From: Halichondria panicea
Taxonomy: Eukaryota > Porifera > Demospongiae > Suberitida > Halichondriidae
Direction of reading: 5' to 3'
Assembly (NCBI RefSeq): GCF_963675165.1
Contig: NC_087383.1
Coordinates: 6,719,139 to 6,783,138 of the forward strand
DNA: 64,000 bases
Shown: positions 1 through 64,000 of the stretch, piece after piece
Numbering within the stretch: the first letter of the stretch is position 1
Layout of the letters: each line of letters opens with the position of its first letter
The notes under the pieces: generated by a model
Told to the model about the DNA's origin: nothing
The model's input: the letters and a program-made list of their open reading frames with translations, nothing else
Databases searched by the model: none
Made by a program: the position numbers and the translations under genes

Positions 1-1
1 A

Positions 2-262
2 GGAGGCCGAATACACCAGCCTTGGTTCATGCACTGCAGTGCTTCACCCCACTACCCATAGAGACTACTGGTGTTCTAGGGCCTAAGTCTAAGACATTTG
101 TTAAGGAATTAGGTGCATGGGCGCGTTGCACGTGTCACGGGAGATCAGAAGTCCTCCCATTACTTACTGCAAAGGCTGTCGGTCGCAGTACAGGGAAATG
201 CGGCCTCAGTGATGGGCACAATGGACTCGCAGACCCTCTCCCTCGAAACATTGAAACTTTGA
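2..262 (+). pseudogene. 3' end of a LINE-like reverse-transcriptase ORF, frameshifted
   Basis: Two overlapping + frames together read like the C-terminal tail of retroelement polymerases common in marine invertebrates. The first frame has PLPIETTGVLGP followed by FVKELG. After a one-base shift near position 130 the second frame has VTGDQ, LLQRLSVAVQ and GNAASVMGT, then a stop at 260-262. The catalytic domain would lie left of the window. Family assignment is from motif memory; the frame change is seen directly. It is a decayed copy, not a host gene. Confidence 0.6.
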
Positions 263-573
263 ATTACTACATTATTTGTTGTTGTACGAATTACACCTGG
301 TCTGTACACCTGGTCTGTACATGTATACGTATACTATTTCTAATAGTATAAAAAAACTAATTATTATTATTATTATCCCACATATAAAAGCGACTAACTA
401 ATTAAACGAGCAGGAAACATAATTATTCATGAACATTTCTAGCAATATTGAGTGTTTTGACATAAGCACATGTACATGCATGTGTCTAGTCCTAACCACT
501 ATGTACGTTAATTCAGCTATGAATTGGAGATAATACGGCCTTAAAGTGTTACATGACACACACACTGACTTAC
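263..573. other. AT-rich spacer / ankyrin-gene intron
   Basis: No coding signal on either strand. It contains short AT-rich simple sequence (TTATTATTATTATT near 360) and follows the donor site of the - strand ankyrin exon at 574. Confidence 0.5.
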
Positions 574-2456
574 CTAGGTCACACTGTCCAGTTGCCATCA
601 GTAACTGGACACACTTCAAGTGTCCCCTGTAGCAGGCCCAGTGCAGGGGAGTGTCCTTACGAGTAGTCCGTACATTGACATCGATGCCATCTTGCTGTGT
701 GAGTATCTTCACTACATCAGGGTGGTTGTTGATGCATGCTACATGGAGAGTGGTCCATCCATAACTGTTCCTCCAGTTGACAGGAGCTCCTCTAGCCAGC
801 AGCCTCTCCACCTCGTCCACACGACCACCACTGGAAGCATAATAGACTTGCTGACCCAGATCATGACTACAGTGTATTGTGGGAGGAGGTAAACAATGAA
901 GGGAAGAAATTATCATTATTATGTACCTACAAATGACAATGAGTAATCTCAGTCTCCAATTAGTGGACTCTTAGGTGGTGAGGAGTGAGTAGGTGTATTA
1001 TAGAGGATGTGACTGTATTGACCACAATCTTAGGAGCTAGCCTTCACTTGCTAGCTATACCCACATCTAGACACCAGAGGAGCCTGCAACTAATTAACCA
1101 TCACTCATTTAGGTCACTCATTAGTTTCTGAGGTTGTCATCTAAATAAGTAATACAGTCATCTTTGCTTCTATAGCTAGTAAGCACGAGTTATACTATTA
1201 TACAGTATAAACAATACATGTAGTGTTAGGAGTACATTATGGTCACAGTCATTATTGGACAATAGGGTGTCTGGATTCATAGATAAGGAGTACTGTATTC
1301 ATTGTGGCCTCTGAGATAAGGTCACCTCAATGTACACAGCCATTCCACCAAATGTTCACCACTTAGTAAACCACGAATTGGAAACAGAAGTCCCTCAAAA
1401 TAATGTTCACCACTTAGTAAACAATAGATTATAGAGTTAGAGAAGTTACATTGAATCTGCAATGGATCCTCGAAACTATTCGCGTTACTTATGAACGAGG
1501 CTGTTAAGCAATTAATTTTTGTCGGGTAACTCCCTTAAAATATGAAAGTTGTGTTTCCTTGAGACATCATCTGTAACAGTTTATAACACGCCTAGTCCGT
1601 CAGCCACATGTAGTACTTATAATGACTGACAACGTACACCCAGTAAAAAAGATAAATTAGCTAGTAAAGTCATAAGTTAGTTCCCAAGGCTGTTTTAGAG
1701 CGTGCTAGTTATAACTACTACAATAGGTATAGACCTTGAATATAAGTAAGTTGCACGGACTAAGCAGCTATTTGTAGTTTATTATGCACTGTGTGTAGAA
1801 ATAGGTATTGTTGTGGCTCCATTAAACCACAGCGTAGCGCGGATGATACTCGAGGGTACCTTCGTTTCTAACCCCTTTAACCCCTCAATCTATGGTACAA
1901 CACAACAACTCATGATCAGAGTGTTCCAGGGTTCAATGAACTATTTGTTGTGTGGGTTCTAATGAATAAGAATGGTATGCAGAAACATTAATTTTCTTAC
2001 AGAGCAATTCTAATGCACCTATCAATGTGTCGCCCCACTACCTCCTAGGGAGGGGTCAGGCTAACATGGAGGATTTGACCATAACTATATATACCACAGG
2101 TCAAATTCCCCACATGCATGGGGGAGGATGCTTTGTTCAAATACCCTAATTCCCCAGTCACCACCAGTCACAGCCTCAAGCAGTTGTACAGTCTTTACTA
2201 CGCAAGGCCAGGTCAAATCATATCAGTATGGGGTCAACATTTCAAGTCAAATTCCCCCGTATGTCCGGGGGAGCACATTAGGTGCATAATTGCAATCTAT
2301 TATTATTTCCCTAATCAGCAATCTCATGGTGTAGTGTGTGATTGAAGCTGTACATGTATACTGATGTATCTTTGTCAACCCTGAATACATACACAGACAG
2401 ACCACCAGATATTATGTACACCTTGTAGCTGTACAAGCTCACCTTCTTCTTGCCAT
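574..2456 (-). CDS. Ankyrin-repeat protein, 5' part (two exons; continues off the left edge)
   Basis: The clear exon is 574-866 on the - strand. It opens after a CTGTAG acceptor and ends at CTAG|GTAAGT. It encodes about three ankyrin units: YASSGGRVDEVERLLARGA, then GWTTLHVACINNHPDVVKIL, then DTPLHWACYRGHLKCVQLL. The TPLH/TTLH and LLARGA signatures are diagnostic of the ANK fold, a protein-protein interaction scaffold. The exon begins with one base of a codon. A short upstream piece at 2443-2456 (ATG GCA AGA AGA AG, then GTGAGC) matches that phase and would give the start MARRS-HDLGQQ, so it is proposed as the first coding exon. The remaining exons lie left of the window, so the full domain set is unknown. 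It may be an ankyrin-kinase or ankyrin-Death protein, both likely in sponges. Splice joins are inferred. Confidence 0.65.
867..2442. other. Intron of the ankyrin gene / noncoding
   Basis: No convincing coding exon. A 20-base phrase around AATGTTCACCACTTAGTAAA occurs twice (about 1350 and 1403). Two short segments with TCAAATTCCCC followed by a GGGG-rich tract at 2101 and 2248 look like small repeat copies. Confidence 0.4.
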
Positions 2457-3546
2457 TGTCCTGACCTTCCTGACCTGCCCTGGCCTGGGGCGGCCAGGGA
2501 CTCTAGCTGCAAGATAAGTGTATAGCCCTGATCCGCAGAGTTACTTCAGCTCAATCACAGTCTAGTCTAGCTAGTATCTATTTTGTCAGCTCAAAAAGTA
2601 TTTTGTCAAAGAGCTGACACCTGTACCCAGAAGCTTTGTTTACTTGAGTTTACAAGATACGCCCTTTTTTAGCTTGATCTGATGTTATTTTTTTTATTAA
2701 TGATCTTTACCTACACACCCAATATTTGCATAAAATGCATGAATATAATTATAGCAGTAAATTTGTTGAGGTGGTCTCACCAAGAGAGTGTTATACATAT
2801 TTACGGTATAATTATAGTGACCAAAATAGTCACCATTAGTCATCATGATTATAATTATCAAGAAATGCAATGAACAAACATGCATGAAAGAAACGGAAAT
2901 AATGGTTGTGGTATATACGTAGGTCACTAGAAAGCTAATAAATTAAAGTTAGTACACTCTTGATCGAAGTCAAGCAGATTGTGTTCTTGTGTGTACATCT
3001 CATACAGTTGAAGGTGTAGCTTCACCAGGAGGACACTAGTCTGCCTTGTGCCTGTGGGTGTGGTATGTGTGGGTGGTGTGTGGGTGTGTGTGTGTGTGTG
3101 TGGGTGGGTGGGGTGGGGTGGGGTGTGTGGGTGTGATAAGGATTTTAGCTGTATATAATAGTACAATGTGGGTATAGCTACGTATACTAAATCAATCATT
3201 GATTCCTCCATCAAAAGGCACACACATTCTTTAGCATGAAATTAGACGATTACCGTACGTATAATTATAGTGGGAAATGATTGTTGAAATGTAACTAGCT
3301 AAAAAAAAAGGTCAACTGTTCCTTCAATACCCTATAGCTGTTAGTATGTAAAATTGCCAGCTATGGACCCCAACTAGTACCTGCATGAATGCAGGGGGGA
3401 TATCCCCCCTGTATGACACTCTCTATATCCTTGCTCTTTCTTCAAAAAAATATAAAATTTAGGCCCAAAAGCAATAAACATACTCATGACCTCTGACCTC
3501 AGTATTTCAGATTACAGAGGTTATGCCCATGTAACTATGTACTGAC
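2457..3546. other. Noncoding, with TG-rich simple sequence
   Basis: AT-rich spacer with a TG/GGGTG simple repeat at about 3056-3136. Open frames here are low-complexity products of the repeat. Nothing else could be supported. Confidence 0.45.
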
Positions 3547-3981
3547 CTCTTAATGATGCCATGACCCGGCAGTCTCAGGTCATTGTGAACAATCCCCTGA
3601 CAGTGCAGGTAACAGAGTAGACTGGCGGCGACAGCCGCCCGAGCGTGTAGCGCGAGCGACTGGCAAACTGCCTATCAGTCACTCGTCTCAGCGGAAGTGT
3701 AATAGATCGTATGACACTACTAAACATGAATATCGTTATAGATAATGTGGTTAAATTTTGCTATGAGATTCAGCTACTATGGAATGCACTGAATCCCCTG
3801 AAGTGTAAGTGCGGTTACAATTACAGGGCTAATATGACGTTGAGCAATCTGATAGGCTGCAATGCTCGCTGCAGCTGAGACGAGTGACTGATAGACAGTT
3901 TGCCAGTCCCTCGCGGTACACGAGGGGCTGTCGCCGCCAGTCTAGTAACAGAGAGCCTGCTGCAGTGACTGTGAGTCCGTG
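3547..3981 (-). pseudogene. Protein-kinase catalytic-loop exon interrupted by a MITE
   Basis: On the - strand, an acceptor (CCTCATAG at 3982-3989) and a donor (AAGAG|GTCAGT at 3547) bracket 435 bases. Removing the 327-base element at 3618-3944 plus one 9-base target duplication leaves 99 bases, exactly 33 codons. These read ALCYLHCQGIVHNDLR, the pattern of the kinase segment before and at the catalytic loop, with HND in place of HRD. The downstream Asn of the loop is not apparent. The intact kinase at 16131-17257 also has HND, which supports the family call. The rest of the gene was not recognised. The insertion makes this exon nonfunctional unless the element is spliced out. Confidence 0.5.
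3618..3944. mobile_element. Palindromic MITE with 9-bp target duplication (Mutator-like)
   Basis: The 327-bp element has imperfect terminal inverted repeats of about 75 bp (TAGACTGGCGGCGACAGC at the left, its complement at the right). It is flanked by identical GTAACAGAG at 3609-3617 and 3945-3953. A 9-bp duplication and long inverted repeats are typical of Mutator-like elements. It carries no ORF. Confidence 0.85.
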
Positions 3982-4548
3982 CTATGAGGTGTGTGGGGGT
4001 GTGTGTGGAGTGGGGTGTGTGGAGTGGGTGGGGTGAAGTGTGTTGGTTGTGTGGAGTGGGTGTATTGTGTGTGGGTGTGTGGGTGTAGTGTGTGGAGGGG
4101 ACACATGCATGCACACATGAAGCTAAGAGGTCAGCAGGTCCACTGCTCACACCAACAAACACATTGCAGCCACCACACACACTATCACCTACACCAGGGA
4201 ATACTATATAATTATATACAGTGGAGCATCAGAACCAAATTCTTGATTAACTGATTAACCAGATGACTTAAATTTGCGTAATTATGGGTTGCTGCTATGA
4301 TGCAATATTGGGGCAGCTGCATGTTACACTACTATTAGCATAGCTGTGGTAAGCCAGAATCTTCCAAGTCTCCACAACCTCGTAAGGATTCACTCCAAGG
4401 TCACCTGAAGCCATAGGGACACGGATCACTACAGGTTAGCTATCAAAAATATGCTTGTATTTTTAAGTGAAAATTGCATTCAATATTAAAATTCAAAGTG
4501 AAGATACAACACAACAAACACAATAAAAATTAATTCTACAGGACAACA
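3982..4548. other. Noncoding spacer
   Basis: GT-rich low-complexity sequence at 3985-4100, then AT-rich sequence. A short - frame near 4376-4430 (VIRVPMASGDLGVNPYEVVE) sits after a TGTAG acceptor and could be another exon, but it was not identified. Confidence 0.35.
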
Positions 4549-4639
4549 ATGACTAAGAGGCTTTCGTATACTAGAGAGGAGGTACTGCAGGATCTCCTGG
4601 ATAGCAGTGACCATGATTCTGAGTCAACAAGCTATCATT

Positions 4640-5340
4640 GGGAACTGTACAAAGAAGTGCCTCTTATGCACACACACAGAGAAAGCTAAAAGCCAAACAG
4701 AATTGAATTGTAACAGGTGCATAGTGCATAAAGGAATTGTAGCCTTGGGAGTGCCTAAACATTAGCATTGGGAACAGATAATAACACTACAAAAAGTGTC
4801 TGTTATGCACACACAGAAAACCAAACAGAATTTAAATTGCAACAGGGAACAAAATAAATAATGTGTGGCCTCTGAGAATTCTAAATACATTATCACTGCA
4901 TGGGAATACATTGGGAACAAAAAAGCATAAAGATTGGAGGGTGCCTACAGACAGGTGCCTACTACAGACATTACATTGCAAGTAAAAACAATTATCTCAC
5001 AGAAGCCTAAAACTACAACCACAATTGAAGTGACCTTTGGCATGCCTAAAACATGACCCTACAAAAAGGTTATAGTTGCACCATAATAACACACAACCAA
5101 TGTCCTATGCCAGTGGCACAACACATGACAATAATAGAGAGAATCTGTACAGACTTTCCCCAGGTTATCAACAATCATTGAGAATAATACAAAAGCATGG
5201 ATTGCAGGCCTAATACATTGGCATTGGGAACAGACAATGTAAAAATAATTATCTCACAGAAGCCAAAAAGTACAACCACAATTGAAGTGACCTTTGGAAT
5301 GCCTAAAACATGACAATTATAACTTTACACAAGTAAGAGG
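4640..5340. repeat. Irregular internal repeats within the piggyBac copy
   Basis: Phrases such as CATTGGGAACAGA, TGTTATGCACACACA, CCTAAAACATGAC and ATTATCTCACAGAAGCC recur at irregular spacing, producing several imperfect duplications. The segment separates the transposase N-terminus from its core and has no open frame. Confidence 0.6.
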
Positions 5341-5454
5341 TAATAATGAGTTGCACACCATTATAATAACACAATGTCCTATAGGCCAGTGGCACAACAC
5401 AGTACAGACAAGTTATAATTGGTTACTACACAACAATTGTAAATTTGCCTAAGC

Positions 5455-5485
5455 CACGCACACACACACACCCACACACACACAC

Positions 5486-5541
<56 letters not shown>
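5455..5541. repeat. (CA)n microsatellite
   Basis: Nearly pure CA dinucleotide run. Open frames across it on both strands are products of the repeat. Confidence 0.95.
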
Positions 5542-5543
<2 letters not shown>

Positions 5544-6981
5544 GAAACCTGCCCTTGGACTCCACCATTCTCGAGAGGCCTTTATCCAATCTGTAGGCCC
5601 AGCTGTATCCATCTCAAGTTCTCCCTTAGACATATTCCAGCATTTCTTTACCACTGAAATAATGGATAACATAGTAGCTGAGACAAATTGATACGCTACG
5701 CAAATGATGACCCCACTACAACATGATAAATGGACCCCACTCACGACTGCTGAGCTAAAGGGCTTACATGGGATTCTGCATTTTCATGGGGATCGTGAAA
5801 CTCCCATCGATTGAAAATGATTGGAGGAGAGACGTGCAATTCCACTACTCACCAATTGCATCGAAGATCTCACGCGACAACACCACTCTCCCAACTCCAG
5901 GCACCCCAGGTAGCGATCGTTTGGCCAAAGTACGCCCCCTCTTCAATAAGATCAACGAGCGCTGTTCTGCTGCATACAACTTAGGCCGTGAAGTTGCAGT
6001 AGACGAGGCAATGATAAAGTTTCAGGGTAGATCTGCACTGAACAGTACCTCCCAAATAAACCTGTGAAGAGAGGAATCAAGGTTTGGGTCCTAGCAAACA
6101 GCTCCAATGGGTACTTCCACATGCTACAAGTGTATACAGGGAGAGAAGCCACACCAGAGAAGCAACTGGGAGCATGAGTTGTGAAAGACCTCACAGCCTC
6201 GTTGAAGCACAAGCACCACCACGTCTATTTTGACAACTTTTTCACATCTGTCAAACTGTTAGAAGACTTGGAGAAGGATGGCATTTATACTTGTGGTACA
6301 GCTCGCGCTGACCGCAGAGGCTTCCCCAAGGCTCTCAAGCAGCCAAAGCTGACAGAAAGTAATAAGCATAATTATTATTTACCTTTTCAGGGGGGAATAC
6401 ATGACTCTCCAGAAAGAAAAAGGTGACGGTCTCAGCGACAATAAGGTTGTCCGTGTGATCTCCACAGCCTCTGACGCCACTTCGGTCATCTCTGTACAAC
6501 GTACAGTCAAAACAGGCGAAAAAATCTCCGTCCCGTCCCACAGAGCATCGAGGACTATAATCGCTTAATGGGGGGTGTCGACAGAGGGGATCAGCTCAGA
6601 GGGTACTACAGATGCCCTACAAAAGTCCATAAGTTTTATATGTACATTCACTTCTTCCTAAAGGATATTTGCATTACGAACAGCTACATATTATATCGAC
6701 AGTATTCACCCACCAACGCACTGAAAACCCTCCTCTCATTTCGTCACGAGTTGGCCAAGGAGATAATTGGCGACTACTGCTCCAAAAAGAGCAAGACACC
6801 CTTGAAATCGCTAGGAATAGCTCACTTCCCTCTTCACCACCAGGATGTACGCAGAGGTCGTTGCCATCTGTGTTATCAGAAAAACAAAAGGAAGGACACA
6901 GCATGGTTTTGCCTACAGTGCGAGAAGTGGTTTTGCCACACTGGCAACCCCTGTTTTATGCTATGGCATAAGAACATGTAA

Positions 6982-7737
6982 CTAGTTGTATAAAGCGTCA
7001 ACTCCTATGAGTGTTTATCCTGCCTGTTGAACATGAGTAGAAATACTTAGTACTGACTGTAACACGTAACCAGTGTACATTTACTACTTTACAAGCTATC
7101 TATATGTAGAGTAAGCGTACTAGCAGTTTAATACACAGCCACAAAGCTTACCTATGAAGTGCTGTGGCCTTGGCTGGTCCGTTCCAAACCAGGAGATCCC
7201 AACAGAGAATGCTAGGCAGTTGCCTAAAATAATTGAATATCTAACCGTGTAGACTACACTCTAAAACCAGGATGTAACCTTACTTAGCTACTATTAAAGC
7301 ATACTCTCCACACTCTGAGGCATCTAAGTAGGTATATAAGCGTAGTATATCAGCTAAGAAGGCTTATAAACGCTGCACAAGCTACAAGTACGATCGTTAT
7401 ACGCACAAAATCTTACCTCTGAATTAATCCTTCGCTGTGGCATTGGCTGGTTGACAATTCCGTTGTAGTCCAGGAGATCCTGATCCGCGGTGGGCGGTAC
7501 TACGTATGAAATCATAACCGCGGCTATTCGGTTAAAGCCTCCATACACACAACAAGTTATTAGTTTTAAGAGTGACAGACTTTTAATGCTAAAATTAATT
7601 TTCAAAATCCTGTATGACACCCTGGATAGATATACTGTGAGACTTTTTATACAAATTCATGACTTGAAAAAAGTTGTTCTAGGAAGCAGTGTACTGATGA
7701 TTGTGTGTCACCATAGCAACAGAGAGAGGGTTATATA
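6982..7737 (-). other. Two related exon-like segments, unidentified
   Basis: On the - strand, about 7412-7502 reads VPPTADQDLLDYNGIVNQ and then PMPQRR, between a TACGTAG acceptor and AG|GTAAGA. A second segment at about 7152-7205 shares GATCTCCTGG and CCAGCCAA, then meets GTAAGC. They may be duplicated exons of one gene. No family is recognised. Confidence 0.3.
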
Positions 7738-7751
7738 GTGACAGGGCTTAC

Positions 7752-7872
7752 CAAGGAGACAGGTTTGACAGACGTTCTTGAGTTGGGCACATGATTGGCA
7801 GACCTCTGTTCTCTTGTAGCGCATCTTAGCACCAGGACACCATCGGAACACAGTGTAGGGCCGGGCACAGAT
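7752..7872 (-). pseudogene. RBM22: RBM22 (Cwc2/Ecm2-type splicing factor) exon, isolated copy
   Basis: The 121-bp exon has a good acceptor (CCCCTCAG) and donor (CTTG|GTAAGC). It reads [19 protein letters not shown], then [19 protein letters not shown], matching the Cys-rich N-terminal zinc region of RBM22, a spliceosome protein that contacts the U6 snRNA and catalytic core. The Cys residues expected here are present. No further RBM22 exon follows at lower coordinates, so this is an orphan exon, most likely a fragment of a duplicated gene. Confidence 0.85.
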
Positions 7873-8221
7873 CTGAGGGGACACTCTGGGTAACAATGAC
7901 CTCATTACAATGACACTTCATTATAATATTTCGGGCACTTCTAAAAAATGTTTAGCTGAGAGGGGGAAGCGTTTAATTCAGGGGTCAGGGGTCGTTCCCC
8001 AGAACAATTAAATGATTATCTGAGGTGCAATGTGTTTTTCCATGATAAATTTAAGCCACGTATACGATGACTACGTAACGATAATACACAAGGGATCTAG
8101 TACACTTATTTTAATTCTTGTACATCATGACATCATTAATCGGGGGAATCCCCTCCCCTCTCTATGAAACCCTGCCCAATAGTTACACCTAACAAAGTCA
8201 ATTCTCATCAGAGTACATCTA

Positions 8222-8446
<225 letters not shown>

Positions 8447-8540
8447 CTGTGTGTGTGTGTGTGTGTGTGTGTACGAGGGTCGGGTGTGTGTGTATGTGTG
8501 TAGGAGGGCCGTGTGTGTGTGTGTGTGTACGGCCGGGTGT
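8447..8540. repeat. (GT)n-rich microsatellite
   Basis: Interrupted GT repeat. The corresponding tract in D2 (near 43470) is much shorter. Confidence 0.85.
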
Positions 8541-8633
8541 GCTGTGTACGATCTTACAGAACTGGAATATCTACAAATAACATGCCCAAAGGTAGGGAGA
8601 TTAGATCCTACCTACCGTATAAGCTCTATTTAA

Positions 8634-8810
8634 GGCGCCACATAAAAATATTTACGCTGGTATAGGTGGTTGTATTCAGAGGTGGAAAATTACTTTTGAG
8701 GCTGGATGGTGTGTCTTTAGAGGGCGGCCTTCTAATTGGAGATAAAAAAACAGCTTTTCCAACCTCTAATACAGCTACCTTTACCAGCATAAATATTTTT
8801 ATGTGGCGCC
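8634..8810. mobile_element. TTAA-flanked MITE
   Basis: The 177-bp element has about 28-bp inverted repeats starting GGCGCCACATAAAAATATTT and is flanked by TTAA (8630-8633, 8811-8814). TTAA targets fit piggyBac or Kolobok. It is absent from D2, so it inserted after the duplication. Confidence 0.75.
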
Positions 8811-8879
8811 TTAAATACAGCTGATACTGGTAGGGTTTGACAAGTGCATTCAGTATGTACTACTGAGACAATTGTTTAC

Positions 8880-9000
8880 CTCTCCACTGTTGTATGAAGT
8901 CCACACGACGACCTTTAAACCTCTTAGTATTTGCGACAACCACATTGCCCGAGCCTTTGTCCTCCAGCCAGTTGTCATCACTTCGAAGGCGTTTCTTCAT
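8880..9000 (-). CDS. Unidentified N-terminal exon (D1 copy)
   Basis: ATG at 9000 opens MKKRLRSDDNWLEDKGSG, then NVVVANTKRFKGRRVDF and QQWRG at a GTAAAC donor. The D2 copy near 43700 keeps SGNVVVANSRRFKGRPMDF in the same frame, with in-frame substitutions. That suggests the exon was coding when duplicated. It is basic, has no recognised domain, and may be the first exon of an unknown gene or another captured fragment. Confidence 0.4.
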
Positions 9001-9130
9001 TTTTAGCTTGTTTAGTCTGGGCATTTGAAATGCTGAGCTGGGTTCTGCTCCATAGTGTGTTCCTCAGTACGGCTAGACCAACACCACCTCACTCTTGCCC
9101 CGCTATACTCTACCCTCACTGGGTCTTCAC

Positions 9131-10607
9131 CAGTTTCTTCCCCAGTCAAACGGCAATGGTTCCAGCGCATGCTCCTACGTGGAGTTTTATTTTCTCATGA
9201 ATAAAATAATGAGCTATTCGCAATTGCTTGCACAAAAGTAGCATTTTTTTATAACTCTCTTCCCTTTGCAGTTTGTTTCCTGCTTCCTGCACCAATCTAT
9301 TATATACACATGGCAGGAACTAAATATAGCCACAAAGCCGCCATGTGGCTTTGCTTAGAAACTTCAACACTACGTATACATGCCACAGCAAACTGAACTG
9401 ACAAATTGTTGCAAAAATATGAGATGAATTTGAACATGTTCAGTGCTATCTTATAGGATTGATGAACATCTATACGTAATTGTTTAACTTTTTCGTGTCG
9501 ATCCATTGAGAGTCGAGAAATGCATCGTTGAAAATGCTATATAAAAAACCACAAAATAGTACTAGTTGGAGAGATGTGAGCACACAATAAGTTTTGTGTA
9601 TTACATCCAACAGATGTCCTCCTCAATACATTCCAAGTATCGTCCAAATCAGTCGTACTTGTATTCTGTGTGGTACGAAAAATATGCTAATATTACAGGT
9701 CAAAAATTTTTTTAATCAGGAATTGCCTGAACAGACCACTGTATATGCTTACCCCACTGTAGAGAAGCTCAGCTAACCTACCCAGCTTATTTAGTATACC
9801 TAGCAAGTGGAATAAACCTGTAATGTTACTCATAAATTATTCCTGAACATCCAACATTAACGAGCAACAGGTTAATTAATCTGACCGTTATTTGCCACAT
9901 AATAGCGAGTTTTTAAGCATTTCTAAATGTTAGCAGCAGTGGGATACAGCCATTATTACTGTGGCTGTGGACCAGGGTGTACTTCTGGTCCATTTGCAGA
10001 GAGATTGCTGAAACGAAAGAGCCGGAAATTGAATTGGACTCAGACAGCGAAGACCAGTGACAGTGACAAGGAGAATATAGAAACAAAAGTCATCACTGGC
10101 CTGGAGTAAAAGACGAATTGATAGATATGCAAACATGACTGAACATTTAACCATACATAATGTTTTAACTATGCTCTTTGTATTGTTTACACACTATTTA
10201 TGATATATTCACAATGTAGTGCCATCTACAAAACTCAACTGACAAATTGTTGCAAAGAGAATACACTTACAAAACTCTGCATACACTTAGCTTAATAACA
10301 TTGGAACAGACTAGAATTTGTGTCCCACCCGTAACAGACTAGCAACTCCATGTAAAAGCCCTAAATCATGTTACATTACTCAACAAAACTTGCTTCAACT
10401 TGAAGTATACGCCTAATTTCAAACATATACTACAAAACCAACTTCTGAGCTTTGAACAGCTTCTAACAGTGGTCTGGGTCTATGCTACACAGCTCTAACT
10501 ACAGGCAGCTACTCACACAATGGCACCAGCTATTTGCTTCCGGACACGCCCACTTCCTGGAAAATAAACTTCTCGCATTTATTCCAGTTGCTGTTCGACT
10601 GTCCCGT
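9131..10607. other. Noncoding with old repeats
   Basis: A phrase around CTGACAAATTGTTGCAAA recurs at about 9395 and 10237, suggesting an old repeat pair. A 60-codon + frame at 9927-10109 (CGCGPGC, then SDSDKENIE) has no known family and no confirmed splice partners. Confidence 0.4.
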
Positions 10608-10614
10608 GTTCCAT

Positions 10615-11380
10615 CAGAGATACAAAAGAAAGGGGATTGGAAACGAAATTTTTACGAAATTTTTGCGTGAAGCATTCCGCGTTATAGGGCGTGGCTAAAA
10701 CTACAAAGGATTATATTTATAGTCAGCATGCTCATTACCAGTCTTGACTGCTCCACAATGTGCTGTACATAGAAACAGTGAAATTGATCATTTTTAATGT
10801 TGATTTTTCTAAAAAGTAAAGAGAATTTAGCTCTAAAAAGTCGACTAAGCCATGCAGCCACTATTACTAGACAAATAAATGCTATGCAAGAAGAAATAGC
10901 CTTTACTATGAAATCGTAGGAGGGACAGGCCCGTGGCGTGTCTAAAAGTATACTAAAGCAGTTTGAAGGACTATACTGCAAACGTTTATGAACAGTACAG
11001 CTTATCTATAGCATGAAGCCATTCTATGTAGCACTTAGATACATAATAACCAAGTCAAGCAATGTCCTTTGCTGTTTTGACTTCACAGGAGGGACAGAGA
11101 AAAGTTGACATAGAGTAATTCAAGCTAAACTCAAAAAAATTGGAAACAGAGTAAAGACAACGGACTTAGAGCTTGTCAGTGGTATAAGCTTACTTCTCTC
11201 AAGTATCTCCCAGGCCCTGAGTGATCTCTAGTGGATAGGAGAGCTAGAAACCAGGGATATAAAACTTTTCCATGTAATTATTTGCGAGCGCAATAATTAC
11301 ACGGAGTGCTTCACCGGATGTCAGTCCTTTTACATAGGGCGTGGGCGGTCGTTTCCAATCCCCTTTCTTTTGTATCTCTG
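10615..11380. mobile_element. hAT-like nonautonomous element, copy 1
   Basis: The 766-bp element has inverted ends CAGAGATACAAAAGAAAGG and its complement, running into GGGGATTGGAAACG. GTTCCAT flanks both ends (10608-10614, 11381-11387). Including the preceding base the right-hand copies read GGTTCCAT, so an 8-bp hAT-type duplication is likely. Open frames inside have no known domain. Confidence 0.7.
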
Positions 11381-11387
11381 GTTCCAT

Positions 11388-12152
11388 CATAGATTGAAAA
11401 GGAAGGGGATTGGAAACGAAAATTTTTGCGTGAAACACTCCGCGTTATAGGGCGTGGCTAAAACTACAAAGGGATTATTTTATAGTCAGCATGCTCATTA
11501 CCTGTCTTTGCTGCCATACAATGTGCTGTACATAGAAATTGTGAAATTGATCACTTTTAATGTTGAATATTCTAAAAAGTAAAGAGAATATAGCTCTAAA
11601 AGATCGACTAAGCAACGCAACCACTATCACTAAACAAATAAATGCTATAAAAGAAGGAATAGCCCTTACTATGAAGTCGTGAGAGGTCAAGGCCCGTGGT
11701 GTGTCTAAAAGTATACTAAAGCAGTTTGAAGGACTATACTGCAAACGTTTATGAACAGTAAAGCTTATCTATGGCATGAAACCATTCTATATAGCACTTA
11801 GATACATAATAACCAAGTCAAGCAATGTCTTTTGCTGTTTAGGCTTCGCAGCAGGGAAAGAGAAAAGTTGACATGGAGTAATTCAAGCTATACTCAACAA
11901 AAACTAAAAACAGAGTAAAAACAGCGGACTTAGACAAGTTAGAGCTTGTCAGTGGTGTAAACTTACTTCTCTAGAGTAACCTCCCAGCCTCTGAGTGATC
12001 GCTAGTGGATAGGAGACCTAGAAACAGTTGAAATACAACCAGAGTACGGTCAAAACAAAAATAATCGCGAGCGCGAAATCAAACGCGGAGTGTTTCAACC
12101 ATTTACACAGGGAGGCCTGGTCGTTTCCAATCCCCTTCCTTTTCAATCTATG
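11388..12152. mobile_element. hAT-like nonautonomous element, copy 2 (tandem)
   Basis: The 765-bp element is closely similar to the preceding copy throughout, but with ends CATAGATTGAAAAGGAAGG. It abuts copy 1 through a shared GTTCCAT and is followed by GTTCCAT at 12153-12159. It is a head-to-tail dimer at one target. Confidence 0.7.
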
Positions 12153-12258
12153 GTTCCATCAATGTCCCTGATGGCAAGACTCCTCGCGACACTTAGCCTC
12201 GAGACCACGCCGATTGAAATCGGCAATCATAGTCCAATCATAGATACAGGGATTTGAG

Positions 12259-13346
12259 TAGCCTCGATCCCAGGCCGAGTTTTCGCTTTTATAACGGTTA
12301 GGCGAACAACTGGGCCTGGTACTAGTTGTCTGCGCATGCGTCAGTCGTTCGTCAGATTCTGACGAATGGATATTCTCGTTCACTTTCGTGACATTTATAT
12401 TCGTGTACTATCGTGTACTAGAAGTCAGTTCCCGTTTTATCATTATTGGAATCGATTGGAATGGCTCTTAGCTGAAGCTTCTCTCTTCTCTGAAGCTTAT
12501 TCTGAAGACTGAACAACAAGGGAAGAGGTATAAAGCTTTGTCAAGCTTGTTAAGGTCAGATATTTTTGTGTGGGCCCTATGGCCGGCTGTGCTATCAAGT
12601 CTTGTTCATGTTTGGCAAGAATGTAGGTAGACTATAGTTTCATCATTAATATGGTGGATCAAATGAAGAGTGTGAGCTAGAGAACTTGGTGCTGCCATCA
12701 TCAGCTCGTCGACAATGACACTATAACCGAGAAATTTAATATGTATAGATCTACACGTATTTAAAATGTCTACTTCTCTGTACAGGAGCAATGGCTAATA
12801 TCCAGCTATCCCAACAGTGCTCCTCTTGGCTATACTAACGGACGAGACTGGACAGTTTGAGGTAAGGGTTTAACCGTCTTTGGTTTCTTTTAATATTGTC
12901 CTATACTCACAGACACAGGATTGGAGTATGACCTGCTCATTCGAGCGTTGCTGGGTAGCTCAGAGACATCAAGAGAATCTACGTTTTCTCAAGCAATGAG
13001 TTACGAGTTGGGGCCTAGAATCAGAGAAGTCCAGCAGCCTGCTAAATCTTTTTGAAACGTAATTTGAAGGCATTCAATCATCCTGAAGTTGCCCTGGGTC
13101 ACTGTAATTGTGCTGCAGCACAACTGGCAACTCCCCAGGCCTTTGTGAAGCAGCTCCCTATGTGCATCTTTTGTGTACTCACCCTGTGCATTTTCTGTGT
13201 ACAAATTTCAATTATTGATTTATTAAATATTTTTGCCGACCACAAATATACAATGAAAATTTGACGCATGCGCAGACAACTAGTACCAGGCCCAGTTGTT
13301 CGCCTAACCGTTATAAAAGCGAAAACTCGGCCTGGGATCGAGGCTA
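12259..13346. mobile_element. S-family element with 85-bp inverted repeats and 9-bp duplication
   Basis: The 1088-bp element is bounded by TAGCCTCGATCCCAGGCCG and its complement, identical for about 85 bp. The flanking GGATTTGAG occurs at 12250-12258 and 13347-13355. The 9-bp duplication and TAG...CTA ends resemble the MITE at 3618. A 61-codon frame inside (12606-12791) is unassigned. Confidence 0.85.
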
Positions 13347-13355
13347 GGATTTGAG

Positions 13356-14013
13356 TAGCCTCGATCCCAGGCCGAGTTTTCGCTTTTATAACGGTTAGGC
13401 GAACAACTGGGCCTGGTACTAGTTGTCTGCGCATGTGTCAGTCGTTCGTCAGATTCTGACCAATGGATATTCTCGTTCACTTTTGTGACATTTATATTCG
13501 TGTACTATCGTGTACTAGAAGTCAGTTCCCGTTTTATCATTATTGGAATCGATTGGAATGGCTCTTAGCTGAAGCTTCTCTCTTCTCTGAAGCTTATTCT
13601 GAAGACTAAACAACAAGGGAAGAGGTATAAAGCTTTATCAAGCTTGTTAAGGTCAGATATTTTTGTGTGGGCCCTATGGCCGGCTATGCTATCAAGTCTT
13701 GTTCATGTTTGGCAAGAATGTAGGTAGACTATAGTTTCATCATTAATATGGTGGATCAAGTGAAGAGTGTGAGCTAGAGAACTTGGTGCTGCCATCATCA
13801 GCTCGTCGACAATGACACTATAACCGAGAAATTTAATATGTATAGATCTACACGTATTTAAAATGTCTACTTCTCTGTACAGGAGCAATGGCTAATATCC
13901 AGCTGTCCCAACAGTGCTCCTCTTGGCTATACTAACGGACGAGACTGGACAGTTTGAGGTAAGGGTTTAACCGTCTTTGGTTTCTTTTAATATTGTCCTA
14001 TACTCACAGACAC
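13356..14013. mobile_element. S-family element, second copy, 3'-truncated
   Basis: It follows copy 1 directly after the shared GGATTTGAG and is nearly identical to 12259-12917, then stops matching after CAGACACA. The few differences indicate a recent duplication or insertion. The right terminal repeat is missing. Confidence 0.85.
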
Positions 14014-14268
14014 ATTGCCAGCAATTGCCATTGTATTTTGGACACTATTGTTCTAGCATCCTGTCTAAATATTTGTTCTATTTATATGAAAATTCAAATA
14101 TTACTCAATCATTTTAACTACTGCGGAAATAAATGCTACTATAGACTATTGTAGTGCGTGCGCAAGATCTTCGCTGAACTAGCTACGTTCACTGCACTGG
14201 TGCTGGTGAGTAATATTATTGTTTACCTGTTGGTTGAGCTCATGTAGACTTCTGTGGTAGATTCTATC
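14014..14268. other. Spacer left of the four-gene block
   Basis: No coding signal. It lies between the truncated S element and the hairpin. Confidence 0.4.
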
Positions 14269-14404
14269 CTGTGGCAGATCTCTCTAGTCACTGTTACAGG
14301 CCGGTACAAGTAATAACAAAATACTGAGCATGCAGTACTGCCAGCTCAGTATTTTGTTATTACTTTTACCGGCCTGTAACAGTGACTAGAGAGATCTACC
14401 ACAG
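14269..14404. repeat. Long hairpin (about 60-bp arms)
   Basis: The arms are nearly perfect (AGATCTCTCTAGTCACTGTT, running to AATACTGAGC) around a loop of about 16 bases. It lies 70 bp beyond the 3' end of the - strand gene at 14475, at the edge of the four-gene block. It may be a MITE, a transposon end or a transcript-end structure. Confidence 0.8.
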
Positions 14405-14474
14405 TAAATAATTATATAGAACAGTACAGTATAGTAGTCAGTTCTCAGTCATATTCTTCTCAGTCCTGTTCTAG

Positions 14475-15002
14475 TTACAACACTTTTACTAAATTAAATT
14501 TAACTTTCTTTCTTGGCTCTTTGTTGTCCGCTTCTTTTGTGCTTTCTTCTTTTGTTTTTTTGGCTCTAAATCCTAGCAACGTGTAGTCTGGATTTAAAAC
14601 TTCTGACACCTGGACATCGTATGTTTGGCTGAGCCTCACAACTTTCTTTAAATAGTTCTGGGCCTTTTTCTGAGACCCCATCGGAAAATAATGTGTTCCA
14701 GTATCATCTGCTGTTGTAAAATAAAATTGTTTTCCCTCAGTTCCCATCTTTACTAGCGACCCAATAGGAAAGGAGTTCCTGTGGTGCCTGATCTCTCGTA
14801 AGTCGGAGTCGATGTAGTACGGGTACGGGTGGAAGTGGCAGCAATTTCCCATCTCAATTCTTTCTCTGTTCTTTTTTGTATAGTAATTTACTGATTCACA
14901 TGACAGTAATAGCATGCAATCAATGGTAGTAAAGTGTGTCAAATGAATAGAGATAAAATCTTTATGGTCACTAATTATTAATCTTCCAGCAGACCTGTTC
15001 AT
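14475..15002 (-). CDS. Unknown protein, basic C-terminus
   Basis: The uninterrupted frame is 175 codons from an ATG at 15002. The conserved-looking part begins at MGNCCHFHPYPYYIDSDL. It continues with SFPIGSLVKMG, QFYFTTADDTGTHYFPMG and KKAQNYLKKVVRLSQTYDVQV, and ends in a Lys/Glu-rich tail (KKTKEESTKEADNKEPRKK). The internal Met at about residue 75 could be the true start, with upstream sequence as leader. No family is recognised. Its start lies 15 bases from the start of the chromodomain gene on the other strand, so the two probably share a promoter. The tail suggests a nuclear or nucleic-acid-associated protein; that is inference. Confidence 0.55.
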   Translation of the reverse strand: MNRSAGRLIISDHKDFISIHLTHFTTIDCMLLLSCESVNYYTKKNRERIEMGNCCHFHPYPYYIDSDLREIRHHRNSFPIGSLVKMGTEGKQFYFTTADDTGTHYFPMGSQKKAQNYLKKVVRLSQTYDVQVSEVLNPDYTLLGFRAKKTKEESTKEADNKEPRKKVKFNLVKVL

Positions 15003-15017
15003 GCAGATCGACCTGTT

Positions 15018-15842
15018 ATGGACTCGTCAAAGAGGCAACGACCTGAGAAAGGATACTATTCCTACCTCCATAATATAAGCTCGGCTGACATGGACTTATC
15101 TAGCATGCGGGAAGCACGAGATGTGAGAACCACTCTGAGCTGTAAGTCTGATGACAGTCTGCCAGAAGGGGTCTTCCTTGTTGAGAGGATAATTCATCAT
15201 CGACTAACTAAGGTACGTAACATTTTATGATATATAGCCCTATACGATTGATTCTATTTCTAGGGGAAAACGGAGTATTTGGTAAAGTGGGCTGGTTACT
15301 CATTGGAACAGTCTTCATGGGTCGCTAAGGAAGATGTGACTATCTCTACTATCCAGTAAGATTATTAAGTATGGCATGGCAGTGCACTGTGTATTACTAT
15401 AATTATATCTGCACATTTCCCCCCTTTCAGATCATACAATACACCACAAGCACCACATACCGAGCTTATAAGCGACGCAACCAGAAGATTTGTTCTGTCC
15501 ATTCAATGTAGTTTAAATTTAGGTACTGTAAAATCCTGTAATTTAACTATAGATTTCCGGCTAGATGTATTTCGTTACCTATTTAAAGATCGAGGAACCC
15601 AAATGACCCGCGGAAAGCTCCAACTTCAACAAACTGATTTTAACGATGAATATTTTATAGGTAGTTGGTATATTTTGTATGATAGATATGGCAATGGCTG
15701 CACAGTAGATTTTCCTATTGTAGTATGTCCTAGAATTAAGTATGGACCGAAAACATATAGAAATAGCAATGGTGAAATGTTAGAGTCACCTAGACTACTA
15801 TCTGAAATTGTATGTGTAAATCTGGTGAAAAAACGTTGTTGA
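15018..15842 (+). CDS. Chromodomain protein
   Basis: Three exons join in phase: 15018-15212, 15264-15355 and 15431-15842 (232 aa). Exons 1-2 encode a chromodomain at about residues 52-95: GVFLVERIIHHRLTKGK, then TEYLVKWAGYSLEQSSWVAK. It keeps the aromatic positions (F, W, W) that form a methyl-lysine cage and the KWAGY core. The 140-residue C-terminal half (DFRLDVFRYLFKDRG, NDEYFIGSWYILYDRYGNG, FPIVVCPRIKYGP) is not recognised. Chromodomains bind methylated histone tails and also occur on mobile-element integrases. The introns are 51 and 75 bp with standard GT...AG. It starts back-to-back with the - strand gene at 15002 and converges with the kinase gene. Either a host chromatin reader or a targeting subunit of a mobile element is possible. 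Confidence 0.8.
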
Positions 15843-16130
15843 TCATTGTTAATTGTTAATTGTTAATGCATGCATGGCCCAACCTGAGCAGCCAATACGC
15901 ACTATGTGACTCATAACTAACTGCTTCAGGCCAATTCTCTACCATAATGCTTTTAATGACTCTCAAACAAATGGCTGGGTCAACACGCATCCCGACTTAC
16001 AGCTAACCTTGTCAGCCTTCCATTAGAGAGCACGGATTTGCCTACAATTATACATAGACTATGTCATAGTTAAAGCTAGCACCAGATTTAAACATGAACG
16101 AATGAATGTAAGACATAATTAGTCACATAG
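15843..16130. other. Convergent intergenic spacer
   Basis: The 3' ends of the chromodomain and kinase genes face each other. A TTAATTGTTAATTGTTAAT motif follows the chromodomain stop. No other feature. Confidence 0.4.
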
Positions 16131-17257
16131 TCATTCAACATTAAGAGAAATGGTTTCTAAGCTAGGACGGTCATGAGCATGATAAGAAAGACATTCCTTA
16201 ATTACATGGGCAAGTTCAGTTGACTTAATTACAATGGAGTTCATCTTCTTCATTATTCTACCTAATGAGTATATATCGCTCTGTGTGCTCTGTAAAACAA
16301 GCCCATCGCGGAGGTCTGGAGCTACTTGAGTGTGTTCTTTTATGTAAATAACTTTCTGTTCCTCGGTCAGGCAGTACTTCTTAGCATGCTTTTCTTTACA
16401 TGCCTTTCCAAAATCCACAATACATGGCCGGATACATTCTAACAAAGTAGTCCCTAATACTACGTTGTCTACTTTAAGATCATTGTGAAGAATACTCAGC
16501 TTGTGCATGTATGATAGACCATCACAAATTTGGATCAGTATTTGCATCCATGTCTTAGGGCTTAATTTAATTTCGTTAGTCGAATACAAGGCAGAATATA
16601 ATGAAACTTGTTGCTGCTTCACGCTTACATTAGACATTACTAAAGCTCTCCTGGTGGAACAAATACCAAAACAGTGTGGTATATAAGGGCTGGAATTTAA
16701 TGTAAGTAATATACTGGCTTCATGCCTAATCGATTCGATTGAGGAGTCGGAAGTAAATGTTTTGACACAGACGTCAAAACACTCTTTAAAAATCATACGA
16801 GAGCATGTTCCAAACCGACCATTTCCTATATGAACATCACCACCCCCATCTGCTAAACATTTCTCACTTATCTCTGGAACTACAGTAACTCCTCGCATAA
16901 TATCAGCATTCGTACACATTCTTGGAGTTGCCTTGGGTAGACTGATTGCACTCGTCTTCATGGCTGCTGTTAGTAACTTTAGTGGTCGTTGGTGACTGCA
17001 GGATGTTCCCAGAGTTCCTGTCCGTAATTGCTTAGCTCGATACACGTTGAGTTCCCTGTATGAACAATATTATTTACTGGCTGTTAATCAGCAACTTACA
17101 GTTTATAATCTATTGCCTTCTTCTTCCAATTCTGAACATTTTTCTCGGCACATTCAAGGCTCTTCTTCTCCATACACAGCTGCTTGCCAATTTTGTCAAC
17201 TCTAGCTTTTCGATTGAGCCTCTTGAGCTTGGATCTTGAGAATGTCTGGTCAGCCAT
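16131..17257 (-). CDS. Protein kinase with HND catalytic loop
   Basis: Exon 1 (17257-17100, MADQTFSRSKLKRLNRKARV) joins exon 2 (17055-16131) in phase, giving 360 aa. The N-terminus is Lys/Arg-rich and likely helical. The kinase domain has the Gly loop IGNGRFG (about 130-135), VAIK-type Lys in VCVKTF (151), helix-C Glu in RHEAS (165), HNDLKVDN (243-250), DFG (267-269), APD in place of APE (about 298-300), SDIYSLG and RPSLETI. All catalytic residues are present; Arg of HRD is Asn. It should therefore be an active kinase, probably not needing classical activation-loop phosphorylation (inference). It is divergent from the transposase-like gene (starts 215 bp apart). Its substrate is unknown. Confidence 0.88.
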
Positions 17258-17471
17258 TTTGTAATAAGTCTAAGAGAACCAGAGGTCGCAAAATACCCGC
17301 CATAATGCATCTGAGAAGTGTTATCATGCTATTGAATGAGTACTGTGGTTAATTTAGTGGGTGATAACACCGCAGCCTATTCACCCGCCCACTCATATTG
17401 ACATGGCTAATTAATTTTGTTACATAACAGCTCAAGGGACCTTTTGTTCCATTATCCCGGGCCTCCTAGCT

Positions 17472-20051
17472 ATGGCAGTAAACAAGCAGTCCAGAAGAGC
17501 AGAGAGCCTGTCCATCACCATCTCAAATTCAGCAAAGAAGTACTCTGACTTCAGCCACACAGAACCACAAGTACAGCCAAACTTCTCTCTCTCTATTCCT
17601 ATCGAGTTGCTGCATCATTGGTACATGAACAAGAAGGCAGAAGAGACATTCATTAGCTTAGTTAATAGCATGGTAACAATAGTTAAACTAGCACAAAGCG
17701 ATCGTCTGGAGAAAAGGCTTGCAGAACAAGCTAGCAAGGTAGCAAGAAGGATACGGGGGCTAAAAGGAAGAAGGAGGTATGCCGTACTTGCTGGAGAATA
17801 CAACCTCTTCGTGCTTGATGGAGAAGCAGAATCGTATTCTGAAATTGAGCAGCAACTATCCACTGAATCTCCACAGCCAACAACAATCCCCGAAACAAGT
17901 AGACCTACCACAGCACACATCAACAAAGGCAAAAAAGTTCACGAGGTATCACCACGACAGGTAAAACGAAAGCTAGCACACTGTAAGAGCTCTGCAGAGC
18001 AAGCGCTTTGGTTTTGTGAATCATTCGGTCTTCAGCCAGAATCTTTAGAGCTACGCAAACAGACAGGATCTCCCATCAAATTCAATTTTTTATCTAGCCC
18101 ATCTCACAAGCCACAACATCAAACGCCAGCTCTTTCACCAAACGATTCTGCGAGGGTACAGCAAGCTCTTTATGTACTTGACAGGTTTGCTGTGAGTGAC
18201 GAAGCTTATCATGAATTGAGCGTCGCATCTGATTTACCACCACTGTACCGAATCAAGGATGCTCGCCTCTCAATTAACAACTCTCTCGACATCCGACATC
18301 TCGAAGGTCCTTATCCTGGTGCTTATAGACCACCGAAAGCTGCAATCCAGGAAGAGCTAGCTAAGATCGTAAGTAAAGAAGAAATTATACATTATTATTA
18401 TGGATTATTATTTTAGGTTCATTCAGGGAAAGCTATCACCCAACCAGTAAAAGTAAAACTCAGTGGTGACGGAGCCAGATTCACAAGATCATCCAATATC
18501 ATACTTCTCTCATTTGCATTTCCAGAAATTCAAGACAATGTTTTATCAGGCATGGGTAAGCTTAACAATAAAAATATTAAACGAGAAAGTGGTGAAAATA
18601 TTTTTATATTGACATTCATACAGGCAATCATACTTTTGCTGGCCTAAAAGCCGAAGAGTCGTATGAAACAATTAGTTCAGGACTATCTGAGGTATTGAAG
18701 GAGTTGAACGACATCATTTCACACCCACTACTCACTGTTGATGAAACAGAGTACCGCCTTGAGTTTTTCCTGGGTAGTGATTACAAGGTGAGAATGTATA
18801 GTTAATTACTGACTATAAAAATTGCATTATTAGTTTCTTTTACTGAGTATGGGCCTCAACAAAGCAACCTCTATGTACGCTTGTGTCTGGTGTACCATCA
18901 AGAAGGATGAAAGGTATATCTATAATTATTATATGCTTAAACCTAGCTTCCCCATTTGCCGCTATAGGTGGGATATGTCAAAGGATAGGGCTGACTACAC
19001 CGTAACAAATGCAAGAACATTGAGTTCCCTACAAGCAAAAGGCGCACTTCCCAGCAGTAAACCAGCAAGTGTACGACTAGGATCAATTACAACACCACTA
19101 CTGAACATAGAGCCAGACCATATAATACCCGATGAGCTACACCTACTCCTACGTATAGCTGACGTTTTAACAAGAAATCTCATTCTAGAGATAGTGGCAT
19201 CTGCTAAACAAGACAGACAAGGAAACGCACATATACTCACTCACCTACAAACACTACAGACGATCGTTAAAGACTGTGGTATCACGTTCAGGGTATGGGA
19301 AGCAAGGGGTCCAGATGGCAAAGCTTCTGGACATTACGAATGGACATCACTGCAGGGGAACGACACCAAGAAGTTTCTGGAACGTCTCCCAGTGAGGTTT
19401 GCTGACCTACTGAAGGAAGAAATTCAAGCTAAAATGGCCCAACTTTGGACAGTGAGTACTAATTAAATTTCCCTTCGCATTTTACAAACATAATTATTTA
19501 TATGGTCTGGCTCTATAGGAATTTCTCTCTTTGTATAAGATGGTTTCTAGCTGGACTCCACCTCCCAGTGAAGTGGTTGAGCAAAAGGTATAGTGTTAGT
19601 TTACTAGTAGGGAGAACCATTGTATCTAATTTACTATAATCTATCATGATAGGCGAAAGACTGGATAAGGCTTTTCTTGAGCTTGAAGCACAAGTGTCAA
19701 GGGTTTCAGGAAAAGAATATTACGCCCTATATGCACACACTGGTCTTTCACTTCCCTTACTTTATTTCAAAATACGGAAATGTCAAGATGTTTAGTGGAC
19801 AAGGTGAGTTCGAGTGTAAAGAGATAACATTTTAATCACCTTTTTCTCTAGGGGTGGAGAAAAATAATGATGACGCCAAGAGACACTACTTCTCCAGTAA
19901 TCTGCATGACCCAGTGGGGGAGGTTCTGAAAGCTGAAGCGAGAATAGACGAGACATCACAATTTAAGCGAAAGAAACGAAAGTACATACGAAAAACTCCA
20001 TTAGATTTAGTAGACATGAACAAACAGCCACGACTTGACTCTGAATCATGA
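17472..20051 (+). CDS. Transposase-like protein with GDGA, CxxC and DELHLLLR motifs (727 aa)
   Basis: Eight exons join in consistent phase with no stop: 17472-18368, 18417-18555, 18624-18787, 18834-18913, 18968-19451, 19519-19587, 19653-19803, 19852-20051. The N-terminal 300 residues are charged with a helical region. The conserved part runs KLSGDGARF (D317), FLGSDYKFLLLSMG (D398), ACVWCTIKKDERWDMS (C417-C420 zinc-like), PDELHLLLRIAD (about 481-492) and GVEKNNDDAK (E664), then a basic tail KRKKRKYIRK. The same motif order recurs, from memory, in an unnamed multicopy family of cnidarian and sponge genomes. The spaced acidic residues and CxxC suggest an RNase-H-fold DDE transposase, but this is not proven. 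The gene is intact, which is unusual beside so many dead transposons. Introns are 48-75 bp. Confidence 0.8.
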
Positions 20052-22184
20052 TTAATTCTACCCAACATAATAATATAGTATACTATATATCCTGATAGAT
20101 TGTACACATTTACTATCTTCAAGTAAATGACTGCTAGCCTATACTTACTTGCAGCCATATACACTCACTTTACATTGCTGGTACATTGCGATTAATGGGG
20201 AATTCCCCAAATTAGTGGCTCTACGCAGCTCTTGGGTATGTGTAGATAATGCGATACGTCATTGATAATTGTGGATTTTTTGACAAAACTGGACACATTT
20301 TGGAACCGCTTAGTCCACTTTATATCGAGCAGCAGCCGCTTTAAGCAGCAGAGTAGGCCGTATATTTTTGCTGGCAATCGGCAAAAATGAAAATATATGT
20401 GTAAGAATGCCGCAAATCAAACACAAAAATACAAAATAATCAAATTTTACAATACAATACACGAGACAAGCGCTGAAACATTGATCAACAAAAGCAGTTA
20501 GGGAACTTATACAAGCTGGCTGGCTAGCTTCTTGTGGGATTCCAAGGTTAGCTAAGGTGTATTTCTTCTTCTTTGTATCGGCAAATCAACTGAAAGTAGC
20601 TCCCTACAAGGGAAAAAGGGAAGCATAGCCTTTGGTCTCATAAGAACACATATAAAATCATACCGTAATATACAGAAAATTACTAACTGATTTACTGACA
20701 TATTTTAATTGGTGTCCAGTCATTGCTGGCAATGACACAGTTTGTATGACAGACTAATAGTAGTAGCTCACGATTGGGCTCAAGGATAGCTTTAGCTGTG
20801 GTGCAAAGGCTTGCATATGCAGAGCAAAGCCTCCTATAGGTCGATTTTTCCCCAAAATAAACAGGCCTAAAGGATTTATTGGACAAAAATTGGTTTGTAA
20901 TGAGCCATAATTACGTAACTGTTCACGTGACAAGTACTTCCGCTCTCGACATTACAGTTGCAAGAACTCCTCAAATCCCTGTAGTGTAGAAAGAGGGATT
21001 GGAAACGGATCCAGGCTGCGCAGGAAGTTAATTCACTGCACCGGAAGCTAATAATAGTTTCTTCACATCACCTTGGGATATATGGGATGGCAGCACAGAT
21101 TACAGAGCAGACAGACAGCATATGAGACTTGAGAAGAGCTAGAGCTAAAGAGCAGTGATGAGGTATAAGTCCAAAATACCAGTCTACATTAATTTGTGAA
21201 GACGAAGGATTCAAGATATTTAGCAGTGCCAGCATCATGTAATTGCACTGACTTTAGCAACAAAGTTGTAGCTATGAATGTATGATTTACGAGGGAAATA
21301 CAATTTAATAGCTTGATCACTTTAGCGTATTGTGTATTCACACTCTTTAGTATTATAGTTCATTCGATTCATAATTATAATTATGGTTGTTTGATCACAC
21401 GTAAAAAAATAATTATGCATCAAATAGAAATGTAGTTAAACGCTTCGAGAGGGTTCTAGCCGATTCGCTCACTCAGAAAGGCACTTGCGCAAGGGAGGAT
21501 GAACAGGTCCCCTACCGCATGTCAATGAATGATTTGACTGCAAAGGGACGAGGGGAGTTTTAGGTTTACAATACACATTGTATATATACGTACCTGACTG
21601 TAAACTTCAGTCCTTGTGGCATCACTACAGCATCTTAAGCTCCTTACGGCTAGAAACAGATTTTTCCCCCTATCCCAGTCGTCCAGGTATTCATTATCCA
21701 ACCCTATAGTATAATTATATCACCCATGGGTAAGTAAACAAGACGGTAGTAACATAATAACGTATGACCAGTATATACATGTACGTACGTTAATTTGTAA
21801 ATATACATGTAGACTAAACATCACAGCTACTGCCAAAATAAGGCTTTGTTCAGTCAAATAAGGGTGCCCAATATACAGTACTCATATAAAAGCATAGGAA
21901 TACCCAAGACAAATTATAAGCCAAAGAGAGGTACGGAAAAGTGAACATAAATTCCGGTAAATTTTGCCATTTTATCACATGTTGTGAACTTTCCTTAGTA
22001 CTTAGCAGTCAACACCATTCCATACCTCACCTAATTCTCTATTCAACAAAGTCAAAATGGTAAATATTGCTTGTATTAACAACGAAGATATAGGTACAGA
22101 AAGTCATTCCCAGTTGATATAATATAATATTATAATATATAATATAGGCCTGGAAATCCAGTAACATAAAGAAATGATGGCGTT
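20052..22184. other. Noncoding with repeat ends
   Basis: At 20911-20990 is one end of the T-family repeat also found at 47701-48320 (CACGTGACAAGTACTTCCGC). It is followed at about 20995 by GAGGGATTGGAAACG, resembling the hAT-like element ends. No gene was recognised. Confidence 0.45.
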
Positions 22185-22295
22185 ATGACGTTTGAATGTT
22201 ATAACATGACATACGTGACCTTATTGGAGTTATAGCATGACGTACGTGACCTTATAACGTGGCGTACGTAACCTTATAACGTGGCGTATGTAGTG
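22185..22295 (+). promoter_or_regulatory. Tandem CRE/ACGT-rich repeats upstream of integrase-type gene
   Basis: Units such as TGACGTACGTGACCTTATAA and GGCGTACGTAACCTTATAAC repeat four to five times, containing TGACGT and the palindrome ACGTACGT. They sit 115-225 bp before the ATG at 22410, a promoter-like position. The regulatory role is inferred. Confidence 0.4.
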
Positions 22296-23191
22296 TAGCC
22301 AAGGGAGACTTTGAACCTTGACCTTGCCTTCCTTATCACCTTGCCTTTTCATATGCGCATGCGCATAAGCAACCTTGCATGCCTTCAATAACAAGCTAGC
22401 TAGCTAGAGATGACTGAGCAGGATGAATTGTTTGGAGCATAGAATCAATACTTTATTGATGTCAGCAGATTCCTAGAGAACACAGAACATCATCGTGGAA
22501 TAGCGTATCGAGAATTTTGTGACTATGTTTTGCCAAGACTAGAAGTTTGTCTGAGTACTTGCATGCAACTATCTGATCAAATGCTGCAAGGGGGTTCTGA
22601 AGTTGGAGAAGAAGATGAGCTAGTAATTAATGAGTTTCAATCGAATTTGGCTCATCTACTAGAGTGCCTGAGAAGTGTACACAGACAGTGGGTGCAATAT
22701 GAAGAGATAATAGAAACCAGCAAATTCCAGTATCAAGCTGCTAGAAGAATCTTTGGAAGAGGAAGATCTAAGTTTGAAATTGAAAAGGAACAACTAGTGT
22801 ACCTATCATCACTAAATTTTAGCTGGACTGAAATTGCGGCCCTGCTTGGTGTATCTTGTATGACCATATATAGGTAAGTTTTTGACTGATAAACATAAGT
22901 AATCTTGTGTATACAGAAGACGAGTTGAGTTTGAATTGCTGGATGACTCTGCAACAACTTTATCAGATCATGAGCTCAACAGGATTGTGAAGGAAATCCA
23001 TTCAGAATCCCCGACGTTAGGAGTCATTATGGTATGTGGAAGGCTGAGAAGAATGGGATATAGTGTGTCAAGGGATAGAGTCCGATGTTCTCTAAGGTCA
23101 TCTGACCCATTAAGTGCAGCTTCAAGATTGATGGGTGGTCTTAGTCGACGACAGCCTTACTCAGTTGCTGGCCCAAACCTCTGGCATATTG

Positions 23192-24929
23192 GTGGGTATA
23201 ATTATTATTTGTACAAGTTTTTGTAAATGCATATTGATAACTGGAACCATACATGTAGATATAATTATAGGAAAGAGGGATTGATCTTGTCCCCTGCAAT
23301 AACTTTAAGGCTTTACAGGCCTTCTTTAAGTTCCCAAAAGCTTGATTTCCGTGCCCCACGTATATATCGTGTGGAAATAATCAAAAAATATTCTTGATTG
23401 TTGGAAAATAGCTAAAGGTATCCATGTAAAGCAACCCTCCAAATATGCGACACCCTCTATAATATGCAATTTTAATTGTAACCTCTAAAAGTACGTGTTA
23501 TTTAGTCAACAGGGTGTCATTTACAGGACTTTGAAGTAGAGAGTGGAAATAAGGGGGGGTCTAAAAGTCACCATTATTTCAACACCCTGTTTAATAATTA
23601 ATAACATCGCCGGCCATGCAGAGACATGACTGGTGTTCATTCGAAGGTCTATAGGGTGAATTCTAGTGGGTTTTGAGATTGCCTTTGCATATACTCAGTC
23701 ATACAACTATAGTACCTGAATGCAGATGTTTAGGGGGGGAGGGGGAGGAAGTCCATTCATGGATCTTATTTTCATAGTTTCTGCTTGCATGCACTGCAGG
23801 TAAAGGTAGTCAAGGTCGCTGGGTAAAATATTCGTGGTCCGGCTATATACTGTAGCAACTGCTGTGTTGACAATATTTTTGTATGTCACGTTCTAAATAG
23901 AGGTCAAACTATAGCCTCTAGAGAAACAATGATCAAATATGCAACACCAGCAAGACTTCAACATAATTTTTCAACCTCCAAAATTAGGCTTTAAAAGTGT
24001 CACCTTAGATCGAATAAATATATACGGTATCATCCTTTTGATATTCGTCAAAATATTAATTATGCTTGATCAGAGGCCGCTCTTGTATAAAGCCCACACT
24101 CAAATAGTAGCCTCTAAAATTAATCCCCATCTTCAGTGCGATAAAAGCTGCTCTCAAATAGTAGCCTCAATAAACTTTAACCGTAATCACCTCTGAGTCA
24201 TATTGATACTGCAGTGGTATCTACAGTAGCAGCTTGTTAGTGCAGACTTTCACATGGCAGACTTTGAGTTTGTGCAGGTGAAAAGAACTTACCTGCTAAA
24301 CCACTTCCTGTTTGCCTTCAGAAAGGAACTGGTATGCTACTTATCAAAGAGTTGTCCCAGCGTAGAACTATAACCACAAATTACATTATGCGTGGATGGA
24401 TGCCAAACATTTGGTCACGACAAGCAGCCATAGATGTGTTTGTAATTGAGTCTGCATGGTAACATTAATAAATAAGCGCGAGTATTAATTTGTGACTTGT
24501 GCATTCTTATCAAAGAAGAGTTATTCCGTGCGTGAGATTCTTTACGCACGGTTAAAAGTAGCCCTTTCTAAAGGCAAAAAAGGAAGCGGTCTCGTTTTAC
24601 TGGAGCGTTAGTAGACGTAATGAACACCTTTCTGGTCTCTCGAATTCTAATTGCTAGCAAAATATCGTATAATAGCTGCAGCCTCTGATCAAGTAGTACG
24701 AGTAACAAGCAATGGCAAGGCTTCTAATTGGCCCTTGCCTGTGTTTGTTATGAGTGTTCTTAATCCCTTATACGAGTAACCTAATCGTTTATGATGCCGT
24801 TCTCAGCAATTTTAATAATATTTTTAGCCGCAGCTGTTGTTTGAACCCTGTGCAAATACTGATCCGTATGTGATACGCTTTTAATTACCCCGGGCGGCCC
24901 CGTAAACCCAAACCAGTTAGACCATTATT
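23192..24929. other. Intron sequence left of the nested repeat
   Basis: Contains phrases about GCAACACC and GTAGCCTCTAAAA repeated between 23440 and 24160, and a short + frame near 24253 (MADFEFVQ, then a GTGAAAAG donor). Nothing is identified firmly. Confidence 0.35.
24700..24785. repeat. Inverted-repeat element related to 45090-45192
   Basis: ACAAGCAATGGCAAGG pairs with CCCTTGCCTGTGTTTGTT around a short loop, flanked by CGAGTAAC on both sides. A diverged relative lies at 45090-45192. Confidence 0.55.
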
Positions 24930-25215
24930 ATGCCTCGGTGCGCATGCATGCGCAAGCGAGGTATATACGTTTGTGTGTCTATGTGTGTGTAGACTGCAAT
25001 CAAGTGCAAGTAAGAGTTTCTATAGGCTTCTATAGTCATGTTTACTTGGATTTTAATTCGTGGATTTGCAAAATAATGCTTCGTTCTCGAGTTACGCCTA
25101 GTTTTGCTTACTTGGAATGCCATTGCAGTCTTTTCAGAAGCCGGGCACGTATAGCCAAACTTATTTACCAAGTGTTATGAGGTGCCGTTTGTGTCAAAAC
25201 TATGTAAAAGTGAGA

Positions 25216-26020
25216 CATATATATATGTCCATGGGTATTTATAAATGTCCATGGGTATTTATATATATCCACGGGTATTTATAAATACCCGTAGACATTT
25301 ATAAATGTCCACAGGTATTTATAAATACCCGTAGACATTTATATATGTCCATGGGTATTTATAAATGTCCATGGGTATATATAAATGTCCATGGGTATAT
25401 ATAAATGTCCATGGGTATATATAAATGTCCATGGGTATTTATAAATGTCCATGGGTATTTATTATATGTCCATGGGTAATTTATAAATGTCCATGTGTAT
25501 TTATAAATGTCAATGGGTATTTATGGGTATATATAAATGTCCATGGGTATTTATTATATGTCCATGGGTATTTATAAATGTCCATAGGTATTTATTATAT
25601 GTCCATGGGTATTTATAAATGTCCATGGGTATATATAAATGTCCATGGGTATTTATAAATGTCCATGGGTATTTATTATATGTCCATGGGTAATTTATAA
25701 ATGTCCATGTGTATTTATAAATGTCAATGGGTATTTATGGGTATATATAAATGTCCATGGGTATTTATTATATGTCCATGGGTATTTATAAATGTCCATA
25801 GGTATTTATTATATGTCCATGGGTATTTATAAATGTCCATGGGTATATATAAATGTCCATGGGTATTTATTATATGTCCATGGGTATTTATAAATGTCCA
25901 TGTGTATTTATAAATGTCAATGGGTATTTATAAATGTCCATGTGTATTTATAAATGTCCATGGGTATTTATAAATGTCCATGGGTATATATAAATGTCCA
26001 TGGGTATTTATAAATGTCAG
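25216..26020. repeat. Left subterminal tandem array, 20-bp units
   Basis: About 40 copies of a roughly 20-bp unit (TATTTATAAATGTCCATGGG, variants TATATATAAATG and TTTATTATATG). CCATGG and TTTATAAA make each unit partly palindromic, and some units are inverted near 25270-25350. A block of about 219 bp is duplicated (around 25441 and 25659). Confidence 0.95.
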
Positions 26021-26110
26021 TGGAGGATGTGTGCTTTTCAGGGTGTGGTTTTGTTACATTACAAGTGATAGTCACATGACTGTTACATAACCTGCCACAT
26101 GGTCACAACA

Positions 26111-27900
26111 ATGGCTGAAGGCTCAATAAGTGTGAATGTTGGAGTGTTGTCTAGTGCCCTGGCTGTTGCAATTCAGCAAGCAGCTAGCAGTGGACAGTCA
26201 CAGTCACCTCAAGTCCCTGCCAATCAAAGTCAGCACACTTCCAGTCAAAGGTACAAATGTAGTGTACAGACCCATGAAAGTTTCAGATATAGGCAGCATT
26301 AATTTGATCATGCATCAGCCCACAATAATTTAGCATTACTAAGGAAGAAAGTGCACACAGGTATTACTTTATGTTGTGCATGCTGCATGCATGATAACAC
26401 TTATTTTTCTGTCTAGGTCTTACGATGTTTACAGAAGCCTTATCGATTTGACACAAGAGTCTTCCGACGATATGTCAGGTAGCGGCACTGACGATGAGCT
26501 TCCCAAAGTGGAGTTTTCTCTTGCACCTCAACGTGATTTGGAAGAAAGGTATTGACTAAATTTGAAACATGACCGTGTTTCATTTATTATCTTCTAGGGG
26601 GGTTCGCAAAACAAATCCAATTGTATCCAAGCACGTAGTTCTCCAACATCAGTTGAGAGTACTAACTGGTGCAGCTGATGAGGAAGATTGACAACGGATA
26701 TGTGTACGCCGTAGTCACATTGTACAAGATGCATTGTGTGCTTTCGCCAAACCTTCCTTTCACACCTCAAAGATGTTGAAGGTGACCTTCATTGGGGAGA
26801 TTTCAGTGGATGATGGAGGTCCCAGGCGAGAGCTGTTCAGTGTACTCATGAGGGAGCTCTTTGACAAGAGTGGCCTTTTCACAGGCTGGCCTGAGAATGC
26901 TGTACCAGTGCACAATGTTCATGCCTTAGCTGAAAATAAGTTCTACATCACTGGAAAGATCGTTGCAACCAGCTTAGTACAAGGTGGGCCACCCCCAGTG
27001 TGCTTCAGCCGTGCTGTTGCAGACTATATTGTGTTTGACGAAGTGAGGAGTTCTCCAGACCTTCAAGATATACCTGACTTCGAAGTTCGGCAGAATCTTG
27101 AGAAGGTTGGGTGTGTACGTGTGTGTGCCTGTGCCTGTTTTTACTACATTTCTACAGATGCTAACTATTGTGAATGTTGAGGAACTCAGGTCATTCACTG
27201 ATGAGCACCTTGAGCTTCGCTTTGAGTGTGGCTACCAGAAACCAACCAGCTCGCTGCAGATCTCAGATAAGGAGGAGATCCTGAAGACAGTGTGGCTCCA
27301 TTTTGTGTATTTCCACCCTCTTGCTGAGCTGCAACAGCTAAGGAAGGGATTGAGGGAGACCCTCCAGCTGGAAATTTTGATGGTCCAATACCCTGATGAC
27401 ATGCATTCGTTCCTTGCCACCTCAATTGCGTTTGATGTTGATGGTGGTGACCTCTTAGACTGGTTTGTGGCTAGCTACTCGGAAAGAGGAAGCAACAAAA
27501 GAAAGTCAGAGGAGGCTGTTTACCTCATGTGGAGCAACTATGTCATGGATTGCTCTGGTCAGTTACACACATTTATACAGCACTGTATATGTACATACTA
27601 AGCATTTATCGTTTGTCAGTTACACATTACAGCATTTATCCCAACACAGATGGTGATGAATCAGGTGTGTCGATTGGTGACATTCTACAATTTATCTCTG
27701 GCTCTAGGAGGCTTCCAGCAGCTGGGTTTCCTTGTATCCCTAGTGTCCACTTCACAAATGAAAAGATTCTCCCTAAGACTTCAACATGTGACGTAAGCAT
27801 CACCTTTCCAAGATCTTTTAACGAGCTGCCATATGAGATGTTTAAGAAAAAAATGGATATGAGCGTTTTGGATTCTGCTGGTTTTGGTGGTGGTCCGTAG
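26111..27900 (+). pseudogene. HECT-type E3 ubiquitin ligase carried by the transposon (one in-frame stop)
   Basis: Exons are 26111-26250, 26417-26548, 26598-27105, 27158-27557 and 27650-27900, all in phase. The N-terminus (MAEGSISVNVGVLSSALAV) is encoded inside the inverted repeat. The HECT N-lobe starts at KVTFIGEISVDDGGPRRELF. The C-lobe has DILQFISGSRRLPAAGF, then KILPKTSTCDVSITFP with the catalytic Cys, and the C-terminal end LDSAGFGGGP. This resembles the HECT half of G2E3-like ligases, which pass ubiquitin from the catalytic Cys to substrates. A single TGA at 26689-26691 breaks the frame just before the HECT domain. The rest is open and splice sites are good, so loss is recent or the stop is a variant. 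It could protect the element or modify host factors (inference). Confidence 0.85.
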
Positions 27901-28049
27901 TTAGTATATAACAGTTTCAACTTTGACATTTTAGCTGCTGTATTACTTCATTGTGTTCATTCATTCATTCATCATCACATTATTCATTCCTTTTTCATTT
28001 ATTTATTCATTCTTTCATTCATTCTTATCATAATTATAATAATTGAATA

Positions 28050-29515
28050 TTACATCCAAATACATTGTGAGCAAGTAGCATTAAGATGCTGTCCTGTAGT
28101 ATGAAGTACGTCGACAAAGAGTCCTCTACCATTATCTTCTGCTTCTTCAAGGGGATTTATAGTTTGGAAACTTTGTTTTAAAATTGAGCATGGTATAAAC
28201 TTAATTCTTGGCACTGATACACGTTCTCCTTCAACATCAGAAGTGTCCACATTAGCTGTAGTACCAAGTTCTTGCTCGCTTGTTTGCAGCATACCTTCAA
28301 AAAAAAGTTGGTATGGAGTTCGATTGCCTTCAGTAGATAAAGGATGATGATTCCAACTATCTACGAAACCTGAAATACATTTGTTTATTCTTGGCAGGAA
28401 TATCAGATGCAAACAGTAAAGATCCACTTCATTTAAGGGGTCAAGAAGTCCATCACTTTCCAAAGATCGGAAGATTTGGGAAAACACGGAACCAACACAT
28501 CTATGAACGTCACGCCAGAGTCTCTCAATTCTTTCATTGTGCACAGAACTCCCGGTGATTACACAACTGTAATCATTATTGTGTGCAGCAATCATGTACC
28601 GCCATACCTCCACATTTTCTCCACCGTGATCTGATCTCACATGGTTAGGGACACCATAGTGCCTGATACTGTCAGTGAAGAGCTGGAGAACAGTTTCTGA
28701 ACGATTGTTGTCGGTGCATGCCACATAAATGATAGTGCGGGAGAAGCCGTCAATTGAACCATGGATCACAAAACGCCACCTTATAAGTTTATGATGGCCA
28801 TCAATGTGCCACACATAATTTGGGTGAGGGGCACTGTACACACGGCGTCTAACAACAGTACAGCGACGCGCAATGACATTTTCGTGATCCGTTCGATGAA
28901 TGGAATCCCTGACAGCTTGCCGAGGAACTTTTAATCCCCTTGCTCTTAAGTGGCCGCAGACAAGTCGTTCCCCATCATTCGGGTGATCTCTTTTTATACC
29001 ACTGATCACATCATCTAGCTCATTATCATCCAACATCGACCCATCCTGTGAGGATCTTCCATTTTCTTCTAATCGTCTGTACAAAGTTGCTCTTGATATT
29101 CCCAAGATAGACGCAATTTTATTCCATTTGTAATGAAGTGATCGTATTTCCAGTATTTCGTCAATGGTAACAGTGGACCTCGGCCTTCCTGGACGATCAG
29201 ACCTGTATATACACATAGACAGTTATGTATCAGAATTATTGTTTATACAGATATAGCACAGTGGAACCTCGTCTTATGTGACAAGGGACTTGCCCGTGTA
29301 TAATTATGGAAACTGAAGTACGTGGTGTTTACCATAGGGTAATGGTAATACCGCCGGTATGGTAAACTTTCTGCTAGAGTCTGTCACTGACCTGTCACTA
29401 ATGGGACTCTGGTTGGCACCACTTGAGGTAACTGTAACTGACCACTGCTAACTGCTTGCTGAATTGAAACAGCCAGGGCACTAGACAACACTCCAACATT
29501 CACACCTTCAGCCAT
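28050..29515 (-). CDS. DD(34)E integrase-type transposase of the HECT element
   Basis: The main exon 29212-28050 is fully open. Its order is: PGRPRS linker; helix-turn-helix WNKIASILGISRATLYRRL; then the rve-type integrase core, with VWHIDGHHKLIRW (first Asp), VRSDHGGENVEVW (second Asp) and SVHNERIERLWRDVHR (Glu). The last two are separated by 34 residues, close to the D,D-35-E spacing of retroviral-type integrases. WNHHPLSTEGNRTPYQLFFEG follows. The first exon is 29515-29392 (MAEGVNVGVLSSALAVSI), homologous to the first exon of the HECT gene. With the obvious donor, the phase to exon 2 is off by one, so the true junction may differ or an indel exists. The enzyme probably cuts the element ends. 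A decayed paralogue surrounds the element. Confidence 0.87.
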
Positions 29516-29605
29516 TCTTGTGGACCATGTGGCAGGTTATCATGTGACTACCACTTGTAATGTAACAAAACCACACCCTGAAAAGCACACATCCTCCACT
29601 GACAT

Positions 29606-30190
29606 TTATAAATACCCATTGACATTTATAAATACCCATTGACATTTATAAATACCCATTGACATATATAAATACCCATGGACATATATAAATGTCTATG
29701 GGTATTTATAAATACCTGTGGACATTTATAAATGTCTACGGGTATTTATAAATACCCATGGACATTTATAAATACCCATTGACATTTATAAATACACATG
29801 GACATATATAAATACCCATGGACATATAATAAATACCCATGGACATTTATAAATACCCATGGACATTTATAAATACCCATGGACATTTATATATACCCAT
29901 GGACATTTATAAATACCCATGGACATATATAAATACCCATGGACATTTATACATACCCATGGACATTTATAAATACCCATGGACATATATAAATACCCAT
30001 GGACATTTATATATACCCATGGACATTTATAAATACCCATGGACATATATAAATACCCATGGACATATATAAATGTTTATGGGTATTTATAAATACCTGT
30101 GGACATTTATAAATGTCTACGGGTATTTATAAATACCTGTGGATATATATAAATATCCATGGACATTTATAAATACCCATGGACATATAT
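29606..30190. repeat. Right subterminal tandem array, inverted relative to the left
   Basis: The same 20-bp unit in the opposite orientation (AAATACCCATGGACATTTAT), about 29 copies, shorter than the left array. The open frame of repeated MDIYKYPW at 29839 is a product of the repeat. Confidence 0.95.
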
Positions 30191-30195
30191 ATATG

Positions 30196-30417
30196 CATAG
30201 GCGTAGGAACCAGGGGGGCAAGGGGGGCAGTTGCCCCCCTCAGCCTAATATTTTGCTTTTTCGCCCCCCTTAGCCAGCACTGCTCTCTAATTGAAAAAAT
30301 ATTGTGAGCATGTGGCAAAAATAACAATGTATCAGGCCAAGAATAAATTGTGTCTCAGTGATATTGGTATAACATATTGTTTGCCCCCCTTAGGTAAAAC
30401 ATCTTCCTACCCCTATG
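30196..30417. mobile_element. Small element with CATAGGCGTAG ends and 5-bp duplication
   Basis: The 222-bp element has imperfect inverted ends (CATAGGCGTAGGAA / CATAGGGGTAGGAA) and ATATG duplicated at 30191-30195 and 30418-30422. It is rich in C and G runs (GGGGGGCAAGGGGGGCA). It resembles the element at 61224-61647. Confidence 0.75.
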
Positions 30418-31552
30418 ATATGTCTCACTTTTACATAGTTTTGACACAAACGGCACCTCATAAAGTGTTGCTACTCTACTTAGTAGTTAGCTCTGCACTA
30501 GAATGCTAGCTATTGGTAGCTGCATTACAAGAGTGAGAAGATAGCTGCAAGGCTCTGCTGATGCAGCCATTAATTTTAGACTTGAACTTTTGGCATCAAT
30601 TGTTTTATTGTTTAACAATAATCATGGTCAATCATTACCCACTCTAAGTTTGCATGCAGCAAAATCAAAAATGTTCATCATGTGTATAAAAGCTATTAGT
30701 AGCTTTATGTTATGTAGCTTTGGCATCTCCATCGAGGTATCAGCACCTGCGGTGCTTTCATTATAGTATTGACTAATTTCATTACATTAAAATTAATTAT
30801 GGTTGAATTATCTTAATTGTTTCAGATTCACATCATAAGCTTATTAGATGGAGAATCGTCACTCATGGCTGCATTGACAGCTACAGTAGGCTGGTGACTT
30901 TCTTGAAGTGTTGTGGCAATAATAAATCGCCAACAGTGTACGAATTATTTTTGTGTGCAGTTCAAAAGCATCAGCTGCCATCTCGTATATAAGAATGGAC
31001 CAAGGTGGGGAAAATGTATTGGTCGCACGTCACATGTTAGAAAAAAGAGGACATGATAAGAGAGGTGTGATTGTAGGAGCCTCGGTCCATAATCAACGCA
31101 TAGAGCGACTATATGGAGGGACATGCACCGCTGTGACTATTCTCTTTTACAAGCTGTTTTACTTTATGGAACAAGTGGATCTATTAGACTGTTTGAATGA
31201 GACGCATCTGTATTCCCTTCATTATAATGTGTTCATTCCACGTATTAATCAGGCACTTGCACTGTTCATTGGTGGATGGAACCATCACTCAATCCGAACT
31301 GCACACCGTAAGTCTCCACACCAGTTGTTTACAACAGAGGCACTACTTTTGCAGCACTCCGGACTCGCAGCTTTGGATTTTTTTGAGAATGTGGAGGAAG
31401 AATATGGAATTGATATGGAAGGCCCCATCCCGTCTCAGGGACGTTCTATAGTTGTGCCTGAGGTGCCAATAAGGCTAAATTCAGAGAATTTTGCTCTCCT
31501 ACAGCAAGCTGTTAATCCGTTAGCACCTTCTGATGAGTTTGGCATTAATTGA

Positions 31553-32978
31553 TTTGTATGAACAAGTTTTGCAGTTTATGTCAACAATTACGGTATAAAA
31601 CATGACCATGATGACTCTCATAATTTGATGTTATTCTTACATAATTATTATTTTGATGCATGCCATTGTGATGCTCAGTAAACAAAGCTCATAATTATCA
31701 ACACAAAAAATGATTAATGAGAGTATGCATGCAGTACAATAGCTATAAGCCAAAACAATACTACCTATAATTATAATTAAAGGGAGTTATTGTTAGAATT
31801 GACGATAATCATATAATTATTATGAACATCTATGAAGGTGATTGATTGAAATGAAGGATGACACTGAGAGTAAGCTAAGTATAGCACAGCAAAAACACAA
31901 TTATGTTATATGGGATGCATCATCGTATTTTAGTGTTAAAATGACAGAAATTTATGTCATTTCTACATTAAAATAATTTCAAATGATGCATTTTATTTGA
32001 GATGTTTTATGTTATTATAACATAATTATCTGTTTTTACTGTGTATATAGCCAAAACAATTATGACGTGATCAGCACAAATAATTAAACTTAAGAAGTTC
32101 AAGGTCCATTCAGGGAATAGTAACATAATGATAATGACGATACTTAATTAAGAAGTTCATGGTCCATTCAGAAAGAAGTTACAAACAGTTCATTACCCAA
32201 CAAAGGTCATTGTCGTTGAGGATTGCCATCCACTTTCCGTGAAATTCACTATAATTGGCATACGAGATTGGTAGCTTTAGCAAAGCATCACATGTGTTGT
32301 GCACACAGGGCCTCCTGGCCCACTCAGACAATTGAATTGTACGATGATACTGCTGACAGACAATACACTGCTCCCAGTTGTGAAGTGAAGAAATCGCTGA
32401 AGCAGATTAGTCGACATATTGCCAATCAATATCTACAAGATAGCCACCAACACGCTCCTCAGCAGGATTCACCAACACGGGCAGTTTGATAATGCCTAAA
32501 ACTTTCTTTGGTGAGACTGTATAAGCATCCTATAAATGGAGGACATGCATGCACACCTTCAACAGATTGCACTGATAATAGGCACTTTTATAACATTATT
32601 AATTTTTATGAGCTAGAATAATAGGAGGTTTTGAAATACAGGTCAATATACGAGTCATAATTATAGTATAAACATATTTTGTAGGCCCGGAAGTACTGCA
32701 TGGTGGGTAATTATCTCCTATATATTGTAGAATTAATAGATAGAGGTCATATGCATAAATTATGGCCATTATTAGTTTGTGTTACTTGTGCAACGACATG
32801 GGGCTTATATGCCGTGTTTTGGAGGCAATTAATATAGGCTGTTAACTTGAGCATAAAAGAATAGCTAGCATGCATATAAATATATACTATAAGTACAGTT
32901 CAATATACATGTACCAAAAATGAATTTTTTACGAGCATCGTATATAGTGGGTATACATAAACTTCGCAGGATGACTGT
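31553..32978. other. Noncoding
   Basis: AT-rich. A hairpin of about 157 bp lies at 31886-32042 (CAGCAAAAACA ... TTTTTACTG arms with AATTATGTTATA). AAGAAGTTCA(A/T)GGTCCATTCAG appears twice (32091, 32151). A frame at 32223-32489 has no known family. Confidence 0.45.
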
Positions 32979-32982
32979 TTAA

Positions 32983-33883
32983 CCCTTTCCCTGCTTTAAT
33001 TAAAAGTGAATATTCGCATATTTTGTTTAAAAAATTTATAACTCATGAACCGTATATTAAAAACACTTGTAACAAAGTTCCACAGGTAGAACCGGACCTG
33101 TCGCATTCATGGAATCATCATTGTTGCCTAGCAACCAACCACCACCCCACAAATAACAATTGTTAACAAAAATTCACAATTATGTACACAAACAATATTG
33201 TATGATGTTACGAAGTGACTAAACACATGATATAAGTGTTCAGAATGTTCTCACGGTGACATGGCTCACTCAGGACTCAATCAGGATCTGCAGAAACTTG
33301 TATTTGAGGTTCTATCGGCAGACGCCCTTTTCCCGGGAAATATTTTCTTCACCTACACACAGGTTTACAAATTTAATGGTGTCTCATGATGTCCACTGTT
33401 GTACTAACTAGCCTAAACAAACCTATAGTGAAGCTATCAAGACTACAAATGCTACTCTATAGTGACTTACCAGGTTCAGGAAGATGGTCCACCTCAAGTG
33501 CGTCTTCCTCAGGATTCTCAGGCTCTTTCTTTTTAGCTTGACCTCTGAAAGGAAGCTTCCTACCTAGCTATGATCCCAGTCACTGTCCTCTCACTCTACA
33601 AGGCCATAGGCATAGATATTCTCACTCTGTAGCTTCCCTAGAACCTCCCTGACGTTGTACTACAAAGATCTTGTAGCAATTATAAAACGGTCACTTTTCT
33701 TTCGACAATTCTGATCGAACTGTACCTCGAAGCAAAATATTAAAAATACCACGAGGAAGAGCAGCTCAATGCACATGTGCTGGTACCTGCAGTGTGTGCA
33801 TAGCTCCAACACAGTGTGCACAATGATTTTTTGAAATTTATCAGTAGCCATGCCAACTATAGTCGGCTAAAGCGGGGAAAGGG
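32983..33883 (-). mobile_element. piggyBac-type nonautonomous element, copy A
   Basis: The 901-bp element is between TTAA at 32979-32982 and 33884-33887. Its ends are CCCTTTCCCTGCTTTA and GGCTAAAGCGGGGAAAGGG. It has the same length as copy B, in the opposite orientation. A 63-codon frame (33851-33660, MATDKFQKIIVHTVLELCTHC) is shared with copy B. Confidence 0.88.
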
Positions 33884-33887
33884 TTAA

Positions 33888-34497
33888 TAGAAAGGTTTTC
33901 GCAGATTTAATTTTCGCGGAATAGAGCAGCCTTTCTGCAGCATACATGCATGCATGCGTTAATCTTGCATATAAATGTTCGCGGTACATGCTTATATAAT
34001 CAGCGAATTTAATCAGTTTATTAAATAATCAATTCTCAATAATAACGCAAAACCTATAGTACTGGTAAGTGTACCCGATATCCTTGCATACTGCATGCTA
34101 GACGGGGAAAATATCTTTCAATGAAGTAAAACATGTAGTAATATCATGCATGTTACAACAATTAATAACAATTAACACACCACCAGGGATAGGTGTACAA
34201 GTGTATAAATTATTACAAGTATAATAGTGTAAAGATAAAAATTAATAGTTTAGTATTCGTGAGGAATAGTAAGTCCAACTTATAGTCAATGGCAGCAGAT
34301 AGAGTTAATGATCATTGATGTGTCTTCCTGCGTGTTAAATGAGATGCGGCCAATACAATCGTGTGCATGTATAGATTATAGACTCATGCATAAAAAAACT
34401 GTTTTGCATGCAATGTATGCGTGTGCATGTTCAAGACATGGCAAGGTACATTCCAGATTTAATCTACATCTAAATTGTCGTAGCTTTATATTATAGC
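33888..34497. other. Noncoding
   Basis: AT-rich with GCATGCATGC runs. No feature recognised. Confidence 0.35.
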
Positions 34498-35742
34498 TAG
34501 CCTCGATCCCAGGCCGAGTTTTCGCTTTTATAACGTTTAGGTGAACAACTATAGGCCTGCACGTTGTCTGCGCATGCATGCGCCAGTCATTCAAGTAGAC
34601 TAAAAATTAGACTAATGGATATTTTTGTTCACATTTATATTCGTGTACTATCGTACTAGCAGTCAGTATCCCGTTTATCATTAATCGATTGGAATGGCTC
34701 TTAATTATTTAGAAAACATTATTCTGAAGACAGAAGAACAAGTGAAGAGGCTACAAATCTTGACAATTAAAGCTCGTCAAGGTCAGATTTGTTGTGTGGT
34801 TCTATCATATCAAGTCATTTTTGTTTGGAAAGATCTAGATCCATCATTGGTATAATTATCTTATGGTGGATGAAGTGAAGAGTGCATGTGAGCTAGAGGA
34901 CTTGGTGGTGCCATCATCAGAGGGATTGACAATGACCTGTTTAATACGACACATTTAATTTACGTCGCATGTACACATATATTAATAGAAGGTCTATACT
35001 TCTCTGCACAAGAGCAATGGTAATATCCAGCTATCCCAACAGTGCTCCTCTTTTCTACTAAGGGAGGAGACTAGACAGTGTGAGGTAAGGTTGAAACCCT
35101 CTTTTTGTCTTTGGTAATCTTTCCTATACTCACAGGACTGGAGTGTATATGTATACCTGTTCATTCGAGTGTTGTTTCTGGCAGCTCAGAGCCATGAAGA
35201 GAATCTACCTTTCTCAAACATAAATTATGAGTTACAAATAGAGGTCTAGAATATCAGAGAGGTCCAGCAGCCTGCTAAACCTTCATAATTTGAGGCATTC
35301 AATCATCATCCATGAAGTTACATGCCCTAGCTGGGTCACTATAATCATGCTGCAGCACAACTGGCAACTCTCCTTGTGAAGCAGCTCCCTATAATGTGTA
35401 TACTATACGTACCATACGGGTGGAAAATTTTCAATATTTAGAACATTTCGCGGGTAGTAGGGTGTTGTGGCACCTATCTTGCATGCGCATATGAAGCCTT
35501 CCACGGGTTCTAATTTTCGTGTTCTGCATGCAGCCACCCACAAAAAACGCGAAATTAAAAAACACCTCGAAATTTTCCACCGGCATACGGTATCTGTGAA
35601 TTTTCTATACAATGTATTATTGGTTAATTAGCCGACACAAAAACAATGAAAATTTTAAGCATGCGCTGACAACTATATAGGACCAGGCCTATAGTTGTTC
35701 GCCTAACCGTTATAGTGAAAACTCGGCCTGGGATCGAGGCTA
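34498..35742. mobile_element. S-family element, diverged full-length copy
   Basis: Ends TAGCCTCGATCCCAGGCCG and its complement bound 1245 bp that align throughout with 12259-13346 but with many indels. The flanks share only part of nine bases (TATTATAGC / AGCTTTAGC), so the duplication is eroded. It is an older insertion than the 12-kb copies. Confidence 0.75.
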
Positions 35743-35823
35743 AGCTTTAGCTAGCTATATATAGTTAGTTCTGAGACACCAGTGACAAATTAAATCTTAT
35801 TTCAGAAAACACATGCATGGCAT

Positions 35824-35882
35824 TAGCCTTGATCCCAGGCCGAGTTTTCGCTTTTATAACAGTTAGGCGAACAACGAGGCTA
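35824..35882. mobile_element. S-family deletion derivative (59 bp)
   Basis: TAGCCTTGATCCCAGGCC through AACGAGGCTA: one inverted end joined to the last bases of the other. CATGGCAT occurs on both sides. Confidence 0.6.
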
Positions 35883-38336
35883 GCATGGCATAAACACAAA
35901 AATCACGTGAGGATAAAATATACATAATAATAATTTATAAGTAAAATAATAGGTTCAACGAGTTTAGAGTTCAGTTACTATACAGTTTATTATTCCAGAG
36001 TGAACATTAATTTTATGAGCTAAAAATATAGCATAACATTGCAGTCTTACCAGGATTTCTATATAGCTTTAGTAGTTGCCAATAATTATTATCCTTGTAT
36101 ATAATTATATATAATTGCATTAAACGACAGATTATCGTTTCTTGTTGATAGTGTCCTATACACCAATTTCAACAGTATCATAATATCTGACAAACCACTT
36201 TAAAGAAACTCAGGTACTCAGATTTGCTTTGCTTTCTTTCTCTATCTTTATTACCTGGAGTATTCTTAAGAACCGTTAGTTCTAACACTTCCATTCATAT
36301 TGGATACAATAAGTCTTAAAAAGGAGTGAAGGCTATTGAGGGTGCATATGCATGGTATTGTAGCAGCTATAAGGTGAATCAACAAATCTTAGACCTGGTA
36401 TACATAATTGCTGATGGATCAGTGGACCAAAGTGGCCAACTTCAATTTAGAATCTGGTGCGTATATGAAATTAGGTTCTGCTGCCATGGCTATGAGCTTT
36501 TACACAGTGCATGCGCAGTGGACCAAAGTGGCCAATTAGGACTGCCATCACAGAATATCTGGTGCTATCAGCTCGTGTATGTATAGCTATCACTGGACCA
36601 TGCAAAGTGAAGTGAGCTCTGACAGTCTGTGCATGAGGTTAATTCCATTCAGCAGGGGTGATCATGCAGTTATACCAGGAACAGCTAATATAATTCTAGC
36701 TTCCTGTAAAAGGTATAAATAAATTATAGCAGATTAAATATATTGTATTTATAGACCAATCGTTACTGCATGAGCTGGACTTGATCGAAGCGTAATTATA
36801 ATTTTATATAAACGTATTAAAATTATTAATAATTAATTATAAAACAAGGAAGAAAGCTGTTCCATAGTTTTGATGATCCTTACCATACACACACCCACAC
36901 AGAAAAAATAGTGGATGGCTGGTGAGGGAAAGCGATCGTTTGGCGATCCCTATAGGAGCTTCCGCAAGGTTCGGGAATTGTGGGATACTCCAGTAAATAG
37001 CTAGTGGCAGTAGATAATGTGACAATGAGCATCGCAGCGAGTACAAGTGAGTGGTTAGTCATGATCGACAAGGAACTATTCAGTGGAGCTAGTGTATAGG
37101 ATGCATGCTTTTGATGTGTGGCAATCAACATAATTATGGTATAATCAGAGAAGCTTCTGTGATAAAGATACTCGTCACTAAAAAAATGTTTTTAACGTGC
37201 AGTTAGACCTACTTCATTGCGTACTAGAATTTGCAGATGATGGACGAGTTACTGCGTACAATACAAGGTGACACCGTGGAGGATGCTTGAGGACGACTCA
37301 TTAGCTTCCCTCAGTCATACAACTATAGCTATAGTACCTGCATGAATGCAACTTTAGGAGGGAATTGAATATCCTCCCCCTGTATGACACCCTAGCGTGC
37401 ACTGGCATGCATGGTCATCACTTTTTTGCGTACCATAACTTTGATCTGATTATACCAAGTGATAGGGCCTTTTGACGTTTGTCACACTTTATTCGGAGGT
37501 GTTGTTTGTTGAAAGAATGTTACATCATCCTTAATTGTCTTTTCTAGCACTAGCATCCATTCTCAAACTGTAGCTAAGAAGCCCGCGATCGCTTTTGCAG
37601 GCTACGCAATTCTACTTAACCTCACGCAATTTTTAGATCACGTGGAAAAATCAATGAATAATCTCTACCCAAATTCTGGTAGAGACAGAAGCTATAGCCC
37701 AGAGTCACCAGTCCCTTTTCTCCCGTCCCCGTCCAATCAGAAAAGGTAGTGGCTTGCGAGTCTACCACACAACACAATGAAAATTTGACGCATGCGCAAG
37801 CGCGCCTAACCGTTATAAAAGCAAAAACTCAGCCTGGGATCGAGGCTAAAGCACGCCATGCAGAATTGCATAGGAGTGAGGACATCAAATTACTAAGTAC
37901 GGCCACTCGCTATTCCGTTTACCAGGGCCTGTACTAGTGCTCTGAGTAAGGTATAATAATTATGAGTAAGGTATAATATAATCATATAATTATACGTGTA
38001 TTACGGCCGGATATGACGTTTTTTGGGTGTGGTTTAGCAAATAAACATTATCCTTCATTATCCTCGAGACAAGAACCGCAAAATAATTCATTAGAATCGA
38101 GGTAAGCCGCGGCTATTTCCTGAGATACAGCCACCTCGCTTCCGGCCAAGCTGCATGGTCCCAAGGGTAACCGGATCAACGAGAGTCTACTGTATAATTA
38201 TAATGTCAATAATATAATGTCAATAATAAGTTAATAAAAGAACTACAAAAATATAGTGCATAATTATAGAAACAGAATAAAAAAATTATATTCTTGGATG
38301 GTAAAACTTTAACGTATTATAATTATTACATAATAA
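35883..38336. other. Noncoding apart from the tentative secreted exon
   Basis: A duplicated phrase CAGTGGACCAAAGTGGCCAA occurs at 36420 and 36519. An S-family end (CTGGGATCGAGGCTA) lies near 37830-37848. The GCTTGCGAGTCTAC motif at 37752 recurs in the hairpin at 44424. Confidence 0.4.
36884..37062 (-). CDS. First exon of a small secreted protein (tentative)
   Basis: ATG at 37062 opens MTNHSLVLAAMLIVTLSTATS, a typical signal peptide, then YLLEYPTIPEPCGSSYRD and a GTAAGG donor at 36883. A related stretch lies near 48440-48590 (TATSYLLEYYQILEP), so this belongs to a small family or repeat. No downstream exon was found. It may instead be repeat-derived. Confidence 0.35.
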
Positions 38337-39605
38337 TTGTGACAGGGCCTAGGAAAACACCCCTTAACGCGGGTGTACCCAAGTTTATTTTTATTGTTGA
38401 ATCGGATAAAGCGTTCTCTAAGCTTCAAAATGATACCAAGATCGACCTCCTAGGTATTTTCTATCCGGAGATATGTTCGAGGGAACGCTACAAAGTATTG
38501 CAACGCCCTCTTGAGTAAATGACGCTCAAACGTCATGAATAATGAAGTTCAATTATTGATTTCCGGGCACTTCCGTATACTCATAAAGCTTAGTAAAAGA
38601 TTTTCTGGAGAAGACGAGTTAGTTAGATGAAGGCTAGGCATTCTAGGACTCTCTAGCTAGCTAGTATAGCTATGTAGCTGGATTGCTTGGCATCTAGGAA
38701 GGATCTTCTAAGAAATAAAAAGACAAAGACTCCCGTCGCTCCAATGGTAAGCTTTCATGTCTTGTTATCAGCTTGTACTTACTTTCTGTGTCATGTATCA
38801 GTCTTATAATAGATCGCTCACTTGTATGAAGCCTACAAAAAGTGTCTCTGTTCTTCATAAAGCTTAAAGGAAGCCTGTCTGATCTATTATAGGTGGCCTT
38901 TCACTTAGTATTCGTCTATATGCTAGATCTAACTTATTATTAGCCTTACAAGAAGCTTTTAATTTAGTATTGGTATCACTGCCATTGTGCTTAGTATTAG
39001 CAGGCCTGATGGGATGAGTGATCACATCTTGGAGAGCCCAGGAAACCCTGTGAAATTGTCCTATAACATTTATATGGATGGTTCCCCCAGGTCGTTGCGA
39101 GTGTCGGAGGCCTGAGAAACAATAGTCTATTGGCTAGAATGTAAGTGACATTGATATTGTGTCTATCTTAACTTACTACTTATCTGTAGGTAGTTATGGA
39201 GGGTTTATGAAGACAAGTGGCACGGGATACATACATCTAAAGAAAGCTAGCTAGCTAGATAGCTGCTCTTTCTAATGAATTTCTGTTGCTAAATTATGTT
39301 TGTTAAGAAGTGGAGCTATAATATACCTGGCTCCCTGGGAATTTCCCCTCACGTAGACAGTAAATTTCATTGTAAAAAATGAACGTTCGGTGAGTTTCTT
39401 CAACGTCCGCGCTTGACCTGTTTAAAGCTTTGTAGAGAGCCAAATTTTTACAGGTAGGTAGAGGAAGGGCTGAAGTTAGCACCTGTGAAAAAAAAATTTT
39501 TTTGCCCATGTTTTTCATTTCTACTAAATTGACCTATAGCATAATTATTATAGCCTAATTTAATTAGTGCCGCGTTAAGGGGGGTTTTCCTAGGCCTGTC
39601 ACAAT
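38337..39605. mobile_element. Element with inverted ends TTGTGACAGGCCTAGG
   Basis: TTGTGACAGGGCCTAGGAAA followed by ACACCCCTTAACGCGG at the left pairs with its complement at 39571-39605, about 33 bp. The 1.27-kb interior has no transposase-like frame. Target duplication is unclear (AATT-rich flanks). Confidence 0.65.
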
Positions 39606-39897
39606 TAATTTTATTAATTAATGAAGCTACTAACAAACTAAATTGTGAGTAATAAGGTGAGTAGTAATACTATTGAGCAAGCTAGTGTTAACATTCCTGT
39701 ACACCAATGTCATCTCCACACGACACACAGTGACACCTCCTGTACAATAAGAATAGAGACAATCATCGTTTGATAACAACACCAGTACAATCTAGAATAA
39801 TGACATATACCCAACACAAGACAATAATGCATGTTTGTGGTAAGCATTTACATCACTAAAACTATAATAATAATTATAGTATTGATTCTATACTCAC

Positions 39898-40674
39898 ATT
39901 GAGTCAAGTGCTGACAGATATCATCAGCTATCTTGTCTTTTCTCAGTCTCAGTAACAACTCCAGTACAGCTTTGTAAGTTGCTGCGTAAGGATTGTGTCT
40001 TTTCCAGATAATCAAGCATTCAGTCATGGCTACTTGAGTTCCATTTTTATGGTACAACTCATTCACATCGGCCTGTTCTGCAGGAGTTAGTCCCATTGCA
40101 TTCGCATAGATTTTCGACCCGTCGAAATATTCGGCCACGTAGAGAATATCTGAGTCCCCTATTTCACTATTGAGCTGCTTGTCAGTCAGACTGTATCTGC
40201 TCACTAGATCTTGGAGAGTGGATCGATTAGCAGCTGGTCCTACAATAATGCAGGTGCAATAAAACTAATTTAGTTCCACGAACAAATTTATTTTACTTCC
40301 TCTCTCTGGGAATTCGCGATTTTTACCAGTTTACTTCAACTTAAATTTTAATGCCATAAGCATGCATGCATGCATATATATGCATGTATGTAGAAAGTAC
40401 TTGGGGCGCAGCTTCAGTCCTACATACTGCATGGGCTTAATACATTACTATACAAACCATAAATCTACACACACCAGGCAAAAGTATATAGGATGGTGGG
40501 GGTTGATATGGGCGGTTCAATGGCTACGGTATAATATACGTACATCTACACACACACACCTATAATTATAATTATGGTATATATGGCAGTACCTGTGCTT
40601 GGACAGTTTGGTGTTGGTCTGGGGGCTGGTAGTAGATCATCACTAGTCTCCTTAGCAGCAACACCAGCCAGTTC
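39898..40674 (-). CDS. Death-domain exons, partial copy of the Roco gene 3' end
   Basis: Exon 40674-40593 (ELAGVAAKETSDDLLPAPRP) matches the exon at 50717-50636 of the ANK-Roc-COR-Death gene in length (82 bp) and most residues. It splices in phase to 40239-39898 (RSTLQDLVSRYSLTDKQLN, then VAMTECLIIWKRHNPYAATYKAV), a Death-domain-like helical bundle with the W-K-x-x-x-P pattern. The donor CAAT|GTGAGT at its end means at least one more exon. No Roc-COR part lies upstream; the RBM22 pseudogene does. It is either the tail of a separate Death-domain gene or a partial duplication. Confidence 0.6.
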
Positions 40675-40709
40675 CTGTATAGAGAGACCAAATCAATAAA
40701 TCCAGTAAC

Positions 40710-41025
40710 AGTGTGTGTGTGGGGGGGAGGAGGTGTGTGGGTGTGGGTGTGTGTGTGTGGGGGGGGGAGGAGGTGTGTGTGTGTGTGTGGGGGTGGGAGG
40801 AGGTGTGGGTGTGTGGGTGTGTGTGTGTGGGGGGGAAGTGTGTGTGTGTGTGTGTGGGGGGGGAGGTGTGTGTATGTGTGTGGGGGGGAGGTGTGTGTGT
40901 GTAGGGGGGAGGAGGTGTGGGGGTGTGGGTGTGTGTGTGTGTGTGGGGAGGAGGTGTGGGAGTGTGGGTGTGTGTGTGTGTGTGGGGAGGAGGTGTGGGG
41001 GTGTGGGTGTGTGTGTGTGGGGGGG

Positions 41026-41064
<39 letters not shown>
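40710..41064. repeat. GT/GGGG-rich low-complexity tract
   Basis: About 355 bp of GTGTGTGG(G)n units. Long open frames in several phases (Cys-Val-Gly or Thr-His-Pro repeats) are products of this sequence. Confidence 0.95.
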
Positions 41065-41086
41065 ATAACTGATACACTGTACGCAC

Positions 41087-43030
41087 CTTTAACAATGAGT
41101 TTATTAAATGTTGAGTCAGCAGCTTTCTCTGCGGCTGCTCTAGTGGAGAATGTGACAAAGGCATAACGAGACTTGGTCACCATGTGAATAGACATGATCT
41201 CTCCAAATACATAAAACTGGTCCCTGCAAACAATAATGATAGAACGCTCAAAATGCATCAATGGAATAGAATAATACACAAACTAGCGAAAACACTAAAA
41301 TTATTGGTAGACCAATCACAGAACTGGTGTCTAAGAGGTAATTCTGAGAGCTATCAATTAGTTTTGAAATTGGACAATCTGAACACAAATTGAGCAAGGG
41401 TTTCATCTAGTGGTGGGGGCTGGGGTGAACCCCCCCCCCCCAATGCTCAGCTTCCCTTCCATGTATAATAATGACATCATCACATTAGTACTTGGTGTAC
41501 AATATGTAACTAGATCTACTGTGATGCACTAGCATGTAATAGGGGTGTGGTCAACAAATGTGGGAGGGGCCAACATTGTTGCGTCCTGTGCAAACCTTCC
41601 CTCCCAAACTGTTAATCCAAGATGACACCCGGTACTCTCAAAGATAGCTACTGAACTGCTAAATGCTGTGTATACATTACCTGCTACACAACGTCACTAA
41701 TAATTATAGTTACATACCTGAGATTTGATTGGTTGAATGACTCATCAATTCCTCCTATATAGAGACTGGTGACTGTCTTATCGTCAGGTGGTGACAGAGT
41801 GGGCAGGTCCTGGGCACTGGAGAGAAGCTTCTCAGCCACCGGGTCATTCACGCCGTGGTAACGATCCTTGATCTTCTGATTGGACAGTGGGTCATTAATT
41901 TTGGATCTGTCGGCATCTCGTGCCTGCATGTATATAATAGCAGTTACATAGTCACACATGCTGGTTATATAACTAGTATAGCGGGTAACAATTGTTCCCA
42001 GATTAGCCATTTTCGTGATTTACGCGTATAATAATTATTTTCCGAGGACAGCAAACTTGTATATTGAACAGGCATTATCGAGTACATTACTAGCTAGCTC
42101 ACTGTACAATCATACAGTGTCATGTGGAATAATAAATTGTTTGTCAACACTAGTGGTCTGCTTCACCTGGTTTAACGCTATCCTTTATATGTGCATTTCA
42201 ATGTAAGGGGAGCTTGTTATTGATGTGTAGTGTGGTCACCTGTAGGGACACTCCTCTCCACGACTGCACTCTCCCTTGACCCAGAATGAGCAAATGTGAG
42301 GTCTGTTGCGTTTGTAGTATGGTCCAGTACGCGACATCTTGAGCAGCAGATCATTAGGGGCTTTCCCCCCACCACCCCCTGGCTTCGCCCGCCCACTCTC
42401 AGCAATATGGGGGGTCAGAGGTCATTCTACATGTCACACCTACTGATATCGTATTATTAATTCTCACTATCGATAATGATTATTGACAATTTAAAGGGAG
42501 GTCGGACAAATTTAATTGTAATTACAGCTATTTAAAGGAAATTTCAATATTTCATCCATAAGCACCTAGATGATTAATTAGAGATTTGGTATGAACTCTG
42601 ACCTTTTGTTCCATATTCTGCAGATAATATTCTCTGCCTACGTCACTCTTGGAGAGAGTGTCTGTGACATTGAGAACACTGTCCCTAGCCTGTACAGGGA
42701 GGCCATACTCGAGGTCTGTAGCCATGGAAACACATAGTTATATAGGGACAGGTTGTATAATTATTAGCACAACCGTCACTACTGTCACTACTGTCACACA
42801 ACCGTCACTACTGTCACACTACCGTCACTACTGTCACTACTGTCACACAACCGTCACACAACCGTCACAACCATCACTACCGTCACTACTGTCACACTAC
42901 AGGGCTCACCAAGGAGACAGGTTTGACAGTCGTTCTTGAGTTGGGCACATGATTGGCAGACCTCTGTTCTCTTGTAGCGCATCTTAGCACCAGCACACCA
43001 TCGGAACACAGTGTAGGGCCGGGCACAGAT
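41087..43030 (-). pseudogene. RBM22: RBM22 splicing factor, unprocessed pseudogene lacking both ends
   Basis: Exons are 43030-42910 ([35 protein letters not shown]), 42715-42603 (DLEYGLPVQARDSV), 42397-42240 ([20 protein letters not shown], the CCCH finger), 41923-41718 (HEMPTDP, then IKDRYHGVNDPVAEKLL and TSLYIGGIDES) and 41223-41087 (RRM second half, ending FNKLIVK). RBM22 binds U6 RNA in the activated spliceosome. Missing parts: the first exon (zinc region start) and everything after LIVKG (last RRM strand and Pro-rich tail). A two-base gain near 41905 puts the fourth exon's start out of frame. Other exons are clean and introns are kept, so this is a DNA-level duplicate that decayed recently. 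Confidence 0.88.
42770..42900. repeat. Minisatellite (CCGTCACTACTGTCACAC)
   Basis: Tandem variants of CACTACTGTCACACAACCGT in the RBM22 pseudogene intron. Confidence 0.85.
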
Positions 43031-43257
43031 CTAAGGGGACACTCTGGGTAACAATGACCTCATTACAATTTTGTAAAAGTACCCGAAAAAGAAAATAAGA
43101 ACCTACCAATCGGGGGCAAGTTGGTGACGCCCCAACTTGATTGTGTGCTTGACAGCAGTATACTGTGTATATAATTATGAAACCCTGCCCAATAGTTACA
43201 CCTAACAAAATCAATTCTCATCAGAGTACATCTAAATCAGCAGAGTTGTGTACCCAC

Positions 43258-43467
43258 CTTTCTTGATGATGACTAGATTGAGCACACTCAGGTTGCTGTC
43301 CACTATGCAGCCTCTCACTGACTTTAGTTTCCTCTCTCCAGTGCGTCTGGGTCTGTAACAACTGTGCCCCTTCTTGAGGAGGAGCTTAACACGGCCATTA
43401 GTGAGGACACCTTATTTCATGAGGAAGCCCTGCTTGTCATTGCCACCGCTGATGCGAACCACATACC
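43258..43467 (-). pseudogene. RPS6: Ribosomal protein S6 exon fragment (D2)
   Basis: Reads GYVVRISGGNDKQGFLMK, stop (TAA, 43412-43414), [35 protein letters not shown]. It has one stop, different from the two in D1, so the copies decayed separately after duplication. Splice sites flank it. It sits where the first RBM22 intron would be. Confidence 0.92.
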
Positions 43468-43699
43468 CTGTGTGTGTGTGTGTGTGTGTACAATCTTACA
43501 CAGATGGAATATCTATAGGATTAGACCTCATAAAGGTAGGGAGATTAGAGCATGTGATTGGTCTAATCCCCACCTATCCCTGGTAGGGGGCATTAGTTTG
43601 ACAAGTGCTACCCACCTCAGCTTCTAAATCCCAGGGGGGGAGAAATACCCTCCTTAATGCAGCCCTGATTCAGTATGTACTACTGAGATAATTGTTTAC

Positions 43700-43790
43700 C
43701 TCTCCACTGTTGTCTGAAGTCCATAGGACGACCTTTGAACCTCCTAGAGTTTGCGACAACCACATTGCCCGATCCTTCGTCCTCCAGCCC
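43700..43790 (-). pseudogene. Unidentified exon, D2 copy
   Basis: LEDEGSGNVVVANSRRFKG, then RPMDFRQQWRG before GTAAAC, parallel to 8880-9000. The start region differs (inserted CTGTTGGTGTGTTATGGG), so the initiator of D1 is not kept in frame. Confidence 0.45.
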
Positions 43791-43985
43791 CTCCCATAAC
43801 ACACCAACAGTTGTTGTTGTCATCACTTCTTTCAAATTCGGCTTGTCATAGTCTTAGCTCTATCAAATGGAATTTTAAATGCTAAGCTGGGTATCTGCTC
43901 CATGGTGTGTTTCTCAGTGCGGCTACACCAACACCACCTCACTCTTGCCCCGCTATACTCCACCCTCAAGAGTGTCTTTTAGCGT

Positions 43986-46900
43986 GAGTCCCAGCTTTGA
44001 GCTAGCTGACAGTCATTCCTTGTCCACGTGGGTGAGAAGCCTGAGAGGGTTATGGTAGTCGATACAGATTACTAACAAAACATGGAGAAAGGTGTTCCAG
44101 AGTTTTGATGATCTTTACCACACACACTCGCAGAATTGAAGGGGGGATGGACTAAGTTCACCGAAAGTTGATGAGGATCACGTGATACTGATCGACCATT
44201 GTCCTCCTCACAACATTAATATGTGAGGAAACTTCAGTGATTCAACTACACATGCTTACAAGTTATAGCCTATGCAATTATTATTGCATGCTATAGCTAT
44301 ATGGATGCATTACTACAGAGTTGGAGAGTGCAGAGTTGGCCTATACTATGAAGGTTACTTATAATATCAGTCCAAGACTATGTCATCACTAATTAGTGAG
44401 ACAGCAGCACCAAGCATACAAGCTAGACTCGCAAGCCGTCCTGCAACAGTGACGGCTTGCGAGTCTACATACAAGCATGCATGCACAGTATCAACATTTG
44501 GTAGAACGGTTGTACGCAATGAATAATGCCAAAAGTGAAAAACAGGTAATAATACAATAAACTCTGAGACAATAAATAAACAGAGCAGTAATGTACAGTA
44601 ATAAGAGTCTTTCACTCTGCAGGTCCCTACTTGTAGCAGTCAGGCGAAGATTTCTGGGAAAATAAAAATGTGGTCAACTTATATGATACTGCTTTTCTGT
44701 TGACAGACATGCACACAACGCCAATTAAATGTATGGTCAACATTAAAGAAAGAGTGCAAACATGCTCGGCTACAAGGTACAAAAAAACATGAAAACTACG
44801 TACCCAGTACTCCCATCAGGCCCACATAATTATGTTTATACTACTGACTGGACTGATCTGTCATAATTGTTATAAAAGTGCATAAACCAGCATAAATCTC
44901 ACCCCAAAAATGTGCCTATTATATACTGTATATCTTCTAATTTATCGGACACTTCAAGTGCTCTCTATTAGATCTGTTCCAATTATATACCCGGACAATT
45001 TTCAAAATAAATATTTTTTGCTGTCCGAACATTATTTATACGGTAGTATAATTAATAGTATGGCTAAGAGTACAATATGGAACTAATAGCACAAGTATAA
45101 CAAGCAATGGCAGGGCTACTAATTGCACGAGATGTAGCCGAGTACTATTACCCTTGCCAGTGCTTGTTATGAATGCCTTATTGCACGAGTAACCATACTA
45201 ATCGAGTATAATTAAGTTTTGACGTTATTCGAAAACAATACATTGTCATTAACAGCGTGCAATTATTTGACAGGTAAAATGACAACGTGCAATTACTGTA
45301 CTGGATGTGATACGGGATTAATTGCTGTACACTCTCCATGCATGCAGTCGCCTGAAGAGTATACCTGGACATGTGAACAGAATTTCAGCTGGGGTATTTA
45401 TAATGAGATGGCCAAGATTGTGGTGAAAAGTGGGAGAGATAATGTCATGTGTATATACTATAATGTCGCCATGCTTCTGCTTTCCAGCTGTGTTTTGCTA
45501 CCCTTAAGGTTCACTGCAAGAAAATGGAAACTACCAGACAGCCAATGTTACCATTCATTGGATTTGCTATTGACGAAACGAGCGACTCTATCCACAAGAA
45601 AAATATTCAGACCCAGTACTAAATAAGATATTTCCCACCAAAGGGATACTACATATAATACTATAGAGCTCAAATATTTTGGAATGTCACTTTGCCCCTT
45701 CTACAATGTATTTAAACCTCTTGCTTACCTCAATGGACAGTGCTCCTGAGACAGCAACATCAACTGTAGATTCAGCCATTCAACTTAACCAAGAATCAAG
45801 CTTAGTCCTACTTTGTTACTGATGTCATTCCCTGCATTTTGTGCCTATGATAAATAATACTGCACTGCACTGTGATCGTGAACAGAGTAAACTAGCCTCG
45901 ATTCCAGGCCGCTCTCAATTGAGAAAGACGGCCTGGTATACACTGTCTGCGCATGTGTCAATTGCCCCAAGTAGCGATGTCAGACGGATTTTCATTTTTG
46001 CTATTTCTAACTCCTATGTATTACTATCTCTTTTGAACACTCTAGGCAAACCAGAAAAACTTTACTGCACTGGATTTGGTCAAGCGAATGCAGAGATACA
46101 GAGTTTTGAAGAACACTATAGTCAGGGAAAAATTCGTACAAAAATTTACCGCATTTTAATGTACTTGGGCGGGACTTATGAAATTTGTTGTTAATACTGG
46201 AAATGATCTTAAAGTTAGCATATCTGCTGAACCGCTTGGTCTATTCTCTTTTAAAAAAGTATGAAATGGACACTCAGGACTCAGGAGTTAACATTGTAAC
46301 CATTTGATATCTATTATGAAGTTTATAATGTTTCTGTAATGTATATCTTTATGATGTCCCTATAATAGTATGTCTCCTGCTTCAGAGAGTTCTTTTGGAT
46401 TTAAAGTAACTATGCTATCTTTTCTTTCGTACAGTATAATTATTGTATCATGTTTCAGAACTCTCATCAATGTCCACCTTATGCTTGTATCTGTTTCTTG
46501 ATCTTTATAAGCAATTTTTCTGTCAATTTCATTTGGTCTAAATAATTCGTTTTTAGTGTGATGTAGATTTAAGGCCATACAACTATAAATCTATAATACA
46601 ACTCTGTTGACAGCTTCTAATTAATACAGTAGATTACTCTTGTCTTTTTTGTGTGCAAATTGAATCAGTTCTTGCAATTTAATAGTTTTGGTAGATTACA
46701 TTGTTGTCCCTGGAATTCTCTCCAATCTTTCTTGTTTCTTTTCAACAGAGGCTTTCAGATTGCTTCAATAATTACTTTCAGTAACTTCTAAGAACTTCTA
46801 AGAAATAAATACAGCTATTGGTACACTTGGCTTGATTTTACTGCATTTCTATTCTCAGCTCCACCCATCTATCCATGCAATATGTGATTCCGCAAGAAAT

Positions 46901-47354
46901 AAAAGCTTATTGTAGCAACTTTTTGCATAATCTGGAGAGAGTTAGAGATGAAAGACATGCTCACTTGTGTTTTTGTTCATTTTCATGTTTGGTTGCCAAA
47001 ATGATGATCACCTTTGAGAAAAAATCACACACAAAACAAGCATCAAATGCTAAAATAATAAAAAAACTGTTATAAAAATCAAATTCTACACTATTTTTTA
47101 CCCCTGGGAACAGCTGTTGTTTGCTAGACTCATCCAGGGCTTGCGGAAAGCCCTTCTTGTTCACTCACTTTCTGGTCCCGTTTTTTACCATTGAATTACT
47201 GTACGAAAATACGCCCACGCACTACTTCCGGTCTGACATCTCTACCCTCTTGGGGATCGAGATATCTTAGTAAATTAGTCAGTATATTGTATATTTTACA
47301 ATGATGTCATTGCACAAATCACAGCAGTTTTAATGAAATAACACAGCTACTTAC
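43986..47354. other. Noncoding with repeat fragments
   Basis: Contents: a perfect hairpin at 44424-44467 (TAGACTCGCAAGCCGTC arms); an inverted-repeat element at 45090-45192 related to 24700; a possible hAT-type remnant at 45520-45624 (PFIGFAIDETSDSIHKKNI); and an S-type end at 45893-45961 (TAGCCTCGATTCCAGGCCG). A - frame at 46578-46360 has no known family. Confidence 0.5.
44424..44467. repeat. Perfect hairpin, 17-bp arms
   Basis: TAGACTCGCAAGCCGTC, a 10-base loop, then the exact complement. One arm's sequence recurs near 37752. Confidence 0.85.
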
Positions 47355-47565
47355 AACATTTATGACCTAGACTAGTGACTAGTTTTGTTGTGATGGCTTC
47401 TACTTCTGTTCTGCTCTGCTCTTGCTCAAGCTCTCTCCAGTGTTGGAAAGTCAGGTTTTGTCTTCCTTTGTACTGTGGTAGAGTAGTGGGCGTTTTTCTG
47501 TCAGTACCTACCGACTCTGGCAAGTCTACTTGCTTCCAGCTGCAGACGCTTGTTTGATATGCCAT
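47355..47565 (-). CDS. Possible first exon, unknown protein
   Basis: ATG at 47565 opens a 70-codon frame (MAYQTSVCSWKQVDLPESVG, then FQHWRELEQEQSRTEVEAIT) that meets a good donor, GTT|GTAAGT, at 47354. No partner exon or family was recognised. It is kept because the donor falls exactly at the end of the open frame. Confidence 0.3.
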
Positions 47566-47700
47566 CTCAGTAAGATCAGTGCTCCTTGTATGAGCCTAGA
47601 GTTGTGATGGCGATTTCTCTTTCTTGACACTAATAGTAGTTTAATCAACCACGTGGGTGACCATAGTACAAAAGGTTAATTGATAAACTACAAAGACTTT

Positions 47701-48320
47701 TACAGGGGTTTTCAGAGTTCTTGCATTTGCAATGTCTAGAGCGGAAGTACTTGTCACGTGAACCATTACGTACAAGATTGAATTTCTACCTCATTCCAAA
47801 CCGATTTTTTTCCAATACATGATTTAGGAGAAAATCAACCTTTGGAAATAGCCTTTGCAAGCCTTTTGCATCACCGCTGAAGCTATCCTTGAGATTGTAA
47901 GCAGTTCAAATAGTTTTGTGAGCTACTATTACTATTAGTAACACAAGACTGGATGTCTAGAGCTAAGAGAGATTCTACTGTCTGTATGACTCATCAGCTT
48001 GCAGCAACACAAAATGAGTAGGCAGGCCGGGGCAAGCCACTTCAACCAGTTCCTTATAATACTGGGAAGCTACACTCTTATTTCAGACTTCTCTGAATAA
48101 CTAGTACATTTAGTAACAAGGAGTAATTTTGTCTATTAAAAACTAGCCTCGATTCCAGGCCGCTGAGAAAGGCACTATTCAAGGGGCTGGAGTCGAGGCT
48201 AATTAAAAACTCAAATGTAAAAAAACTTGTCTGACTCAGCAACATTTGTAGGAATATCACGTGACAAGTGACTTCCGCTCTAGACATTGGAGATGCAAGA
48301 ACTCTGAAAACCGCTGTACT
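47701..48320. mobile_element. T-family element with about 70-bp inverted repeats
   Basis: TACAGGGGTTTTCAGAGTTC, then ATGTCTAGAGCGGAAGTACT and TGTCACGTGA at the left, matched by its complement at 48252-48320. A related end is at 20911-20990. No ORF with known domains. It contains the S mini-element at 48144. Confidence 0.75.
48144..48201. mobile_element. 58-bp S-family mini-element with perfect 9-bp duplication
   Basis: TAGCCTCGATTCCAGGCCGC to GGCTGGAGTCGAGGCTA, flanked by ATTAAAAAC at 48135-48143 and 48202-48210. It is nested in the T element. A related fragment (GGCTGGGATCGAGGCTAAG) follows near 48385. Confidence 0.85.
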
Positions 48321-49346
48321 AACAAATTTACTATTGAATCCACCCACGCACAAACGGTAGTTACCAGGCCCTCTAGTGAGAGGGGCTGGGATCGAGGCTA
48401 AGAGTAACCAAGAATCAAGGTGGAGCCCACCCACCCACCACGTGAGGATCCTCATCAACTTCGGTGAACTTAGTCGATCCCTGAGGGAAAGCGATCGTTT
48501 GGCGAATCCTATAAGGCTCCAAAATTTGGTAATACTCCAGTAAATAGCTAGTAGCAGTAGACAATGTGGCTATTCATGCAGTAGAGTGTATAGGACGCCC
48601 ATAAATAAAAAGGACTCCCTGCATGCACCTTAATTAATATCAGCAGCCTTTGTGGCTCCTGAAGAACGAGGAATGATGTACATCTATAAGCCACCATCAC
48701 CAGTACACTCATAATTCAGTATTATGATATTTGAGTATGCATAATAATTTGCATGCATACATACTGTATATACAAGCATAATTATTATTAATTTTGTGAT
48801 CATAATAATAATTATAATTATGCTTTTGCATGGTATAATTTATGTCTAAGTTTTTGTGGCATTTTTATAGTTTTTGCAACACATCCCTCTTTTCTTGAAT
48901 AGTTGATGGAGTCACGGTAACTGCACATTGTTTTGTTAAGCCATCAAGTGTTTACTTGTTCCATAGCTTGTAATGTTTCGAGGTGCCTTTTCTTACTACT
49001 CAACATCCAGGTATAATCTAATTCAATCAATAATTGTAGAGACTCTAGTATCATGATCTTATTTTTTGTAAGCTCATCATGATCATGAATGGATCGATTC
49101 AGCTATAGCTTTTTGTATTCATTTGGCCAAGAAATCACTTTTTATTACTAAAAATTGAAATTACAATCATAGTGATGTTAATTATTAACTATAAAACTGT
49201 GTGCATAATAATCTGTAAATATAAGACTTAGTGCATGAGTACAAAAACTAGAAGGTGCATGTGAACAGGATTAAAGGATATTGTGTGAGTGTGGTACTAA
49301 ACACACAGCAGAGACTATATACTAGGAAAGTGTTGAGTGTCCATAA
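48321..49346. other. Noncoding
   Basis: A stretch near 48440-48590 is related to the secreted-exon region at 36900-37060. The rest is AT-rich with no feature. Confidence 0.4.
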
Positions 49347-52300
49347 TTATTGTGGAACTCTGTCGACAATGTACTGACACACCCTAACAGCCACGTCTCC
49401 TCTCTTGAGATCCAGTAAGATGATCAACAGAGCTCGGAACGTGGCAACAAGAGGGTTGGGGGCACGCCACAGCTTCAAAGCTTCAGCCATGGCTATTTGA
49501 GTAGACTGTCGGAAAGCAAGGTCTTTGATGTCAGTTTGTTGGCCAGAAAGCAGTTCCAGCTTGAGAAGGTAAGTGTCTACATTATCAAAACAGGCAGCCA
49601 AGTTGTACAGATCGTGTTCTATGACCTCAGTGTCCAGCTGTGTGTCACTGACTCCAATCCTTCTCTTTAGAGCAGCCAGTGTTAGACCACTCACCACTGA
49701 TTCACCTGATAAAATTATATAAACAAAGGTCAAATTATAACGCTAACAATGCATACATAAACTCGAAGTATTAAAAATTAGCAACTCAATGACATGCATG
49801 CACTGACAGTACAAACAATGCTACCTATAACCTAGCTATGACGAGTAATTAATACATACATATATACCGTATTTACTTGATTAAACGCCCAGCGTAAAAG
49901 CTCTGTCTTTGTCAATAAACGCCCATCTTATATAATCGCCCATGCATGGGGCGTGGCACTGTGGGTGGAGCTAAAATAGCACGTGGAACCAGTTGCAAGC
50001 GTGGCAGCATAGAATAAATAATTATACTTTTTTATAATGCATTGATGGTAGAGAGAGAGATACCGACACAGAGGGCACTCCTATGACTTAAATTTAAGCT
50101 GAGAAATAGATTTAAGCTGAGACAGCAGCCCAAGAAGAGCACAATAACTGCTGCTGTGCAACAGTTTTGGAGGAGACATAACAATAAACGCCCTCCTCGT
50201 TCAAACGCCCCCTCTAAAGACTTCGATCTGAAATAAACGCCCGGCAAGTAAATGCGGTACATGCATGCACAAGTAATACACATTAATTAGTACAGCACTT
50301 GTGTGATTATTGTCATGATCTGATTCAGCTGTAATTATGAGCAGTACCTTCAGTGTGTGACCAGTCCTCAATGGTTGGAGCTGCTCCAGCCACCACAAGG
50401 AGAGAGGCTGGGCGTATAATTATAGAGAGTGTACATTTTCATAGTGAACACAGTTTTAATACTGTGCAAGGATAATTACAAGCACTTTAATTAGCGTCAC
50501 TCCACAAACCAAGTACATGGACGTATACTAGCTATTAGGAGGTGTTTAATTACTCAATGTAGACTTTAGGTTAAACATCCTATATAATTAATACACCAAT
50601 TAAGTAAAATTGTTCCAACATACATTCAGCAGTACCTGTGCTTGGATAGTATGGTGTTGGTATGAGGGCTGGTAGTAGATCATCACTAATCTCCTTAGCA
50701 GCAACACCAGCCAGTTCCTATATAGAGAGACACAAATAATAATTAGCAAATCGAAACACTATACAGCAGGCGTGTAATAATATTCAATACCTCTGCAGCA
50801 AGAAAAGATAGACGCACACATCAACGTAGCCAAGCAATCATTTCAACTCACGAGAGGGTTTCGTCCAGCAAACACACTAAGTGGATCCAGAATTCTTCTC
50901 AGTGCTTCACCACTGGAATCTCCGGTGCTTTTCCAGACTTTTAGAACACCATCGAGATTATTGCACTCCTGAAATGCAGCACTGGCATTCTCAGTAATAG
51001 CTGTGCGTACGATATCAGCCAGTCGAGGATTCTTGTTCCAACAAGTTGCAAGGGCCGAGATGAATCGATCAGACAGTTCCTTGTGTGCTGGATTGAACAG
51101 GAGCTGTAGAATATTCTCACCGAGATCAGCGTACACTTCAGCTTGGAGCAGACTACTCAATGGGGTGGTGTGTACATTGTTAGTAGATACGACACACATC
51201 TTTTGGTTGATTACGCTTTCAGCGAGAGACTTGAGATCAAAGACATGTGTATCTTCCAGAGGGTAGGTCACACTGTGAGGAGGAAGGAGGGCCTCCTCAA
51301 TGACTACAGTAGAGCATATCTCAGTGGAGGTGTCAACAACTTTCTTCATCACAATAGAGCGCAGCTGGAATACATCCAGTGAGAGATGGTGAGCTTGAAT
51401 CAAAACAACCACTTTCTTCTTGTCAATGACCTCAACCAACACTTCGATACCTTCAACAGTGCCCCAGCAAACACCAGTCTTCCAGATCGAGCATTTGCGT
51501 TGTAGAAAAGGGACGTCAGAATCTATGATTGGAGCAAGCCCAAGGGAGAGAGATATTCGAAGCAGGAGAACGTGAAGAAATCGAGCGTCCAGAAACTGGT
51601 CTTTGTGTGAGCAGGACATAACCCAACCAAAATGATAAGCAAGGTCATCGCGATGCATGAACACTTTTGTGTCAACTTCTAACCGGATGAGGGCGGGACA
51701 GAAGAGATATTTCTCGTCAGGTGATACGGACTCACCAGCGTCTGTTCGATGCTGATTAATAAGACGGAGGACTTCCGCGTCTTCAATGGGCACAGCAAAC
51801 TCGAGATTAATCAAAAATCCAATGAGCATGTCAGTATCCAAGTTAGGGAATTGAGCAGCCAGCTTGGAGCAAGGAACAACACCAGTACTAGTGCTTGTGG
51901 AGAGTTGACAGTGCTGATCAAAATCTTCTGGAGCAAATATGGTGCCATTGACTTTACCCAGGAGCTCTTCTTTCTTAACGACAATGAAGCTCTTCTCTGG
52001 TGAGCTGGTTTTGTGTAGGAAGAGGATGTGACCTTTGTCATTGAGCTGAACACAGATTTCAACAAGACGAGGGATGGTTGTCGGTATGAATGGTACAACT
52101 TCTTTGTGCTTCTTGGAGAGAGCTTGACTGGATTCTTCTTTTATTTGTTGCTGAACTTGCTCCAGTGACAACGCAATCTCATCCTTGCCAACAAGGTAAA
52201 TCAGAAACATGTGTGCATTTAAAGAAACAGCCAACGTTGATCGAATGCTGGCGCAAGCAGGGCCGACAGTGGCTCGCAATATCTTCATGCCACTAGAGTT

Positions 52301-55300
52301 GGAGTAGCGATTATCCATGGGAATGAACTTCAGCAGATCCAGGGTCGGATATCTCGAAACAGCTTGCAAAACAATCTCTTCTTTCTTGGCAATCTTCCGT
52401 TTATCGGTTAAGCAATCAGCATAGCTACCTACCACAATGAGTGGAGCTTTGCCCTCCATATTGGCACACTGGTTGGCAATGATGCCCAACCAATAGGAGG
52501 CAGAGTGAGTGGTGAAGGTGTTATCTTTATGGAGCCCTAGGACTAGGACAATAATGGGCCGACATGCATCAACTGCTGACTTGATAATGGCAGCGTGACT
52601 GCTGTAGTAGACCTCTTGACCAGCAAAGTCATAGACCAACACATCTCCAAAGACACGGCTCTTGAATAATCGAGGGATGATTCCGGCTGTTTTCTGACTG
52701 ACTCCATCGACTTCTTTAGGAGAGACGAAGATGTTGACTAGAGATGTGAGTGCAGTTGGCTCGTGTTCCATTGCTTCAATGAGAGTGCTCTTTCCTTCTC
52801 CACCGTGACCGATAACAAGTATCTTCACTGGATTTTTCAGAGGATCCTTTGAAAACACTTTACCAAGAGCTTTGCGATGCTGGGAATATGCATTTTCAGC
52901 AGTAGCTCCGTGTTGCAGCAAGAGTAGAATAACGTCCTTGTTCCCTGCAAGAAAGAGTGGTGTGTGTCCATCGTCATCTTTGATATTGGGATCACAGCCA
53001 ACAACGTCATTCAAAAGATATTCCACGATTTTGGTAACCCCATACCGGCAGGCAAGTAGAAGAACATCTGCAATGGATATGTGTCAATAATCATTGAGCA
53101 CTTAGCTGAAAGTGCATGTATATGCAGTGCTCTATAATAATATTAACCTGATCATGATTCGTTCATACAAGTTTTGGTTGTTCGAAGATATCTCATCATA
53201 ATTATATCATTCACGTGTTGTGTAATGCATGATTATAGTTAATTGTATTGTGATTTACTTATTATTGCCTTGCGTCATCTCTACGACGTACATAGCGAGT
53301 ACTACAAAATAATGACAGAACTCACTGAGCCGTGACCACAAAGGCAATAACGAATGCGTAAAGCCAAGCGTCGTGTTACAATACGCCTACGCCCATGTTT
53401 TAAGATTTAATTACAGTAACGTTAACCATAGAAATCACACATTGACAAGTTATAATGTCATGAAATTCAATAATTATATACATGTACAGTGCATCCAGCT
53501 TAGAGAGTAGATTACCACATTTGTGTGAGTGGCTGTATACTTAAATGTTGATATCTTTTGATTAGAAATGGTGCTGATACAGGTGAATGAATAAGCTATA
53601 TAATTATACAACATATCCCAAAAAATTAGAATGACGCTATAATCAACCACAAACTTAATTAAGAGTGGACGTACAGTTATTGTAGCCCACTTATGTGGTT
53701 GAAGCGTGATTGGTTTGTGGTTAGCAGCTGCTGATGTCATCAAAACAGTAGAAAATAGTAAAATTTGTAGTTTTTCAGTGTTATTACAGCAATGGAATAA
53801 GCATAGAGGATGTTCTTGGTATCAAAACGTAGCCCATTAATTATGCCTCGAGGCGTAGCCGCACGAGGGATACGGTAAAGCTGACTGTGTGTGTGTCTGT
53901 CTGTCTGTGTGTGTATTCCAGCTATAACTGCTCAACGGTTGCAATGTAACGAAAACTAACAGCTTCTATAGGCTTCTAGCCACGTTCTCTTGGATTTTGA
54001 TTCGTGGATTAGCAAACTAAAGCTTCTTTCTCGAGTTATGGCTAGTTTGACTCACATTAAAGGCTGTTGCAGTCTCTTCAGAATCTTTCATAGCATCATC
54101 TGTCCGCACAAACTTTCTATTCAACATATGAGTTAGCCTTGCACTAAAGCGCTAGCTTTTTGTTAGCTACAATACTCAGATAATATAATTATGTTAAAAC
54201 AGCTAGCTAGCAGTAGCCATTATTTTGTGAAATTGATATCTTTGGACACACCCTTTAATTATTCCTGTGGATGTAATGCGCATGCGCGCTCATCCCCCAT
54301 GTGTGAGAAAATAATATCCAAGATCCAGATCCCGATCCTCCTGGCAGAATCATCTTTGTCTTGAGGGCCTGGTAAGCCACAAAACACTACCATATAACAA
54401 TATAGATAACAATAATTATGCATGTACACAGGTCTTTTCTTCTTAGTCTTAGATATTATATACACTGAACTACAGATCCTGGAAGAATCAATTTTCTTCT
54501 TTCTTGAGGTCCTGGTAAGCCACATAATACAACAATAGATGCATTGAAAGCTATAAGCTATTAATTTTTCAGAAGTTATTACTCTAACCAAAAGTATACC
54601 TAAAAATCAGTAAAATTTAATCATGAATTATATACACTGTGAACATATATAAGACCCATGAAGAATAGCCAGGATACCTAAACCATTCAACATGCAACTA
54701 TCTTATGAAGTCCGAGACCTTAGCTGTTTAAGGTTAGTGTTTACCGATTACCGACTATAACAATTTGCTGTTGTTCTTATTAACCCTTTCCCCGCTTTAG
54801 CCGACTATAGTCGGCATGGCTACTGATAAATTTAAAAAAATCATTGTGCACACTGTGTTGGAGCTATGCACACACTGCAGATACCAGCACATGCGCATTG
54901 AGCTGCTCTTCCACATGGTATTTTTAATATTTTGCTTGGAGGTACGGTTCGATCAGAATTGTCGAAAGAAAAGTGACCGTTTTATAATTGCTACAACATC
55001 TTCGTAGTACAACCTCAGGGAGGTTCTAGGGAAGCTAGAGAGTGAGAATATCGATGCCTATGGCCTTGTAGAGTGAGAGGACAGTGACTGGGATCATAGC
55101 TAGGTAGGAAGCTTCCTTTCAGAGGTCAAGCTAAAAAGAAAGAGCCTGAGAATCCTGAGGAAGACGCACTTGAGGTGGACCATCTTCCTGAACCTGGTAA
55201 GTCACTATAGAGTAGCATTTGTAGTCTTGATAGCTTCACTATAGGTTTGTTTAGGCTAGTTAGTACAACAGTGGACATCATGAGCCACCATTAAACTTGT

Positions 55301-58300
55301 AAACCTGTGTGTAGGTGAAGAAAATATTTCCCGGGAAAAGGGCGTCTGCCGATAGAACCTCAAATACAAGTTTCTGCAGATCCTGATTGAGCCCTGAGTG
55401 AGCCATGTCACCGTGAGAACATTCTGAACACTTATATCATTTGTTCAGTCACTTCGTAACATCATACAATATTGTTTGTGTACATAATTGTGAATTTTTG
55501 TTAACAATTGTTATTTGTGGGGTGGTGGTTGGTTGCTAGGCAACAATGATGATCCCATGGATGCGACAGGTCCGGTTCTACCTGTGGAACTTTGTTACAA
55601 GTGTTTTTAATATACGGTTCATGAGTTATAAATTTTTTAAACAAAATAAGCGAATATTCACTTTTAATTAAAGCAGGGAAAGGGTTAATCCCCAAACCCA
55701 CCACCTCATGTTTTCATGGAAAGTTTTTGGGATATGTTGTAGCTTATTCATTCACCTACACAATAGTATCAGCACCATTTCTTAGAAAGGTTCCAATCAA
55801 AAGATATCAACATTTAAGTACAGCCACTCACACAAATGTGGTAATCTACTCTCTATAAGCTGGATGCAATAACAATAGAGATAAAATAATTGTTCCTTTT
55901 CGATACTGTATATTGGGAGATGTCTGAAACACATTCACATGAATTGAATAAAGCAGATCCAAGGTTCTAAATCAGTTTTGTTGTAGCTGTTGCTTCTGTG
56001 AGCTGTTTATAGGAAGGAGCTCTGTCTCACAGCATAATTAAACTTTGTAGCCAGTCAGAGAGCCATGCAGAACACACGAGCCATGGAGAGAATCAGAGCA
56101 CAACAATCAGAGAGCCACAAATAGGGCCAGGGGGAGCAGACCTTTCAACATGACAGTTAACATTTCCCAGCTCAAAATACATTTTTTTACACATTTTTCT
56201 TAAAAAATCCATATCTTATGAAATCACTTGTAACTATAGTAACCCAGACCCCAGCTATCTTGACACTATAGAGAGCATCGATGGAACACTAACAGCTGAA
56301 CAGTTTGAGAGAGAACTCAGAACCCACTAATGTTATAGAAGATCGACCAAAGATTCCAACGTTCGGTTACAAAATTATTGACCGGGTAAAATTATCATGT
56401 GGCTTGTGTTCAATAAGATAAAAAAACAGGAAATGTCATGAAAAAACAGATATCACGTGATTGATTGAAATAGCGTGATAAAACCAGTGCATGCATGTAT
56501 CATGCTAAGTCTCGATTCCAGGCCGCACTTCACATCAGGGAAGTGGCTGCAGTGAAGGAGGCTAGCATAATTATCAGTCCAGGACTTGGTCTATAAGCTT
56601 TTTCCTCTGGCTCTCCATGTTATAGCTTGATTCTGAAAAGTATAGATTCCTATACCTATATATAGCTATGTGATCCACATAATTAAGATGTTCTATGATT
56701 ATTACAAGGTCCAGGAGACTTGATCTATAATTATATATGCTCAGGAGCTTCTTCCTCTGGCTCTCCATACATGCTCTTTATTTATAGCTTGATCTCTGAA
56801 AAGTAGATTCCTATGATCCCATGCAGTCACTGTCCTCTCACTCAATAATTATAAGCATAGCTGCCCTATAGAACCTCCCTGAGGTTATACTACGAAGATA
56901 TTGGAGCCATTATCAAACGGTCATTAATCTTAGCCTCGTTCCCAGGCCTTTTTTTCTTGCTGTTGTTCATCCATAAATAAAAAAGAATAGCAAAATAAGG
57001 CAGCATGGAAATTAGGGTACAGTTAAGAAAAAGTAAGGGCCTGGTTTAGGAAATGGCGTGATCCACAAGGATATTTATGAGCGTAGGAGATATGTAGCCC
57101 ACAATCGGGACGTAAGGTATTCTCCCACGCATTCACAGTTAATAATAATTATAAGACTTGTATACTGAGACACTGCCAACAAGCTACTGCATGCAAAGTT
57201 ATGGAACCAGCGTGGCCAGCTCTGGTGATGATGACTAAGCTATTAGTTTAGATCTAAGACACAAGAAAAATATATTAGATATTCAATGGATAGAATCTAA
57301 ACACACAATCTAGACTGGTAGAACATCTCTAGCACTGCATATACCACACTGCATACCCACACTCATTTTCACCCTTCTACCGTCCTTCTACCCTCACACG
57401 ACTTCCTGATATAATTATACATCACGGCTCTCCTTTTTGCTAACTCTATACCTCTATATTCCTCCATTCCTCCCGTATTTTATTGAACAATTACAGCTAT
57501 AGACTAAGTATAGAATGTTTTGCGAGCATCAAAGATAATTATAATCAACCCTCGCAAAGTTCACATATTATGTGAACTTTGCGAGGGTTGATCAATTCGC
57601 AATAATAAAATTGCAAAATCTAAAATTATCACTAGTAAATACACATGATCCTTACCAGAACGCAATAGTTAGATCGCAAAGGGTGAAATTTTCTGCTGCT
57701 TGGGCTCATTGTGCCTCGGTGCGCATGCGCAAGTGAGGTATACGGTAGTGTGTTTGTGTGTGTGTGTGTGTAGACTGCTACAGCTGCTCAAGGATGAATC
57801 AAGTGCAAGTAAGAGTTTCTATATAGGCTTCTAGTCATGTTTACTTGGATTTGCAAAATAATGCTTCGTCCTCGAGTTATGCCTAGTTTTGCTTACTTGG
57901 AATGACATTGCAGTCTTTTCAGAAGAGTGCGTAGGGAAACTTGTCCATGGAGTGTTGCTACTCTATTTAGTAGTTAGCTCTGCACTAGAACGCTAGCTAT
58001 TGGTAGCTGCAACAGTGAGAACAGAGCTGCAAGGCTCTATACAGATGCAACTATTAACCTTGGCTTGAACTTTTGGCATCGATCGTTTTAACAACAATCA
58101 TGGCCGATCATTACCCACTCTTTGAGTTTCTCTGTGATCTTGGATTCTGCCTGCATGCAGCAAATTCAATGCAAGATTGTTCATCAATAATTAACCCTTT
58201 CCCGGCTTTGGACGACATATGTCGTCCAGCGGACCGAGATTTTTCAAAAATTTGCTGTGCAGGCTGTGTTGGAGCTATGCGCACGCTGTAGGTACCAGCA

Positions 58301-60270
58301 CATGCGCATTGAGCTGCTCTTTCACATGGTATTTTCAACATCTTGCTTCGAGGTACCCTTTGTGCAGTACTGTCGAAAGAAAAGTGACCGTTTGATGATG
58401 ACTTCAAGATCTTTGTAGTACAACCTCAGTGGGGCTCTAGAGCGCTAGACAGTGAGAATATCGATGCTTATGGCCTTGTAGAGTGAGAGGACAGTGACTG
58501 GGATCGTAGCTAGGTAGGAAGCTACCTCAAGCTAAAAAATAAAGAGCCTGAGGAGCCTGAAGGAGCTAGACCAAGTTTCTGGATCTGGTAAGTCTAGAGT
58601 AGCATTTGTACAACCTACTGTATTCTGATAGCTTCAGGATAGCTTCAGTATTAGGTTTGCTTAGGCTAGTTAGTACAGCAGTGGATATCATGAGCCACCA
58701 TTGAACTTGTAAACGTGTGTGTAGGTGAAGAACGTTTCCCGGGAAAAGGGCGTCTGCTGATACGACCTCGCAGAGAAGTTTCGGCAGATCCTGATCGAAC
58801 TATGTCACCGTGAGAACATTGAGAACACTTACTTAGTGTCTATAGTCACTTTGTGCCTTCGTATAATATTGTTTGTGTACATAATTGTGAATGTTTGTAA
58901 ACAATCGCTAATTAGTTGGGGGTGGTCAGTTGCTAGGTAACGATGATGATGTCATGGTACCCCCAGGGTCTGGGCTACCTGTAGGAAATAGTTACGAGTG
59001 ATTTCAATGTACGGTTCATAAGATATGGATTTTTAAAGAAAAACATGTATTTATTCTGTATTATTTTGTTTTAATTAAAGCCGGGAAAGGGTTAATGTGT
59101 GTAAAAGCGCTATTAGTAGGAATGTTATGCAGCTTTGGCACTTCCACCGAGGCATCAGCACCCTCGGTGCTTTCATTCCTCCAAGGTTTTTCACCAGCAA
59201 AATATTCTAGTAATATAGATTGATAAAGAACAGAAAAGAAGAGCCTGTGTAGGCTACTTCGACAGTATACTGCGGCAGGATATTAATATTACCATGTGAA
59301 AGAGCCGCTCAATGTGCATGTGCTGGTACCTACAACGTGCAAACAATTATCACTACCGCTGCCGTTATTATTTAAATTTTAAAGCTTAAATAATATTTTT
59401 ATCCTATAGCTCATTTTGGAGCTATGACTTGCAATTGCATATAACTATAATTATATACCATTTTTTCGTATGCATGGTGGTATAATTATTTCGTATTGTA
59501 TAGAGCATCATAAAAATTAAAACTATTAACGCAATACATTCTTCTGAGGTGTAGTGACATTTAATTGGGCAGTACGTTCATACGAAAATTTGCACCAAAG
59601 AAAATTACCCGCTATGATATACACTTCGTAGCAGGGCCAGGGAAAGCAGACTCCTTTTAGCATGAAAGCTGACACACTGTCTTCTTTGTATCATTATATT
59701 ATTATAGTTGTATAGCATTATAACTAACTTTCATCTGCATACTAAAAAGTCACCAAAATACTTTGCTAAAAAGAGGCTATCTGTTTTTTGCTATTCTGCA
59801 GCAAATCACGATAATGTTTCCTGCATGACTCATCAATAATTGTTCATGCACAGTATTAATTAGCTGAGCTATAATTATGCTATCCAGTGCATGCATGCAA
59901 TGATAGCTATAGCTAGCTCTATAAATTCTATCCTTTATAGGCTCGTCATCAAACTGGTGCTCAAGCCCCTAAAGGATCTGCCACTGACGCAAACAGAAGA
60001 AGAATTTACTTTATTCTGTATACATACAAGATTATCATAGCCTGTATACTTCAGCACATTGATATTGTAAAAGATCCCACTTCTAAACTATTAAGTTCTC
60101 ACAATTCAATTCAACAATCTTCACTTCAACAACATAAATTCCACAACATTATTAGCTAACATCTACTAACTTACCATTGACAGCCACATTGCACTCTGAG
60201 ATCAGGTACTTCATAGTGTTCAGCTTCCCCTCTTCGACTGCTAGTCCCAGTGGAGTTAGTCCGTCACCGA
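49347..60270 (-). CDS. Ankyrin - Roc - COR - Death domain protein (Roco family), 5' end not found
   Basis: Exons joined in phase: 60270-60175 (ANK: GDGLTPLGLAVEEGKLNTMK), 53067-50852, 50717-50636, 50383-50348, and 49705-49347 with stop TAA. The large exon (738 codons) starts with ANK repeats (DVLLLACRYGVTKIVEYLL, then DDDGHTPLFLAG). Next is the Roc GTPase: P-loop GHGGEGKS (about residues 87-94 of the exon) and DFAGQEVYYSSH (about 147). The NKxD site is replaced by SYAD. A COR-like region follows, then a Death-like bundle (LKVWKSTGDSSGEALRRIL). The last exon adds a Death domain (AEALKLWRAPNPLVATFRALL). Roco proteins are GTP-regulated scaffolds; Death domains recruit apoptotic or immune partners. 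An additional ANK exon may lie in the 7.1-kb intron. There is no stop in any exon. Confidence 0.88.
49867..50257. mobile_element. TA-flanked MITE in the last intron of the Roco gene
   Basis: CCGTATTTACTTGATTAAAC at the left pairs with its complement at 50240-50257, with ACGCCC-rich repeats inside (AAACGCCC recurs). TA flanks both ends. Confidence 0.65.
53068..54783. other. Roco intron, part 1, with an old R-family copy
   Basis: 53842-54170 is a diverged R copy (TATGCCTCGAGGCGTAGCC, later GCTTCTTTCTCGAGTTATG). TCCTGGTAAGCCACA-type phrases recur at 54360 and 54500. The segment CTACACAATAGTATCAGCACC at 55755 has a diverged inverted partner near 53565-53590. Confidence 0.5.
54784..55684 (+). mobile_element. 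piggyBac-type nonautonomous element, copy B
   Basis: 901 bp between TTAA at 54780-54783 and 55685-55688. Ends are CCCTTTCCCCGCTTTAGCC and its near-complement. An internal palindrome GCCGACTATAGTCGGC lies just inside the left end. The 63-codon frame at 54816-55007 (MATDKFKKIIVHTVLELCTHC) matches copy A in frame. Confidence 0.88.
55689..57711. other. Roco intron, part 2
   Basis: Repeats CTTCCTCTGGCTCTCCAT twice (56603, 56747), has S-type ends near 56515 and 56935 (CTCGATTCCAGGCCGC, AGCCTCGTTCCCAGGCC), and a perfect hairpin at 57544-57592. No exon was recognised. Confidence 0.45.
57544..57592. repeat. Perfect 24-bp-arm hairpin
   Basis: ATCAACCCTCGCAAAGTTCA runs into CATA, one central base, then the exact complement. 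With almost no loop it is a near-perfect palindrome of 49 bp. Confidence 0.9.
57712..59176 (+). repeat. R-family repeat copy R2, interrupted by piggyBac MITE
   Basis: It starts TGCCTCGGTGCGCATGCGCA and ends at CCTCGGTGCTTTCATT. The copy is continuous when 58195-59091 and one TTAA are removed. Confidence 0.85.
58195..59091 (+). mobile_element. piggyBac-type nonautonomous element, copy C
   Basis: 897 bp between TTAA at 58191-58194 and 59092-59095. Ends are CCCTTTCCCGGCTTTGGAC and AAAGCCGGGAAAGGG. The internal palindrome is GGACGACATATGTCGTCC, different in sequence from copy B but still self-complementary. The frame equivalent to the 63-aa ORF is still open (VLELCARCRYQHMRIELLFH). Confidence 0.88.
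59177..60174. other. Roco intron, part 3
   Basis: AT-rich. Short fragments near 59270-59340 resemble part of the piggyBac MITE (GCTCAATGTGCATGTGCTGG). No exon. Confidence 0.4.
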
Positions 60271-60620
60271 CTATAATAGTGGTGAATCAAACAATGTGAC
60301 AAAAAGGACCACCCCACTGATTAATTAGTGGGTGAGACTTTACTATAATAATAATAATGGAAACCATGCATGCATCGATATTGTTTCATTTCATCATAAA
60401 TAAAATTAATATGATACACAGTATTATTATAATTATATACAGCAGCAACCTTTTATAAATTTCTTAATTGGGGGAAGTTGGGTTGTCACCCGGTTTCAAA
60501 TACTTATTGTGATTTGAATAATTTTTAAGTTGGTTTCAGTTAGGCCTGTGCCAAATATTCAAATTTGTTCACCTATTATTCATATTCGCACTTTATCAGC
60601 CTATTATTTACTTCATCCAC

Positions 60621-61155
60621 CTAAGCGAGGTATACGGTACTGCATGTGTTTGTGTGTCTGTGTGTGTATAGACTGCTACAGCTGCTCAAGGATCAATAAA
60701 GTGCAAGTAAGAGTTTCTATAGGCTTCTAGTCATGTTTTCTTGGATTTTTATTCGTGGATTTACAAAATAATGCTTCGTTCTCGAGTTATGCCTGGTTTT
60801 GCTTACTACTTGGAATGCCATTGCAGCTTTTTGAAGCACGTAGCCAAACTTGTTTACCGAGTATAATTGCTACTCTACTTAGTAGTTAGCTCTGCACTAG
60901 AACGCTAGCTATTCCATGGTAGCTGCAAGAGTGAGAAGAAAGCTGCAAGGCTCTGATGATGGCAGCCATTAATTTTAGACTTGAACTTTGGCATCGATCG
61001 TTTTTAACAACAATCATAGTCGATCATTACCCACTCTTTGAGTTTGCATGCAGCATGCAAATAATTCATCATGTATACCGTACTACGTGTATAAGCTTTA
61101 TGTTATGTAGCTTTGGCATCTCCACCAAGGCATCAGCACCTGCGGTGCTTTCATT
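60621..61155 (+). repeat. R-family repeat copy R3 (5' end truncated)
   Basis: Starts at GCGAGGTATACGG and ends at CACCTGCGGTGCTTTCATT. It lacks the first arm of the 5' hairpin. It is a useful uninterrupted reference for the family. Confidence 0.8.
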
Positions 61156-61223
61156 CAAATTAATGACACCTATTATTATGCCTCAGTGCGCATGAGCAAC
61201 CGAGGTATACGGTAGTATGTTTG

Positions 61224-61647
61224 CAGGGGCGTAGCCAGGGGGGGTGCTAGGGGTGCTCGAGCACCCCCAACCAGCCTGAGTCAGTATACAAATCACAGAG
61301 AAATGTATCTGATTATCCAGCTGAGCACCCCTTCTCTTCCAGATCTTGCTGCAGTTAGGCTGTTAGCTAGCTAGTATAGCAAGGAAAACGATTCAGTCTC
61401 TAAACTGTGAGCTATTCTGGCTTGAATCTATGAACTAGTTCTCTTTTGTGATCGTGGCCAGCTTCTCTACGCAAATAAAGGGTCAGCCACGCCCTACTTG
61501 GCAGATAAGTTAATTATGACGTCATTAATAAGAGGTGTGGCTTCCGGTCAACCAAATTTCAGCGCTGCGCAGCTAAAAATCGGGCGCAAAGCACCCTCTT
61601 TCATCTATGATAGCACCCCTTTCTCCAAAATCCTGGCTACGCCCCTG
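61224..61647. mobile_element. Element with CAGGGGCGTAGCCAGG ends and 5-bp duplication
   Basis: The 424-bp element has 16-bp perfect inverted ends, flanked by GTTTG at 61219-61223 and 61648-61652. Its subterminal sequence GTGCTAGGGGTGCTCGAGCA forms a further palindrome. It is the same type as 30196-30417. Confidence 0.85.

Positions 61648-61650
<3 letters not shown>

Positions 61651-61714
<64 letters not shown>
61651..61714. repeat. (GT)n microsatellite
   Basis: Pure GT run inside copy R4. Confidence 0.95.
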
Positions 61715-61716
<2 letters not shown>

Positions 61717-62162
61717 TGTGTAGACTGCTACAGCTGCTCAAGGATGAATCAAGTGCAAGTAAGAGTTTCTATAGGCTTCTGGTCATGTTTACTTGGATTT
61801 TAATTTGTGAATTTGCAAAATAATGCTTCGTTTTAGAGTTTTGCTTACTTGGAATGCCATTCCAGCCTTTTCAGAAGAGCACGTAGTTTACCGAGTGTTA
61901 CTACTCTACTTATAGTAGTTAGCTCTGCACTAGAAAGCTATAGCTATTGGTAGCTGCAAGAGTGAGGAGGAGAGCTGCAAGGCTCTGCTGATGGCAGCCA
62001 CTAATTTTAGACTTTAACTTTTGGCATCGATCGTTTTTAACAACAATCATGGTCGATCATTACTCTTTGAGTTTGCATGCAGCAAAATAATTATTGCAAA
62101 AATGTTCATCAGTATAAAAAAAGCTATTAGTAGCTTTATGTTACACCTGCGGTGCTTTCATT

Positions 62163-62978
62163 CAAATTATTCAACATTCACAGCAATGAAATAAAACACC
62201 TATAATAATTTTATTACAAATTATATATAGCACCATAAATTAATGGGATTTAATTTCAGCAGCTAATAACAAACTTTTATTAGCACACAACATGTGGTTT
62301 CAACATAAATGATTGGAATAACAATTAGATTTACTGATATGTAAAATGTGGGATATATTTTCACAGTGAATTATTATTCACATTGTAAAAAACTGCCTAT
62401 TATTCAAAAATTAATTTTGGTACAGGCCTATAGTCCCAGTCCTGCACCTGAGTATGAGGCGCTTTATATAGGGCCGAGTGAAGCGAGTCTCTATAATAAT
62501 AGTCATCTGTCTGTCTGTGATAGACGTACGGCACGGATTTTATCGTGATCCTACAATATAAAGTACCCGTTCCGTTTACGTAGTACACGTTTCATAACCT
62601 TTCCGTTTTGACACCATCATCTTAAAAGCGTTGCAATTTACTGTACCGTTGTTATTTACCGTTACATGTTGCAAGTACGTTGTAGAAAAGTGGCAAACAA
62701 AGAGACAATCCTAGTCATCTCAATTACTTAGCTATGCTATGGCTTATGTCTAGCTGTAATTAAGCCTATAGCTCTTGATCTATACATAATTATAACGCAC
62801 TATTCACATGCAGGTTCTTCAACTTCTTATTAAAAAGATATTAATGTCTGCAGTCTCTATATAAATATGAGTCCTATCTCTGTTCTACAAGGTTAGAAAA
62901 CGCTAGCTATAGCTAATAGCTATACAGCTAACTACTTCACAATAGCTATATATACGGTGGCCCTGAGCGTTACTATTA
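62163..62978. other. Noncoding
   Basis: AT-rich spacer. No feature supported. Confidence 0.4.
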
Positions 62979-63497
62979 GTTCACCTTAGCTACTTGATAG
63001 TTCACCTACCTTAGCTACTTGATAGTTCGCCTACCTTAGCTACTGGGTAGTTCACCTACCTTAGCTACTTGATAGTTCACCTACCTTAGCTACTTGATAG
63101 TTCGCCAACCTTAGCTACTTGATAGTTCGCCTACCTTAGCTACTTGATAGTTCGCCTACCTTAGCTACTTGATAGTTCACCTACCTTAGCTACTTGATAG
63201 TTCGCCAACCTTAGCTACTTGATAGTTCGCCAACCTTAGCTACTTGATAGTTCGCCTACCTTAGCTACTTGATAGTTCGCCTACCTTAGCTACTTGATAG
63301 TTCGCCAACCTTAGCTACTTGATAGTTCGCCTACCTTAGCTACTTGATAGTTCGCCTACCTTAGCTACTTGATAGTTCGCCTACCTTAGCTACTTGATAG
63401 TGCGCCTACCTTAGCTACTTGATAGTTCGCCTACCTTAGCTACTTGATAGTTCGCCAACCTTAGCTACTTGATAGTTCACCTACCTTAGCTACTTTG
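62979..63497. repeat. 25-bp tandem array, about 20 copies
   Basis: The unit is TAGTTCGCCTACCTTAGCTA plus CTTGA, with variants TTCAC, GCCAACC and GGGTAG. It is highly uniform, so expansion is recent or homogenised. Every frame has stops (TGA, TAG), so it is not coding. Confidence 0.95.
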
Positions 63498-63553
63498 AAG
63501 TTGATCTTTGAACTGTATGTTAATGCTGCTGGAGCCATGCAACTCAATATAAA

Positions 63554-63935
63554 TGAGAGCTCCATGTATATATACAGGTACTGAGGATTATCTGCAGCCG
63601 GTTAGTGCTACCCTATGGGTAACAGCAATGCAAGATGAGAGTATCACACTTGATTCATTTGAAGTTACATGTTATTCACAATACTAGCTAGTCTAGCTTG
63701 GGGCAATAGAGCTAGGATTAAGATACTTTTTTCTTCTCTTCCCCCTCCCCCTCTGAGAAAAGGTCTGGCCCCAGACTAATACAACACATGCAGTTCAAGT
63801 TGTTCACGTTTATATCTCCTAATCCCATCGCAGCACAAGAATTCTGTACTATACAATGGTTTTGGTGTGGTACTCTAGTCTTGCATTGCTGTTAGATAAT
63901 CCTCAGTACCTGTATACGTGCATATGTAGCTCTCA
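63554..63935. mobile_element. Element with about 90-bp imperfect inverted repeats
   Basis: TGAGAGCTCCATGTATATAT, then ACAGGTACTGAGGATTATCT, pairs with its complement at 63890-63935. AACAGCAATGCAAGA continues the match after a 30-base insert in the left arm. No ORF. Confidence 0.65.
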
Positions 63936-64000
63936 TTATTGATCTCTAGTCGCTATGTACAGTACGGCTACAGCAGCATTAAATAGAATTAACATGCAGT

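What the first reader, a model, noticed from the sequence alone, without database searches (positions are those of the whole stretch)
25176..30462. A DNA transposon that carries a HECT ubiquitin ligase beside a retroviral-type integrase
Seen: exact inverted ends, a 6-bp target duplication (AAGTGT), roughly 1-kb inverted repeats, one intact DD(34)E integrase and one HECT gene with all expected motifs, converging in the centre. Known: integrase-type cut-and-paste elements exist, but with shorter duplications as far as I know, and a ligase partner is not a standard component. Inference: the ligase may stabilise the integrase, degrade host restriction factors, or control copy number.
Basis: partly seen in the sequence, partly recalled or inferred. 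Interest (0 to 1): 0.88.

Follow-up and report, generated by a model that had tools for sequence, protein, structure and literature searches.

The report
Jumping gene with built-in ubiquitin ligase
This is a cut-and-paste DNA transposon in a sponge genome that carries, next to its own integrase-like transposase, a gene for a HECT-type ubiquitin ligase, and many related transposons in the same genome carry one too, which suggests the ligase helps the element to move or to withstand its host.

Summary
The element at 25176-30462 is real: identical 40-bp ends (TATGAGG..CCTCATA), a 6-bp target duplication, ~1-kb inverted arms, a DD34E integrase-fold transposase and a HECT gene that converge. By ends, duplication and protein plan it fits the known IS3EU/GingerRoot superfamily, which is known for 6-bp duplications; it is not retroviral or Ginger. 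The host is Halichondria panicea or a near relative. The HECT gene is no one-off capture: six other family copies have both genes (a partial seventh keeps part of HECT), and 41 of 68 Pfam HECT loci in the genome lie within 6 kb of a transposase of this kind, 40 convergent (chance 0.8). The pair is found in families of 40-60% protein identity, HECT is constrained between families, and the pair recurs in one contig from another sponge (Iophon). Other transposase loci show no HECT. The window copy is damaged: HECT has an in-frame stop and lacks two exons; transposase exon 1 is out of frame. A copy 42 kb upstream is open in both genes. Both proteins of this family start with the same peptide, coded by first exons in the inverted arms. 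What the ligase does is inferred. No held paper couples HECT with IS3EU; Repbase was not searchable.

The parts
25170..25175 (.). left copy of the 6-bp target site duplication AAGTGT
30463..30468 (.). right copy of the target site duplication AAGTGT
25176..26231 (+). left inverted arm; outer 40 bp identical to the right end; holds a dense array of ~20-bp near-palindromic units (38 found with up to 2 mismatches) and, at its inner end, the start of HECT exon 1
29405..30462 (-). right inverted arm (28 units), with most of transposase exon 1 at its inner end; carries a nested 222-bp insert
26111..26250 (+). HECT gene exon 1 (MAEGSISVNVGVLSSALAVAIQQAASSGQ...), N-terminal peptide shared with the transposase
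26417..26548 (+). HECT gene, second exon of the short form (exon 4 of the long form in L012)
26598..27105 (+). HECT N-lobe exon (DDGGPRRE); in-frame TGA at 26689-26691, not in the five copies compared
27158..27557 (+). HECT middle exon
27650..27900 (+). HECT C-lobe exon with the catalytic-type cysteine (TSTC), ends in TAG
28050..29202 (-). transposase exon 2: HTH and DD34E core (D139 codon 28800-28802, D196 codon 28629-28631, E231 codon 28524-28526), stop
29392..29515 (-). transposase exon 1 (MAEGVNVGVLSSALAVSIQQAVSSGQ...); 10 bp shorter than in five compared copies, out of frame with exon 2
30196..30417 (.). nested 222-bp insert with its own inverted ends and a 5-bp duplication ATATG; absent from 6 of 6 other copies whose arm was printed

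Best explanation
A two-gene cut-and-paste DNA transposon of the IS3EU/GingerRoot kind in a Halichondria sponge. Shown: ends, 6-bp duplications in 9 places, a DD34E integrase-fold transposase with an HTH, a spliced HECT E3-ligase gene that lies beside the transposase in many diverged families and is constrained between families, and, in this family, a shared N-terminal peptide of the two proteins made by first exons in the inverted arms. Inferred: the transposase binds the arrays of short near-palindromic repeats in the arms, cuts the element out and inserts it as retroviral integrase and related transposases join DNA; each arm acts as a promoter so that both genes are switched on together; the ligase acts at the element, brought there by the transposase through the common N-terminal peptide, and ubiquitinates a host silencing or repair protein, or the spent transposase complex. 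Identity of the element and standing partnership: about 0.9. Action of the ligase at the transposition complex: about 0.35, with anti-silencing as the most likely outcome.
Against: Most transposase loci have no HECT hit within 6 kb: only 44 of 95 and 41 of 113 have one. Many of the rest are fragments, but L045 has an open 450-aa transposase and no HECT was found 4.7 kb to one side and 5.4 kb to the other; L037 likewise lacks one in 5.4 kb downstream and 1.5 kb upstream. In L010 the genes are head to head, and its HECT identity rests on a home-made profile, chiefly the N-lobe. Among recent copies of one family the transposase ratio is 0.2-1.1 on few changes and one HECT pair gives 0.45, so constraint is seen only between families. 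The shared peptide was seen on both genes only in this family; in two others it was found on HECT (L063, L062) but not beside the transposase (L035, L062). Several relatives used are damaged: stops or frame changes in the HECT of L041, L062 and L063. No expression, binding or ligase data exist here. The window copy is broken in both genes.
Confidence: 0.8

Rival explanations
1. Self-control: the ligase marks the element's own transposase for destruction, or strips it from DNA after insertion, so that copy number stays tolerable.
For: Both proteins begin with the same peptide, which could pair them; the two first exons and the sequence before them are alike in both arms, as expected for a coupled activator and brake.
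Against: A gene that only lowers the element's own transposition should be lost easily by selfish copies, yet HECT is constrained between families. No substrate data.
Confidence: 0.25
2. Anti-host: the ligase removes a host silencing or restriction protein anywhere in the nucleus, without contact with the transposase.
For: Fungal IS3EU elements carry other accessory enzymes, an alpha-kinase opposite to the transposase and a TET/JBP dioxygenase proposed to counter silencing (PMC12730594, passages). HECT is constrained about as strongly as the transposase.
Against: Does not explain the shared N-terminal exon. No target is known.
Confidence: 0.3
3. Passenger: a host HECT gene was captured once long ago and rides along without a role in transposition.
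For: Most transposase loci have no HECT hit nearby, two with open transposase frames among them. Three of five copies compared have the short HECT without two exons.
Against: Constraint between families and kept cysteine; parallel divergence; recurrence in another sponge.
Confidence: 0.1
4. A retrovirus-like or Ginger element rather than IS3EU.
For: The integrase fold matches retroviral cores best.
Against: 6-bp duplications and TA..TA ends; besides the HECT and transposase frames the element has no frame over 97 aa by the ORF list (no reverse-transcriptase search was run); no zinc, OTU or Ulp1 family among the Pfam matches of the transposase.
Confidence: 0.03

Closest known systems
[quoted passage not shown] PMC10045372, passages)
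   Same: TA..TA ends, 6-bp duplications, integrase-like DDE transposase without the HHCC zinc domain
   Different: The words HECT and ubiquitin do not occur in that paper; membership by tree could not be tested as Repbase is not held
Fungal IS3EU elements with alpha-kinase and TET/JBP genes (PMC12730594, passages)
   Same: Same superfamily with a second enzyme gene opposite to the transposase
   Different: Kinase and dioxygenase instead of a ubiquitin ligase; HECT and ubiquitin do not occur in that paper
Ginger1 transposons with OTU or Ulp1 domains (PMC2836005, passages)
   Same: Integrase-type DNA transposon tied to the ubiquitin/SUMO pathway
   Different: Protease domains in the transposase itself that remove ubiquitin or SUMO; 4-bp duplications; gypsy-type integrase. 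Here a separate gene for adding ubiquitin
G2E3-like HECT ligases
   Same: NCBI names the Halichondria protein P0121 G2/M phase-specific E3 ligase-like; distant relatives in Amphimedon (P0122) and clownfish (P0124)
   Different: No PHD finger found in the transposon protein (PHD fingers of G2E3 are recalled); whether those relatives lie in transposons could not be seen

Membership tests
IS3EU/GingerRoot | TA..TA termini | tested here: met
   TATGAGG...CCTCATA, identical 40-bp ends
IS3EU/GingerRoot | 6-bp target site duplication | tested here: met
   AAGTGT here; 9 of 17 distinct places with both motif ends, 3 without, 5 where the motif is not the end
IS3EU/GingerRoot | integrase-like DDE core without HHCC zinc domain | tested here: met
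   rva_4, rve and HTH_7 found, no zinc family among the 11 listed at E up to 1; DDE invariant; integrase fold
IS3EU/GingerRoot | transposase clusters with Repbase IS3EU or GingerRoot proteins | not testable with these tools
   Repbase is not held; the GingerRoot paper is not in the library
Ginger1 | 4-bp CCGG/CCGT duplication | tested here: not met
   6-bp duplications; definition from PMC2836005
Ginger1 | OTU or Ulp1 domain in the transposase | tested here: not met
   Pfam scan of the 388-aa frame, E up to 1
Ginger2/TDD | 4- or 5-bp duplication | tested here: not met
   definition
IS481EU | duplications of about 4, 15 or 25 bp | tested here: not met
   definition
HECT E3 ligase | HECT domain over the curated Pfam cut-off | tested here: met
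   PF00632 51.9 bits (cut-off 23.9) on the spliced L012 protein
HECT E3 ligase | C-lobe catalytic cysteine | tested here: met
   cysteine aligned in 8 of 8 families
HECT E3 ligase | ubiquitin transfer activity | not testable with these tools
   needs purified protein
G2E3 | N-terminal PHD fingers (recalled) | tested here: not met
   only HECT found in the 687-aa protein, E up to 1

The most novel reading that the evidence does not exclude
IS3EU elements of animals are ancestrally two-component machines: the transposase and a HECT ligase assemble through a common N-terminal peptide coded by a first exon placed in the inverted arms, so that ubiquitination happens at the transposon ends themselves; and some G2E3-like HECT genes of animals, perhaps vertebrate G2E3 itself, are such ligases left behind or domesticated.
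Probability: 0.25. Interest if true: 0.82.

Novelty: new variant of a known kind. Interest (0 to 1): 0.63.

Why it matters
Ubiquitin- or SUMO-removing domains are known in integrase-type transposons (Ginger1), and a kinase and a dioxygenase in fungal IS3EU; a gene for adding ubiquitin, kept across many families, points to ubiquitin signalling as a need or weapon of these elements and gives a testable pair of proteins. It also warns that G2E3-like HECT genes in animal annotations can be transposon genes: in this genome 41 of 68 Pfam HECT loci lie within 6 kb of such a transposase.

Tried and rejected
Retroviral origin: rejected by ends, duplication length and the absence of further long frames. 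Universal partnership: rejected, because L045 and L037 gave no HECT. L038 also gave none, but its transposase groups closely with L040, which has one, so it reads as a derivative. Convergence as a fixed rule: rejected by L010, whose HECT-like gene is divergent. That gene reaches no Pfam HECT match exon by exon; a home-made profile gives 42.2 bits, E 5e-12 among 2002 sequences, best shuffled decoy 9.5 bits, while a C-lobe profile gives only 4.8 bits. Fold of the unnamed N-terminal domain of the long HECT: the model was poor (pLDDT 44) and was not searched. Viral contigs: 16 pattern matches, no relative. Ends of the L048 family: none found by words of 14 bases or by TA plus a 6-bp duplication. 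HECT relatives in the protein database: only 3 and 2 hits, but just the ~8000 candidates sharing most words were scored, so absence elsewhere is not shown. The coelacanth paper listed does not treat HECT in its main text. Scripts ended in errors; only the rows that one search printed before its error are used. Searches failed for a wrong frame and a wrong search term and were repeated in corrected form. The dN/dS figures come from stretches that tblastn could align, which favours conserved parts; one search also dropped columns with under 25% local identity. The 22-27% ratios compare two families through several near-identical copies and are one comparison, not many.
Full report
What is there. 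The element runs from 25176 to 30462 between two copies of AAGTGT. Its outer 40 bp are identical at both ends, and inverted arms of about 1.05 kb follow, 86% alike over the longest aligned stretch. Most of each arm is an array of ~20-bp near-palindromic units, 38 on the left and 28 on the right by a loose count. The family L010 has arms that look built in the same way from quite different units (by eye). Such arrays are likely transposase binding sites (inference).

The HECT gene. On the plus strand, five exons give a HECT protein; copies L012 and L013 have a long form of seven exons and 687 aa, and the six introns of L012 are GT-AG. The HECT domain is clear in the long protein (51.9 bits, E 1.1e-13, residues 384-684), and a two-sequence profile finds HUWE1, TOM1, AREL1, RSP5 and UBE3A among solved structures.

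The window copy is damaged. Its HECT frame has a TGA at 26689-26691 where L009, L011, L012, L013 and L030 are open, and it lacks two exons of the long form, as do L009 and L011. Its transposase exon 1 is 10 bp shorter than in L009, L011, L012, L014 and L030, out of frame with exon 2. Among the other copies, L012 reads open in both genes, L009 too (short HECT, transposase three codons shorter), while L011, L013, L014 and the C17 copy each have at least one break. L012 ends 42 kb before the window copy starts, outside the window. Window and L012 are 99.65% identical over the short HECT reading frame, and three transposase frames of the family are identical, so the family moved recently (inference).

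A shared start. HECT exon 1 and transposase exon 1 lie at the inner ends of the inverted arms and code for MAEG..VNVGVLSSALAV.IQQA.SSGQ. A similar peptide starts HECT in L063 and L062. Of 124 held proteins (transposase and HECT hits), only one transposase, P0049, matched the motif in its first 110 residues; many may lack exon 1. The motif was not found in the searched transposase flanks of L035 or L062.

Copies and co-occurrence. TATGAGGTGCC occurs 79 times in the 131-Mb genome against 6 for the control. Of the places fetched, 17 distinct ones have the motif at both ends: 9 with a 6-bp duplication, 3 without, and 5 where the motif is internal to a longer palindrome. Six other copies of the family carry both genes (L009, L011, L012, L013, L014/L015, C17), and a partial seventh on C16 has a transposase in two pieces and at least the last HECT exon. 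With the HECT protein as query, 104 hits form 54 loci; 46 lie within 6 kb of one of 95 transposase loci, 44 convergent, against 0.5 expected. With Pfam alone, 120 HECT hits form 68 loci; 41 lie within 6 kb of one of 113 rva_4 loci (150 of 152 rows were listed), 40 of them convergent with gaps of 381-2188 bp, against 0.8 expected. The other 27 lie at least 45 kb away; most are probably host genes, which I did not annotate, but one (C12:4330670) also matched the transposon HECT query and so looks like a transposon HECT without its transposase. Seen from the other side, 44 of 95 and 41 of 113 transposase loci have a HECT hit nearby; hit lists are lower bounds. One of the two non-convergent cases is explained by a nested element on C6.

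Depth and selection. Between the window family and L063, pN is 0.34 and pS 0.91 for HECT over 535 codons; for the transposase against L035 it is 0.32 and 0.81 over 350 codons; neutral simulations gave ratios of 0.86-1.25. Between families L044 and L048, where dS is finite, the last HECT exon gives dN/dS 0.22-0.27. Among recent copies within a family the changes are few and the transposase ratio is 0.2-1.1, so nothing can be said there. Eight families keep the C-lobe cysteine, and their HECT C-lobe and transposase distances correlate (Mantel r 0.48, p 0.004). In a tree of 28 transposases, HECT-bearing families lie on both sides of the midpoint root, and L037 and L045, without a detected HECT, branch apart. 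This fits an old partnership with losses, but the root is for drawing only, and some of the HECT genes compared (L041, L062, L063) have stops or frame changes.

Beyond this genome. NCBI names protein P0121, 99% identical over 57% of the query, as a G2/M phase-specific E3 ligase-like protein of Halichondria panicea, which names the host or a near relative. A scan of prokaryote genomes found four transposase relatives in bins of sponge-associated bacteria, probably sponge DNA. One of four, L060 (Iophon sample), has a HECT (28.5 bits, cut-off 23.9), convergent, about 190 bp away; in L058, L059 and L061, with short flanks, no HECT was found. Distant HECT relatives occur in Amphimedon (P0122, 34% over 53%) and clownfish (P0124, 27% over 52%); their neighbourhoods could not be seen.

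How it likely works. Shown: anatomy, mobility by duplications, constraint between families and co-occurrence. From established knowledge: a DDE integrase-fold enzyme cuts and joins DNA ends, and a HECT enzyme passes ubiquitin from its cysteine to a substrate. Inferred: the arms bind transposase and drive both genes; the common N-terminal peptide brings the ligase to the transposase; the substrate is a host silencing or repair protein, or the spent transposase complex. The first is favoured because the ligase is kept by selection.

What is known. IS3EU/GingerRoot has TA..TA ends, usually 6-bp duplications and no HHCC domain (PMC10045372, passages). Fungal IS3EU with TET/JBP genes carry them between the transposase and an alpha-kinase of opposite orientation (PMC12730594, passages). 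Ginger1 transposases carry OTU or Ulp1 domains, and their authors proposed that the ubiquitin pathway is involved in transposition (PMC2836005, passages). A survey of animal HECT genes places G2E3 late, after the chordate/echinoderm split (PMC2837046, passages). Searches for HECT or G2E3 with transposon terms (listings seen, of which the papers named above were opened) and for IS3EU with HECT (zero papers) gave no report of this pairing that I saw. Repbase entries and most subscription papers were not searchable, so it may be noted there.

Noticed in passing
window 30196-30417: A 222-bp insert with inverted ends CATAGGSGTAGGAA and a 5-bp duplication ATATG sits in the right arm; six of six other copies whose arm was printed lack it.
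   Followed up: partly
window 30825-31558: A second, broken rva_4 transposase of another family starts about 360 bp after the element; five more copies that match in the same two pieces occur at C7:6052887, C7:6377958, C7:6407409, C7:6837886 and C20:19254.
   Followed up: no
window 22761-22874: A small HTH fragment of a related transposase.
   Followed up: no
L020-L024: Five elements of 429-447 bp hold TATGAGGTGCC inside longer palindromic ends GAGGTGCGTTTT..AAAACGCACCTC.
   Followed up: no
G000:C6:6881921-6891776: One HECT/transposase element appears to have another convergent HECT/transposase pair inserted inside it.
   Followed up: partly
L058-L061: Contigs filed as sponge-symbiont bacteria (LWTN01, QPIL01) encode eukaryote-type transposons and are probably sponge DNA.
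   Followed up: partly
L012:1967-2444: The long HECT form has an unnamed N-terminal domain (FPRGKSR..FPFVFLQ), found also in L010, L062 and L063 and perhaps L060, with no Pfam match in the pieces scanned.
   Followed up: partly
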